Source: Opitutaceae bacterium (GTDB lineage Bacteria; Verrucomicrobiota; Verrucomicrobiia; Opitutales; Opitutaceae). From it: a stretch of DNA of 57,579 bases. The first letter of the stretch is position 1. Every line of letters starts with the position of its first letter. Made by a program: the position numbers and the translations under genes. Below are positions 1 to 57,579 of the stretch, piece by piece. The notes under the pieces are model-generated. The model was given only the letters and a program-made list of their open reading frames with translations. It did not search any database and was not told where the DNA came from. The DNA lies in assembly GCA_003164715.1 (NCBI GenBank), contig PLTZ01000024.1, positions 1 to 57,579 on the forward strand, written 5' to 3'.

Positions 1-197
1 AGTTCTACTTCCGGACGACGGACGTCACCGGGGTCATCACGCTGCCGAAGGGCGTCGAGATGATCATGCCCGGCGACAACATCAACGTCGACGTCGACCT
101 GATCGTCCCGATTGCCATGGAGAAGACCCAGCGCTTCGCCATTCGCGAGGGCGGCCGCACGATCGGAGCCGGTCGCATCACGGAGATCACCGAGTAA
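1..197 (+). CDS. tuf: Elongation factor Tu, C-terminal end (partial)
   Basis: Only the last 64 codons are in the window; the reading frame enters at base 3 and stops with TAA at 195-197. The translation is the end of domain 3 of EF-Tu, including the conserved stretches [15 protein letters not shown] and [15 protein letters not shown]-Tu carries aminoacyl-tRNA to the ribosome as a GTP-dependent ternary complex in the cytoplasm. The gene is followed by tRNA-Trp, secE and nusG, the ancestral arrangement of a tuf copy placed upstream of secE-nusG. Whether a second tuf copy exists cannot be seen from here. Confidence 0.97.
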
Positions 198-227
198 CCG
201 TTCGTCACGAACCACTAAACCCGGCTC

Positions 228-255
228 GCCGAGGTTCCGCAAAGGGGGCCTCGGC
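228..255 (+). terminator. Hairpin between tuf and tRNA-Trp, possible weak terminator or processing site
   Basis: A 7-bp perfect inverted repeat (GCCGAGG at 228-234, CCTCGGC at 249-255) surrounds a 14-nt loop. No T-run follows, so it would be a poor Rho-independent terminator. It could instead be a processing signal for release of the downstream tRNA from a tuf-tRNA-secE transcript. Confidence 0.3.
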
Positions 256-284
256 GTCGTCGTCTAAACAATTCCACGACTATT

Positions 285-360
285 AGGGGTGTAGCTCAAT
301 TGGTAGAGTAGCGGTCTCCAAAACCGTCGGTTGGGGGTTCGAGTCCCTCCGCCCCTGCCA
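285..360 (+). tRNA. trpT: tRNA-Trp (anticodon CCA)
   Basis: A complete cloverleaf is visible. The acceptor stem pairs 285-291 with 350-356 and includes one U-G pair. The anticodon stem is 311-315/323-327 with loop CTCCAAA (316-322) and anticodon CCA at 318-320. The T stem is 333-337/345-349 with loop TTCGAGT. The discriminator is G357 and the CCA end is genomically encoded at 358-360. It decodes UGG. It sits between tuf and secE, where many bacteria place tRNA-Trp, and is probably cut from a common transcript. Confidence 0.97.
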
Positions 361-384
361 CTCCAAAGGATCCCACAGCAGCAC

Positions 385-591
385 ATGAAAAACCCGTTCC
401 AAAGCACCCGCATCTTCGTCGGCGAAATGGTCGGCGAACTCCAGAAGGCGAGCTGGCCCACCCGGACGGAGCTGCGCGACTCAACGATCGTCGTCATCCT
501 GGCGAGCCTGATGCTCGGGCTCTTCACGAGCATCAGCGACTTCTCGCTCTACCAGGTCGTGGATCTGTTCACGTCGATGATCGGCCGCTAA
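385..591 (+). CDS. secE: Preprotein translocase subunit SecE
   Basis: This 68-residue protein is a minimal single-span SecE. An amphipathic N-terminal helix contains the family signature around GELQKASWPTRTEL (residues 17-30) and is followed by one transmembrane helix (about 34-51). SecE clamps SecY in the SecYEG channel of the inner membrane. The ATG at 385 is chosen because the open frame further upstream (from 331) runs through the tRNA-Trp gene. An AAAGGA element lies about 17 nt upstream. nusG starts 7 nt after the stop, the universal secE-nusG pair. Confidence 0.95.
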   Translation: MKNPFQSTRIFVGEMVGELQKASWPTRTELRDSTIVVILASLMLGLFTSISDFSLYQVVDLFTSMIGR

Positions 592-598
592 ACCCGCA

Positions 599-1177
599 AT
601 GGCATCACAAACGACAGCGCCCGCAGGGGCCCAGTGGTTCGCCCTTCACACGCTCTCCGGCCAGGAGAACAAGGTGAAGACGTACATCGAGCGCTTCAAG
701 ACGGCCGAGGAACTCGACGACTCGATCTTCGAGGTGCTGCTCCCGACGGAGGTCGTCTCGGAGGTGAAGAACGGCAAGAAGTCGTCCAAGGTGAGGAAGC
801 TCTACCCGGGCTACGTCTTCATCCAGATGAAGCTCTTCGGCGAGGACGGCAACCTGATCAACAAGCCCTGGTACTTCGTCAGGGAGGTGGCAGGCGTCAT
901 CGGCTTCGTCGGCGGGGAGCACCCGGCGCCGCTGCGCCAGTCGGAGATCGACGAGATCCGCGCGCGCATCGAGGCGGCCAACGGCAAGGAAGTGCCGAAG
1001 GTCCAGTACTCGGTCGGCGAGGAGGTCAAGATCAACGACGGCCCGTTCGCGAACCTGAACGGCCGGATCGACGAGATCGACCCGGACCGCGGCAAGCTGA
1101 AGATTTCCGTGTCCATCTTCGGCCGGTTCACGCCGGTCGAGCTCGAGTACTGGCAGGTCCAGAGGAGCACCGAGTAG
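599..1177 (+). CDS. nusG: Transcription termination/antitermination protein NusG
   Basis: The 192-residue protein has an N-terminal NGN domain (about 10-125; [14 protein letters not shown], then [10 protein letters not shown]) that binds the RNA polymerase clamp. A C-terminal KOW domain (about 137-189; [17 protein letters not shown]) contacts Rho or ribosomal protein S10. It couples transcription to translation in the cytoplasm. Length matches E. coli NusG (181 aa) plus a short N-terminal tail. The start ATG at 599 has no Shine-Dalgarno sequence. The gene lies between secE and rplK as in most bacteria. Confidence 0.97.
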
Positions 1178-1205
1178 GCACCCCCGACCGCAACCCCCTT
1201 CAAAA

Positions 1206-1631
1206 ATGGCCAAGAAAATCCAAGGCTACATTCGACTTCAGCTCCCCGCAGGCGCGGCCAACCCCGCGCCCCCGGTCGGCCCCGCCCTGGGCGCCCAGGG
1301 CGTCAACATCATGGCGTTCTGCAAGGAATTCAACGCCAAGACCAAGGACCAGAACGGGATGATCCTCCCGGTGATCATCACGGTGTACGCGGACAAGAGC
1401 TTCTCGTTCATCCTGAAGTCGCCCCCGGCGTCGGTCCTCCTCAAGAAGGCGGCCAACATCGCGAGCGGCTCGCCGCGCCCGAACCAGGACAAGGTGGGGA
1501 AGGTGAGCAAGAAGCAACTGCTGGAGATCTACAGGCTCAAGCACAAGGACCTGAACGCCAAGGACGACGAGGCGGGCATCCGCATCATCGCCGGCACCGC
1601 CCGCAACATGGGCATCGAGGTCGTCGACTAG
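1206..1631 (+). CDS. rplK: Ribosomal protein L11
   Basis: The 141-residue L11 forms the base of the L7/L12 stalk and the GTPase-associated centre with 23S rRNA helices 43-44. The proline-rich NTD signature [15 protein letters not shown] and the rRNA-binding CTD ([20 protein letters not shown]) are both present, and length equals E. coli L11 (142 aa). It opens the rplKAJL-rpoBC cluster. There is no Shine-Dalgarno element; the start is preceded by a C/A-rich stretch. Confidence 0.98.
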
Positions 1632-1696
1632 ATCCCGGAAGCAACACTTTGAAGCGGGAGTCCCACCCGGGACGTTCGCACCGCAAGGAGCAAAAC

Positions 1697-2389
1697 ATGG
1701 AAAAACACAGCAAACGTTATCGCAGCGCCGTCCAGGCCGCCGATCTCGGGAAGGACTATCCCCTGACCGAGGCCGTGAACATCCTGGCCAAGTTCCCGAA
1801 GGCCAAGTTCGACGAGACCGTCGAGCTGTCCGTGCGCCTCGGGGTCGACCCCACCGCGGGCGAGCAGATGGTCCGCGGGACCACGCCGCTGCCGAACGGG
1901 TCGGGCAAGAAGGTCCGGGTCCTCGTCTTCACGGTCGACACGAAGGCGGCCATCGACGCGGGCGCCGACCATGCCGGCCTCCAGGACATGATCGCTAAGA
2001 TCAACGAGGGCTGGCTCGACTTCGACGTTGCGATCGCGACGACCGAGGCCATGAAGACCGTGCGCACGATCGCCCGCGTCCTCGGGCCCAAGGGCCTCAT
2101 GCCGAACCCGAAGAGCGGCACCGTGACCGACGACGTGGCCGCAGGCATCAAGGCCGTCAAGGCCGGGCGCGTCGAGTTCAAGATGGACAAGACCTGCAAT
2201 ATCGGGGTCGGCATCGGCAAGCGCTCCTTCACCTCCGCCCAGATCCTAGAGAATCTCCAAGCGGTTCTCGAGGCCGTCGGCAAGGCGAAGCCGGCCCACT
2301 TCAAGGGCCACTACATCAAGTCCGTCACCCTTTCCTCGTCGCAGAGCCCTTCCGTGCGGATCGCGTCCACCGAGTACGGCAAATACTAA
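1697..2389 (+). CDS. rplA: Ribosomal protein L1
   Basis: The 230-residue L1 forms the mobile stalk at the E site and is normally a translational repressor of the rplKA mRNA. The motif GKKVRVLVF and the conserved loop VLGPKGLMPNPKSGTV mark the family. The ATG at 1697 is chosen over an in-frame TTG at 1649 because it has a good Shine-Dalgarno (AAGGAG at 1685-1690) and gives the normal family length. It is separated from rplK by 65 nt. Confidence 0.97.
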   Translation: MEKHSKRYRSAVQAADLGKDYPLTEAVNILAKFPKAKFDETVELSVRLGVDPTAGEQMVRGTTPLPNGSGKKVRVLVFTVDTKAAIDAGADHAGLQDMIAKINEGWLDFDVAIATTEAMKTVRTIARVLGPKGLMPNPKSGTVTDDVAAGIKAVKAGRVEFKMDKTCNIGVGIGKRSFTSAQILENLQAVLEAVGKAKPAHFKGHYIKSVTLSSSQSPSVRIASTEYGKY

Positions 2390-2406
2390 ACCAGGAGACC
2401 CGACCC

Positions 2407-2925
2407 ATGAGAGCCGAAAAGAAATACCTTATCGACGAGGTGGAGACCCACCTCAAGAAGTCCGACTACGTGATCCTCGCGAACTACAACGGCATGACCG
2501 TTGCCGACGCGGCCGAGCTTCGCAAGAGGCTCTCCGCCGAGAAGGCCGAGTACCACGTCGTGAAGAATAGCTCGCTGCGCGTCGCCGCCAAGTCGCTCGG
2601 ACTGCCCGACATCGAGGGCGCCCTGATCGGGCCGACCGCGATCGTCGTCGGCGGCAGGAACTCCGCGGGGGTTGCCAAAGTCCTCAAGCAGTTCTTCAAG
2701 GAAAAGCAGAAGATCGAGGTCAAGGCCGCCGTCCTCAGCAAGAAGCTCATCTCCTCGAAGGACGTCTCGCGCCTCGCCGACATGCCGTCGCTTGACGTGC
2801 TGCGCGCCCAGCTGCTCGGCCTCCTCAACCAGCCCGCGAGCATGTTTGTCCGCGTCATCAACGCGGTCCCGCAGGGCCTCGTCAACGTCCTCCAGGCCAA
2901 GGTCCGCGCGGCTGGCCCAAGCTAA
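2407..2925 (+). CDS. rplJ: Ribosomal protein L10
   Basis: The 172-residue L10 anchors L7/L12 dimers on the stalk and usually represses its own mRNA as the L10-L12 complex. The N-terminal RNA-binding domain (VILANYNGMTVADAAELR) and the C-terminal helix that carries L12 are present. A clear Shine-Dalgarno AGGAG lies 11 nt before the ATG. The stop codon is immediately followed by a 13-bp tandem duplication (2924-2949). Confidence 0.97.
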   Translation: MRAEKKYLIDEVETHLKKSDYVILANYNGMTVADAAELRKRLSAEKAEYHVVKNSSLRVAAKSLGLPDIEGALIGPTAIVVGGRNSAGVAKVLKQFFKEKQKIEVKAAVLSKKLISSKDVSRLADMPSLDVLRAQLLGLLNQPASMFVRVINAVPQGLVNVLQAKVRAAGPS

Positions 2926-2949
2926 CCCAACCTTTCAACCCAACCTTTC
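2924..2949 (+). repeat. 13-bp perfect tandem duplication at the rplJ stop codon
   Basis: The unit AACCCAACCTTTC occurs twice head to tail, at 2924-2936 and 2937-2949. The first copy uses the last two bases of the rplJ stop. It lies in the 149-nt rplJ-rplL spacer, which otherwise shows only a C-run (about 2958-2965). It could be a replication slippage event with no function. Confidence 0.9.
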
Positions 2950-3074
2950 AAAGGGGTCCCCCCCGGGCAGCCGGAAGCCCCGACGAAAAACAAAATCAAA
3001 CGCAGCAGGCTAGGGGATACGTCCCTTAAACGCGCCCCCCAATCCGGGCCGCTAGCCGGCAGCCAAAGAACATC

Positions 3075-3461
3075 ATGAGCGACATCACAAAAGACCAAGT
3101 CATCGAGTGGCTCTCCAGCCAGTCGGTCCTCGAAATATCCGCCCTCGTCAAGGACCTCGAGTCCAAGTGGGGCGTCTCGGCCGCGGCACCCGTCGCGGCC
3201 GCCGCGGCCCCGGCCGCGGCAGCGGCTGCCGCCGCACCCGCCGAGGAGAAGACCGAGTTCACGGTCATGCTTCTGGAGAGCGGCCCCAACAAGATCGGCG
3301 CGATCAAGGAAGTCCGCGCGATCACGGGGTTGGGCCTGAAGGAGGCGAAGGACCTTGTCGAGGGCGCGCCGAAGGCCGTCAAGGAGGGTGTGAACAAGGC
3401 CGAGGCCGAGGAAATCAAGAAGAAGCTCGAGGCCGCGGGTGCCAAGGTAGAGCTCAAGTAA
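3075..3461 (+). CDS. rplL: Ribosomal protein L7/L12
   Basis: The 128-residue protein has an N-terminal dimerisation domain (1-35) that docks on L10, then an Ala-rich hinge (about 37-55). A globular C-terminal domain (about 58-128; [20 protein letters not shown]) recruits and activates translational GTPases. Length is typical. The long spacer to rpoB contains an attenuator-like hairpin, consistent with L12 being needed in excess over RNA polymerase. Confidence 0.98.
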
Positions 3462-3511
3462 TTGCGCCCAGCTACTTGGCGATCACCTACTTGCAGTTCC
3501 ACAAGCTTACG

Positions 3512-3553
3512 GGACAGGCCACGCGTCCGCGCGGCCTGTCCTTTGCCTTTTTT
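3512..3553 (+). terminator. Attenuator-like intrinsic terminator between rplL and rpoB
   Basis: A 9-bp perfect stem (GGACAGGCC at 3512-3520 with GGCCTGTCC at 3533-3541) encloses a 12-nt loop. It is followed by TTT, GCC and then six T (3548-3553). Its form is that of a Rho-independent terminator. E. coli has a partial attenuator at the equivalent site, which lowers rpoBC expression relative to rplJL; the same role is inferred here. Confidence 0.8.
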
Positions 3554-3578
3554 CAAATTGTAGACATGTTAGCGATTC

Positions 3579-3604
3579 CGCGGCCCGTCCAGTCCTGGGC
3601 CGCG
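3579..3604 (+). promoter_or_regulatory. Second stem-loop in the rpoB leader
   Basis: An 8-bp perfect inverted repeat (CGCGGCCC at 3579-3586, GGGCCGCG at 3597-3604) with a 10-nt loop lies 39 nt before the rpoB ATG. No T-run follows, so it is more likely an mRNA leader structure than a terminator. Possible roles are translational control of rpoB or RNase processing; neither is shown by the sequence. Confidence 0.5.
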
Positions 3605-3643
3605 CATTGATTCATTGCGTCCTTAATCCCAACGGGAATTTCC

Positions 3644-7426
<3,783 letters not shown>

Positions 7427-7482
7427 GGGCCGCACACAGGACGCAACCACTCACAAGAATCAGAATCAGGGACCCATAAGCC

Positions 7483-11619
<4,137 letters not shown>

Positions 11620-11644
11620 CCCTTAAACGGACAATTTAGGACGG

Positions 11645-11670
11645 GCAGGGGGCCCCATTAGGCCCCCTGC
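11645..11670 (+). terminator. Strong GC hairpin after rpoC
   Basis: A 10-bp perfect stem (GCAGGGGGCC at 11645-11654 and GGCCCCCTGC at 11661-11670) with a 6-nt loop starts 26 nt after the rpoC stop. It is not followed by a T-run, so on its own it may protect the mRNA 3' end or act together with the next hairpin. Confidence 0.6.
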
Positions 11671-11720
11671 ACGCCCCGTTGCCGTTGCGGGCGCCCCCCC
11701 CTGGGGGGCCGCCCGGGCGC

Positions 11721-11749
11721 GCCGGCCCCGAAATGGGCGGGCGTTTTTT
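11721..11749 (+). terminator. Rho-independent terminator of the rpoBC transcript
   Basis: The stem GCCGGCCC (11721-11728) pairs with GGGCGGGC (11735-11742) with one mismatch, loop of 6 nt, and is followed by G and six T (11744-11749). This is the most conventional terminator in the rpoC-rpsL gap. Confidence 0.7.
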
Positions 11750-11884
11750 CTTGTGTTTGAGGGTGCCAAGCGGGATTTTGAGCACCCTTTTCTTCAGTTC
11801 ACACGCACAACCGGCACCCGCCGGCCTGTGCCTCTCCTCGCGAGCCGCGCCCGAATCGCGGATTTCGCGAACCAGAGTTCATTT

Positions 11885-11914
11885 CGCCAAAAAGTTCTTG
11901 CCGACGTTTTGGCG
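11885..11914 (+). promoter_or_regulatory. Inverted repeat in the rpsL leader
   Basis: CGCCAAAA (11885-11892) and TTTTGGCG (11907-11914) form an 8-bp perfect dyad with a 14-nt spacer, 55 nt before rpsL. It overlaps the spacer of the weak promoter candidate TTGCCG (11898-11903), 16 nt, TAGTTT (11920-11925). It could be an operator or an mRNA leader hairpin for autogenous control of the str operon. Function is inferred only from position. Confidence 0.4.
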
Positions 11915-11969
11915 CAGCGTAGTTTCAACCTCTTTTCCTTTCCCAATTTCCCTCTCTTAACCGCCTCGT

Positions 11970-12353
11970 ATGCCGACAATCAACCAGCTGGTTCGCAATG
12001 GCCGCCGCAAGGTGCGCATCAAGTCGAAGTCCCCGGCTCTGCAGGGGAACCCGTTCCGCCGCGGCGTGTGCGTCCAGGTCATGACCCGTACGCCGAAAAA
12101 GCCGAACTCGGCCATCCGCAAGGTCGCGAAGGTGAGGCTCACGAACGGCAACGAGGTCATCTCGTACATCCCGGACGAGGGGCACAACCTTCAGGAGCAC
12201 TCGATCGTCCTCGTGCGCGGCGGGCGCGTCAAGGACCTCCCGGGCGTCCGCTACCACATCGTGCGCGGAACGCTGGATGCGACTGGCGTCGAGAAACGGC
12301 GCCGCAGCCGCTCCAAGTACGGCGTCAAACGCCCGAAGGAAGCCAAGAAGTGA
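11970..12353 (+). CDS. rpsL: Ribosomal protein S12
   Basis: The 127-residue S12 sits at the decoding centre. The streptomycin-determining segment [11 protein letters not shown] keeps both lysines, so the streptomycin-sensitive form is predicted. The methylthiolated-Asp region [10 protein letters not shown] is also intact. The C-terminus is Lys/Arg-rich as usual. It opens the str operon (rpsL-rpsG-fusA) after the 350-bp rpoC-rpsL gap. No Shine-Dalgarno sequence precedes the ATG. Confidence 0.98.
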
Positions 12354-12373
12354 TCCGGAAACGAACCTAGCCC

Positions 12374-12847
12374 ATGTCACGCCGCCACAGAGCCGAGAAA
12401 CGCACCGTCACCCCCGACATCCGGTACAACAGCCCGCTTGTCGCGCACCTGGTCAACGTGATCATGAAGTGCGGGAAGAAGAACCTTGCCCAGCGCATCG
12501 TCTACGGGGCCTTCGAGAAGGTCTCCGAGAAGCTGGAGAAGGGCGACCCGGTCGACCTGCTCCTTGGCGCGCTCGAGAACGCGCGGCCCCGCCTCGAGGT
12601 GAAGAGCCGCCGCGTCGGCGGCGCGACCTACCAGGTCCCGATTGAGATTTCGTTCGAGCGCCAGGAGAGCCTCGCGATCCGCTGGATCGTCGACGCCGCG
12701 GGCTCCCGCAAGGGCGTCACCATGCGCGACGCCCTGGCCGCCGAGATCATCGATGCCTACAACAACACGGGCACGGTGGTGAAGAAGAAGGAAGACACGC
12801 ACAAGATGGCCCAGGCGAACCGCGCCTTCGCCCATCTGCGCTGGTAA
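12374..12847 (+). CDS. rpsG: Ribosomal protein S7
   Basis: The 157-residue S7 nucleates assembly of the 30S head and contacts the E-site tRNA. Family motifs [17 protein letters not shown] and [11 protein letters not shown] are present, and length is normal. In E. coli S7 is the repressor of the str operon; that role is plausible here but no binding site was identified. The ATG follows CTAGCCC with no Shine-Dalgarno, 20 nt after rpsL. Confidence 0.98.
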
Positions 12848-12865
12848 CCGCCCTTAGAGGTCTCC

Positions 12866-15058
<2,193 letters not shown>

Positions 15059-15077
15059 CACCCGTTCTTTTTACGCC

Positions 15078-15386
15078 ATGAAAGGCCAACGAATTCGCAT
15101 CAAACTCCAGGGCTTCGACTACCGGGTCATCGACCAGTCGGCCCAGGACATTGTCGAGACGGCAAAGCGCTCCGGCGCCCGCGTCTCCGGGCCCATCCCG
15201 CTGCCGACCCGCATCGAGAAGCTTTCCGTCAACCGTTCGCCGCACGTCGACAAGAAGTCGATGGAGCAGTTCGAGACGCGCACGCACAAGCGCCTGATCG
15301 ACATCATCGAGCCCACCGCGCAGACGGTGGACGAACTCAAGAAGCTCAACCTGCCCTCCGGCGTCGACATCACCATTAACGTCTAA
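15078..15386 (+). CDS. rpsJ: Ribosomal protein S10 (NusE)
   Basis: The 102-residue S10 is part of the 30S head and, as NusE, bridges NusG and RNA polymerase in antitermination. Motifs [15 protein letters not shown] and GPIPLPTR are typical, and length equals E. coli S10 (103 aa). It links the str and S10 operons without a promoter-sized gap (19 nt after fusA). Confidence 0.98.
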
Positions 15387-15405
15387 AGTCCACAGTTAGC
15401 AGTTG

Positions 15406-15434
15406 CCCGTGTGCGCCGCTGGCGCACCTCCGGG
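15406..15434 (+). promoter_or_regulatory. Stem-loop in the rpsJ-rplC spacer
   Basis: GTGCGCC (15411-15417) pairs perfectly with GGCGCAC (15421-15427) over a 3-nt loop. An outer CCC/GGG pairing (15406-15408 with 15432-15434) can extend it. The spacer is 98 nt, long for this tightly packed cluster. No T-run follows, so an mRNA regulatory or processing element is more likely than a terminator. Confidence 0.5.
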
Positions 15435-15484
15435 TCCCTCTAATGTAGGTCCCAAACGGAACCCATCCACCTACCGCTTAGCCC

Positions 15485-16132
15485 ATGATCTCCTCACTTA
15501 TCGGCAAAAAAATCGGAATGACCCAGGTCTACGACGCCCAAAACGTCCTGGTCCCGGTCACCGTGGTTGAAGCCGGCCCCTGCGCCGTGGTGCAGGTGAA
15601 GACCGTCGAGTCCGACGGCTACAACGCAGTCCAGATCGGATTCTCGAGCAAGAAGGACAAGAACTCGAGCAAGGCCGAAATCGCGCACGCGAAGAAGGCG
15701 GGAGTCGAGCACGCCCCGCGAGTCCTTTCCGAGGTCCGCACGCCGGACTCGCCGGCGCTCAAGGTGGGCGACGTCGTCACGGTATCGGCCTTCCAGGAGG
15801 GCCAGCTTGTCGACGTGATCGGGATCACCAAGGGCAAGGGCTTCCAGGGCGTCGTGAAGCGCTTCCGCGTCGCCGGCGGCCCCGCCGCGCACGGGTCGAT
15901 GTTCCACCGGCGCATCGGCTCGATCGGCATGCGCCAGACCCCCGGCCGCACCTGGAAGAACCAGAGCATGCCCGGCCACATGGGCAGCGAGCGCAGGACG
16001 GTCCAGAACCTGAAGGTCGTCAAGATCATCGCCGACAAGAACCTGATCCTCGTCAAGGGGGCCATCCCCGGCGCGAACGGCGACGACGTCCTCGTGCGAC
16101 TCGCGATCAAGGGCCAGCAGAAGAAAGCCTAA
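15485..16132 (+). CDS. rplC: Ribosomal protein L3
   Basis: The 215-residue L3 initiates 50S assembly and reaches the peptidyl transferase centre. The N-terminal GKKIGMTQVY and the loop AHGSMFHRRIGSIG (site of Gln methylation in some bacteria) are recognisable. It starts the large-subunit part of the S10 operon. The ATG has no Shine-Dalgarno (upstream ACCGCTTAGCCC). Confidence 0.98.
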   Translation: MISSLIGKKIGMTQVYDAQNVLVPVTVVEAGPCAVVQVKTVESDGYNAVQIGFSSKKDKNSSKAEIAHAKKAGVEHAPRVLSEVRTPDSPALKVGDVVTVSAFQEGQLVDVIGITKGKGFQGVVKRFRVAGGPAAHGSMFHRRIGSIGMRQTPGRTWKNQSMPGHMGSERRTVQNLKVVKIIADKNLILVKGAIPGANGDDVLVRLAIKGQQKKA

Positions 16133-16157
16133 CCTCCCAAGGAGAATCTCCAGCGCA

Positions 16158-16793
16158 ATGAAATTCACCGTCTTCAGCCCCGATGGCACGACAAGCCGCG
16201 AACAGGACTTCGCGGGACTCCCCACCTTCGAGGGCGACAAGGGCCTCCAGGCCGTCAAGGAGGTCATCGTCGCCATCAACGCCAACAACCGCCTCGGTAC
16301 CCACTCGACAAAGACCCGCGCGGAGGTGCGCGGGGGAGGTCGCAAGCCCTGGCGCCAGAAGGGAACCGGCCGCGCCCGCTCGGGCTCGACCCGCTCCCCG
16401 CTTTGGTCGGGAGGCGGCGTCGTGTTCGGCCCGAAGCCCCGCGACTACAACAAGAAGATCAACGGGAAGGTGAAGGCGCTCGCCTTCAGCCGCGCCCTGT
16501 TTGACCGCGCCACGGCAGGCGAGATCGCCGTCATCGAGAATTTCGGCTTCACCATCGCGAAGACGAAGGTCGTCAGCAAGGTGGTCGGGCTGATCGCCCC
16601 GAAGGGGAAGATCCTGCTCGTCGACGCGCCGTTCGCGGCCGAGACCCGCCAGGCCGCACGCAACCTCGAGCGCGTCTCGCTCCAGGAGGCCGCGAAGCTC
16701 AACACGCTCGATCTCTCCCAGTACAACAAGATCATAGTCAGCGCAAAGGCGCTCGAGGCGATCATCGCCCGCGCCGCCGGAGGAAAGAACTGA
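16158..16793 (+). CDS. rplD: Ribosomal protein L4
   Basis: The 211-residue L4 lines the exit tunnel through its extended loop (VRGGGRKPWRQKGTGRAR, about residues 56-73). In E. coli it represses the S10 operon through the leader mRNA and RNase E. A Shine-Dalgarno AAGGAG lies about 15 nt upstream. Its stop codon shares one base with the rplW start, indicating translational coupling. Confidence 0.98.
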   Translation: MKFTVFSPDGTTSREQDFAGLPTFEGDKGLQAVKEVIVAINANNRLGTHSTKTRAEVRGGGRKPWRQKGTGRARSGSTRSPLWSGGGVVFGPKPRDYNKKINGKVKALAFSRALFDRATAGEIAVIENFGFTIAKTKVVSKVVGLIAPKGKILLVDAPFAAETRQAARNLERVSLQEAAKLNTLDLSQYNKIIVSAKALEAIIARAAGGKN

Positions 16794-17074
16794 TGAACGC
16801 CGACAAGGTTTTAAAGGGCATGCTCCTGACGGAGAAGGCCAACAAGCAGTCCGCCGAACTCGGCCAGTACACCTTCGAGGTGGTCAAGGGCGCCAACAAG
16901 CACGCCATCGCCGAGGCCGTCGAGGCGACCTTCAAGGTCACCGTCCGCCGCGTGAACACCCAGAACTACCGCGGCAAGAACAAGCGCAGCCGCCAGGGCC
17001 AGCCGAGCACGACGTCCGACTACAAGAAGGCGATCGTGACGCTCAAGCACGGCGACAAGATCGAGCTCGTCTGA
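16793..17074 (+). CDS. rplW: Ribosomal protein L23
   Basis: The 93-residue L23 surrounds the exit of the polypeptide tunnel and is the docking site for trigger factor and SRP. The motif VLKGMLLTEKAN and the basic loop NYRGKNKRSRQG are typical. It overlaps rplD by one base and has GGAGG inside the rplD end as ribosome binding site. Confidence 0.97.
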   Translation: MNADKVLKGMLLTEKANKQSAELGQYTFEVVKGANKHAIAEAVEATFKVTVRRVNTQNYRGKNKRSRQGQPSTTSDYKKAIVTLKHGDKIELV

Positions 17075-17102
17075 GAAAGCGCCAGAACAAGGAACTCCCG
17101 CC

Positions 17103-17969
17103 ATGCCCATCAAACATTTCCGCCCGCTCACGCCGTCCCAGCGCTTCACCTCGCTCAACAAGCCGGTGGGCCTCTCAAAGGAGCGCCCCGTGCGCGCCCT
17201 CACCGAGCGCAAGCTCAGGTCGGGCGGCCGCAATGTGTACGGCCGCGTGACCTCGCGCCGCATCGGCGGCGGCCATAAGCAGCTCTACCGGATCATCGAC
17301 TTCAAGCGCGACATCCTCGACATTCCCGCGAAGGTCGAGGCGATCGAGTACGATCCCAACCGCACCGCGCACCTCGCCCTCCTGTTCTACACGAACGGCG
17401 AGAAGCGCTACATCCCGGCCCCCGAGGGCCTGAAGGTGGGTGACACGATCGTCTCCTCCAACGCGGCGACGACCAATGACTTCACGGTAGGCAACTGCTT
17501 CCCGCTCTCCATCATCCCTCCCTCGACAAAGCTCCACTGCGTGGAGATGGTCCCGGGCCGCGGGGCAAAGCTGGGCCGCTCGGCCGGCACCAGCATCGAG
17601 CTCGTGGGCATCGAGGCCGGCAACGCCCAGCTCAAGATGCCCTCCGGCGAGCTTCGCTTGGTGAACGCCAAGTGCCGCGCGACGATCGGCGTCGTCGGCA
17701 ACGGCGACCAGGTCAACCGCTCGCTCGGCAAGGCCGGCCGCAAGCGCTGGATGGGTCGCAGGCCCGTCGTTCGCGGCGTGGCCATGAACCCCGTCGACCA
17801 CCCGAACGGCGGCGGCCAGGGCAAGTCGAAGGGCGGCGGCGGCCGCCAGCAGATCGTCTCCCCGTGGGGCCAGCTGGCGAAGGGCTTCCCGACGCGCAAG
17901 CGCACCCTGATCTCGAGCAACTTCATTCTGATCCGCAAGAACGGGCGCCCGCCGCGCAACAAGAAGTAA
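17103..17969 (+). CDS. rplB: Ribosomal protein L2
   Basis: The 288-residue L2 is needed for subunit association and lies close to the peptidyl transferase centre. The conserved C-terminal segment RGVAMNPVDHPNGGGQGKS contains the histidine equivalent to E. coli H229. Length is slightly above E. coli L2 (273 aa) because of an N-terminal stretch and the basic tail. AAGGA precedes the start. Confidence 0.98.
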   Translation: MPIKHFRPLTPSQRFTSLNKPVGLSKERPVRALTERKLRSGGRNVYGRVTSRRIGGGHKQLYRIIDFKRDILDIPAKVEAIEYDPNRTAHLALLFYTNGEKRYIPAPEGLKVGDTIVSSNAATTNDFTVGNCFPLSIIPPSTKLHCVEMVPGRGAKLGRSAGTSIELVGIEAGNAQLKMPSGELRLVNAKCRATIGVVGNGDQVNRSLGKAGRKRWMGRRPVVRGVAMNPVDHPNGGGQGKSKGGGGRQQIVSPWGQLAKGFPTRKRTLISSNFILIRKNGRPPRNKK

Positions 17970-17987
17970 CCTTACCCGCACCGACCC

Positions 17988-18263
17988 ATGGCACGTTCCA
18001 TCAAGAAAGGCTTTTTCGTCGATTACCACCTGCTCGAGAAGATCGAGAAGGCGGTTAAATCGGGCGCGCGCAAACCGATCCAGACCTGGTCGCGCCGCTC
18101 CACGATCACACCCGACTTCATCGGGCACACCTTCAACGTTCACAACGGGAAGGCCTTTGTCGCCGTCTACGTCACCGAGAACATGGTCGGCCACAAGCTC
18201 GGCGAGTTCGCGCTCACTCGGATCTTCAAGGCCCACGGCGGTATGACCCGCAAGGAAATCTAA
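17988..18263 (+). CDS. rpsS: Ribosomal protein S19
   Basis: The 91-residue S19 binds the 30S head with S13 and takes part in bridge B1a. Motifs [31 protein letters not shown] and [11 protein letters not shown] are diagnostic. It lies in the standard rplB-rpsS-rplV order. The start is preceded by CCGCACCGACCC, without Shine-Dalgarno. Confidence 0.98.
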
Positions 18264-18276
18264 GGAAACCCGCACC

Positions 18277-18624
18277 ATGGAAGTTCAAGCACTCACACGC
18301 AACGCCCGCATGTCGCCCAAGAAGGTGCGCGAGGTGGCCCGCACGATCCAGGGCCGCATGGCCAACGACGCGGTCGAATACCTGACGCTCATCCCACGCA
18401 AGTCAGCGCGCCTGATCGTGAAGACCCTCAAGAGCGCCATCGCGAACGCGGAGCACAACGAGAACGTGGCGTCGGACTCCCTCACGGTGAAGAGCGCGGT
18501 CGTCGAGAACGGCCCGGTCCTCAAGCGGTTCAAGGCCGGCGCCAAGGGCACGGCGATGCCGCGGCGCAAGAAAATGTCGCACATCCGCATCGTCCTGTCG
18601 GACGGAAACCCCAACCAAGCTTAA
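18277..18624 (+). CDS. rplV: Ribosomal protein L22
   Basis: The 115-residue L22 contributes the beta-hairpin that narrows the exit tunnel opposite L4 (tip region FKAGAKGTAMPRRKKMSH). The N-terminal MSPKKVREVARTIQG is typical. A Shine-Dalgarno AAGGAA lies 12 nt upstream. rpsC follows after 3 nt. Confidence 0.98.
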   Translation: MEVQALTRNARMSPKKVREVARTIQGRMANDAVEYLTLIPRKSARLIVKTLKSAIANAEHNENVASDSLTVKSAVVENGPVLKRFKAGAKGTAMPRRKKMSHIRIVLSDGNPNQA

Positions 18625-18627
18625 TCC

Positions 18628-19260
18628 ATGGGCCAAAAGACCAATCCTATCGGTTTCCGCCTCGCCGTCCGCCGCGACTGGCAGTCCCGCTGGTTCGCCA
18701 GCAAGAAGGAATTTCCAAAGCTGCTTCTCGAGGACCAGCTGATCCGCTCCACGCTGATGGAGAAGCTAAAGCAGGCGTCCGTGCCGCGCATCTTCATCGA
18801 GCGGGCGTCGAGCCGAGTCCGCGTCAAGATCTACACCGCCCGCCCCGGCATCGTCATCGGCCGCAAGGGCCAGGAGGTCGAGAACATCAAGGCCCAGCTG
18901 ATGAAGCTCACGGGCAAGGAGATCCTGCTCGACATCCAGGAGGTCAAGAAGCCCGAGATCGAGGCCCAGCTCGTGGCCGAGAACGTCGCGCTCCAGCTCG
19001 AGCGCCGCATCACCTTCCGCCGCGCCATGAAGAAGGCTGTCGAGATGGCCATGGCGCTCGGCGCCGAGGGCATCAAGATCCAGTGCTCGGGCCGCCTCGG
19101 CGGCGCCGACATCGCCCGCCGCGAATGGCAGCGCAAGGGCCGCGTCCCCCTCCACACGCTGCGCGAGAACATCGACTACGGCTTTTCCGAGGCCCTCACC
19201 GTCTACGGCAAGATCGGCGTCAAGTGCTGGATCTGCAAGAAGGAGGCCGACGCCGCCTGA
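18628..19260 (+). CDS. rpsC: Ribosomal protein S3
   Basis: The 210-residue S3 shapes the mRNA entry channel and the ribosomal helicase. A KH domain with the GxxG loop ([15 protein letters not shown], about 73-87) is followed by the C-terminal domain with [15 protein letters not shown]. Length is close to E. coli S3 (233 aa), with a shorter tail. The ATG is 3 nt after the rplV stop without its own Shine-Dalgarno, suggesting coupling. Confidence 0.98.
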
Positions 19261-19304
19261 CCCAGGCTGCCTCCGCCGAAACACACACCTAGGAGAACCG
19301 ACCC

Positions 19305-19730
19305 ATGGCCGCCATCGCCCCCGCACGCACCAAGTACCGCAAGTCCCAGAAGGGCTCCCGCGCAGGAAACGCCAAGCGCGGTAACACGCTCGCGTTCGGA
19401 GAATTCGGGCTCCAGTCGCTCACCCGCGGCCCGATGACCGGCCAGCAGATCGAGGCCGCACGCGTCACGATCTCCCGCCACCTCAAGCGCAAGGGCAAGC
19501 TGTGGATCCGGGTATTTCCGCACAAGCCGATCACGAAGAAGCCCGCGGAGGTGCGCATGGGGCAAGGCAAGGGCCCCGTCGAGTACTATGTGGCCGTGAT
19601 CAAGCCCGGCGCCGTGCTCTTCGAGCTCGCCGGCATTCCCGTGCGCGTCGCCAAAGAGGCGTTCCGCCTCGCCGACGCGAAGCTCCCGTTCCACTGCAGG
19701 TTCATCGTCCGCGAAGGCACCGTTGTCTGA
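19305..19730 (+). CDS. rplP: Ribosomal protein L16
   Basis: The 141-residue L16 supports the A-site tRNA elbow in the 50S subunit. Motifs [20 protein letters not shown] and [20 protein letters not shown] (the latter includes the arginine hydroxylated in E. coli) are intact. It has a clear Shine-Dalgarno AGGAGA 9-14 nt upstream. Spacing from rpsC is 44 nt. Confidence 0.98.
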
Positions 19731-19755
19731 CGCGTAACCCAGAAGCCGCCGCACC

Positions 19756-19962
19756 ATGAAAGCCAAGGAAATCCGAGAACTTTCGACGCTCGAAATCACC
19801 ACCAAGATCCGCGAGATACGCGAATCGCTCCTGCAGTCGCGCCTGCGCAGGCAGACGGGCCAGGTTGAGAAGACCCACGAGCTGCGCTCGCTCCGCAAGG
19901 ACGTCGCCCGCCTCGAGACCATCCTCCGCCAGAAGAACAAGGCCGCGCCCGCCGCCGCCTGA
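19756..19962 (+). CDS. rpmC: Ribosomal protein L29
   Basis: The 68-residue protein is two antiparallel helices near the tunnel exit next to L23. The signature [16 protein letters not shown] is present. It starts [10 protein letters not shown] and ends in an Ala-rich tail. It sits in the rplP-rpmC-rpsQ order. Confidence 0.96.
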
Positions 19963-19982
19963 GCCCCGCCGCATCCCACGCC

Positions 19983-20363
19983 ATGTCCTCCTCCGCTTCC
20001 GACTCCCGCAACACGCGAAAGACCATTCTCGGCTTCGTCACGAGCCGCTCGGGCAACAAGTCCGTCAAGGTCACGATCCCGTACAAGATTCCGCACCCGC
20101 TCTATCACAAGGTCATCAACCGCAAGACGGTCGTGCACGCGCACGACGAGAAGAACGAGACGAAGGTCGGCGACAAGGTCGAGATCATGGAGACCCGCCC
20201 GATCAGCCGCCTGAAGCGCTGGCGCGTCGTGTCGGTGGTGCAGAGCGCCGTCGGCGCCACGGCCGAGGCGATCACCGAGGCGGATGTCGCCGCCACGGTC
20301 CCGACAAAGACCACGCGCACGACCCCGGTTGCGGCCGCCGCGGAGTCCACACCCGCATCGTAA
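19983..20363 (+). CDS. rpsQ: Ribosomal protein S17 with a C-terminal extension
   Basis: Residues 10-88 are a normal S17 OB-fold (RKTILGFVTSRSGNKSVKV, then GDKVEIMETRPISRLKRW) that binds 16S rRNA helices 7 and 11 early in assembly. About 38 further residues rich in Ala, Thr and Val follow (E. coli S17 is 84 aa), with no recognisable domain. Similar low-complexity tails occur on S5, S11 and L17 in this window. The reading frame shows no sign of a frameshift. Confidence 0.97.
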   Translation: MSSSASDSRNTRKTILGFVTSRSGNKSVKVTIPYKIPHPLYHKVINRKTVVHAHDEKNETKVGDKVEIMETRPISRLKRWRVVSVVQSAVGATAEAITEADVAATVPTKTTRTTPVAAAAESTPAS

Positions 20364-20399
20364 GAGAAGACACCCACCCAAACTCAACACAGGCCCGCC

Positions 20400-20765
20400 A
20401 TGATCCAACTGCGATCCATACTCGAAGTCGCCGACAACACCGGCGCCCGGCGCGCTGCCTTCATCAGCCGCAAGGGACAGAACACCGACACCGCGGGCGT
20501 TGGCGACATCGTCACGGTCCACATCAAGGAGAGCTCGACGGACGCCACGGTTAAAAAGGGCGAGGTCGCGAAGGCCGTCGTCATCCGCACGAAGGCCCCG
20601 GTCCGCCGTTCCGACGGCAGCTACCTGCGCTTCGACAGCAATGCCATCGTGATCCTCGGGCCGGACGGCAATCCCAAGGGCACGCGCATCTTCGGCCCCG
20701 TCGCACGCGAGCTGCGGGCCAAGAACTTCATGAAGATCATCTCGCTCGCGCCGGAGGTTCTCTGA
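20400..20765 (+). CDS. rplN: Ribosomal protein L14
   Basis: The 121-residue L14 forms intersubunit bridges B5 and B8 and is the binding site of Rsf[20 protein letters not shown] and [14 protein letters not shown] are diagnostic, and length matches E. coli (123 aa). No Shine-Dalgarno sequence is visible before the start; rplX starts 2 nt after the stop. Confidence 0.98.
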
Positions 20766-20767
20766 TC

Positions 20768-21028
20768 ATGCAACGTTTCCATGTAAAACGCGGCGACCCG
20801 GTCGTCGTCATCTCAGGCTCCCACCGGGGCAAGGAGGGGAAGATCCTCGAGATCCTGCCCGCCAAGAGCCGGGCCCGCATCGAGGGCGTCGCGCTGATGA
20901 AGCGCCATACGAAGAAGTCCCAGGAGCACCCCCAGGGCGCGATCGTGGAGCGCGAGGGCTCCGTGCACATCTCCAACCTGATGCTCAAGTCGGTCTACGA
21001 CCAGAGCAAGCGCAAGAAGGCGGAATGA
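20768..21028 (+). CDS. rplX: Ribosomal protein L24
   Basis: The 86-residue L24 carries a KOW motif ([20 protein letters not shown], residues 6-25) and starts 50S assembly near the tunnel exit. It is somewhat shorter than E. coli L24 (104 aa), lacking part of the C-terminal region. GGAGG at the rplN end serves as its ribosome binding site. Confidence 0.96.
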
Positions 21029-21029
21029 T

Positions 21030-21599
21030 ATGAGCTACGTACCCTCACTCAAAAAGCACTACATCGACCACGTGTACCCGGAGCTCGTGAAGCTGCGCGG
21101 CTATAAGAACAAGCACGAGGTCCCGAAGCTCGTGAAGATCAACCTGAACTCGGGTATCGACGCCGAGGCGGACAAGAACCAGATCGCAGACGTGCAGCGC
21201 GACATGGGCCTGATCGCCGGCCAGAAGCCGGTCTTGAGCCGCACCCGCAAGGCCATCTCGAACTTTAAGCTGAAGGAAGGCCAGATCACCGGCTGCCACG
21301 TCACGCTGCGGGGCGTGTCGATGTGGGAGTTCATGTACCGCCTCCTGGCGGTCGCTCTCCCGACCATCCGCGACTTCCGCGGGATGTCCCCGAAGCTCGA
21401 CGGCCAGGGGAACTACAACCTCGGCATCACCGACTTCACGATCTTCCCGGAAATCACGGTCGAGAACGTGAAGAAGAGCATGGGGCTCGACATCACGATC
21501 GTCACCACCGCCGAGACCGACGACGAGGGCAGGGAACTCCTGCGGCTCCTCGGAATGCCCTTCCGCCGCACCGAAACCAAGACGGCCTCCGCCGCCTGA
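21030..21599 (+). CDS. rplE: Ribosomal protein L5
   Basis: The 189-residue L5 binds 5S rRNA and contacts P-site tRNA and S13. Motifs [32 protein letters not shown] and [18 protein letters not shown] identify it. Length is near E. coli L5 (179 aa) plus a short C-terminal tail ending TASAA. It starts 1 nt after the rplX stop. Confidence 0.98.
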
Positions 21600-21609
21600 C
21601 CACCAAGCC

Positions 21610-21915
21610 ATGGCCAAGACCTCCGCAATCCAACGCAACGAGAAGCGCAAGCGGCTTGTTGAGAAGTTCGCAAAGGTTCGCGCCGAGCTGAAGGCGGTCC
21701 TCGCGAATCCCGCGACGACCGACGTGCAGTTCTTCGCGGCCCAGACGAAGCTCCAGAAGCTCCCCAAGAATTCCTCGAGGGCGCGGATCCGCAACCGCTG
21801 CTCGATGAGCGGCCGCGCGCGCGGCTACAAGCGCAAGTTCGGCGTGTCGCGCATCCAGTTCCGAGAGCTCGCCCTGGCCGGCAAGATCCCCGGCGTCATC
21901 AAATCATCCTGGTAA
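21610..21915 (+). CDS. rpsN: Ribosomal protein S14, zinc-free form
   Basis: The 101-residue S14 is the long, cysteine-poor type: [21 protein letters not shown] contains one Cys and no CxxC pairs, so it does not bind zinc. S14 lies in the 30S head near S3 and S10. The C-terminal [11 protein letters not shown] is the classical ending. Start context is ACCACCAAGCC without Shine-Dalgarno. Confidence 0.98.
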
Positions 21916-21978
21916 AACACCCGGCACACGGGGGTCGGATATGACCCGCGCTGCCATCACAGTCCCGAAACATCCCAA

Positions 21979-22371
21979 ATGACAGACCCGATCAGCGATT
22001 TCCTCACGCACCTGCGCAACGCCAGCAAGGCGCGCATGGAGGAGTGCCATTCCCCGCACTCCACCATCAAGTTCGGCATTGCCGCCATCCTCAAGGCCGA
22101 GGGCTTCATCTCCGGCTACAATGAGGGCCAGGACGCGAACGGCCACAAGACACTCATCATCAAGATGAAGTACGTCGACGGCGCGCCCGCCATCAGCGGC
22201 CTCAACCGAGCCTCCACGCCCGGCCGGCGCCTCTATTTCGGATACTCGGACATCCCGCGCGTCCTCAACGGCCTCGGGATGAGCATCGTCTCGACCCCCA
22301 AGGGCCTGATGAAGGACGCCGACTGCCGCCGAAACAAGGTCGGCGGCGAGCTCATCTGCAACGTTTGGTAA
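21979..22371 (+). CDS. rpsH: Ribosomal protein S8
   Basis: The 130-residue S8 organises the 16S central domain and in E. coli represses the spc operon at the rplE start. MTDPISDFLTHLRNA and the C-terminal GGELICNVW are unmistakable. In the C-terminal loop, STPKGLMKDADCRRNKVGGE replaces the more usual STSKGIMTDREA-type segment, an ordinary family variation. The upstream gap is 63 nt. Confidence 0.98.
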   Translation: MTDPISDFLTHLRNASKARMEECHSPHSTIKFGIAAILKAEGFISGYNEGQDANGHKTLIIKMKYVDGAPAISGLNRASTPGRRLYFGYSDIPRVLNGLGMSIVSTPKGLMKDADCRRNKVGGELICNVW

Positions 22372-22384
22372 GGACCCACCCACC

Positions 22385-22921
22385 ATGAGCCGCATCGGTA
22401 AACAACCCGTTCCCATTCCCGACAAGGTCAAGGTCGACATCAAGGACACGACGGTCAACGTCGAGGGCCCCAAGGGGAAGGTCCACAAGACATTCGCGCC
22501 GGTCGTCACGATCGTCATCACCGACAAGAAGGTCGTCGTCGCCCCCATCGGGGCCACGCGCTTCGCCAACGCGATGTACGGCACGACCCGCTCGATCATC
22601 GCGGGCATGGTGAAGGGCGTCACGGCCGGCTTCTCCAAGGAGCTCGAGATCCAAGGCGTCGGCTTCAAGGCCAACCTGAAGGGCAAGCAACTCGACCTCG
22701 CCCTCGGGTACTCCCACCCGATCCTCATGGACATCCCGGAGGGCATCAAGATCACCGTGACCGAGGGCACGCGCCTCAAGGTCGAGGGCTGCGACAAGCA
22801 GCTCGTGGGCGCCGTGACCGCGGAGATCCGCAGCTATTATCCTCCGGAGCCCTACAAGGGCAAGGGAGTGCGCATCGTCGGCGAGCGCGTCCGCCGCAAG
22901 GAAGGCAAAACCGTCGCCTAA
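22385..22921 (+). CDS. rplF: Ribosomal protein L6
   Basis: The 178-residue L6 has two similar domains and lies near the sarcin-ricin loop and the GTPase centre. MSRIGKQPVPIPDKV and VRIVGERVRRKEGK (C-terminus; usually KGEGVRYxxExVRRKEGK) are diagnostic. AAGGA precedes the start by 10 nt, overlapping the rpsH end. Confidence 0.98.
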   Translation: MSRIGKQPVPIPDKVKVDIKDTTVNVEGPKGKVHKTFAPVVTIVITDKKVVVAPIGATRFANAMYGTTRSIIAGMVKGVTAGFSKELEIQGVGFKANLKGKQLDLALGYSHPILMDIPEGIKITVTEGTRLKVEGCDKQLVGAVTAEIRSYYPPEPYKGKGVRIVGERVRRKEGKTVA

Positions 22922-22926
22922 CACCC

Positions 22927-23289
22927 ATGAACACCATTTACAAAGCCAAGCTCCTGCAGAAGCGCCGCTGGAGGATCCGCAAGAAGGTCGCCGGCACCTC
23001 GACCCGCCCGCGCCTGAGCGTCCGGTTCAGCGCGAAGAACATCTACGCCCAGGCGATCGACGACGACGCCGGCAAGACGATCGTGTTCCTCTCAAGCCTC
23101 GACGCCGAGCTGCGCAAGCAGAAGCTGAAGGCGAACATCCCCAGCGCCAAGATCCTCGGCGCGGCATTCGCCGCGAAGGCGAAGGCGGCGGGCCTGACCG
23201 CGGTCGTCTTCGACCGCGGCGGCGCCCGATACCACGGCAAGGTCAAGGTCTTTGCGGACGCCGCCCGCGAGGGCGGCCTTGTATTCTGA
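22927..23289 (+). CDS. rplR: Ribosomal protein L18
   Basis: The 120-residue L18 binds 5S rRNA together with L5 and L25. The N-terminal [20 protein letters not shown] and the C-terminal [19 protein letters not shown] are typical. It begins 5 nt after the rplF stop in the context AACACCC without Shine-Dalgarno. Confidence 0.98.
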
Positions 23290-23299
23290 TCCAAAGCAC

Positions 23300-23953
23300 A
23301 TGAGCAACGAAAACGCACCCATCGCAGACCCGGCGGCACCAGTCGCTGCGGCCCCCGCACCCGCCGCCGCCCCTGCGACAGCACCCGCTTCCACTCCCTA
23401 TTCCAACCGCCCGCAGCGCCGCGACGGACACGGCGGCGGCATGCGCGGCCCGCGCCGCGACAACCGCCGGGACCAGCCCCAGAACACGGGCGACGGACCC
23501 TCGATGGTAGAGAAGGTCGTCTTCATCAACCGCTGCGCCAAGGTGGTGAAGGGCGGACGCCGGTTTAGCTTTGCGGCCCTCACCGTGGTCGGCGACCAGA
23601 AGGGCAACATCGGCGTGGGCTACGGCAAGGCCAACGAGGTCCCGGACGCCATAAAGAAGAGCACCGAGCACGCCAAGAAGCGGCTCATGCACGTGAAGCT
23701 CAAGGGCGACACGATCCCGCATGACGTCATCGGCGAATTCGACGGAGGCCGGGTGCTTCTGAAGCCGGCCTCGCCCGGAACGGGGCTGATCGCCGGCGGC
23801 GGCGTGCGCGCGGTCCTCGAGGCCGCGGGGGTGAAGAACGTGCTGACGAAGTCGATGGGCTCTAAGAACCACATCGCCGTCGTGAACGCCACGGTGAACG
23901 CGCTCCTGCAGCTTCGTCTGGCCGAGGACTTTGCAAAGATGCGTCAGGCCTAG
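23300..23953 (+). CDS. rpsE: Ribosomal protein S5 with a long N-terminal extension
   Basis: Residues about 69-217 are a normal S5: the double-stranded RNA-binding core ([20 protein letters not shown]) and the C-terminal domain with [14 protein letters not shown]. The 68-residue leader is first Ala/Pro-rich (10-33) and then Arg/Gly-rich (37-58). E. coli S5 is 166 aa. The ATG at 23300 is chosen over an upstream in-frame start at 23252, which would lie inside rplR. rpmD (L30), which normally follows rpsE, is absent. Confidence 0.97.
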
Positions 23954-23984
23954 AGCCCCCAACTTCATCAAATAATCCGAGTTC

Positions 23985-24013
23985 CGCCCCGCCGAATCGC
24001 GCGGGGTGGGGCG
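23985..24013 (+). promoter_or_regulatory. Hairpin before rplO, where rpmD would normally lie
   Basis: CGCCCCGCC (23985-23993) pairs with GGTGGGGCG (24005-24013) including one G-U pair, loop 11 nt. It lies 17 nt before the rplO ATG and just upstream of its GAGGA element. It could modulate rplO translation or stabilise the mRNA. No T-run follows. Confidence 0.45.
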
Positions 24014-24030
24014 CCTCCGAGGAAAACACC

Positions 24031-24477
24031 ATGAAACTCCACGAGCTAAAGAACGTTGACGGTGCGGTGCACCGCAAGAAGAGGGTCGGCTGCGGCGAAG
24101 GCGGCGGCCACGGCAAGACCAGCACGCGCGGCGGCAAGGGCCAGTCCGCACGCTCCGGCTCGAGCTTCCGCCCCGGGTTCGAGGGAGGGCAGATGCCCCT
24201 CTACCGCAAGCTGCCGCACCGCGGCTTCAACAACTACAACTTCCGCACCGAGATCGCCGTCATCAACCTGCGCGACCTTGCCGGGCTCGACGCCTCGGTG
24301 ACCGAGGTCGATGCCACCGGGCTCGCGAAGGCCGGCCTCATCCGCTCGGGCGAGACCGTGGTGAAGGTGCTGGGCGACGGCGAGATCACGCGGGCCCTCA
24401 AGATCACGGCCGCCAAGTTCTCCGGGTCGGCCAAGGAGAAGATCGAGAAGGCCGGGGGCAAAGCCATTGTCGGATAA
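24031..24477 (+). CDS. rplO: Ribosomal protein L15
   Basis: The 148-residue L15 is a late-assembly 50S protein with a long basic N-terminal arm. KRVGCGEGGGHGKTSTRGGKG and RPGFEGGQMPLYRKLPHRGF are diagnostic. It has a Shine-Dalgarno GAGGA. It directly precedes secY as usual, but follows rpsE without an intervening L30 gene. Confidence 0.98.
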   Translation: MKLHELKNVDGAVHRKKRVGCGEGGGHGKTSTRGGKGQSARSGSSFRPGFEGGQMPLYRKLPHRGFNNYNFRTEIAVINLRDLAGLDASVTEVDATGLAKAGLIRSGETVVKVLGDGEITRALKITAAKFSGSAKEKIEKAGGKAIVG

Positions 24478-24489
24478 CGTGCTCCAAGC

Positions 24490-25998
24490 ATGATCTCCGC
24501 GTTCACAAACTCCCTCAAGATCCCCGAGCTCCGCTCGCGGATATTCTACACGCTTGCGCTGCTCTTTGTGGCGCGCGTCGGGTGCGCCATCCCGCTGCCG
24601 GGCATCGATCCGCACCCGCTCGAGACGTTTTTCAAGCAGCAGTCGGGCGGTACGAGCGGCTCCATGATCGGGCTCTACAACATGTTCACGGGTGGGGCGC
24701 TCCTCAAGGGCGCCGTGTGCTCGCTGGGCATCATGCCGTACATCAGCGCCTCGATCATCTTCCAGCTGATGACGGCGGTTGTCCCGGCGCTCAGCCGCCT
24801 CCAGCAGGAGGGCGACGTGGGCCGCCAGAAGATCACCCAGTACACGCGCTACGCCACGGTCCTCATCTGCATCGTCCAGGGAACGCTCACGATCCTCGCC
24901 CTTGAGAATCCGGCCAAGCTCTTCCCGGGGTACGACGTCAGCATCTACGGCAACATCGTCGTCGTGGGGCGCATCGGGTTCCTCGTCACGTCCGTGATCT
25001 ACCTGACGGCGGGCACGATGCTGATGATGTGGCTCGGCGAGCAGATCACCCAGCGCGGCATCGGCAACGGCGTCTCGCTGCTGATCACGGTCGGCATCCT
25101 CGCGACCCTCCCGGGCGCGATCGCCCAGACCAAGCAGTTCTTCTTCGGCCCGGTCGGCACCAGCACCGGCCACGGCACGCCCCTGGCGGTGGTCATGATC
25201 CTCCTTTTCTTCGCGGTCACCATGGGGATCATCATGGTGGTCCAGGGCCAGAGAAAGATCCCCGTCCAGTACGCGAAGCGGGTCGTGGGCAACAAGGTCA
25301 TGGGGGGCCAGAGCTCCTTCCTCCCCCTCAAGGTGAACTACTCGGGCGTCATGCCCGTCATCTTCGCGCAGGCGATCCTCCTATTTCCGCAGCAGATCAT
25401 GTCACAGCTCGGCGCCGCGTTCAATCTGCGCTTCCTCAGCGAGTTCTCGCAGAACCTCCTGCGCGGACACTGGACGTACTACACCGGGAACGCGCTCCTC
25501 ATCCTGTTCTTCAGCTACTTCTGGGTCTCGGTCATGTTCAAGCCCATCCAGATCGCCGACGACCTGAAGAAGTACGGCGGCTACATCCCCGGGGTGCGGC
25601 CCGGCGAGCCGACGGCCCAGTTCCTGGACTTCATCATGACCCGGTTGACCCTGGCCGGCGCGATTTTCCTGACGATCATCGCCGTCATGCCGGATGTCCT
25701 GCTCTTCGAGCTCAACGTCCCCTCGCGGATCGCCTACTTCTTCGGCGGCACGGGGATGCTGATCACGGTCGGTGTCATCCTCGACACGATGCGTCAGATT
25801 GAGGCCTTCCTGCTCCAGCGCCACTACGACGGCTTCCTGAAGAAGGGCCGGATTCGGGCCCGGTCCTCGGACGGCCGGCCCGGGGCCCTGGGCGATGCCC
25901 TCGACCTGAAGGCGGTTGGCAAGCTCTGCCTCGCGGTGGGGTCGCTTTTTCTCTTCGGACTCGTGATCTGGGCCGCACGCCGCTGGGGCGGAAAATGA
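24490..25998 (+). CDS. secY: Protein translocase channel subunit SecY, with an extra C-terminal membrane segment
   Basis: The 502-residue protein is the pore subunit of SecYEG. The N-terminal IPELRSRIFYTLALLFVAR, the GIMPYISASIIFQL plug/TM2 region and the cytoplasmic loops ARRVV-type (QGQRKIPVQYAKRVVG) and KKYGGYIPGVRPG are all present. The normal SecY end, HYDGFLKKGRIRARSS, occurs at 445-460. Beyond it are about 42 residues containing a further hydrophobic segment (about 477-496; LAVGSLFLFGLVIW) and a basic end. Ordinary SecY has ten helices and about 430-440 residues, so this looks like an eleventh helix. Confidence 0.97.
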   Translation: MISAFTNSLKIPELRSRIFYTLALLFVARVGCAIPLPGIDPHPLETFFKQQSGGTSGSMIGLYNMFTGGALLKGAVCSLGIMPYISASIIFQLMTAVVPALSRLQQEGDVGRQKITQYTRYATVLICIVQGTLTILALENPAKLFPGYDVSIYGNIVVVGRIGFLVTSVIYLTAGTMLMMWLGEQITQRGIGNGVSLLITVGILATLPGAIAQTKQFFFGPVGTSTGHGTPLAVVMILLFFAVTMGIIMVVQGQRKIPVQYAKRVVGNKVMGGQSSFLPLKVNYSGVMPVIFAQAILLFPQQIMSQLGAAFNLRFLSEFSQNLLRGHWTYYTGNALLILFFSYFWVSVMFKPIQIADDLKKYGGYIPGVRPGEPTAQFLDFIMTRLTLAGAIFLTIIAVMPDVLLFELNVPSRIAYFFGGTGMLITVGVILDTMRQIEAFLLQRHYDGFLKKGRIRARSSDGRPGALGDALDLKAVGKLCLAVGSLFLFGLVIWAARRWGGK

Positions 25999-26005
25999 TC
26001 TCCCT

Positions 26006-26455
26006 TTGGACTTTACAGCGGTTCGAATACCAGCGATAGTCAACCTCTTTTCCCATTTAGGCGCTCCCGCCCAAACGAAACTCCTTCTGCTCGGTCCGAT
26101 TGATTTTCGCACGGAAGAATTGATGAACCGGGCACGTTCTTTGCAGATAGAGCACGTCTCTCCCGCCGGCCTTATGCAGCGGGGGATTTCGCGGTCCCGC
26201 GGCCCTGCCGCCGGGAACGAAGCCTCCATCCTGGCGCTCCTGCGCCGCTGGTTCTTCGCGCGCAAACCTGATGCGGGATTTGTCCTCACGGACTTCCCGG
26301 CTACGCTGCTCCAAGCTAAAGTGTTCGACGAATGGCTCGAGGCCCGCGGCGAAAAGATCGACGCGGCGGTCGCCGGTTACGGCGCCAGCGAGCCGGTCGT
26401 CGGGCACTACCGCACGCTCGGCCTCCTCATTGAGGAGGCCGGCGCCACCCGATGA
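26006..26455 (+). CDS. Degenerate adenylate-kinase-like protein (probable pseudoenzyme)
   Basis: This 149-residue frame occupies the usual adk position between secY and map. It aligns with Adk in pieces. KLLLLGP (25-31) corresponds to the first strand; HVSPAGLMQRG (50-60) to the ISTGDMLR region; GFVLTDFPATLLQAKVFD (91-108) to GFLLDGFPRTIPQAD; HYRTLGLLIEEAG (134-146) to the last helix. The P-loop is gone (GPIDFRTEE instead of GxPGxGKGT), the FPRT arginine is Ala99, and the LID is deleted (E. coli Adk 214 aa). It cannot be an ordinary adenylate kinase. The only start I can find that gives a full alignment is TTG at 26006, with weak ribosome binding. Its stop overlaps the map start (ATGA), so the frame is maintained and coupled. 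Confidence 0.8.
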   Translation: MDFTAVRIPAIVNLFSHLGAPAQTKLLLLGPIDFRTEELMNRARSLQIEHVSPAGLMQRGISRSRGPAAGNEASILALLRRWFFARKPDAGFVLTDFPATLLQAKVFDEWLEARGEKIDAAVAGYGASEPVVGHYRTLGLLIEEAGATR

Positions 26456-27237
26456 TCCCGATCAAGAACAAGGAGGGCATCGTCCGGATGCGCGAGGCGT
26501 GCGCGATGGCCGCCACGGTGCTTGAGTCGCTCAAGCCCCTGGTCCGGCCGGGAATCACAACAATGGACTTGGAGGAGGCGGGCCGCGCGGAAATCGCGCG
26601 CCTCGGGGCGCGAAGCGCCTGTTACGGGTACGAGCACGGTTCGCGCCGCTACCCGGCGCACACCTGCATCTCGGTCAACGACGAGGTGGTGCACGGAATC
26701 CCCTCGTTTAGGCGCATCCTGCGCGAGGGGGACATCGTATCGCTCGACATCGTCCTCGAATTCAACGGCTACATCGGTGACAACGCGTTCACGTTGCCCG
26801 TACTGCCCGTCTCGGAGCAGGTGCAGAAGCTCCTGCGCGTCACGCGCGAGGCGCTCGACCTCGGCATACGCGCCGCGCAGATCGGAAGCCGGATAGGGGA
26901 CATCTCGCACACGATCCAGGCCTACGTCGAGGGAAACGGATTCAGCGTTGTCCGCGACATGGTCGGCCACGGCGTCGGCGTCGCGATGCACGAGCCTCCC
27001 GAGATCCCGAACTTCGGGAGGCGCGAGTCGGGCGAGCGGATCAAGCCGGGAATGACCCTGGCGATCGAGCCGATGGTCAACCTGGGCGGCTACGCGACGC
27101 GAATCCTGCCCGATGGCTGGACGGTCGTCTCGGCCGACGGTTCGCCCTCGGCGCATTTCGAACACACGGTGCTCACGTCAGAGAAAGGTCCGGAAATCCT
27201 CACGGTTCCCGGACTGGTCCCGGCCAAGTCGGCCTGA
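26452..27237 (+). CDS. map: Methionine aminopeptidase, type I
   Basis: The 261-residue enzyme removes the initiator methionine from nascent proteins. The five metal ligands are seen as D99, D110, H173, E206 and E237, and the catalytic histidine of VVHGIP is H81. It overlaps the upstream adenylate-kinase-like gene by 4 nt (ATGA). infA and rpmJ, which often lie between map and rpsM, are missing; the gap to rpsM is only 47 nt. Confidence 0.98.
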
Positions 27238-27284
27238 ACCCCAGCAGAATCTACCAAACCACAACTCTCCACAACCCACACACA

Positions 27285-27662
27285 ATGCCTCGTCTCCTCG
27301 GTGTAGAAATCCCAGCGAAGAAGAAAGTCGCCTACTCGCTCCGTTACATTTACGGCGTGGGCCCCACCCGCGCCGACCAGGTCGTGAAGGAAGCCGGCCT
27401 CAAGGCCGACATGCGCGCTCAGGACCTGACGGAGGAACAGCTCAACAAGATCCTCCACATCATCACCGAGCACAAGTGGGTGGTCGAGGGCGACCTGCGC
27501 CGCGACATCGCAGGCAACCTGAAGCGGCTGCAGGCCATCAACTGCTACCGCGGCGTGCGTCACCGCAAGGGCCTGCCGGTCCGCGGCCAGCGCACCAGCA
27601 CGAACGCCCGCACGCGCAAGGGCCCGCGCAAGACGATCGGCGTCACCAAAGTCAAAGAATAA
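27285..27662 (+). CDS. rpsM: Ribosomal protein S13
   Basis: The 125-residue S13 lies at the top of the 30S head and contacts P-site t[22 protein letters not shown] and the C-terminal [18 protein letters not shown] are typical. It starts the alpha-operon part (rpsM-rpsK-rpsD-rpoA-rplQ). The start is preceded by a long A/C-rich stretch with no Shine-Dalgarno. Confidence 0.98.
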
Positions 27663-27674
27663 CCACTCCACGCC

Positions 27675-28292
27675 ATGGCCGAAGAAAAGTCCGCTCCCAA
27701 GAAAGAAAAGGCGCCGAAGGCCCCCAAGGCCGGTAAGCCCGCAGACGCGCCAGAGGGCGCCGGCCCCGCCGCGGCGCCCGCCGCCGGCCCCGCCGCGCAC
27801 CCGGCTCCGGCCGCCCACCCAGCGCCCGGCGCGGACACCAAGCCCGTCGAGCTCATTGGCGGCGTCGCGAAGCAGCCCACGGCCGAGGATCTCCTCAAGG
27901 AGGAGCTCGGCGCGGTCAAGGTCCGCAAGGCCAAGGGCTCGAAGAACGTCACGTCGGGCTTCGCCAACGTGCTCGCCTCATTCAACAACACGATCGTCTC
28001 CATCACGGACCCCAAGGGTCAGGTGATCGCGTGGTCAAGCGCGGGCAAATGCAACTTCCGCGGTTCGCGCAAGTCGACGGCCTACGCCGCCCAGATCGTC
28101 GCCCAGGACGCGGCGCGCAACGCGATGTCGCACGGCCTGAAGGACGTCGTCATCCGCGTGTCCGGACCGGGGCTCGGCCGCGACAGCGCCATCCGGGCTT
28201 TTCAGGCGATCGGCCTTGAGATCACGTCCATCGTCGACGTGACGCCCATTCCCCACAACGGATGCAGGCCGCGCAAGCGCCGCCGCGTCTAA
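27675..28292 (+). CDS. rpsK: Ribosomal protein S11 with an 80-residue N-terminal extension
   Basis: Residues about 82-205 are normal S11 ([20 protein letters not shown], then [17 protein letters not shown]). The first 80 residues are Lys/Ala/Pro-rich and low in complexity (1-54), then a short acidic linker; E. coli S11 is 129 aa. S11 sits on the platform beside the 3' end of 16S rRNA, where the Shine-Dalgarno helix forms. The ATG is 12 nt after rpsM and no later in-frame ATG gives a normal S11 start. Confidence 0.96.
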
Positions 28293-28330
28293 GACCCATC
28301 CTTTAGCCCAACCCTCTTCACCTTAAGACA

Positions 28331-28942
28331 ATGGCTCGTTACACAGGTCCCTCTACCCGCATCAGCCGTCGCTTTGGCGTCCTCCTGATCGGCTCCGGAA
28401 AGGCGCTCGAGCGCCGCAACTACCCGCCGGGCCAGCACGGCCCGAAGTCCCGCCGCAAGTCGTCCGAGTACTCGGTCGGCTTGAACGAGAAGCAGAAGCT
28501 GCGCTACACCTACGGACTCCTCGAGAGGCAGTTCCGCCGCATGTTCGAGATCGCCAAGCGCGAGCGCGGCGTCACGGGCGAGCGCTTCCTTCAGCTCCTT
28601 GAGACGCGCCTCGACAGCGTCATCTACCTGCTCGGCCTGGCGAAGAGCCGCGCGGCGGCCCGCCAGTTCGTGAACCACGGCCACATCCGGGTTAACGGGC
28701 GCAAGGTGGACGTCGCCAGCTACAACGTCCGCGCGGGCGATGAGATCGACGTGCGCAACGCGCCCGCCTCGCGGCAGATGGCGACGCGCAACCTCGAGGA
28801 GAACCGGATCCGCACCGTGCCGGGCTGGCTCTCGCTCAACGCCGAGCAGTTCAAGGCCGGGGTCGTCCGCCTGCCGAAGCGCGACGAGATGGACCAGAAC
28901 ATCAACGAGCAGCTGATCGTCGAGTTCTACTCGCGCTTCTAA
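28331..28942 (+). CDS. rpsD: Ribosomal protein S4, zinc-free form
   Basis: The 203-residue S4 is a primary 16S-binding protein and, in E. coli, the repressor of the alpha operon. The N-terminal region has no CxxC pairs (PPGQHGPKSRRKSSEYSVGL), so it is the zinc-independent type. The S4 RNA-binding domain is visible as ESRAAARQFVNHGHIRVNGR-like sequence at about 98-120. Length is typical (206 aa in E. coli). Confidence 0.98.
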   Translation: MARYTGPSTRISRRFGVLLIGSGKALERRNYPPGQHGPKSRRKSSEYSVGLNEKQKLRYTYGLLERQFRRMFEIAKRERGVTGERFLQLLETRLDSVIYLLGLAKSRAAARQFVNHGHIRVNGRKVDVASYNVRAGDEIDVRNAPASRQMATRNLEENRIRTVPGWLSLNAEQFKAGVVRLPKRDEMDQNINEQLIVEFYSRF

Positions 28943-28989
28943 GCCGCATTTAACAACCACCACTCCCAACTCAACAAAGAGTTCACGCC

Positions 28990-29991
28990 ATGCCAAAACG
29001 CCTCGGAAAATTCGAACTCCCCTCCAAACTGACAAAGGTCGAGGACGGCGCCACGCCGACCTATGCAAAATTCATCGCCGAGCCCTTTGAAGCGGGCTAC
29101 GGCCACACCGTGGGCAACTCGCTGCGCCGCGTCCTCCTCAGCTCGATTGAGGGGGCGGCCATCTCCTCGATCAAGATCGAGGGCGTGAACCACGAATTCC
29201 AGAGCATCGACGGCGTCGTCGAGGATGTCACCGAGATCGTGCTCAACCTGAAGAAGATCCTGATCGTCTCGCACAAGCGCGAGACCATCTCGCTGGCGAT
29301 CAAGGTCACGAAGGCCGGCGCCGTGACGGCGGCCGACATCCAGGCCGACGCGAACATCCAGATCGTCAACCCCGACCAGGTCATCTGCACCCTCGACACC
29401 AAGCGCACGTTTGAGGCCGAGATCGAGATCAAGACCGGCCGCGGGTACTGCCCCGGCGAGCAGAACAAGAAGGAGGAGCAGCCGATCGGGGTCATCCCCA
29501 TCGATTCCCTCTTCTCTCCCGTGAGGCTCGTCAAGTACGCGGTGGAGAACACCCGCGTCGGCCAGATCACGGACTATGACAAGCTGATCCTCGAGGTCTG
29601 GACGGACGGGCGCATCACGCCGGACGACGCCCTCAAGCAGGCCGCCTCGATCCTCAACCACCACCTCGACGTCTTCGACCGGGTCAGCGAGGAGTCCTAC
29701 GAGTTCGAGAGCCAGCAGAGCGAGGTCAGCGAGGAGCAGAACAAGCTCCGCAAGCTCCTCAACATGTCGGTGAACGAGATCGAGCTGTCGGTCCGCGCCG
29801 CGAACTGCCTCAACAACGCGAACATCACCACGGTCGGCGAGCTCGCCATGAAGACCGAGCAGGAGATGCTCAAGTACCGCAACTTCGGCAAGAAGTCGCT
29901 GAACGAGATCAAGGAAAAGCTCGAGGCGCTCGGCCTCTCCCTTGGCATGAAGTTCGACGAACGCCTCCTGGATGCGAAGAAGGAAGCCTGA
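28990..29991 (+). CDS. rpoA: DNA-directed RNA polymerase alpha subunit
   Basis: The 333-residue subunit has the dimerisation NTD (about 1-235; GYGHTVGNSLRRVLLSSIEG, RGYCPGEQN). After a linker follows the C-terminal domain (about 250-325; LSVRAANCLNNANITTVGEL, YRNFGKKSLNEI) that binds UP elements and activators. Length matches E. coli (329 aa). The start has a weak AAAGAG. rplQ begins 3 nt after the stop. Confidence 0.99.
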   Translation: MPKRLGKFELPSKLTKVEDGATPTYAKFIAEPFEAGYGHTVGNSLRRVLLSSIEGAAISSIKIEGVNHEFQSIDGVVEDVTEIVLNLKKILIVSHKRETISLAIKVTKAGAVTAADIQADANIQIVNPDQVICTLDTKRTFEAEIEIKTGRGYCPGEQNKKEEQPIGVIPIDSLFSPVRLVKYAVENTRVGQITDYDKLILEVWTDGRITPDDALKQAASILNHHLDVFDRVSEESYEFESQQSEVSEEQNKLRKLLNMSVNEIELSVRAANCLNNANITTVGELAMKTEQEMLKYRNFGKKSLNEIKEKLEALGLSLGMKFDERLLDAKKEA

Positions 29992-29994
29992 TCC

Positions 29995-30546
29995 ATGCGC
30001 CATCAAAAACACCACGCCTCACTCGGCGTCACGCGCGAGCACCGCGAGTCGATGCTGTCCAACCTTGCCGCCGCGCTCATCACGCACGGCAGGATCCAGA
30101 CGACGCTGACGAAGGCCAGGGTGCTGCGTCCGTTCATCGAGAAGCTGATCACCAAGGCGAAGCACGCGGCCGGAAAGTCCGAGAAGAAGGACGCCGTCCA
30201 CCTGCGCCGCCTCGTGCTGCGCGACATCCGCGACGAGGACGCCGTGACGCTCCTCTTCAACGAGAAGTACAAGGAATTCGTCAACCGCGCCGGGGGCTAC
30301 ACCCGCATCTACAAGCTCGGCCCCCAGCGCCTGGGCGACGCCGCCGAGATGGCGCTGATCGAGTTCGTCAAGGCGGAGGACACCGGCTACAAGAAGTCGA
30401 AGGGCAAAAGGTCCTCCGCTAAGGGACGGCGCAAGTCAAAGGCCGCGGCACCCGCGGAGGCGGCCCCGGCGACCGAGGCTCCCCCCGCCGCCGCGTTGCC
30501 GGCTGCCGAGAAGCCCGCCGTTGCCGAGGGCGAGGCCAAGAGCTGA
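29995..30546 (+). CDS. rplQ: Ribosomal protein L17 with a C-terminal extension
   Basis: Residues 1-127 are ordinary L17 (MRHQKHHASLGVTREHRESM, GGYTRIYKLGPQRLGDAAEM), which sits at the tunnel exit. Some 56 more residues follow: a Lys/Ser/Arg stretch (128-145) and then an Ala/Pro/Glu tail (146-183). The gene ends the cluster and is followed by a strong terminator. AAGGA at the rpoA end is the ribosome binding site. Confidence 0.97.
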   Translation: MRHQKHHASLGVTREHRESMLSNLAAALITHGRIQTTLTKARVLRPFIEKLITKAKHAAGKSEKKDAVHLRRLVLRDIRDEDAVTLLFNEKYKEFVNRAGGYTRIYKLGPQRLGDAAEMALIEFVKAEDTGYKKSKGKRSSAKGRRKSKAAAPAEAAPATEAPPAAALPAAEKPAVAEGEAKS

Positions 30547-30575
30547 GTCTTCCCCGCGCCAACCCCGACCCAGTT

Positions 30576-30613
30576 AACGCGTCGAAGTTTACCTTCGGCG
30601 CGTTTTTTGTTTT
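30576..30613 (+). terminator. Rho-independent terminator of the ribosomal protein cluster
   Basis: A 12-bp stem (30576-30587 with 30593-30604; one U-G pair) has a 5-nt loop TTTAC and is followed by TTTTTTGTTTT. It begins 30 nt after the rplQ stop. It is the clearest intrinsic terminator in the window and marks the end of the cluster. Confidence 0.93.
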
Positions 30614-30624
30614 GCTTCGCCCCG

Positions 30625-30852
30625 ATGTTCGAGCTCCCCGCCGCCGCCGTCCTTTACTGCGTGCTTGTCGCTGCGGTCTTCCTCGGGCTGTGGCTCTTCT
30701 ACGACCGGAGGGACCAGATGCGGTTCGACCGGGAGCGGCGCAGGACGACGTTCCACTGCATCCGGTGCGACAGGCTCTACACCGCCCCCCAAGGCACCGA
30801 GCTGTGCAAGTGCCCGAGGTGCGGCCACGAGAACGCAAGGCTGAGGTTCTAA
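30625..30852 (+). CDS. Small membrane-anchored zinc-ribbon protein, function unknown
   Basis: The 75-residue protein starts [20 protein letters not shown]. One hydrophobic segment (about 5-25) is followed by a basic linker ([18 protein letters not shown]). A C-terminal zinc ribbon has two Cys pairs, CIRC and CPRCG, with an additional Cys just before the second pair. It probably faces the cytoplasm with the ribbon. The ATG at 30625 is preferred to a TTG at 30607 inside the terminator. It lies between the rplQ terminator and guaA. I do not recognise the family; small ribbon proteins of this kind can bind RNA, DNA or protein partners. Confidence 0.75.
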
Positions 30853-30904
30853 CTTGCGATTGGGCGTTGGTCCGGGTTCTTCTTCTCCTCTTTTCAAACC
30901 GCAA

Positions 30905-32443
30905 ATGCCGCAGACCATCGCAGTCCTCGATTTCGGGTCGCAATACACGCAGGTGATCGCACGGCGCATCCGCGAGTGCCAAGTCTACTCGAAGATCTAC
31001 CATTTCTCGACGCCCGCGGAGCGGCTGCGCGCGGACGGCGTGATCGGGATCGTCCTTTCAGGCGGGCCGAGCTCGGTCTTCTCGGCGAATGCTCCGATAC
31101 CGGACCCGAAGATCTTCGAGATCGGGGTGCCGGTCCTCGGGATCTGCTACGGCCTGCAGCTCATGGGCCACATGCTGGGCGGCAAGGTCTCAAGAGGGGA
31201 GCGGCGGGAATATGGACACGGGACCCTGACCGTACACCGCCGCGGACGGCTGTTCGCGGGCCTGCCGAGGAAGCTTCGCGTCTGGAATTCCCACGGCGAC
31301 AAGCTGATGAAGCTGCCGCCCGGGTTCACCACCATCGGCAGGACGGAGAACTCGCCCTTCGCGGTCATCGAGAACTACCGGAAGGGGTTCTACGGGATCC
31401 AGTTCCACCCCGAGGTCTTCCACACCGAGCGGGGCATCGAGGTCCTCCTCAACTTTCTGGCCGGGGTCTGCCGCGCGAGGCAGGACTGGACGACCAAGGA
31501 CTTCATCGAGCACGCGGTGGGGGAGATCCGCGAGGCCGTGGGCAGTTCCCGCGTGATCCTCGGCCTTTCCGGGGGGGTCGACTCCTCGGTGGCCGCGGCG
31601 CTCATCCACAGGGCGATCGGCAGCCAGCTCACGTGCGTGTTCGTCGACAACGGGCTCCTCAGGAAGGACGAGCGGGCGACCGTCGAGTCGCTCTACAAAA
31701 GGCACTTCAAGATAGACCTGAGGGTCGTCGACTCCTCGGCCCTGTTCCTACGCATGCTCAAGGGCGTCGAGGAGCCCGAGAAGAAGCGCAAGATCATCGG
31801 CAAGACCTTCATCGAGGTGTTCGAGAAGTCCCTTAAGAAGATAGGGCGCGCCGACTTTCTCGCTCAGGGCACGCTTTACCCCGACATCATCGAAAGCGTG
31901 GCGATAGGCGACAATCCGGCCGCCCTCATCAAGAGCCACCACAACGTCGGCGGGCTGCCCGCCCGCATGAAGCTGAAGCTGCTCGAGCCGCTCAGGGAGC
32001 TCTTCAAGGACGAGGTCCGACGGGTGGGCAGCGCGCTCGGCCTGCCGCGGGAGGTCGTCTGGCGCCAGCCGTTCCCCGGGCCCGGCCTAGGCGTCCGGGT
32101 GATCGGCCCGATCACGGAGAGCAACCTCGAGATCCTCCGCTCGGCAGACGCGATCCTCCAGGAGGAGATGATGTCGAGCGGGTGGTACTGGAAGGTCTGG
32201 CAGTCGTTCTGCGTCTTTCTCCCGGTCAAGTCGGTCGGCGTGGTGGGGGACGAGCGCAACTACGCCTACGTCATCGCGCTGCGGATCGTGGAGAGCACGG
32301 ACGCGATGACGGCCGACTGGACCCGGCTTCCCTACGACCTCCTGCAGAAGATCTCGGGAAGGATCACCAACGAGGTGAGGGGGGTCTCGCGGGTGGTTTT
32401 CGACGTGAGCTCGAAGCCCCCCGCCACCATCGAGTGGGAGTGA
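30905..32443 (+). CDS. guaA: GMP synthase (glutamine-hydrolysing)
   Basis: The 512-residue enzyme converts XMP to GMP using ATP and glutamine. An N-terminal class I glutaminase domain has C81 ([10 protein letters not shown]), H168 and E170. Next comes the ATP pyrophosphatase domain with P-loop SGGVDS (222-227) and the C-terminal dimerisation domain. The ATG at 30905 gives the family start ([13 protein letters not shown]). A TTG at 30854 in the same frame would add 17 unrelated residues and directly follow the zinc-ribbon gene stop. Confidence 0.98.
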
Positions 32444-32485
32444 ATTTTCTTCGACCTCGCGCCCGAATTGGCTGTCAATGACCGT

Positions 32486-33274
32486 ATGTCCAAGGCGTCC
32501 GCCAGCCTACTTGCCGTCCTGATGGCGCTCCTGGCGCCGGCGGCGGCGCGGGCCGAGCCCGCTGTGATTGGGCTTGCCCGGGCCTACCTCGGGCCGCAAT
32601 CGACCTTGGACGCCATCCAATCGATTCACTACGTGGGGTCCCTCGAACGCGTGGATCCCGACCACGCCGACAAGGGGGCTGGGCGCTTGTCGCTCGACCT
32701 GACCTTCGCAAGACCCCTGCGCCAGCACCAGGTCATCCGCGGGGCCAAGATGAACAGGACAACGGTTCTCGATGGCTATGACGCGTGGGACCTGCTCCAG
32801 GACAACGCGGATCCGAGGAAGGTCCGCTTGACGTGGCTGCCGCCGGGAGAGATCAAGGCGCTTCGGGCGGACACCTGGGAGAACCTCTTTTACTACCGCG
32901 CCCCCCCCGGGGGCGCCGTCGAGGACAAGGGCCCAGCCACCGTCGACGGCGTCGACTGCGAGCGCGTGGCGTTCACCCACGACGCCAACGCCGTCTATGA
33001 GCGCTATTTCGACCGCGACACCGGCCGCCTCGTGCTGACCGTCCGGGGCACCGAGACCTTCCGGGAGAGCGGCGAGATCCGCGTGGACGGGGTGCGGTTT
33101 CCCAAGAAGATCGTGAGCGCCCAGAAGACCGCGTCAGGCAAGGACGCGGTGACGACGGTCACGTTCGACAGCATCGTGCTCAACGAGGCGCTGAACCCCG
33201 ACCTGTTTGCGGCCCCGAGCCTGGTGTTGCCCAAGGCCGTCCCGGCCGCGGGCGCGGTTCCGCAGAAGAAGTAG
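32486..33274 (+). CDS. Exported LolA-like protein, function unknown
   Basis: The 262-residue product begins with a signal peptide (residues 1-22, cleavage after AAARA). The mature part is beta-rich, with alternating strand-like segments such as VDGVDCERVAFTHDANAVYERYFDRDTG, shown here in outline only (about residues 155-182). It resembles the LolA/LppX/DUF-type half-barrels that carry lipoproteins or lipids across the periplasm; this is a fold-level guess. The ATG at 32486 is favoured over TTG 32468 because it gives a clean signal peptide. It ends in a Pro/Ala/Lys tail 3 nt before hisD. Confidence 0.8.
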   Translation: MSKASASLLAVLMALLAPAAARAEPAVIGLARAYLGPQSTLDAIQSIHYVGSLERVDPDHADKGAGRLSLDLTFARPLRQHQVIRGAKMNRTTVLDGYDAWDLLQDNADPRKVRLTWLPPGEIKALRADTWENLFYYRAPPGGAVEDKGPATVDGVDCERVAFTHDANAVYERYFDRDTGRLVLTVRGTETFRESGEIRVDGVRFPKKIVSAQKTASGKDAVTTVTFDSIVLNEALNPDLFAAPSLVLPKAVPAAGAVPQKK

Positions 33275-33277
33275 GCC

Positions 33278-34588
33278 GTGCGCACGCTCTCCTTTGCGTC
33301 GAAGCGATTCGACTCCGATCTGGCCGCGTTCTGCCGCGGCGCCGCCGTCTCCGCGGAAATCTCAGGCGCGGTCGCCGCGATCCTCTCCGACGTCCGCAGG
33401 CAGGGCGACGCCGCGGTTGCGCGCTACGCGCGCAGGTTCGACGGGGCGAGGCTGAAGCCGGGCGCGTTCAGGGTCGGCGCCCGCGAGATCGCGGCCGCCT
33501 CGAGGAGCGTGGACCCCGGGTGCCGGCGGGCACTGCGTTCCGTGCACGCCGCGGTCGGGGACTTCAACCGCAGGACCGTTCCCGCCGACTGGTCCGCCAG
33601 GAACCGCCACGGAGCCCTCGTGGGGGAGAAGTTCGACCCAATACGCCGCGTCGGCATCTACGTGCCGGGGGGCCAGGTTCCGCTCGTCTCAACGGTCCTG
33701 ATGACGGCCACCCTTGCGAGGATCGCGGGCTGCGCCGAGATCGCCGTGTTCACGCCCTCGGGTGCGGACGGCCGGGTCGCCCCGGACCTGCTGGCCGCGC
33801 TTGACCTGGCCGGGATAAGGGAGGTCTACCGCATTGGAGGCGTCCAGGCCATCGGGGCGATGGCCTACGGAACGGCGAGCATCCCCCCGGTGGACAAGAT
33901 CTTCGGGCCCGGGAACGCGTACGTGTGCGAGGCGAAGCGCCAGGTGTTCGGGCAGGTGGGCGTCGACCTGCTTCCCGGCCCGAGCGAGGTGATGGTCATC
34001 GCGGACGCGAGCGCCAGGCTGGATTTCGCCGCGGCCGACCTGCTTGCCCAGGCCGAGCACGGCTCGGGCCGCGAGAAGATCTACCTGGTGGCGACCTCGC
34101 GCGAAATCGTCGCGGGCGTGGCCGCCGAGATCGGCAGGCAGCTGCCCGGCCTCGCGCGATCGCAGAGGACCCGCCGGGTCCTCGACGACGGGTTCATGGC
34201 CATCCTGGTGGCGAGCCTCGACGAGGCCGCCGAGGTCGCGAACCGGGTGGCGCCCGAGCACCTTGAGCTCCTGGTGCGCGCCGGTGCGGCCGCGCGGCTC
34301 GTGAAGGCGGTGACGACCGCTGGGGCGATCATGATCGGCAACTCGACGCCGACGGTCCTGGGCGATTTTGCAGCGGGCCCAAGCCACGTGCTTCCGACCG
34401 GGGGGGCGGGCCGCTTCTCCAGCGGCCTGCGCGTGGCCGACTTTCTGCGGCGCACGAGCGTCCTGCGCTACGGCCCTGCGAGCGTGCGCAGGGCGGGGCC
34501 GACCGTCGCGGCGCTGTCCGCGATGGAGAGGCTGGACGCGCACGGGCGCTCGGCCGCGATTCGCCTCGGGCGGGCACGCTCCCGATGA
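33278..34588 (+). CDS. hisD: Histidinol dehydrogenase
   Basis: The 436-residue enzyme oxidises L-histidinol to L-histidine in two NAD-dependent steps, the end of the pathway. The signature GIYVPGGQVPLVSTVLM and the Zn ligands in DLLAQAEHGSG are visible, as are the catalytic Glu-His of VAPEHLELLV and the C-terminal DAHGRS. The start is GTG at 33278. It overlaps hisC by 4 nt and heads the set hisD-hisC-hisB-hisH. hisA, hisF, hisG, hisI/E are elsewhere. Confidence 0.97.
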   Translation: MRTLSFASKRFDSDLAAFCRGAAVSAEISGAVAAILSDVRRQGDAAVARYARRFDGARLKPGAFRVGAREIAAASRSVDPGCRRALRSVHAAVGDFNRRTVPADWSARNRHGALVGEKFDPIRRVGIYVPGGQVPLVSTVLMTATLARIAGCAEIAVFTPSGADGRVAPDLLAALDLAGIREVYRIGGVQAIGAMAYGTASIPPVDKIFGPGNAYVCEAKRQVFGQVGVDLLPGPSEVMVIADASARLDFAAADLLAQAEHGSGREKIYLVATSREIVAGVAAEIGRQLPGLARSQRTRRVLDDGFMAILVASLDEAAEVANRVAPEHLELLVRAGAAARLVKAVTTAGAIMIGNSTPTVLGDFAAGPSHVLPTGGAGRFSSGLRVADFLRRTSVLRYGPASVRRAGPTVAALSAMERLDAHGRSAAIRLGRARSR

Positions 34589-35700
34589 CAGGGCCGGCCT
34601 CCGGGCGGCTTGCGCTCGCCCATGTCTCGAAGCTTCGCGCCTACACGCCGGGCATCCAGCCCACGGAACCCGGCTGGGTGAAGCTGAACACGAACGAATG
34701 CCCCTATCCGCCGAGCCCGAGGGTGGTGGAGGCCGTCCGGCGGGAGCTGGGCGCCGACGGCGCCGCGCTGCGCCTCTATCCCGATCCGAGGAGCGCGCCC
34801 CTCAGGGCGGCGGTCGCGCGCATGCACGGCCTGGAGCCGGCGAATGTCTGCATCGGCAACGGTTCGGACGACATCCTCAACCTGCTCGTCCGCTGCTTCT
34901 GCGGGCCCGAGGCGGCGGCGGCGCTGACGCTTCCGGGGTACTCGCTGTACCCGGTGCTGGTCGGGATTCAGGACGGGACCACCCGCGCGGTGCCGCTGGA
35001 CCGGGCCATGCGCCTGCCGGTCGACGCGATCACCGCCTCCGGGGCCCGCGTGTTCTTCCTCACCTCGCCCAATGCGCCGACCGGCGTGGGGTTCCCGAAC
35101 GCCGACATTGCTCGGATCCTCGGAGGCTTCGGCGGCATCGTCGTCGTGGATGAGGCCTACGCCGCCTTTGCGCGCGAGAACGCCGTGGGGCTGCTCGCGG
35201 GGCATCCGAACCTCGTGGTGGTGAGGACCCTCTCCAAGGCGTACGCCCTCGCCGGCATCCGGGTCGGGTACGCGCTGGCCGGCGCCGACGTGATCGAGGT
35301 GATCGACAAGGTGCGCGACAGCTACAACGTGAGCCGGCTCTCGCAGGCCGCCGCGCTCGCCGCCCTGGGCGATCCCGATTATTACCGGGGAGTCGTGGAC
35401 AGAATTAGGGCCACAAGGGATTGCTACTCAGGACGTTGGGCCGAGAAACGCGGATGGTTCACGTTCCCCTCCGAGACGAACTTCATCTGCACGGAGCCCC
35501 GGGACTCTGTGGGCCGCACGGGTCCCTGCGTCGCCCGGTCCGCGTACGATTTCCTCTTCTCGCGCAAGGTGTTGGTGCGCCACTTCCCGAGCGACGCCTT
35601 GACCGCCTCGTGTCTGCGGATCACCGTCGGCTCCGAGGACGAGATGCTCGTCCTCGATGACACCCTCGACGCATGGCTAAAGGCACCTCCAAACGCATAG
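34585..35700 (+). CDS. hisC: Histidinol-phosphate aminotransferase
   Basis: The 371-residue PLP enzyme (fold type I, class II aminotransferase) converts imidazole-acetol phosphate to histidinol phosphate. N-terminal [11 protein letters not shown], the PLP Asp in VVVDEAY (D189) and the Schiff-base lysine K218 in [10 protein letters not shown] are present. It overlaps hisD by ATGA and overlaps hisB by 28 nt, which implies strong translational coupling. Confidence 0.96.
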
Positions 35701-36278
35701 CGGCCGTCTCCCGCAAGACGGCCGAGACGGACATATCGATCACGCTCGCGATCGACGGAACGGGCGAGTCGAAGATCGGAACCGGGGTCGCGTTCTTCGA
35801 CCACATGCTGACCCTGTTCGCCAAGCACGGCCTCTTTGACCTCATGATAAGGGCGAAGGGCGACGTGGACGTCGACTACCACCACACCGTCGAGGACGTC
35901 GGGCTCGTCCTCGGGCAGGCCTTCAAGAAGGCGCTGGGCGAGAAACTCGGGATCCGGCGGTACGGCTTCTTCATCCTGCCCATGGACGAGTCGCTGGCCA
36001 GGGTCGTCGTCGACGTGGGCGGCCGCCCGCACCTCGAGTACCGGGTCGAGGCGCAGTCGATGTTCGTGAGGGACTTCAATCTCGTCCTTGTGAAGGAGTT
36101 CTGCCGCGCATTCAGCAATGCGCTCGGCGCCAACCTGCACGTCGAGCTGCTATACGGGGAGGAACCCCACCACATCGCGGAAGCCGTCTTCAAGGGCCTG
36201 GGGAAGGCCCTGGATGCCGCCACCCAGATAGAGCCCAGGGCGTCGAACCTTCTTCCCTCCACCAAGGGCAGCCTTTGA
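35673..36278 (+). CDS. hisB: Imidazoleglycerol-phosphate dehydratase
   Basis: The 201-residue monofunctional IGPD lacks the phosphatase domain of enterobacterial HisB. Mn-binding motifs [16 protein letters not shown] and [12 protein letters not shown] are intact. The ATG at 35673 lies inside hisC and gives a typical start a few residues before KTAETDISI; a later start would remove conserved residues. hisH follows after 10 nt. Confidence 0.97.
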
Positions 36279-36288
36279 CGCTCCGTCG

Positions 36289-36927
36289 ATGAGCGCGCCC
36301 ATCGCCGTCATCGACACCGGCATCTGCAACCTGCGCAGTGTCACCAAGGCGCTGGAGGCCGTTGGCGCGCGGCCCGCCGTCGTGCGCACGCCCGCGGAGC
36401 TCGACGGATCCGGTGCGGAGGGGCTTGTCCTTCCCGGGGTCGGCGCGCTGCGCGACTGCGTGCTCTCGCTGCGAACCTCCGGCCTGGACGCCACGGTGCG
36501 GGAATGGATAAGGCTCGATAGGCCGTTCCTGGGCGTCTGCCTGGGGATGCAGGCGCTGTTCGACGAGTCGGAGGAGGGGGATGTCAAGGGGCTCGGCGTG
36601 ATCGCCGGCAGGGTCGTCCGCTTCAGGCTTCCCCCGCCTTTCAAGGTGCCGCACATGGGGTGGAACACGGTGCGGTTCAGGCAGCTCGCAAACCCGCTTC
36701 GCGAGGGGCTCACCGACGAGGGCGAATCGTTCTACTTCGTCCACAGCTACCACTGCGTCCCCGCGGACCGCGGCCTCGTCCTCGCCGAGTGCGACTACGG
36801 AGCCCCGTTCGTGGCGGCGATCGGCCGCGGGCAGCTGTTCGCGACGCAGTTCCACCCGGAGAAGAGCCAGGCAAAGGGGCTGCGAATCTACAGGAATTTC
36901 GCGGCGACGGCCGCGCAGCCGGTCTAA
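36289..36927 (+). CDS. hisH: Imidazole glycerol phosphate synthase, glutaminase subunit
   Basis: The 212-residue class I glutamine amidotransferase supplies ammonia to HisF for ring closure. The triad is C84 (GVCLGMQ), H189 and E191 (QFHPEKSQ). The N-terminal VIDTGICNLRSV replaces the more common IDYGxGNLRSV. No hisF follows; gltA comes next after 84 nt, so HisF must be encoded elsewhere. Confidence 0.96.
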   Translation: MSAPIAVIDTGICNLRSVTKALEAVGARPAVVRTPAELDGSGAEGLVLPGVGALRDCVLSLRTSGLDATVREWIRLDRPFLGVCLGMQALFDESEEGDVKGLGVIAGRVVRFRLPPPFKVPHMGWNTVRFRQLANPLREGLTDEGESFYFVHSYHCVPADRGLVLAECDYGAPFVAAIGRGQLFATQFHPEKSQAKGLRIYRNFAATAAQPV

Positions 36928-37011
36928 TCGCGCGATAAGGTTGCCGATTTCATAGGGCTGGGCCCAACTTTTCTTTGCAAGCGGCTCGTTTCTAGCTTCG
37001 ATCCTGTTGCC

Positions 37012-38310
37012 ATGCCCCAGATCGCCTCACTGAAGATAGACGAAAAGGAATATCCGCTCGCCGTGATGGTGGGCACCGAGGGGGAAAGGGCGATCGACAC
37101 CCGCAAGCTGAGGGCCGACACGGGATTCATCTGCTACGACCAGGGCTACGGCAACACGGGCTCCTGCGAGAGCGCCGTCACGTTCCTGGACGGGGAGAAC
37201 GGGATCCTGCGCCACCGCGGGATCCCGATCGAGCAGCTGGCGAACTTCAGCGACTTCGTGGAGACCGCCTACCTGGTGATCTACGGCGAGCTTCCCAACA
37301 GGGAAAAGCGCAAGGAATTCGGGATGAAGCTGCGCCAGAACGCGGCGATCGAGACGCAGATGCAGAGGATTTTCGAGGGGTTCCCGACGAGCGCCCCCCC
37401 GATGGCGATGCTCTCGTCGATCGTCGCCGCGCTCGCGGCCCACTACCCGCAGCTGGCGACGAACAACTTCGAAAGGGACCTGGTCAACTTCGACCTGGCC
37501 GCGGCGATCGCGATTTCGAAGATCCGCACGTTCGGGGCGATGATCTACCGCTACCAGAAGGGCCTGCCCTATGTGTTCCCGAAGCAGGAGCTGCCCTTCT
37601 GCGACAACTTCCTGCACATGATGTTCTCGGATCCGTACACCGAGTACATCGCGGAGCCCGAGGTGGCGCGCGCGCTCAACCTCGTGCTCCTGCTGCACAC
37701 GGACCACGAGCAGAACTGCTCCACCTCGACCGTCCGGACGGTCGGATCGAGCGCGGCGAACCTCTTCACGTCGCTATCCGCCGGAATCTGCGCGCTGTCC
37801 GGGCCGCTCCACGGAGGCGCGAACGTGGGGGTGGTCCAGATGCTCCAGGCCATCTACGACGAGGGCGACGACGGGACGCGGTTCATCGCTGCCGCAAAGA
37901 TGGGGACCAAGGCCAACCGCCTGATGGGCTTCGGGCACGCCGTGTACAAGAACTTCGACCCGCGCGCGAAGATCATCGGGAAGGCCTGCGAGGACGTGCT
38001 CAAGAAGCTCGGGATCAACGACCCGCTGCTCGACATCGCGCGCAACCTTGAGCAGGCGGCCCTCAAGGACGACTACTTCCTGTCCCGCAAGCTCTACCCG
38101 AACGTCGACTTCTACAGCGGGATCATCATGAGGGCGCTCGGGATCCCGACCAGCCTGTTCACGGTGATGTTTGCGATTGGGCGGACCCCGGGCTGGATCG
38201 CGAACTGGCGCGAGGTCGCCTCGAACCCCAAGGGCCGGATCTACCGGCCGAGGCAGATCTACATGGGCCCGGTCAAGAGGGACTACGTCCCGATGGACCA
38301 GCGCGCCTGA
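37012..38310 (+). CDS. gltA: Citrate synthase (type II, hexameric class)
   Basis: The 432-residue enzyme condenses oxaloacetate and acetyl-CoA at the entry to the TCA cycle. Catalytic H267 (GPLHGGAN), H309 (GFGHAVY) and D366 (NVDFYSG) correspond to E. coli H264, H305 and D362. The N-terminal small beta domain (LKIDEKEYPLAVMVGTEGE) is of the kind found in NADH-regulated Gram-negative enzymes. I see no convincing promoter in the 84-nt gap before it. Confidence 0.98.
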   Translation: MPQIASLKIDEKEYPLAVMVGTEGERAIDTRKLRADTGFICYDQGYGNTGSCESAVTFLDGENGILRHRGIPIEQLANFSDFVETAYLVIYGELPNREKRKEFGMKLRQNAAIETQMQRIFEGFPTSAPPMAMLSSIVAALAAHYPQLATNNFERDLVNFDLAAAIAISKIRTFGAMIYRYQKGLPYVFPKQELPFCDNFLHMMFSDPYTEYIAEPEVARALNLVLLLHTDHEQNCSTSTVRTVGSSAANLFTSLSAGICALSGPLHGGANVGVVQMLQAIYDEGDDGTRFIAAAKMGTKANRLMGFGHAVYKNFDPRAKIIGKACEDVLKKLGINDPLLDIARNLEQAALKDDYFLSRKLYPNVDFYSGIIMRALGIPTSLFTVMFAIGRTPGWIANWREVASNPKGRIYRPRQIYMGPVKRDYVPMDQRA

Positions 38311-38369
38311 GCGGCCGCCGAATCGCGCGCAAGCGGCCTATGCGACACCCCCCGGCGGCCAGGTTCCCC

Positions 38370-38810
38370 ATGAACTTCAAGGTGCGCGCGGCCAAGCTGG
38401 GGGACGCGTCCGCCGTCGCCCGCCTCTCCAGGGAACTCGGATATCCCGCCGAGGTGAAGGTGGTGCGCGAGAGGCTCCGCGCGGTCCTCGGGCGCGACGA
38501 CCAGCGCGTCGTGGTGGCCGTGCAACGGCGGGGCTCCCTTTGCGGCTGGCTTCAGGCCCACACCAGCGTCGCCGTCGAGTCGGGCCCGCGGGTCGAGATC
38601 GTCGGCCTCGTCGTCTCGCAGGCCATGCGCCGGCGCGGGGTTGGCCGGTGCCTCGTGGCGGTCGCCGAGACCTGGGCGCGCGAGATATCGGCGGAAACGG
38701 TTGTTGTGCGCAGCAATGCGAAGCGGGTGGAAAGCCACGCCTTCTACCCTGCGCTCGGGTACCTCCCGTTGAAGACCCAGGTCGTCTACCGGAAGCGGGT
38801 CGACGTTTAG
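38370..38810 (+). CDS. GNAT-family N-acetyltransferase
   Basis: About 146 residues long. The acetyl-CoA-binding motif A is seen as VVSQAMRRRGVGRCLV (QxxGxG-like, here RRRGVGR). The C-terminal HAFYPALGYLPLKTQVVY is the usual motif B with the Tyr/Phe-Tyr near the end. The family acetylates small molecules or protein N-termini; the substrate cannot be told from sequence. The ATG at 38370 (MNFKVRAAKLGD) starts at the domain border; an in-frame ATG at 38340 would add ten residues with no conservation cue. A rather GC-rich 29-59 nt follows gltA. Confidence 0.85.
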   Translation: MNFKVRAAKLGDASAVARLSRELGYPAEVKVVRERLRAVLGRDDQRVVVAVQRRGSLCGWLQAHTSVAVESGPRVEIVGLVVSQAMRRRGVGRCLVAVAETWAREISAETVVVRSNAKRVESHAFYPALGYLPLKTQVVYRKRVDV

Positions 38811-38859
38811 GGTCTTTTTGAAGGTTGGCCGGGGGGCCTAACTTTGCTTAGATGGGGCC

Positions 38860-39603
38860 GTGATTCTCCTCGGGGTGAATATCGACCACGGCGCGACCCT
38901 GCGGCAGGCCCGCTACAGGGACGCCGCCGGCGCCCCCGGCGGGGCCGTCGAGCCCGACCCCGTCCTGCTCGCCGAGCGGGCCGAGCGGGCGGGCGCCGAC
39001 GGGATCACGGTCCACCTGCGGGAGGACCGCAGGCACATCCAGGACAGGGACGTCTGGCGCCTTCGGGAAACGATGTCCACGAAGCTCAATCTCGAGATGG
39101 CGTGCACGCAGGCGATGATCGTCCTTGCGCTCAAGCTGCGGCCGCAGGCCGTGTGCGTCGTCCCCGAGAACAGGACGGAGGTCACGACGGAGGGGGGGCT
39201 CGACGTCGCCGGCGGCGCGGAGAAGATTAGGGCCTGCGTGGCGGCGATGAAGGCGGCGGGGATCGAGGCCAGCCTCTTCATCGACCCCGACGAGCGCCAG
39301 ATCGAGCTGTCCGCCAGGGTGGGCGCCCCCGTGGTCGAGCTCCACACCGGCGCCTACGCTAACGCCTACGGGACGCAGCGCCGGGGCGCCGAGTTCCAGC
39401 GGCTCAGGCTCGGCGCGGTGCAGGCCCACCAGCTCGGGCTCAAGGTGAACGCGGGGCACGGGATCAACTACGTGAACATCGCCGAGGTCCGGACGATCCC
39501 GCACCTGAATGAATTGAACATCGGGCACAGCATCCTCTGCCGCGCGCTGTTCACCGGGATCGAGGAGGCCGTGCGCGAGATGAAGGCGCGGATGAACTCA
39601 TGA
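38860..39603 (+). CDS. pdxJ: Pyridoxine 5'-phosphate synthase
   Basis: The 247-residue TIM barrel condenses 1-deoxyxylulose 5-phosphate with 3-amino-2-oxopropyl phosphate in vitamin B6 synthesis. LGVNIDHGATLRQAR, GITVHLREDRRHIQ, VPENRTEVTTEGGLD, ELHTGAYA and NAGHGINY are family motifs. Start is GTG at 38860. It overlaps acpS by ATGA, the common pdxJ-acpS pair. Confidence 0.97.
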   Translation: MILLGVNIDHGATLRQARYRDAAGAPGGAVEPDPVLLAERAERAGADGITVHLREDRRHIQDRDVWRLRETMSTKLNLEMACTQAMIVLALKLRPQAVCVVPENRTEVTTEGGLDVAGGAEKIRACVAAMKAAGIEASLFIDPDERQIELSARVGAPVVELHTGAYANAYGTQRRGAEFQRLRLGAVQAHQLGLKVNAGHGINYVNIAEVRTIPHLNELNIGHSILCRALFTGIEEAVREMKARMNS

Positions 39604-40007
39604 ACCTGAACATGCCCCCCGGAGGAGTCCTGATCAGCCTCGGCGCGGACGTCATCGAGGTGGACCGGATCCGCGGCATCCTCGAGCGGCAGGGGGAGCG
39701 GTTCCTCGCGCGCGTGTTCACGGAGGAGGAGCGCGAGTACTGCTCCAGGATGGCGTACCCCCACAAGCACCTTGCCGCGAGGTTCGCGGCGAAGGAGGCC
39801 GTGTCCAAGTGCTTCACCACGGGAATCGGCTCGGAGCTGGGATGGCGTTCCGTCTCCGTGTACCACGGTCCCCGCCACCAGCCCCTGGTGCGCCTTGACG
39901 AGAAGGGCATGGGGCTCCTCAGGGACGCTGGCGCGACCCATGTCATGCTCACTCTCTCGCACACCGACCTGGTCGCGGTCGCCATCGCCGCGCTCGTAAG
40001 GGCCTAG
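39600..40007 (+). CDS. acpS: Holo-[acyl-carrier-protein] synthase
   Basis: The 135-residue enzyme transfers 4'-phosphopantetheine from CoA to apo-ACP. Mg ligands lie in LGADVIEVDRI and RFAAKEAVSK; the C-terminal LSHTDLVAVA is typical. The first 10-12 residues (MNLNMPPGGVLI) exceed the usual start; an in-frame ATG at 39612 is an alternative. It is translationally coupled to pdxJ. Confidence 0.95.
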   Translation: MNLNMPPGGVLISLGADVIEVDRIRGILERQGERFLARVFTEEEREYCSRMAYPHKHLAARFAAKEAVSKCFTTGIGSELGWRSVSVYHGPRHQPLVRLDEKGMGLLRDAGATHVMLTLSHTDLVAVAIAALVRA

Positions 40008-40025
40008 CCGAAGGGGGAACGCCAG

Positions 40026-40562
40026 ATGGAAGACGACACGCCATCGGAGCCGGCCCCGCGCAAGCCGTCGGCGGTCCCCTCGTGGGTGACGCTCGGCTTC
40101 GTGCTCGGCGCGCTCTTCGTCCTTGCTCTGCCCAGGCGCACGGACGTCGGGGGCGCCCCGCGACCGGCGGCGCCCGAGGAGGCCCCGAAGCCGGCCCGGC
40201 CGCCCGAGGCGCCCCGGCTCACCACGATCGAGGCCGTCTTCGCCGCGTGGGACCGGTACGCGGTGTGGAGCGACGGGACGACGGAGGTGGCGCTGTGGAA
40301 CCCGGACACGAAGAGCTTCTCCGAGTTCTACGAGGTGACCCGCGTCGGCGACGCCTACTACTTCCGGTCCGTCACGGGCCTGACCCGGCTCGGCCTCACG
40401 CATGGGGTCCCCGAGGATTCCCCGCTCCAGTTCACCGAGACCGCGCGCCAGCGCGAGGAGTGGCTCGGCGAGGTGGGTAAGGAGAAATGGAAGGCGATCG
40501 GCGAGGGGATGCGCCAGTCGCTGGCGCCGACGTCGGCGACCCCGCCGGACGGCGGGAAATAG
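40026..40562 (+). CDS. Membrane-anchored protein of unknown function
   Basis: The 178-residue protein has a short acidic/Pro-rich N-terminus and one transmembrane segment (about 17-35; SWVTLGFVLGALFVLAL). A Pro/Ala linker (42-64) follows. The probable periplasmic domain (66-165) contains WDRYAVWSDGTTEVALWN and EFYEVTRVGDAYYFRSVTGL. It may form a small beta-sandwich. I do not recognise it. It lies 18 nt after acpS and 7 nt before nnr, so it is probably co-transcribed. GC content resembles the neighbours. Confidence 0.8.
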   Translation: MEDDTPSEPAPRKPSAVPSWVTLGFVLGALFVLALPRRTDVGGAPRPAAPEEAPKPARPPEAPRLTTIEAVFAAWDRYAVWSDGTTEVALWNPDTKSFSEFYEVTRVGDAYYFRSVTGLTRLGLTHGVPEDSPLQFTETARQREEWLGEVGKEKWKAIGEGMRQSLAPTSATPPDGGK

Positions 40563-40569
40563 GTTTGCC

Positions 40570-42087
40570 ATGCCGAGCGCCGCCATCCCCAGCCACCCGG
40601 TCGTCTCCATCGAGGAGGCCCGCGCGCTCGAGGCCCACCTCTTTGGGGGCCAGGAGCGCAAGGAATGGGGCGCGATGCAGCGCGCCGGCCGCGCAACCGC
40701 GGACGCCGCCCTCCGGGATTTCCAGGAGATTGGCGGCTTTCCGGCCGCCGGCCGCCTGCTGGTCCTCGCGGGCAAGGGCAACAACGCCGGGGACGCCATG
40801 ATTGCGGCGAGGGAGGTGCTCGAGCGGTCCCTGGGATCCACGGCGGACGTCGTGTTCGCGTTCGGCACGAGGGCGCTCAGGCCGCTCGCCGCGCGCGCGT
40901 GGAGGGACCTCTCCGAGGCGTGCCGCGGGCGCGTGCGCGCCACGGACGCAGACGGCCTGGCGCCCGCGTACGACTTGTGCCTGGACGGGATCTTTGGCTA
41001 CCAGTACCGGCCGCCGCTCCCCGCCGAGGCCCTTGCCGCGATCGCCGCGGCGGACGGGTCGAGGATCCGGCTCCGGGCGTCCGTCGACCTTCCGACCGGC
41101 CTCTCGGAGCCCGGGGCGTTCCGGGCGGACTTCACCTACGCCACGGGCTCGGTGAAGGTTCCCCTCATTGGATGCGCGAACGCCGGGCGTCCGCGTTACC
41201 TCGACCTCGGCTTCTTCGGCGACGGCGAGGCCGCCGCCTCGGGCGGGGACCGCGTGATCCTGCCATCGGTTCTCGGGGTGCTTGGAGGCCTCAGGCCCGC
41301 CGCGTCCGACAAGCGCTCTCAGGGCCACCTGGCGATCGTCGGCGGCTCCCGGAGCTACCCGGGCGCCGTCATGATGGCGACCCTGTCCGCGCTGCGGAGC
41401 GGCGCCGGGTTGGTCACCGCGTTCGTTCCCGAGCGGCTCGCGCCGGCATTTGCGGCGCAGGCCCCCGAGGCCATGTGGGTTGGCCTGCCCGAGACGCCCG
41501 GAGGCGGGCTGGCGCTTGTGGGGCTCGAGGAGATCATGGCCGTCGCCGGGCGGGCGACGGCGCTGGCGATCGGCCCCGGCCTCGGCCGGGAGCCGGAGAC
41601 CCTCGCGCTGGCGATGGGCGTCGTCCGGGGCTCCCCCGTGCCGCTGCTGATCGACGCCGACGCCCTGCAGGCCGACATCGTGCGGGCGGGCACCGCGCCG
41701 AGGATCCTGACGCCCCACGCGGGCGAGCTCGAGCGCATTGCCGAGGGGACGGAGTTGCGGGCGCTCTGTAGGGCCGTCCGGGGCGCCGTGATCGCGAAGG
41801 GGCCGGTCACCCGGGTGTGCGCGGGCGACTCTGTCTACCACTGCCTGTGCGGAGGGCCGGTCCTTGCCCGGGGCGGAAGCGGGGACCTTCTCGCGGGCCT
41901 AGCCGGCGGCCTCCTCGCCCAGGCTCCGGGCGAGCCCCTGGCGGCCGCCTGCCGGGCCGCGACCTGGCACGGGACGGCGGCGGACGTGCTTGCCCGCGCC
42001 CACGGGCAGACGGCCGTCCGGACCCTTCAGCTGCTCGACTTCCTGGCGCCGGCCCTGCGAGAGTACGCGGCATGCCAAGGGAGCTGA
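40570..42087 (+). CDS. nnr: Bifunctional NAD(P)H-hydrate epimerase / ADP-dependent dehydratase
   Basis: The 505-residue protein repairs hydrated NADH and NADPH. An N-terminal YjeF_N epimerase domain (about 10-220) has GKGNNAGDA (68-76) and D139 (LDGIFG). A C-terminal ribokinase-like dehydratase (about 240-500) has KRSQGHLAIVGGS (248-260), GPGLG (335-339), IDADAL (361-366), TPHAGELERI (381-390) and GGSGD (435-439). ATG at 40570 is chosen because the upstream frame overlaps the previous gene. dprA overlaps its end by 16 nt. Confidence 0.95.
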   Translation: MPSAAIPSHPVVSIEEARALEAHLFGGQERKEWGAMQRAGRATADAALRDFQEIGGFPAAGRLLVLAGKGNNAGDAMIAAREVLERSLGSTADVVFAFGTRALRPLAARAWRDLSEACRGRVRATDADGLAPAYDLCLDGIFGYQYRPPLPAEALAAIAAADGSRIRLRASVDLPTGLSEPGAFRADFTYATGSVKVPLIGCANAGRPRYLDLGFFGDGEAAASGGDRVILPSVLGVLGGLRPAASDKRSQGHLAIVGGSRSYPGAVMMATLSALRSGAGLVTAFVPERLAPAFAAQAPEAMWVGLPETPGGGLALVGLEEIMAVAGRATALAIGPGLGREPETLALAMGVVRGSPVPLLIDADALQADIVRAGTAPRILTPHAGELERIAEGTELRALCRAVRGAVIAKGPVTRVCAGDSVYHCLCGGPVLARGGSGDLLAGLAGGLLAQAPGEPLAAACRAATWHGTAADVLARAHGQTAVRTLQLLDFLAPALREYAACQGS

Positions 42088-43010
42088 CCGAAAAGCAGGC
42101 GTATCTGGCGCTCAACGCGCTGCCGGGGATCGGTCCGATCGGGCTCAACCAGCTTCTCGGGGCCTTTGGTGGCGACCCGCGCGCGGCGCTGTCGGCCGAG
42201 CGCAGGCGCCTCGAGGCCGTTCCCGGGGCCCGCCCGGACGCGGTCGCCGCGATCCGCGACTGGCGGGCGCACTTCGACCCCGCCAGGGAGGAGGACAGGA
42301 TGGAACGCAGCGGCGTCACGTTTGTCATCCCGCGCGACCCGGGCTACCCGCGGCTCCTCTGCGAGATCCACGACCCCCCGGTCGGCTTGTATCGAAAGGG
42401 TGATTATGCCTTGGACGGCCCCTGCATCGCGATCGTCGGGAGCCGCCGGGCCACGGCGTACGGGCAGAGCGTCGCGAGGCGCCTCGGCGCCGAGCTCGGG
42501 CAGCGGGGGTTCTGCGTCGTGAGCGGACTGGCGCGCGGGGTCGACACGTCGGCGCACGAGGGCGCCCTCTCCGCCGGGGGCAGGACGGCCGCGGTCCTCG
42601 GGACCGGGATAGACGTCATCCACCCACCGGAGAATCTCGGCCTGTACCGGCGGATTGCGGAGACCGGGGCCGTCCTCTCCGAGTTCCCGTTCGGGCGGTC
42701 CGTCGACAAGGATTCCTTCGCGATGCGAAGCCGCGTCATCGCCGGGATCTGCGAGGCCGTGGTGGTGGTCGAGAGCGACCTGTGGGGCGGGGCGATGTCC
42801 ACCGCCAAGTTCGCGGGCGAGCAGGGACGGCTGCTCTTTGCCGTGCCGGGGCGCATCGACCTGTCGACGAGCACCGGGCCCAACCAGCTCATCCGGGACG
42901 GAGCGACGCTCCTGACGCGGGTGGAGGATGTCTTGCAGGAGCTCCAGTACCTTGGGGGCCTGCGGCCGGCGCCCGTCGGGGGCGGCGGCCCGGCGGGGGA
43001 GAGGCCCTAG
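42072..43010 (+). CDS. dprA: DNA-processing protein DprA, without the C-terminal winged helix
   Basis: The 312-residue protein loads RecA on incoming single-stranded DNA in natural transformation. An N-terminal helix-hairpin/SAM-like part (about 1-65; LALNALPGIGPIGLNQLL) precedes the Rossmann-like DprA fold (about 80-295). That fold carries IVGSRRATAYG, SGLARGVDTSAHEGAL, LGTGIDVIHPPEN and FAVPGRIDLSTSTGPNQL. It ends soon after the core with a Gly/Pro tail (GGGGPAGERP). Longer DprA proteins carry a DprA_WH domain there. Start ATG 42072 lies within nnr. Confidence 0.95.
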   Translation: MPRELTEKQAYLALNALPGIGPIGLNQLLGAFGGDPRAALSAERRRLEAVPGARPDAVAAIRDWRAHFDPAREEDRMERSGVTFVIPRDPGYPRLLCEIHDPPVGLYRKGDYALDGPCIAIVGSRRATAYGQSVARRLGAELGQRGFCVVSGLARGVDTSAHEGALSAGGRTAAVLGTGIDVIHPPENLGLYRRIAETGAVLSEFPFGRSVDKDSFAMRSRVIAGICEAVVVVESDLWGGAMSTAKFAGEQGRLLFAVPGRIDLSTSTGPNQLIRDGATLLTRVEDVLQELQYLGGLRPAPVGGGGPAGERP

Positions 43011-43026
43011 GCCGCGCCGGCGCGGC
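43011..43026. terminator. Palindrome between convergent dprA and the HIT gene, possible bidirectional terminator
   Basis: GCCGCGCCGGCGCGGC is a 16-bp perfect palindrome that fills the 17-nt gap between the two converging stop codons. As RNA it would fold with a 6-bp stem and a 4-nt loop on either strand. It is followed by TTTA on the + side only, so termination is plausible but weak. Confidence 0.45.
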
Positions 43027-43027
43027 T

Positions 43028-43369
43028 TTAGCCCGGCGGCCAGGCCATCGGGCGCCCCGCGAGCAGGTGCACGTGCACGTGGGGGACGCTCTCGCCCGCG
43101 TCGGGGCCGCTGTTGACGACGAGGCGCAAGCCCCGCTCGAGCCTCAGCTTCGCGGCCATCTCGCCCGCGACGACCAGCAGGTGGCCGAGGACCGCCTCGT
43201 CCGCCGTGACGGCCTCGGCCAGGCGAGGGATCGGCTTCTTTGGGATGATCAGCAGGTGCACCGGGGCCTGGGGCCGGATGTCGTGGATCACGATGCAGCG
43301 CGCGTCCTCGTGCTCGATCCTCGCGGGAATCTCCCGGTCGATGATCTTCTGGAAGAGCGTCTTAGTCAT
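43028..43369 (-). CDS. HIT-family hydrolase (HinT-like)
   Basis: The 113-residue protein has FQKIIDREIPA, HDIRPQAPVHLLIIPKKPI and the catalytic histidine triad HVHVHLLAGR. The family (HinT, PKCI-like) cleaves nucleoside phosphoramidates such as adenosine 5'-monophosphoramidate. Length is typical. It is the last gene of a - strand set with trpG, nrdR and an unknown gene, 43 nt after the latter. Confidence 0.96.
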   Translation of the reverse strand: MTKTLFQKIIDREIPARIEHEDARCIVIHDIRPQAPVHLLIIPKKPIPRLAEAVTADEAVLGHLLVVAGEMAAKLRLERGLRLVVNSGPDAGESVPHVHVHLLAGRPMAWPPG

Positions 43370-43412
43370 GTGGGGGTTCTTTGCGGCGGGAGATTGCCCG
43401 TTTCTGGGCGGG

Positions 43413-43916
43413 TCACAAGAATAGGAGCGTCAAGTCCGAGCCCAAGGGGGAGCGCGCCGCCGTCAGCTCGCGCAGGAAGGCGAGCAGATCGTCGTATTCC
43501 TTGCGCCGGCGCTTCGTCTCGCGCCTCTCCGGGGGCAGCACGGCGGGCCGCAGGTTCGTGATCAGCAGCGTCGACTCGCGGAAGGGGGCCAGCGTCCGGA
43601 GGCCCGCCATGACCTCGGCCCGTGCGAAGAGGGGCGTCCCCGACTGGAGCGTCTTCGAGGCGTCCCAGTGGAAGAAGCCGTGGCGCGGCAGCCGCGAGTG
43701 GAGCTTCTCGAGGAGCCGCGCGGCCGCGGCGTTGAAGGCCTCCGAGTAGGTGGACGCCAGGGTGGGGTCCGCCGCCGTCTGGGCCTCGAGGTCCGCGAGG
43801 GTGAAGGTGATCGCGGACTTGATCTGGTTGGCCAGGAAGAGGTCCTTTCCGGTCACATGCGCGAAGAGCGCATTGATATAGTGCAGGCGACGAAGTTCGT
43901 CGCGGTCCATCGTCAT
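43413..43916 (-). CDS. Unknown protein coupled to nrdR
   Basis: The 167-residue protein is soluble, without a signal peptide or membrane segment. It appears mainly helical at the start (DELRRLHYINALFAHVTGKD), with a central AAAARLLEKLHSRLPRHGFFHWD and a basic segment ERRETKRRRKEYDD (about 129-142). It ends SDLTLLFL. I do not recognise it. Its start overlaps the nrdR stop by 4 nt (ATGA on the - strand), so translation is probably coupled. ATG at 43916 and one codon pair later (43910) are both possible starts. Confidence 0.8.
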   Translation of the reverse strand: MTMDRDELRRLHYINALFAHVTGKDLFLANQIKSAITFTLADLEAQTAADPTLASTYSEAFNAAAARLLEKLHSRLPRHGFFHWDASKTLQSGTPLFARAEVMAGLRTLAPFRESTLLITNLRPAVLPPERRETKRRRKEYDDLLAFLRELTAARSPLGSDLTLLFL

Positions 43917-44371
43917 TTCTTCGTCTTACCGAGTGAGCTGATCTCGCTCATGAACTCGGAGACGTCGCGGAACTCCTTGTAGACGCTGGCGTAGCGCACG
44001 TAGGCGACCTGGTCGACCGTCCGCAGGCGCTGCATGACGGCCTCGCCGATGGCCTGCGACGGAATCTCGTTCTCGAACCTCGCCTCAATCGCGTCAATGA
44101 CGTCCTCGACAAGCATCGTGATCTGCTCCAGGTCGACCGGGCGCTTGTGGCACGCCGCGCGCACCGCGTGGACCAGCTTCTCGCGGTCAAACTCCTCGCG
44201 CCTGCCGTCCCGCTTGATCACCACCATGCCGTCGAGGACGAGCGTCTCGGTCGTCGTGAACCGGTGGCCGCATTCGAGGCATTCGCGGCGCCTGCGGATC
44301 GTATTGCCCTCCTTGCTGATGCGGGAGTCGATCACCTTGTCCTCAATCGAAGTGCACTTGGGGCAGCGCAT
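43913..44371 (-). CDS. nrdR: Transcriptional repressor NrdR
   Basis: The 152-residue repressor of ribonucleotide reductase genes has an N-terminal zinc ribbon (C3, C6, C31, C34; MRCPKC, ECLECG). An ATP-cone domain (about 49-139; VIKRDGRREEFDREKLV) senses ATP/dATP. It binds paired NrdR boxes upstream of nrd operons. No such box was noticed in this window. It lies 14 nt after trpG and overlaps the next gene. Confidence 0.97.
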   Translation of the reverse strand: MRCPKCTSIEDKVIDSRISKEGNTIRRRRECLECGHRFTTTETLVLDGMVVIKRDGRREEFDREKLVHAVRAACHKRPVDLEQITMLVEDVIDAIEARFENEIPSQAIGEAVMQRLRTVDQVAYVRYASVYKEFRDVSEFMSEISSLGKTKK

Positions 44372-44385
44372 GGGGTAAAGCGGGG

Positions 44386-44952
44386 TCAGTTGAACTCGAG
44401 GAAGTTTTGCAGGATCTTCATGCCGCCCTCCGTCGCGATCGACTCGGGATGAAACTGGACGCCCCAGATCGGAAGGGTCCGGTGGCGCAGGCCCATGACC
44501 TCGCCCTCGGCGGTCTCGGCGGTGATCTCAAGCTCGCTTGGGAAGGTCGAGCGCTCGACCAGGAGGGAATGATAGCGGGTCGCGGCGAATCCCTGAGGCA
44601 GGCCCTTGAACAGATCGGTGTTCCGGTGCGTGATCGGCGAGGTCTTGCCGTGCATCAGCCTGTCGGCCCGGACGACGTGGCCGCCGTAAAAATGCCCGAC
44701 CGCCTGGTGGCCGAGGCAAACGCCGAAGATCGGTTTCCTGCCGGCGAAGGCTCCGATCATGTCGAGCGTCACGCCCGCCTCGCGGGGCGAGCACGGCCCG
44801 GGGGACAGGAGCACGCGGTCGGGATTGAGGGCCAGGGCCTCCTTCGGCGTGATCTCGTTGTTCCTGAATACCCTCTGCTCCACGCCCAGCTGACCGAAGT
44901 ACTGGACGAGGTTGTAGGTGAATGAATCGAAGTTATCGATGACGAGAAGCAC
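44386..44952 (-). CDS. trpG: Anthranilate/aminodeoxychorismate synthase component II (glutaminase)
   Basis: The 188-residue class I amidotransferase delivers ammonia to TrpE or Pab[27 protein letters not shown]79 (GVCLGHQ), H168 and E170 ([11 protein letters not shown]) are present. Such subunits often serve both tryptophan and folate synthesis, and sequence alone cannot separate TrpG from PabA. No trpE/pabB is nearby. It is the first gene of the - strand set and diverges from tgt. Confidence 0.93.
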
Positions 44953-45016
44953 TCTCGGAGAGTTGACCTACGATTGACAGGGGGGTCAAGGGTGCGGGTA
45001 GGCTCTATGCCCGCCT
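44953..45016. promoter_or_regulatory. Divergent trpG/tgt promoter region with overlapping -35-like elements
   Basis: The 64-nt gap contains, for tgt, TTGACA (44974-44979), 19 nt, TAGGCT (44999-45004). For trpG on the - strand it contains TTGACC (complement of 44984-44989), 17 nt, TCAACT (complement of 44961-44966). The two would share DNA and so might compete. The -10 boxes are weak and both transcripts would have very short leaders. Confidence 0.35.
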
Positions 45017-46147
45017 ATGGCAAGTCACTTTCAATTGCTCGGGAAGGACGCGACAACCGCCGCCCGACGCGGGCGGCTCGCAACGCTCCATGGCGATGTC
45101 GAGACGCCGGTCTTCATGCCGGTCGGCACGCAGGGCACGGTGAAGGCCGTCACACCGGTCCAGCTGAGGGAGATCGGCGCGCAGATCATCCTCGGGAACA
45201 CGTACCACCTGAACTTGAGGCCCGGAAGCGAACTCATCCGCGACCTGGGCGGCCTGCACCGCTTCATGGGCTGGGACGGGCCGATCCTCACCGACAGCGG
45301 CGGCTTCCAGGTGTTCAGCCTCGCGAAGCTGCGCACGATCGGCGACGACGGCGTTTCCTTCCAGTCTCACCTGGACGGCGCCGCCCTGTTCCTCGGCCCG
45401 GGGGAGGTCATGGGCATCCAGGCCAACCTCGGCTCCGACATCGCCATGGTCCTCGACGAGTGCCCACCGTGGCCGGTCGACAGGGACGCCTGCGCGCTCG
45501 CGTGCGCGCGCAGCCTGCGCTGGGCGCGCCGCTGCCGGGAGATCGCCGAGGGGAGCGGATTCCTGGCGTCGGGCCACCACGTGTTCGCGATCGCGCAGGG
45601 GTCCACCTACGACGACTTGAGGCGCGAGGCCGCCGAGGCGCTTTCGGCGCTTGATTTCTCGGGCTACGCCGTCGGTGGGGTCAGCGTGGGCGAGCCCGAG
45701 GCCGAGATGCTCAAGCAGGTGGGGGCGACGACTCCGTTCCTGCCCGCGGACAAGCCCCGCTACACCATGGGGCTCGGCACCCCCCCGCAGATCCTCAGGA
45801 TGGTGGCGCTCGGCGTCGACATGTTCGACTGCGTCCTGCCAACCCGCGTCGCGCGCAACGGCCTGGCGTTCACGCCGCAGGGCCCGATCAACTTGAGAAA
45901 CGAGAAGTTCCGAGACGACGGCCGGCCGCTCGTGGAGGGCCTGGGCAACTACACGTGCCGCAATTTCTCCCGGGCCTACCTGCGGCACCTCTTCGCGGCC
46001 GGGGAGATGCTGGGCGGCACCCTCCTGACGATCCACAACCTCCACTTCTTCCTCGACCTGATGGGGCAAGCCCGCAACCACGTCGAGGCGGGCGACTTCG
46101 GGCCCTGGCACCAGGGCTGGATCCGGCGCTACGAGGGGTCCGATTGA
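45017..46147 (+). CDS. tgt: tRNA-guanine transglycosylase with an altered zinc site
   Basis: The 376-residue TIM barrel exchanges guanine 34 for preQ1 in tRNAs with GUN anticodons, a step in queuosine synthesis. D93 (TDSGGFQVFS) and the nucleophile D271 (FDCVLPTRVARNG) are present. The structural zinc site, E. coli ECDCYTC plus a later His, reads GLGNYTC (308-314). The first two Cys are replaced by L309 and N311, while C314 and H340 (TIHNLHF) remain. The flanking sequence is intact. A 9-nt-loop hairpin (46159-46166/46176-46183) lies 12 nt after the stop. Confidence 0.97.
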   Translation: MASHFQLLGKDATTAARRGRLATLHGDVETPVFMPVGTQGTVKAVTPVQLREIGAQIILGNTYHLNLRPGSELIRDLGGLHRFMGWDGPILTDSGGFQVFSLAKLRTIGDDGVSFQSHLDGAALFLGPGEVMGIQANLGSDIAMVLDECPPWPVDRDACALACARSLRWARRCREIAEGSGFLASGHHVFAIAQGSTYDDLRREAAEALSALDFSGYAVGGVSVGEPEAEMLKQVGATTPFLPADKPRYTMGLGTPPQILRMVALGVDMFDCVLPTRVARNGLAFTPQGPINLRNEKFRDDGRPLVEGLGNYTCRNFSRAYLRHLFAAGEMLGGTLLTIHNLHFFLDLMGQARNHVEAGDFGPWHQGWIRRYEGSD

Positions 46148-46214
46148 CCCCTGGCGGCGGCGGGCGCGCCTAAAGCGCTCGCCAACCCGCCGGAATTGAG
46201 GCTATTGCCGAAGT

Positions 46215-47141
46215 ATGCGCATTCTAGTCACGGGGGGCGCCGGGTTCCTGGGCTCCCACCTCTGCGAACGGCTCCTGGCGGACGGCAACGAGGTCATCTG
46301 CCTGGACAACTTCTTCACGGGCAGCAAACAAAACGTCGCGTCCTTCTCCGCCAACCCAAACTTCGAGCTCGTCCGCCACGACGTGATCGACCCGTTCAAG
46401 TTCGAGGTGGACCAGATCTACAACCTGGCGTGCCCCGCCTCGCCCACCGCCTACCAGTACAACCCGATCAAGACCATCAAGACCTCCGTGATGGGCTCGA
46501 TCAACTGCCTGGGCCTCGCGAAGCGGCTGAAGGCGCGCGTCTTCCAGGCCTCGACGTCCGAGGTGTACGGCGACCCCCAGGTGCACCCGCAGCCCGAGGG
46601 TTACTGGGGGAATGTCAACCCGATCGGCAGGCGGTCCTGCTACGACGAGGGCAAGCGCTGCGCCGAGACGCTCTTCTTCGACTACAACCGGGAGAACAAG
46701 GTCGACATACGGGTCGTGCGGATCTTCAACACATACGGGCCCCGCATGCACGAGTCGGACGGCCGCGTCATCTCGAACTTCATCGTGCAGGCGCTTAAGG
46801 GCGAGGACATCACGGTCTATGGCGACGGGAGCCAGACGCGCTCGTTCTGCTATGTCGACGACTTGATCGAGGGGATTGTCGGCGTGATGCGCCAGACCGA
46901 GACGCCGGGGCCGATCAACCTCGGCAACCCCGGGGAGTTCACGATGCTTGAGCTCGCCGAGCGCGTCCTGAAGATCGTCGGGGGCCGCTCAAAGATCGTC
47001 CACAAGCGGCTTCCCGCGGACGACCCGAAGCAGCGCATGCCCGACATCTCCCTGGCAAAGCGCCTGCTCAAGTGGGAGCCCGCCGTGGCGCTCGAGGACG
47101 GACTGAAGCGCACGGTTGCATACTTTAAGAAGCGCCGCTGA
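46215..47141 (+). CDS. uxs: UDP-glucuronate decarboxylase (UDP-xylose synthase)
   Basis: The 308-residue extended short-chain dehydrogenase has the NAD-binding GGAGFLG (7-13) and the YxxxK pair Y143/K147 (SCYDEGKR). Further motifs are [28 protein letters not shown] and [11 protein letters not shown]. It converts UDP-glucuronate to UDP-xylose through a 4-keto intermediate, for surface polysaccharide synthesis. These motifs set it apart from UDP-galactose and rhamnose epimerases. It stands alone between tgt and secA. Confidence 0.93.
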
Positions 47142-47211
47142 CCGCGCCTCCCGCCGGCAGGGCATTTTGTCATTTGCCTAAGGTGTCCGGCGGTCTATTG
47201 TCTTCCCCTTC

Positions 47212-50199
47212 ATGCTGTCGTATTTGCTCAAACCCTTTGTAGGGAGGCACTACAAGAAGTTTCTCGAGAAAGTCCGTCCCATCGTCGTGCGGATCAACGA
47301 GTTGGATAGCACCTATACGGCGCTGACCGACGAGCAGCTGCGCGCGAAGACCGACGAATTCAGGGCGAGGGTGCAGGCGGGCGAGACCCTCGACCAGATC
47401 CTGCCCGAGGCGTTCGCGGTCGTGAAGAACGCTGCCCGGCGGCTGGTCGGCACCACGGCGCTCGTCTGCGAGCACGAACTCCCATGGGACATGGTGCATT
47501 TCGACGTCCAGCTGATCGGCGGGATCGCGCTCCACCAGGGGCGGATCGCGGAGATGGCGACGGGCGAGGGCAAGACCCTCGTCGCGACGCTTCCGCTCTA
47601 CCTCAACTCTCTCAACGGGCGCAACGCCCAGCTCGTGACCGTCAACGACTACCTCGCCCGCCGCGATTCCGAGTGGATGGGCCAGCTGTACAGCTTTCTC
47701 GGGGTGAGCGTCGGGTGCATCCAGCAGAGCATGGACCCCGACCTGCGCCGCGAGATGTACGGCCGCAACATCACCTACGGGACCGCCAGCGAGTTCGGGT
47801 TCGACTACCTGCGCGACAACGGCATGGCCACGCGCAAGGAGGACCAGGTGCAGCGCGACCACTGGTACTGCATCGTGGACGAGATCGACTCGATCCTCGT
47901 GGACGAAGCGCGGACCCCGCTCATCATCTCGGGCCCCGCGCCGATCGAGCGCGAGCAGCCCTTCACGCGCCTGACGCCCGGCGTCGACCGGCTGGTCGCC
48001 GACCAGACGCGGCTCTGCAACCGCCTCGTGGGAGAGGCCAAGGAGACCCTCGATGGCCTTGGCGGCATCGGCGACGAGCGCGCGCGGGGGGAGGCGCGCG
48101 ACCAGGCGATCCGCAAACTGGTCCAGGTCAAGATGGGCAGCCCGAAGAACAAGCTCTTGCTGCGCCTGATGGAGAACGCGGAATGGCGCAAGCTGCTGGA
48201 CCGCGTGGAGACGGAACTCAACTCGGACCTGAACAAGGACGAGATGTACCGCCTGAAGGAGCACCTGCTCTACGTGATCGACGAGCGCCAGCACCAGGCC
48301 GACCTTACCGAGATCGGCAGGAAGCACCTGCGCCCCGACAACCCGGACGCGTTCATGATGCCGGACCTCGCGACCGAGTTCTCGGACCTTGAGCGGGACA
48401 CGTCGATCCCGCCGGAGAAGCGCGAGGAGCTAAAGCTCGCCGCCCACCAGCACTACGCGACCGTGTCCGAGGAGATCCACGCGATCTCGCAGCTGCTCCG
48501 GGCGTACTCCCTCTACGAGCGCGACGTCGAGTACGTCGTCCAGGACGGGAAGGTCATGATCGTCGACGAGAACACGGGCCGCGTCATGACCGGCAGGCGC
48601 TGGTCGGACGGCCTGCACCAGGCGGTCGAGGCCAAGGAGGGGGTCGCGATCGAGCGGGAGACGCGCACGTACGCGACGATCACGATCCAGAACTACTTCA
48701 GGATGTACGAGAAGCTCGCAGGGATGACGGGCACCGCCGAGACCGAGGCCACGGAGTTCAACGACATCTACCGGCTGACGGTCCAGGTGATCCCCACCAA
48801 CAAGCCCTGCATCCGCATCGACAAAAACGACGTGATCTTCAAGGCGCGCCGCGACAAGTACAACGCGGTCCTGCGCGAGATCGAGGCGGCGAACAAGCGG
48901 GGCCAGCCGGTCCTCGTCGGCACGACGAGCGTCGAGGCCTCGGAGGTCCTTTCCCGGATGCTCAAGCGCGCCGGCATCATCCACACCGTCCTCAACGCCA
49001 AGTTCCACCAGCAGGAGGCCGAGATCGTGAGCCGGGCGGGCCTGCGCGCCGCCGTCACCATCGCTACCAACATGGCCGGCCGCGGCACCGACATCAAGCT
49101 GGGCGAGGGCGTGCGCGAGCAGGGCGGCCTCTACGTGATCGGCACCGAGCGCCACGAGTCCCGAAGGATCGATCGCCAGCTTCGCGGACGGTGCTCGCGC
49201 CAGGGGGACCCCGGGCTTACCAAGTTCTTCCTCTCGCTCGAGGACGACCTCATGCGCCTCTTCCTCCAGGGCAACCTGGCGTCGCGCCTGATGGAGGGCA
49301 CGATGCAGGAGGGGGAGGAGCTGGAGCACCCGCTGCTCAACCGCTCGATCGAGTCGGCGCAGAAGAAGGTCGAGCAGCAGAACTACGCGATCCGCAAGCG
49401 CCTGCTCCAGTACGACGACGTGCTCAACCAGCAGCGCGAGGTCGTCTACGGGATCCGCAACGCGGCGATCCACGCCGAGCGCTCGAAGGGCATCATCTTC
49501 GAGCAGGTCGAGGAGGAGGTCGTCAGCCGGCTTCAGATCGCCGGATTCGGCGAGAAGGGCGGCTCCAACTCCCAGGCGATCGAGAGCTTCGTCGGCTGGG
49601 CCAACACGCACTTCCCGATCGGGCTGAGGGTGGAGGAGCTCAAGGGGGACGACCTCGATGTCCACAAGACCCTCGTCCTGGAGCGGATCAGGAAGGCCTA
49701 CACCCTGAAGGAGTCGGCGGAGGTACCCGAGGCCCTGGGATCCCTCGAGCGGTACGTCGTCATCAACGCGATCGACCACCACTGGCAGGAGCACCTGACG
49801 GAGATGGAGGAGCTTCGCCGCTCGATCGGCCTGCGCAGCTACGGCCAGAAGGACCCCCTGGTCGAGTACAAGAGCGAGGCCTACCATTTCTTCGAGGAGC
49901 TGATGAGGAACGTGCGCCTTCAGATCTGCACGGGGCTGTTCCGGAGCGCCTCGAACCTCTCGGCCTTCGAGAACATGCTGGCGATCCTCGCGCGCAGCGC
50001 GCGGACGCAGGGCCCGGAGACTCCCCAGGCGCCCCCGCCCGCGCCCACAAACGGAAAGCCCGCCCCGGAGGCCGGACCGCCCGAGCGCGAGATCCAGCTG
50101 CCCAAGGTGACCATCCGGCGCGACACCCCGAAGGTCGGGCGCAACGACCCGTGCCCCTGCGGCAGTGGAAAGAAGTACAAGCACTGCCACGGAGCCTGA
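47212..50199 (+). CDS. secA: Preprotein translocase ATPase SecA
   Basis: The 995-residue motor pushes preproteins through SecYEG. Walker A is MATGEGKT (about 115-122) and the DEAD-like box is [19 protein letters not shown]2 shows [16 protein letters not shown] and [16 protein letters not shown] Pro-rich linker precedes a complete SEC-C zinc motif [18 protein letters not shown] at the end. It is longer than E. coli SecA (901 aa), with extra sequence around 225-330 between the NBD1 and preprotein-binding regions. Confidence 0.98.
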
Positions 50200-50209
50200 G
50201 GAGACCTCC

Positions 50210-51856
50210 TTGAGCCCGGACCCCTACGAACCCGTCCCGACGTTTTGGGAGCGGCACTCCGGCTGGGCCGCGCCGGCGGTGGTGGGCTTCCTGACGGCGC
50301 TCCTGTTCATCCTGGCCTTCCCGCCGTTTCACGAGCCCGAGGTGGCGTACGCCTGCCTCGTGCCCGGTATCTTCTGGGCCTACCTGAGGCCCCCGCTTAA
50401 GACCTACTGCTGGACGATCCTCGCGGCGCAGGCCGTCACGTGGACGGTCAACCTGAGCTGGCTGCACCCGGTCACGTGGGCCGGCCTCTTCATCATCGGC
50501 CCGCTGGTCGGGGCGTGGACGGGAGTGTGGTATCTCGCCGCGTGGTGGACCCTTCCGAGGATGGTCGGCCGGTCGACGTTCGTGCGGCTGACGGCGATGC
50601 TCGGGCTCTCCGGAGTCTGGGTGCTGATCGAGTGGTCGCGCACCTTCCTGTTCGGGGGCTTCCCGTGGATGCCGCTCGCCGCCACCCAGTGGGAGAGGAT
50701 GAGGAGCGTGCTCCAGGTGGCCGCCTACACCGGCGCCTACGGGGCGTCGTTCGTCCTTGTCGCGGTGAACATCGGGTTCTCGGCCTACGCGAACCGCCTG
50801 CTGCGCGAGGGCGAGACGGGCCTGCGCCGCAGGAGCCAGGAGTTCCTGCTGGCGATGTTCCTGCTCCTCGTGTGCCTCGCGATCCACATCCCGGAGAGTG
50901 TGAACGCCTCGAAGTTCGCCGTGCCCTTCGCCAGGGTCGCGTTCGTGCAGCCGGACGTCCCGGCGATGGTCAAGTGGGACCCGGCGAAGGAGCCCGAGAT
51001 CATCGGCACGCTCAAATCGCTGACGCTCGAGGCCGGCAAGCTGCATCCCGACCTCATCCTCTGGCCCGAATCGACCACCCCGTACCCCCTGAAGGGCGGC
51101 GATCCGTCCATGCGCCGGTTCGTGGAGCAGCTATCGGCCCGCACGAAGGCGCCCATGCTGATCGGGGCGGACGCCATCGAGGCGGCGGGCGCCGGCCGCG
51201 AGGAGTACTTCAACGCTGCCTTTGTCATCGATCCCCAGCTCGGCGTGCAGACCAGCTACTACGCGAAGCGCCGACTGGTCCAGTTCGGCGAGTACATCCC
51301 TCTGCGGCCCCTGCTCGGCTGGCTGGGCAAGATCGTGCCGATCGGCGACGACTTCACGCCGGGCAGCGACTCGGTTCCGCTGGTCGTCCCCATGGACCGC
51401 GGGGCGGCCGCGTTCGGCGTCCTCATCTGCTATGAGGACCTCTTCCCCGCGCTCGCTCGCGAGGAGGTCCTTTCGGGGGCCGACGCGCTCGTGGTCGTGA
51501 CCAACGATGCATGGTACGGCGAGGGTGCGGCCGCCTACCAGCACGCGGCGCATTCCGTGCTGCGCGCCATCGAGACCCGCCGGCCCGTGCTCCGCTGCGG
51601 GAACGCCGGCTGGAGCGGCTGGATTGACGAGTTCGGCGGCATCCGCAGGGTCGCGCAGGACGAGAACGGGAGCATCTACTACCGCGGGATATCGCTTGCG
51701 AACGTGACGCGCGACCAGCGGTGGGTCGGCCGGAACAGCTTCTACGTTGAGCACGGCGACTGGTTCGTCGGCGTCTGCGCCTGCCTCGCGGCCCTTAGCG
51801 CGGCGCTGCTCGCGACGGGCGCCCCGGCCGAGGAGCGCCCGGAAGGGGGCTCGTGA
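50210..51856 (+). CDS. lnt: Apolipoprotein N-acyltransferase
   Basis: The 548-residue inner-membrane enzyme adds the third acyl chain to lipoproteins. The N-terminal part has several membrane spans, and the C-terminal carbon-nitrogen hydrolase domain has the triad E287 (WPEST), K353 (YAKRRLVQFGEYIP) and C407 (ICYED). The start is TTG at 50210, preceded by GAGGAGAC; an ATG upstream at 50165 lies inside secA. Its presence implies a diderm cell with triacylated lipoproteins. It shares GTGA with the next gene. Confidence 0.94.
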   Translation: MSPDPYEPVPTFWERHSGWAAPAVVGFLTALLFILAFPPFHEPEVAYACLVPGIFWAYLRPPLKTYCWTILAAQAVTWTVNLSWLHPVTWAGLFIIGPLVGAWTGVWYLAAWWTLPRMVGRSTFVRLTAMLGLSGVWVLIEWSRTFLFGGFPWMPLAATQWERMRSVLQVAAYTGAYGASFVLVAVNIGFSAYANRLLREGETGLRRRSQEFLLAMFLLLVCLAIHIPESVNASKFAVPFARVAFVQPDVPAMVKWDPAKEPEIIGTLKSLTLEAGKLHPDLILWPESTTPYPLKGGDPSMRRFVEQLSARTKAPMLIGADAIEAAGAGREEYFNAAFVIDPQLGVQTSYYAKRRLVQFGEYIPLRPLLGWLGKIVPIGDDFTPGSDSVPLVVPMDRGAAAFGVLICYEDLFPALAREEVLSGADALVVVTNDAWYGEGAAAYQHAAHSVLRAIETRRPVLRCGNAGWSGWIDEFGGIRRVAQDENGSIYYRGISLANVTRDQRWVGRNSFYVEHGDWFVGVCACLAALSAALLATGAPAEERPEGGS

Positions 51857-52554
51857 GGCGCAGGACCGTTGCCCTGGTCGGGGACTACTCCGAGAAGCAC
51901 ACCGCCCACCGCGCGATCCCGAGGGCGCTCGAGCTGGCGCGCAGCGTCTCGGGCGCGGACTTCGGCTGGGAGTGGGTCGCGACGAGGTCGATCGGGGTCG
52001 CCTCGCGCGACCTTGCGGCATACGCCGCCGTCTGGGCCGTCCCCGCGAGCCCCTACGAGAACACCGAGGGCGCGCTCGGCGCCATCCGCTGGGCGAGGGA
52101 GACCGGCCGGCCCTTCCTGGGGACGTGCGGCGGGTTCCAGCACGCGCTCATCGAGTTCGCCCGCAACGCGGCGGCAGTGGCCGACGCCGACCATGCGGAG
52201 ACCCGTCCCGGTGGGCCCTCGCTCGTCGTGACGCGGCTCAGCTGCTCGTTGGTCGAGGCGACGGGGGCGGTGCATTTCGCCAAGGGGAGCCTCCTGGGCA
52301 CCGCGTACGGGGGCCCGAGCGCCACCGAGGGCTATCGCTGCAACTACGGGTTCAACGCGGCGTACCGGCCGGCCCTTGAGGCGGCCGGCCTCAGGTTCAC
52401 GGCCTGGGACGAATCGGGAGAGGTCCGGGGAGCCGAGCTTCCTAGGCACCGGTTCTTTGCCGGCGTCCTCTTTCAGCCGGAGCGCGCAGCGCTCCGGGGT
52501 GAAGTCCCGCCGCTCGTGCTCGCCTTTGTGCGGGCGGTCTCCCAGGCCGGCTAG
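51853..52554 (+). CDS. CTP synthase C-terminal-type glutaminase-like protein, His missing
   Basis: The 233-residue class I glutaminase fold resembles the C-terminal half of CTP synthase (FLGTCGGFQHALIEFARN). From memory databases have a family called CTP synthase C-terminal region-related (seleno)protein; this fits it. C92 is present, and E210 is kept, but the catalytic His is Q208 (VLFQPE), so glutamine hydrolysis is unlikely. The synthetase half is absent. Cys131 may be a further conserved thiol. GTG start at 51853 overlaps the lnt stop. Confidence 0.88.
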   Translation: MRRRTVALVGDYSEKHTAHRAIPRALELARSVSGADFGWEWVATRSIGVASRDLAAYAAVWAVPASPYENTEGALGAIRWARETGRPFLGTCGGFQHALIEFARNAAAVADADHAETRPGGPSLVVTRLSCSLVEATGAVHFAKGSLLGTAYGGPSATEGYRCNYGFNAAYRPALEAAGLRFTAWDESGEVRGAELPRHRFFAGVLFQPERAALRGEVPPLVLAFVRAVSQAG

Positions 52555-53429
52555 CCCGAGGCGCCGGCCTCCGCCGGCGCCGCGTACACGACGATGGCCA
52601 CGCCCGCGACGACGATCGCGCTGGCCGCGTAGAACAGGGCGCGGGGCACCTCGCCGAAGAGAAGGAAGCCCATGACGCCCGCGAAAACGAACTGGCTCAC
52701 GTTGCACAGGCTGACGATCTGGCCCCGGATCCCGCGCATCGCCGCGTTCAGGAGCGAGTGCCCGCAGACGGTCGGGATCGCGGCAAGGCCAGCCATGAGC
52801 GACCACTCACGCGCCGACCCCACGTCAAAGGTCCCCATCCGGGGCAGGGCGACGAGGAGGCACACCAGGGCGGCCTGGCCGTAGACCGGGATCACGTACA
52901 GCCAGATCGAGGGGAAGTCCCTGTTGCGCCTGCCGAGGGCCAGGTAGAGGGCGAACAGGAGCATCGAGGCGAAGCACACCGCGTCGCCCGCCGCGCTGCC
53001 GCCTGCCGCCACGGCGTCCCTCACCGACAGGGTCGCGAGACCGACGATGGCGAGTGCCGTGCCGGCGACCTCCGCCGCGTTGATCCGCTCCCTGGCGAGC
53101 CAGAGGAGGAAGAAGGGAAGCGCGATCGGCACTAGGTTGACGATGAGGGTCGCCTGGGCGACCGCGGTCATCCTCACCCCCAGGGTCCACAAGACCAGGT
53201 GGAGCGCGAGCACGAGTGCGGGGGCGTGCGTGCGGCGCAGGTGGGCCCGCGTGAAGGCGCCCCCGTGGCGGCGCAGCTCCACGAGGAAGACGGGAGCCAG
53301 CATGAGGGAGGCGAAGACAAGGCGCAGCGCCGTCAGGACCAGCGGGTCGGTCGCGCTCATCCTGATGAGAATCGCGGAGGTGGAGCAGGCGCCCACGCCG
53401 AGAAAAAGGAGGAGGTACCTCAGGGCCAT
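52551..53429 (-). CDS. EamA/DMT-family transporter
   Basis: The 292-residue membrane protein has about ten hydrophobic segments in two EamA repeats, with RYLLLFLGVGACSTSAILIRM at the start region and VCGHSLLNAAMRGIRGQIVS in the second half. DMT permeases usually export amino acids or metabolites. The start at 53429 (MALRYLLLFLG) is preferred; an open frame further upstream reaches 53570 but has no membrane character. Its stop codon overlaps that of the previous + strand gene in the tetranucleotide CTAG. Confidence 0.92.
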   Translation of the reverse strand: MALRYLLLFLGVGACSTSAILIRMSATDPLVLTALRLVFASLMLAPVFLVELRRHGGAFTRAHLRRTHAPALVLALHLVLWTLGVRMTAVAQATLIVNLVPIALPFFLLWLARERINAAEVAGTALAIVGLATLSVRDAVAAGGSAAGDAVCFASMLLFALYLALGRRNRDFPSIWLYVIPVYGQAALVCLLVALPRMGTFDVGSAREWSLMAGLAAIPTVCGHSLLNAAMRGIRGQIVSLCNVSQFVFAGVMGFLLFGEVPRALFYAASAIVVAGVAIVVYAAPAEAGASG

Positions 53430-53516
53430 CGGCCGACACCGTGGCAGAACCCGTGGCGGGAAGGCAAACGATCGTTGCCCGAATTCTGGGAAACCGGCTT
53501 GAGAAGGCGCGGCCGC

Positions 53517-53529
53517 AGAATCAGATTCT
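53517..53529. repeat. 13-bp dyad upstream of the secreted-protein gene
   Basis: AGAATC, A, GATTCT is a perfect dyad with a one-base centre, 13 nt before the ATG at 53543. It lies in the 113-nt divergent space between the EamA gene and the secreted protein. It could be an operator half-site pair, or chance. Confidence 0.3.
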
Positions 53530-53542
53530 CCGCGCCCCTCCC

Positions 53543-55447
53543 ATGAAGAAACTCCTCTGCATCCTCGCATGCGCGGCGGCGCTCTCGGGCGCCCGCGCCG
53601 GCAACTATCAAAACTTCGCCGTGGCCGTCTACATCCCCGAGCGGGTCGTGGCCACCTTCGCCGATCCGAAGGTCCTGCAGTCCCAGTGGGACATCATCAG
53701 CAGCCAGGTGAAGGTCGACAAGGTCTACATCGAGGTGCAGCGCGACGGGATCCTGGCCGACGACAAGCTCCTCGATGAGGTGAAGCGGTTCTTCGTGAGC
53801 CGCGGGATCCAGGTTGCGGGCGGCAGCGCGTTCACCGGGGCCGAGTCGGACCTCTTCCACTCGTTCTGCTACACGGACCCGGTGGACCGCGCCTTCGTCA
53901 AGAAGGCCTCGGAGCTGGCCGCGCGGCATTTCGACGAGTTCATCCTCGACGACTTCTTCTTCGTCAACTCGAAGACCGACTCCGACATCGCGGCCAAGGG
54001 CGACCGGTCATGGACCGACTTCCGGCTGGGCCTCATGGACGAGGCCGGGTCGACCCTCGTCGTCAAGGCGGCCAAGGATGTGAACCCCAAGATCAAGGTG
54101 GTGATCAAGTTCCCGAACTGGTACGAGCACTTTCAGGGCCTCGGCTTCGACCTCGACAAGGAGCCGAGGATCTTCGACGGAATCTACACCGGAACCGAGA
54201 CCCGCGACCCGGTCTACACGGACCAGTACCTCCAGCAGTACGAGAGCTACCAGATCATCCGCTACTTCGAGAACATCAAGCCGGGCGGCAACGGCGGAGG
54301 GTGGGTCGACACGTACAACGCCCGGTACGTGGACCGCTACGCGGAGCAGCTTTGGGACACGATGTTTGCCAAGGCCCGCGAGATCACGCTCTTCATGTGG
54401 GCCACGATTGCCGAGAAGGCGGAGGCGGGCGACCGGGCGGAATGGGCCGGCCTGAAGACGGGCCTGGATTTCAACGCGGTGGCCGCCGCCTACCATCCGG
54501 TGGGCGAGGGGGCTCCCGCCACGCCGTCCTGGGCGACGGTGGCCGGCGTCGCACTGCGCCAGGCCGACGCGGTCGTCGGCAATCTCGGGAACCCGATCGG
54601 CATCGCCTGCTACAAGCCCTACCAGTCAATGGGCGAGGACTTCCTCCACAACTACATTGGGATGATCGGGATCCCGATCGACATGCGTCCCGAGTTCCCG
54701 ACCGACGCCAAGGTCGTGCTCCTTACCGAGTCTGCGAAGTTCGACCCGGACATCGTCGCGAAGATCAAGCGGCAGCTCGAGGACGGCAAGTCGGTCGTCA
54801 TCACCTCCGGCCTCCTGCGCGCGCTCAAGGGCAAGGGCATCGAGGGCATCTGCGAGACCGAGGTCACGGACAACAAGGTGCTCGCGACCGACTACGTTTT
54901 CGGATGGGGCCCCGGCAGCCACACGGACCTGGGCGCGCAGGAGCACAAGGTGGGGATCCTCTTCCCCGAGGTGCGCTTCCTCACGAATGACGCCTGGGCG
55001 CTCGTGGGCGCCATCGAGAACGGCAACGGCTACCCGGTCCTCCTCATGGACAGGTACAGCAAGGGCGTCCTGTACGTCTGGACCATCCCGGACAACTTCC
55101 GCAACCTGTACGCCCTGCCGAGCGGCGTCACGAGCGCCATCAAGGACGTCGTGATGAGGGACTTCTTCGTCCGGATAGACGGGCCGAGCCAGGTCTCGCT
55201 CTTCGCCTACGACAATGGCGCGTTTGTCGTCGAGTCGTTCCTGCCCGGCCAGGCCGTGGTCAATGTCACGGTCAACGGGGAGTTCACCAAGCTGCGCAAC
55301 CTGGTCACGGGCGAGGTTGTCGCGTCCTACACTCCGGAGGCCCCCAAGTGGCCCTTCCGCCGGCACCAGGCGCCGCAGGCGCCCAAGGCGCACTTCCATG
55401 TTCCGATGCTGCCGCACAGCTACGCGGCCTTCGCTCCGGAAAAGTAG
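53543..55447 (+). CDS. Secreted TIM-barrel-like protein, putative glycosidase
   Basis: The 634-residue product has a signal peptide (1-19, MKKLLCILACAAALSGARA). A repeated strand pattern like a TIM barrel follows: VDKVYIEV, FDEFILDDFFFVN (about 131-143), KIKVVIKFPNWYEHF, FDGIYTGTET and ITLFMWATI. The Asp pair D136/D137 is a candidate active-site acid. A second, Rossmann-like part (about 385-455; AKVVLLTESAKFD) and a C-terminal beta domain recall the trimerisation and barrel layout of GH42-like enzymes. No family recognised with certainty. Start at 53543 gives the signal peptide; an in-frame ATG at 53441 would add 34 residues. Confidence 0.85.
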   Translation: MKKLLCILACAAALSGARAGNYQNFAVAVYIPERVVATFADPKVLQSQWDIISSQVKVDKVYIEVQRDGILADDKLLDEVKRFFVSRGIQVAGGSAFTGAESDLFHSFCYTDPVDRAFVKKASELAARHFDEFILDDFFFVNSKTDSDIAAKGDRSWTDFRLGLMDEAGSTLVVKAAKDVNPKIKVVIKFPNWYEHFQGLGFDLDKEPRIFDGIYTGTETRDPVYTDQYLQQYESYQIIRYFENIKPGGNGGGWVDTYNARYVDRYAEQLWDTMFAKAREITLFMWATIAEKAEAGDRAEWAGLKTGLDFNAVAAAYHPVGEGAPATPSWATVAGVALRQADAVVGNLGNPIGIACYKPYQSMGEDFLHNYIGMIGIPIDMRPEFPTDAKVVLLTESAKFDPDIVAKIKRQLEDGKSVVITSGLLRALKGKGIEGICETEVTDNKVLATDYVFGWGPGSHTDLGAQEHKVGILFPEVRFLTNDAWALVGAIENGNGYPVLLMDRYSKGVLYVWTIPDNFRNLYALPSGVTSAIKDVVMRDFFVRIDGPSQVSLFAYDNGAFVVESFLPGQAVVNVTVNGEFTKLRNLVTGEVVASYTPEAPKWPFRRHQAPQAPKAHFHVPMLPHSYAAFAPEK

Positions 55448-55453
55448 GCGCCG

Positions 55454-56125
55454 TCAGCGGGTCCAGTCCCAGAGATAGGGCGGGCCGCCGTAGACGGGAC
55501 CATAGGGGCCGTTTGGGCCGTAAGGGCCGAGCAGCCCGCGGCCCCGGTAGTCGTCAAATCCCACCCCAATGGTGAATTTTGCCGTGGGGTCGGTGACGAA
55601 CAGGTCCACCGACGTCCCGTAGAAGTTCTGGCCGTGGGATCCCCCTCCCACGGTGAAGGAGATGTCGCCATGTACCTGCGTGCGCGAGATGTCCGAGACC
55701 ACCGTGTCGGATGGCGCGGGCACCGGCGCCGCCTTGGGCGGCGGGGAGTAGGCGAAGGACTGCGTCGGCGGCGGCCCCAGGGCGATCGCGCGGGCGACCG
55801 ACCCGTCGAGGGCCGCGAGCTCCTTGGCGGACAGGCGGTCCAGTCCCGCGGCCTTGAATTCCTTCTCAGAGTGGCGCACGGAGAACGCGGACGAGAACCC
55901 CGTCACGCCCCCCTGATGGGCGAGCGTCACGTCCCGCGATACGAGGGCATCTAGGCCCGCGGCCTGCTCGGTCGCGAGCTTCGCGATCCCGCAGGAGACC
56001 CTCTCGTCAGGGGAGAGGCCGTCGCAGAATCCGGGCCCCGCTGCGCGTGCCGGCGCCGCGAGCGCCAGTGCAACGCAACCGAGCGCGGCGCGCGCGATTC
56101 GCCAGCAGGTGGGCCTAAGGGTCAT
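55454..56125 (-). CDS. Exported protein with a Gly-Pro-Tyr tail, function unknown
   Basis: About 223 residues with a signal peptide (residues 1-28, ending AAPARA from the ATG at 56125; an in-frame ATG at 56143 would add six residues). The mature part has two Cys near its N-terminus (GFCDGLSPDERVSCG). A Pro-rich linker (PPPKAAPVPAPS) and a beta-like segment (HGDISFTVGGGSHGQNFYG) follow. A C-terminal GPYGPNGPYGPVYGGPPY tail contains short repeats. Not recognised. It lies just downstream of metH on the same strand and converges with the previous gene. Confidence 0.78.
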   Translation of the reverse strand: MTLRPTCWRIARAALGCVALALAAPARAAGPGFCDGLSPDERVSCGIAKLATEQAAGLDALVSRDVTLAHQGGVTGFSSAFSVRHSEKEFKAAGLDRLSAKELAALDGSVARAIALGPPPTQSFAYSPPPKAAPVPAPSDTVVSDISRTQVHGDISFTVGGGSHGQNFYGTSVDLFVTDPTAKFTIGVGFDDYRGRGLLGPYGPNGPYGPVYGGPPYLWDWTR

Positions 56126-56170
56126 CCGGCCAGTAGGACGCATTTGCGGCGCGAAAGTTCCGGTCTGCCT

Positions 56171-57579
56171 CTAGCCCGCGTCGTAGTCCAGGTATGGCCC
56201 CAGCCACTTCTCGGCCTCGGCGACGGTCCATCCTTTGCGCCGGGCATAGTCGTCGACCTGGTCGCGGCCGAGTTTTCCGACGCCAAAGTACTTGGACTCG
56301 GGATGGTTGAGGTACCAGCCGCTCACGCTGCTGGCGGGGGACATGGCGCAGCTCTCCGTGAGGCTGATGCCGGTGGCCGACTCGCCGCCGAGGAGCCGGA
56401 AGAGGGTCGGCTTCTCCGTGTGGTCGGGGCACGCCGGGTATCCCGGGGCGGGACGGATGCCGCGGTACCGCTCCCGGATCAGGTCGCCGTGGCTGAGGTT
56501 CTCGGTCCTCCCGAATCCGCACGCCTCGCGAGCCCTCTTGTGAAACATCTCGGCCATCGCCTCCGCGAGCCGGTCCCCGAGCGCCTGGCTCATGATCGCG
56601 CTGTAGTCGTCCGACGCCGCCCTGAACTGCGCAGCGAAGCCCTCCACGCCGTGGCCGGCCGTGACCGCGAAGCCGCCGATGTAGTCCGTCCGCCCGCTTT
56701 CCGCGGGGGCGAGGTAGTCGGCCAGGCAGTGGTTGAACTGGCCGGCCGGCTTCTCCTGCTGCTGGCGCAGCATGTGGAAGGTCGCCGCGACCCCGCCGCG
56801 CCCCTCGTCGGAGTAGACATGGACGTCGTCGCCGACGGCGTTGCAGGGCCAGAACCCGATGACCGCGTTCGCGGTGAAGCGCCTCTCCGCGACGATCCGG
56901 GCGAGAAGCCTTTGGGCGTCCCCGAAGAGCTTCACGGCCTCGGCGCCGACCGCCGGGTCCTCGAGGATGTCGGGATAGCGGCCGTGGAGCTCCCATGCGC
57001 TGAAGAGCGGGCCCCAGTCGATGAAGGGGACGATCTCGGCGAGCGGCACGCCGGCGAACACCCGTGTTCCGAGGAACTCCGGCCGCGCAATGTCGGCGTT
57101 GGCCCAGTCGAACCTCTGCCGGCGCTCGCGCGCGGCCGAGAGGGACAGCAGCGGCTTGCGCGAGCGCCGCGCCGCGAACTCCTCCCGCTGCCGCTCCTGC
57201 TTTGCGCCGACGTCGGCCAGGAAGGCGCTCTTGCTGTCGGGCGACAGCAGGGAACTGACGACGTTGACGACCCTCGAGGCGTCGAGGACATGGACGACGC
57301 CCGGCGCGTACTCCGTCGCGATCTTCACGGCGGTGTGCGCCGCGCTCGTCGTCGCGCCGCCGATCAGCAGCGGCACGGTGCAGCCGGTGCGCCGCATCTC
57401 CTTCGCGACATGGACCATCTCGTCCAGCGACGGCGTGATCAGACCCGACAGCCCGATCGCGTCGGCCTTCCCTTCGGCCGCGGCCGCGAGGATCTTCTCG
57501 CAGGGCACCATGACGCCGAGGTCGACCACGTCGTAGTTGTTGCAGGCGAGCACAACGCCCACGATGTTCTTGCCGATGT
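56171..57579 (-). CDS. metH: Methionine synthase (cobalamin-dependent), C-terminal part
   Basis: Incomplete at the window edge; about 469 codons are visible. The N-terminal visible end is the cobalamin domain after the His ligand region ([20 protein letters not shown], then [20 protein letters not shown], and [14 protein letters not shown]). The rest is the AdoMet activation domain ([44 protein letters not shown], ending [18 protein letters not shown]). MetH methylates homocysteine using methyl-B12 and 5-methyltetrahydrofolate. The DxHxxG ligand motif and substrate domains lie beyond 57579. Confidence 0.97.

Follow-up and report, generated by a model that had tools for sequence, protein, structure and literature searches.

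The window, by which we mean the whole 57,579-nt stretch of DNA that was analysed, contains one gene for bacterial tRNA-guanine transglycosylase (Tgt). The question raised by this gene is whether such an enzyme can work when two of its four zinc ligands are gone and, if it can, what holds its zinc subdomain in place. In the partial texts consulted, TGT is stated to need zinc for activity (PMC9508795), the zinc domain is named a hallmark of TGTs (PMC6165067) and the residues of the zinc site are termed highly conserved (PMC4425180). The product of the gene matches PF01702 with an E value of 7.4e-150 (Pfam) and, with 459.8 bits, lies above the TIGR00430 equivalog cut-off of 306.75 (NCBIfam). The gene and the positions that align with the zinc ligands of Z. 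mobilis Tgt (ligand numbers refer to a chain of 386 residues) are as follows:

45017-46147, + strand: tgt, bacterial tRNA-guanine(34) transglycosylase, predicted zinc-free variant; ORF of 376 aa (PF01702, TIGR00430)
45938-45958, + strand: former zinc turn G308-L309-G310-N311-Y312-T313-C314, aligned with CHCAVC of Z. mobilis Tgt
45941-45943, + strand: codon of L309, aligned with Z. mobilis Cys318
45947-45949, + strand: codon of N311, aligned with Z. mobilis Cys320
45956-45958, + strand: codon of C314, aligned with Z. mobilis Cys323
46034-46036, + strand: codon of H340, the fourth ligand position, kept, aligned with Z. mobilis His349

As can be seen, L309, N311, C314 and H340 stand in place of the CxCxxC...H zinc site. 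This is how the original prediction had read the protein, and both the translation of the ORF and the alignment with Z. mobilis Tgt bear it out; the span then given, 45938-45958, covers the correct site but starts one codon early, at G308. Judged by its sequence, the protein is filed here as a zinc-free variant and not as a typical zinc Tgt.

A total of 57 genomes (the one that carries the window and those of its genus, family and order) were searched, and a Tgt (PF01702) match was obtained in 51. The standard Tgt lacks the first and the second cysteine in 36/36 family genomes with a match, the window's own genome counted, and all 36 have Asn at position 311 and His at position 340. The third cysteine (C314) is retained in 26 of the 36 and is elsewhere Ala, Ser, Thr or Asn. 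The three best GTDB relatives of the window protein are 78-82% identical to it. Relatives with the full site in the same flanks, which had been named as the mark of an assembly error or a recent mutation, are not seen in the family, where every genome with a match shares the loss. A sequencing or assembly error, in favour of which no points were found, is refuted by these relatives as the cause of the double cysteine loss, and its probability is practically nil. The double loss runs through the whole sampled family and is no recent mutation.

The 51 genomes yielded 58 rows, of which 47 are zinc-free, 10 are zinc-bearing and one (L057) is without the zinc region. Six of the zinc-bearing rows represent a second Tgt, located in an ORF of 689-757 aa, and the remaining four (L051-L054) are divergent Tgts of order members with genomes of 0.9-1.9 Mb. 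A QueA match is absent from these four genomes (G042, G045, G048 and G050, the last being only 64% complete). A second Tgt gene with the full motif, whose existence was to be checked according to the original prediction, is present in five of the 36 family genomes (ORFs of 705-757 aa). For the window's own genome this possibility was rejected by a search of the assembly (98.79% complete), in which no second Tgt was found. The alignment of Tgt across the phylum, proposed at the same time, revealed that the loss is common to the family and to most of the order members read and that it is repeated elsewhere; the original prediction contains neither point.

In the Verrucomicrobiota sample, 101 of 106 genomes had a Tgt match, giving 107 rows (79 CCCH and 28 non-CCCH). 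The non-CCCH rows come from the window's family, order and class, the class members belonging mostly to family f22, placed by the tree together with Akkermansiaceae. In the sample of Bacteroidota, the phylum of the Shiella genome (L131), a match was found in 69 of 70 genomes, with 16 CCCH and 53 zinc-free Tgts (47 tabulated rows, the centre genome and five, L303-L307, read by eye). The Tgt of L130, from Balneolaceae, is also zinc-free. Removal of duplicates and of two short fragments (L058 and an off-frame part of L064) left 296 distinct sequences, drawn mainly from Verrucomicrobiota and Bacteroidota: 165 zinc-bearing, 130 zinc-free and one undetermined. L195 was excluded as a repeat of the Tgt found in the L131 genome, L303-L307 stand outside the 296, and the partial matches G026:C410, G008:C142 and G145:C54 are not among the rows. 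The CxCxxC...H site is not universal among Tgts, being missing in 130 of the 296 distinct rows. This zinc-free class must be visible to anyone aligning Bacteroidota Tgts; no description of zinc-free Tgts was found in the titles or abstract openings of the literature searched.

The replacements differ between groups. Members of the window's order mostly have hydrophobic-x-Asn-x-x-Cys, and one Bacteroidota group has, separately, Phe-x-Asn-x-x-Cys; Phe-Pro-Ser is found in the group with Balneolaceae and x-His-Pro in Akkermansiaceae, and some relatives have lost three or all four zinc ligands. For the two trees, the 296 rows were thinned by identity to sets of 245 and 90. On the 245-row tree, which was computed without the site columns and rooted on Bacillus, a minimum of 10 changes is required, all of them losses, with no regains. 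Four of these losses are single rows, one of which (L055) has an in-frame TGA in the match. The 90-row mixture-model tree requires seven changes, at least four of them forced by starred branches, and on this tree one clade for all zinc-free rows is rejected (p-AU 4.12e-44). Both are single-protein trees, 33 of 87 inner branches are open on the 90-row tree, and lateral transfer could lower the loss counts; four to ten losses in the sample would be the honest range. The window protein is a known enzyme in a zinc-free form that has arisen repeatedly.

The catalytic aspartates and the segment with dimer hot-spot equivalents are located as follows:

45293-45295, + strand: D93, catalytic (Z. mobilis Asp102), invariant in 165 zinc-bearing and 130 zinc-free rows
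45827-45829, + strand: D271, catalytic nucleophile (Z. mobilis Asp280), invariant in 165 zinc-bearing and 130 zinc-free rows
45965-45988, + strand: F317-H324, holding the dimer hot-spot equivalents F317, Y321 and H324 (Z. mobilis Trp326, Tyr330 and His333)

D93 and D271 are intact, as the original prediction had claimed, and neither varies in rows of either class. Equivalents of D102, D280, D156 and Q203 are present in 130/130 zinc-free rows. The preQ1 pocket positions Asp156, Gln203, Gly230, Val233, Glu235 and Met260, whose roles we in part assume, correspond to D147, Q194, G221, V224, E226 and M251 of the window protein, all of them identical, and catalytic and pocket residues are equally conserved in the 130 distinct zinc-free and the 165 zinc-bearing rows. 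Comparison of tgt with its counterparts in ten congeners gives a dN/dS of ~0.08-0.17 in nine cases and saturation in the tenth, and the gene is under purifying selection.

Profile matches reveal that the window's genome also encodes QueA, QueG, QueF and the transporter Vut_1, which we take to be of the COG1738 type. With the QueC profile a single match (E 6.2e-4) was obtained, which passed the cut-off only when joined with its neighbours; we read the ORF in which it lies, at 30854-32443, as encoding GuaA on account of its sequence, so that the profile search yielded no true QueC for the genome. Since QueF and Vut_1 are present and a true QueC was not found, we infer that the base is preQ1, either taken up as such or formed by QueF from preQ0 that the cell imports. 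This gene content suggests salvage of preQ0/preQ1 rather than de novo synthesis. The preQ1 on which QueA and QueG act has already been placed in tRNA by Tgt (PMC11130926, partial text), and the likely route would lead from import of preQ0 or preQ1, through QueF if needed, to Tgt, QueA and QueG. In this route, Tgt, with no zinc ion bound, would put preQ1 in the place of guanine 34 in tRNAs with a GUN anticodon.

All but one of the 36 family genomes that encode a zinc-free Tgt also have QueA (35/36), the exception being the congener G002. In the G043 genome, 28 bases separate the profile match of a zinc-free Tgt (L050) from that of QueA, both being on one strand. Akkermansiaceae and some Bacteroides are described as typically able to synthesise Q (PMC11130926, partial text), a statement that we take as a genomic inference. 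Because the window's genome combines a single Tgt with QueA, QueG, QueF and the transporter, and because tgt is under purifying selection, a zinc-free working enzyme is the most likely reading: the window protein is very probably a working bacterial Tgt that inserts preQ1 without zinc. The impression recorded in the original prediction, that the enzyme looks active, is indirectly supported by the same data.

It could be argued instead that the gene is decaying, or that its product is no transglycosylase at all, queuosine being absent or the base being inserted by another enzyme. The residues that are gone are, after all, ones termed highly conserved (PMC4425180, partial text), and four order members (G041, G052, G053 and G056, with completeness of 80, 50, 95 and 100%) have a QueA match and no PF01702 match, so QueA alone is no proof of a working Tgt. 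However, the low dN/dS and the catalytic residues retained in every zinc-free row make a decaying tgt very unlikely; moreover, no other Tgt that might insert the base was found in the genome, which does have QueA and QueG. A further possibility, raised in the original prediction, is that the enzyme works but that loss of the zinc site altered dimer formation or the base used. The zinc subdomain does hold dimer-interface residues (PMC4425180 and PMC5395182, partial texts), among which Phe92, Trp326, Tyr330 and His333 form the hot-spot cluster (PMC5395182, partial text), and the window protein has Val222 in the place of Leu231 of Z. mobilis. Yet the hot-spot residues are retained here as F83, F317, Y321 and H324, and in the zinc-free rows the Tyr330 equivalent is kept in 126/130 (the four exceptions have Ala) and the His333 equivalent in 129/130. 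Val at position 222 is likewise present in 75 of 165 zinc-bearing rows, the preQ1-pocket residues are kept, and QueA, QueG and QueF in the genome indicate preQ1. Neither the altered dimer nor the altered base choice is borne out, and there is very little chance that either occurred; the retained hot-spot residues are compatible with a window Tgt homodimer and give no support for a change.

Four zinc-free Tgts from one genus of family f22, in the same class (L210, L212, L220 and L239), have Ala for the hot-spot Tyr330 and Phe after His333. The dimer interface of these Tgts may really be different.

The original prediction reasoned that zinc cannot be bound in the ordinary way and that the subdomain must be held differently, and the family-wide loss of ligand positions lends this view indirect support. 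In the 44-tip clade of the window protein, parsimony requires at least 11 changes at C314 and at least two at N311, and none at H340. Among the 15 tips in which C314 is missing, 11 have a turn that is shorter by one residue; of the 29 that retain C314, none does. On this evidence, C314 is dispensable too. Position 340 is His in 165/165 CCC rows and either His (96 rows) or Gln (34 rows) among the 130 zinc-free ones; the equivalent of residue 309 in zinc-free rows is mostly Leu or Phe, with Gly in 17 rows. A lead to a residue that may compensate for zinc is Phe344, which was spotted by eye and is absent among the 15 columns listed in the loss-branch count:

46046-46048, + strand: F344, one helical turn past H340; Phe in 129 of 130 zinc-free rows vs 74 of 165 zinc-bearing rows

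The column that comes first in the loss-branch count is Asn292 (10/10 losses, with a share of 0.26 of the zinc-bearing branches). Asn292 was already present in the parent at 10/10 losses, which sit in neighbouring lineages, and as a compensating residue it is a lead only. An independent-pairs test for compensating residues had four to five usable pairs per column, too few for significance, and no column among those listed was significant.

An AlphaFold2 model, based on an alignment of the window protein with 52 of 80 GTDB loci, has a pLDDT of 94.2 overall and of 95-98 in the blocks of residues 301-340; compared with Z. mobilis Tgt (1pud), it gives a Z of 55.6 and an rmsd of 1.4 A over 370 residues. 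The model, which is blind to metal, shows that the sequence fits the Tgt fold as predicted. No zinc-free relative with a structure was recognised among 55 PDB sequences (E <= 1e-5), which presumably come from Z. mobilis, human or mouse, Thermotoga, an archaeon and an E. coli-like enzyme (10fa, 10fb), the zinc site being read in the PDB alignments of 6ygl, 1ozm, 5n6f, 1y5v, 10fb and 10fa. Conservation points to a turn, once tied by zinc to the C-terminal helix, that would now be held by packing and hydrogen bonds. Packing would be provided by the residue at the first cysteine position, mostly Leu, Phe or another hydrophobic one, together with Phe344, and hydrogen bonds by Asn311 and His/Gln340, Asn311 being the likely partner of His/Gln340 in the family. 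The subdomain would thereby still present the dimer surface, and the hydrogen-bonding role of His/Gln340 would outlive the metal.

C314 and H340 are both present in the window Tgt and in 26/36 family genomes, and a metal might still be bound through them with the help of new ligands from the protein's own chain, water or the partner subunit. Such a residual site is disfavoured because C314 has changed at least 11 times in the clade, with the turn often shorter where it was lost, and H340 has never changed. In addition, position 310 is Gly in the window Tgt and variable elsewhere, and Gln is found at position 340 in independent lineages. We consider a bound metal quite improbable. An explanation that is compatible with a zinc-free working Tgt and concerns the cause of the loss is zinc sparing, the swapping of zinc proteins for zinc-free forms under scarcity. 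Replacement of zinc proteins by zinc-free paralogues is a known strategy, and the loss of the Tgt site is fixed in large clades. On the other hand, two neighbours of tgt in the window retain their zinc motifs, the zinc ribbon (PF22811) of NrdR and the SEC-C motif (PF02810) of SecA, and this weighs slightly against the idea that zinc is being saved throughout. The window's genome is without a paired zinc form of Tgt, and in some relatives a zinc-bearing second Tgt stands beside the zinc-free one. Zinc sparing is thus an unlikely cause.

Returning to a Tgt that works without zinc, it is possible, though we would not count on it, that zinc is a dispensable staple of the enzyme, dropped four to ten times in the sample with the His/Gln hydrogen-bond anchor kept each time and only in permissive backgrounds (residues such as Asn292 and Phe344). 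If this is true, the queuosine exchange step in zinc-free lineages would be independent of zinc supply. Tgts predicted to be unable to form the zinc site are those of the window's family, most of the order members read, Akkermansiaceae and most of the sampled Bacteroidota. Such natural variants make the role of Tgt zinc directly testable and are relevant to the connections that have been proposed between queuosine and the supply of metals. They also make the cysteine motif an unsafe criterion for calling a Tgt functional or dead.

The second Tgt, found in ten Verrucomicrobiota genomes (L039, L044, L046-L049, L245, L257, L264 and L265) in ORFs of 677-757 aa, was analysed by domain scan in L046, the sole one of the ten scanned, and proved to be a fusion:

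L046:1213-3303, - strand: fused Tgt with PF01702 and the MnmC-like methyltransferase domain PF05430

The fused Tgt shares the PF01702 domain and the catalytic aspartates with the window Tgt, and the two types co-occur in some genomes. Unlike the window Tgt, the second Tgts have an intact zinc motif (10/10), and the arginines that align with positions 277 and 280 of the window protein, invariant elsewhere and presumably tRNA-binding, are replaced by Gln in 8/10 and 9/10, respectively; PF05430 (in L046) is a further difference. An aminomethyl group at position 34 is what MnmC methylates, and preQ1 has such a group; by analogy, the fused second Tgt might methylate preQ1, or it might act on other RNAs.

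Compared with the Tgts of Z. mobilis and E. coli (TIGR00430), the window Tgt has the same predicted fold, catalytic aspartates, preQ1 pocket and hot-spot positions, and its genome has QueA and QueG, but two of the four zinc ligands are gone. The nearest parallel is bacterial GluRS, which turned out to need neither zinc nor the zinc subdomain itself (PMC4381286, partial text). GluRS is a different enzyme, and its case was shown by experiment, whereas that of Tgt is drawn from sequence alone; the likeness is that the structural zinc subdomain of a tRNA enzyme would, in Tgt as in zinc-free GluRS, work without zinc in many bacteria (PMC4381286, partial text).
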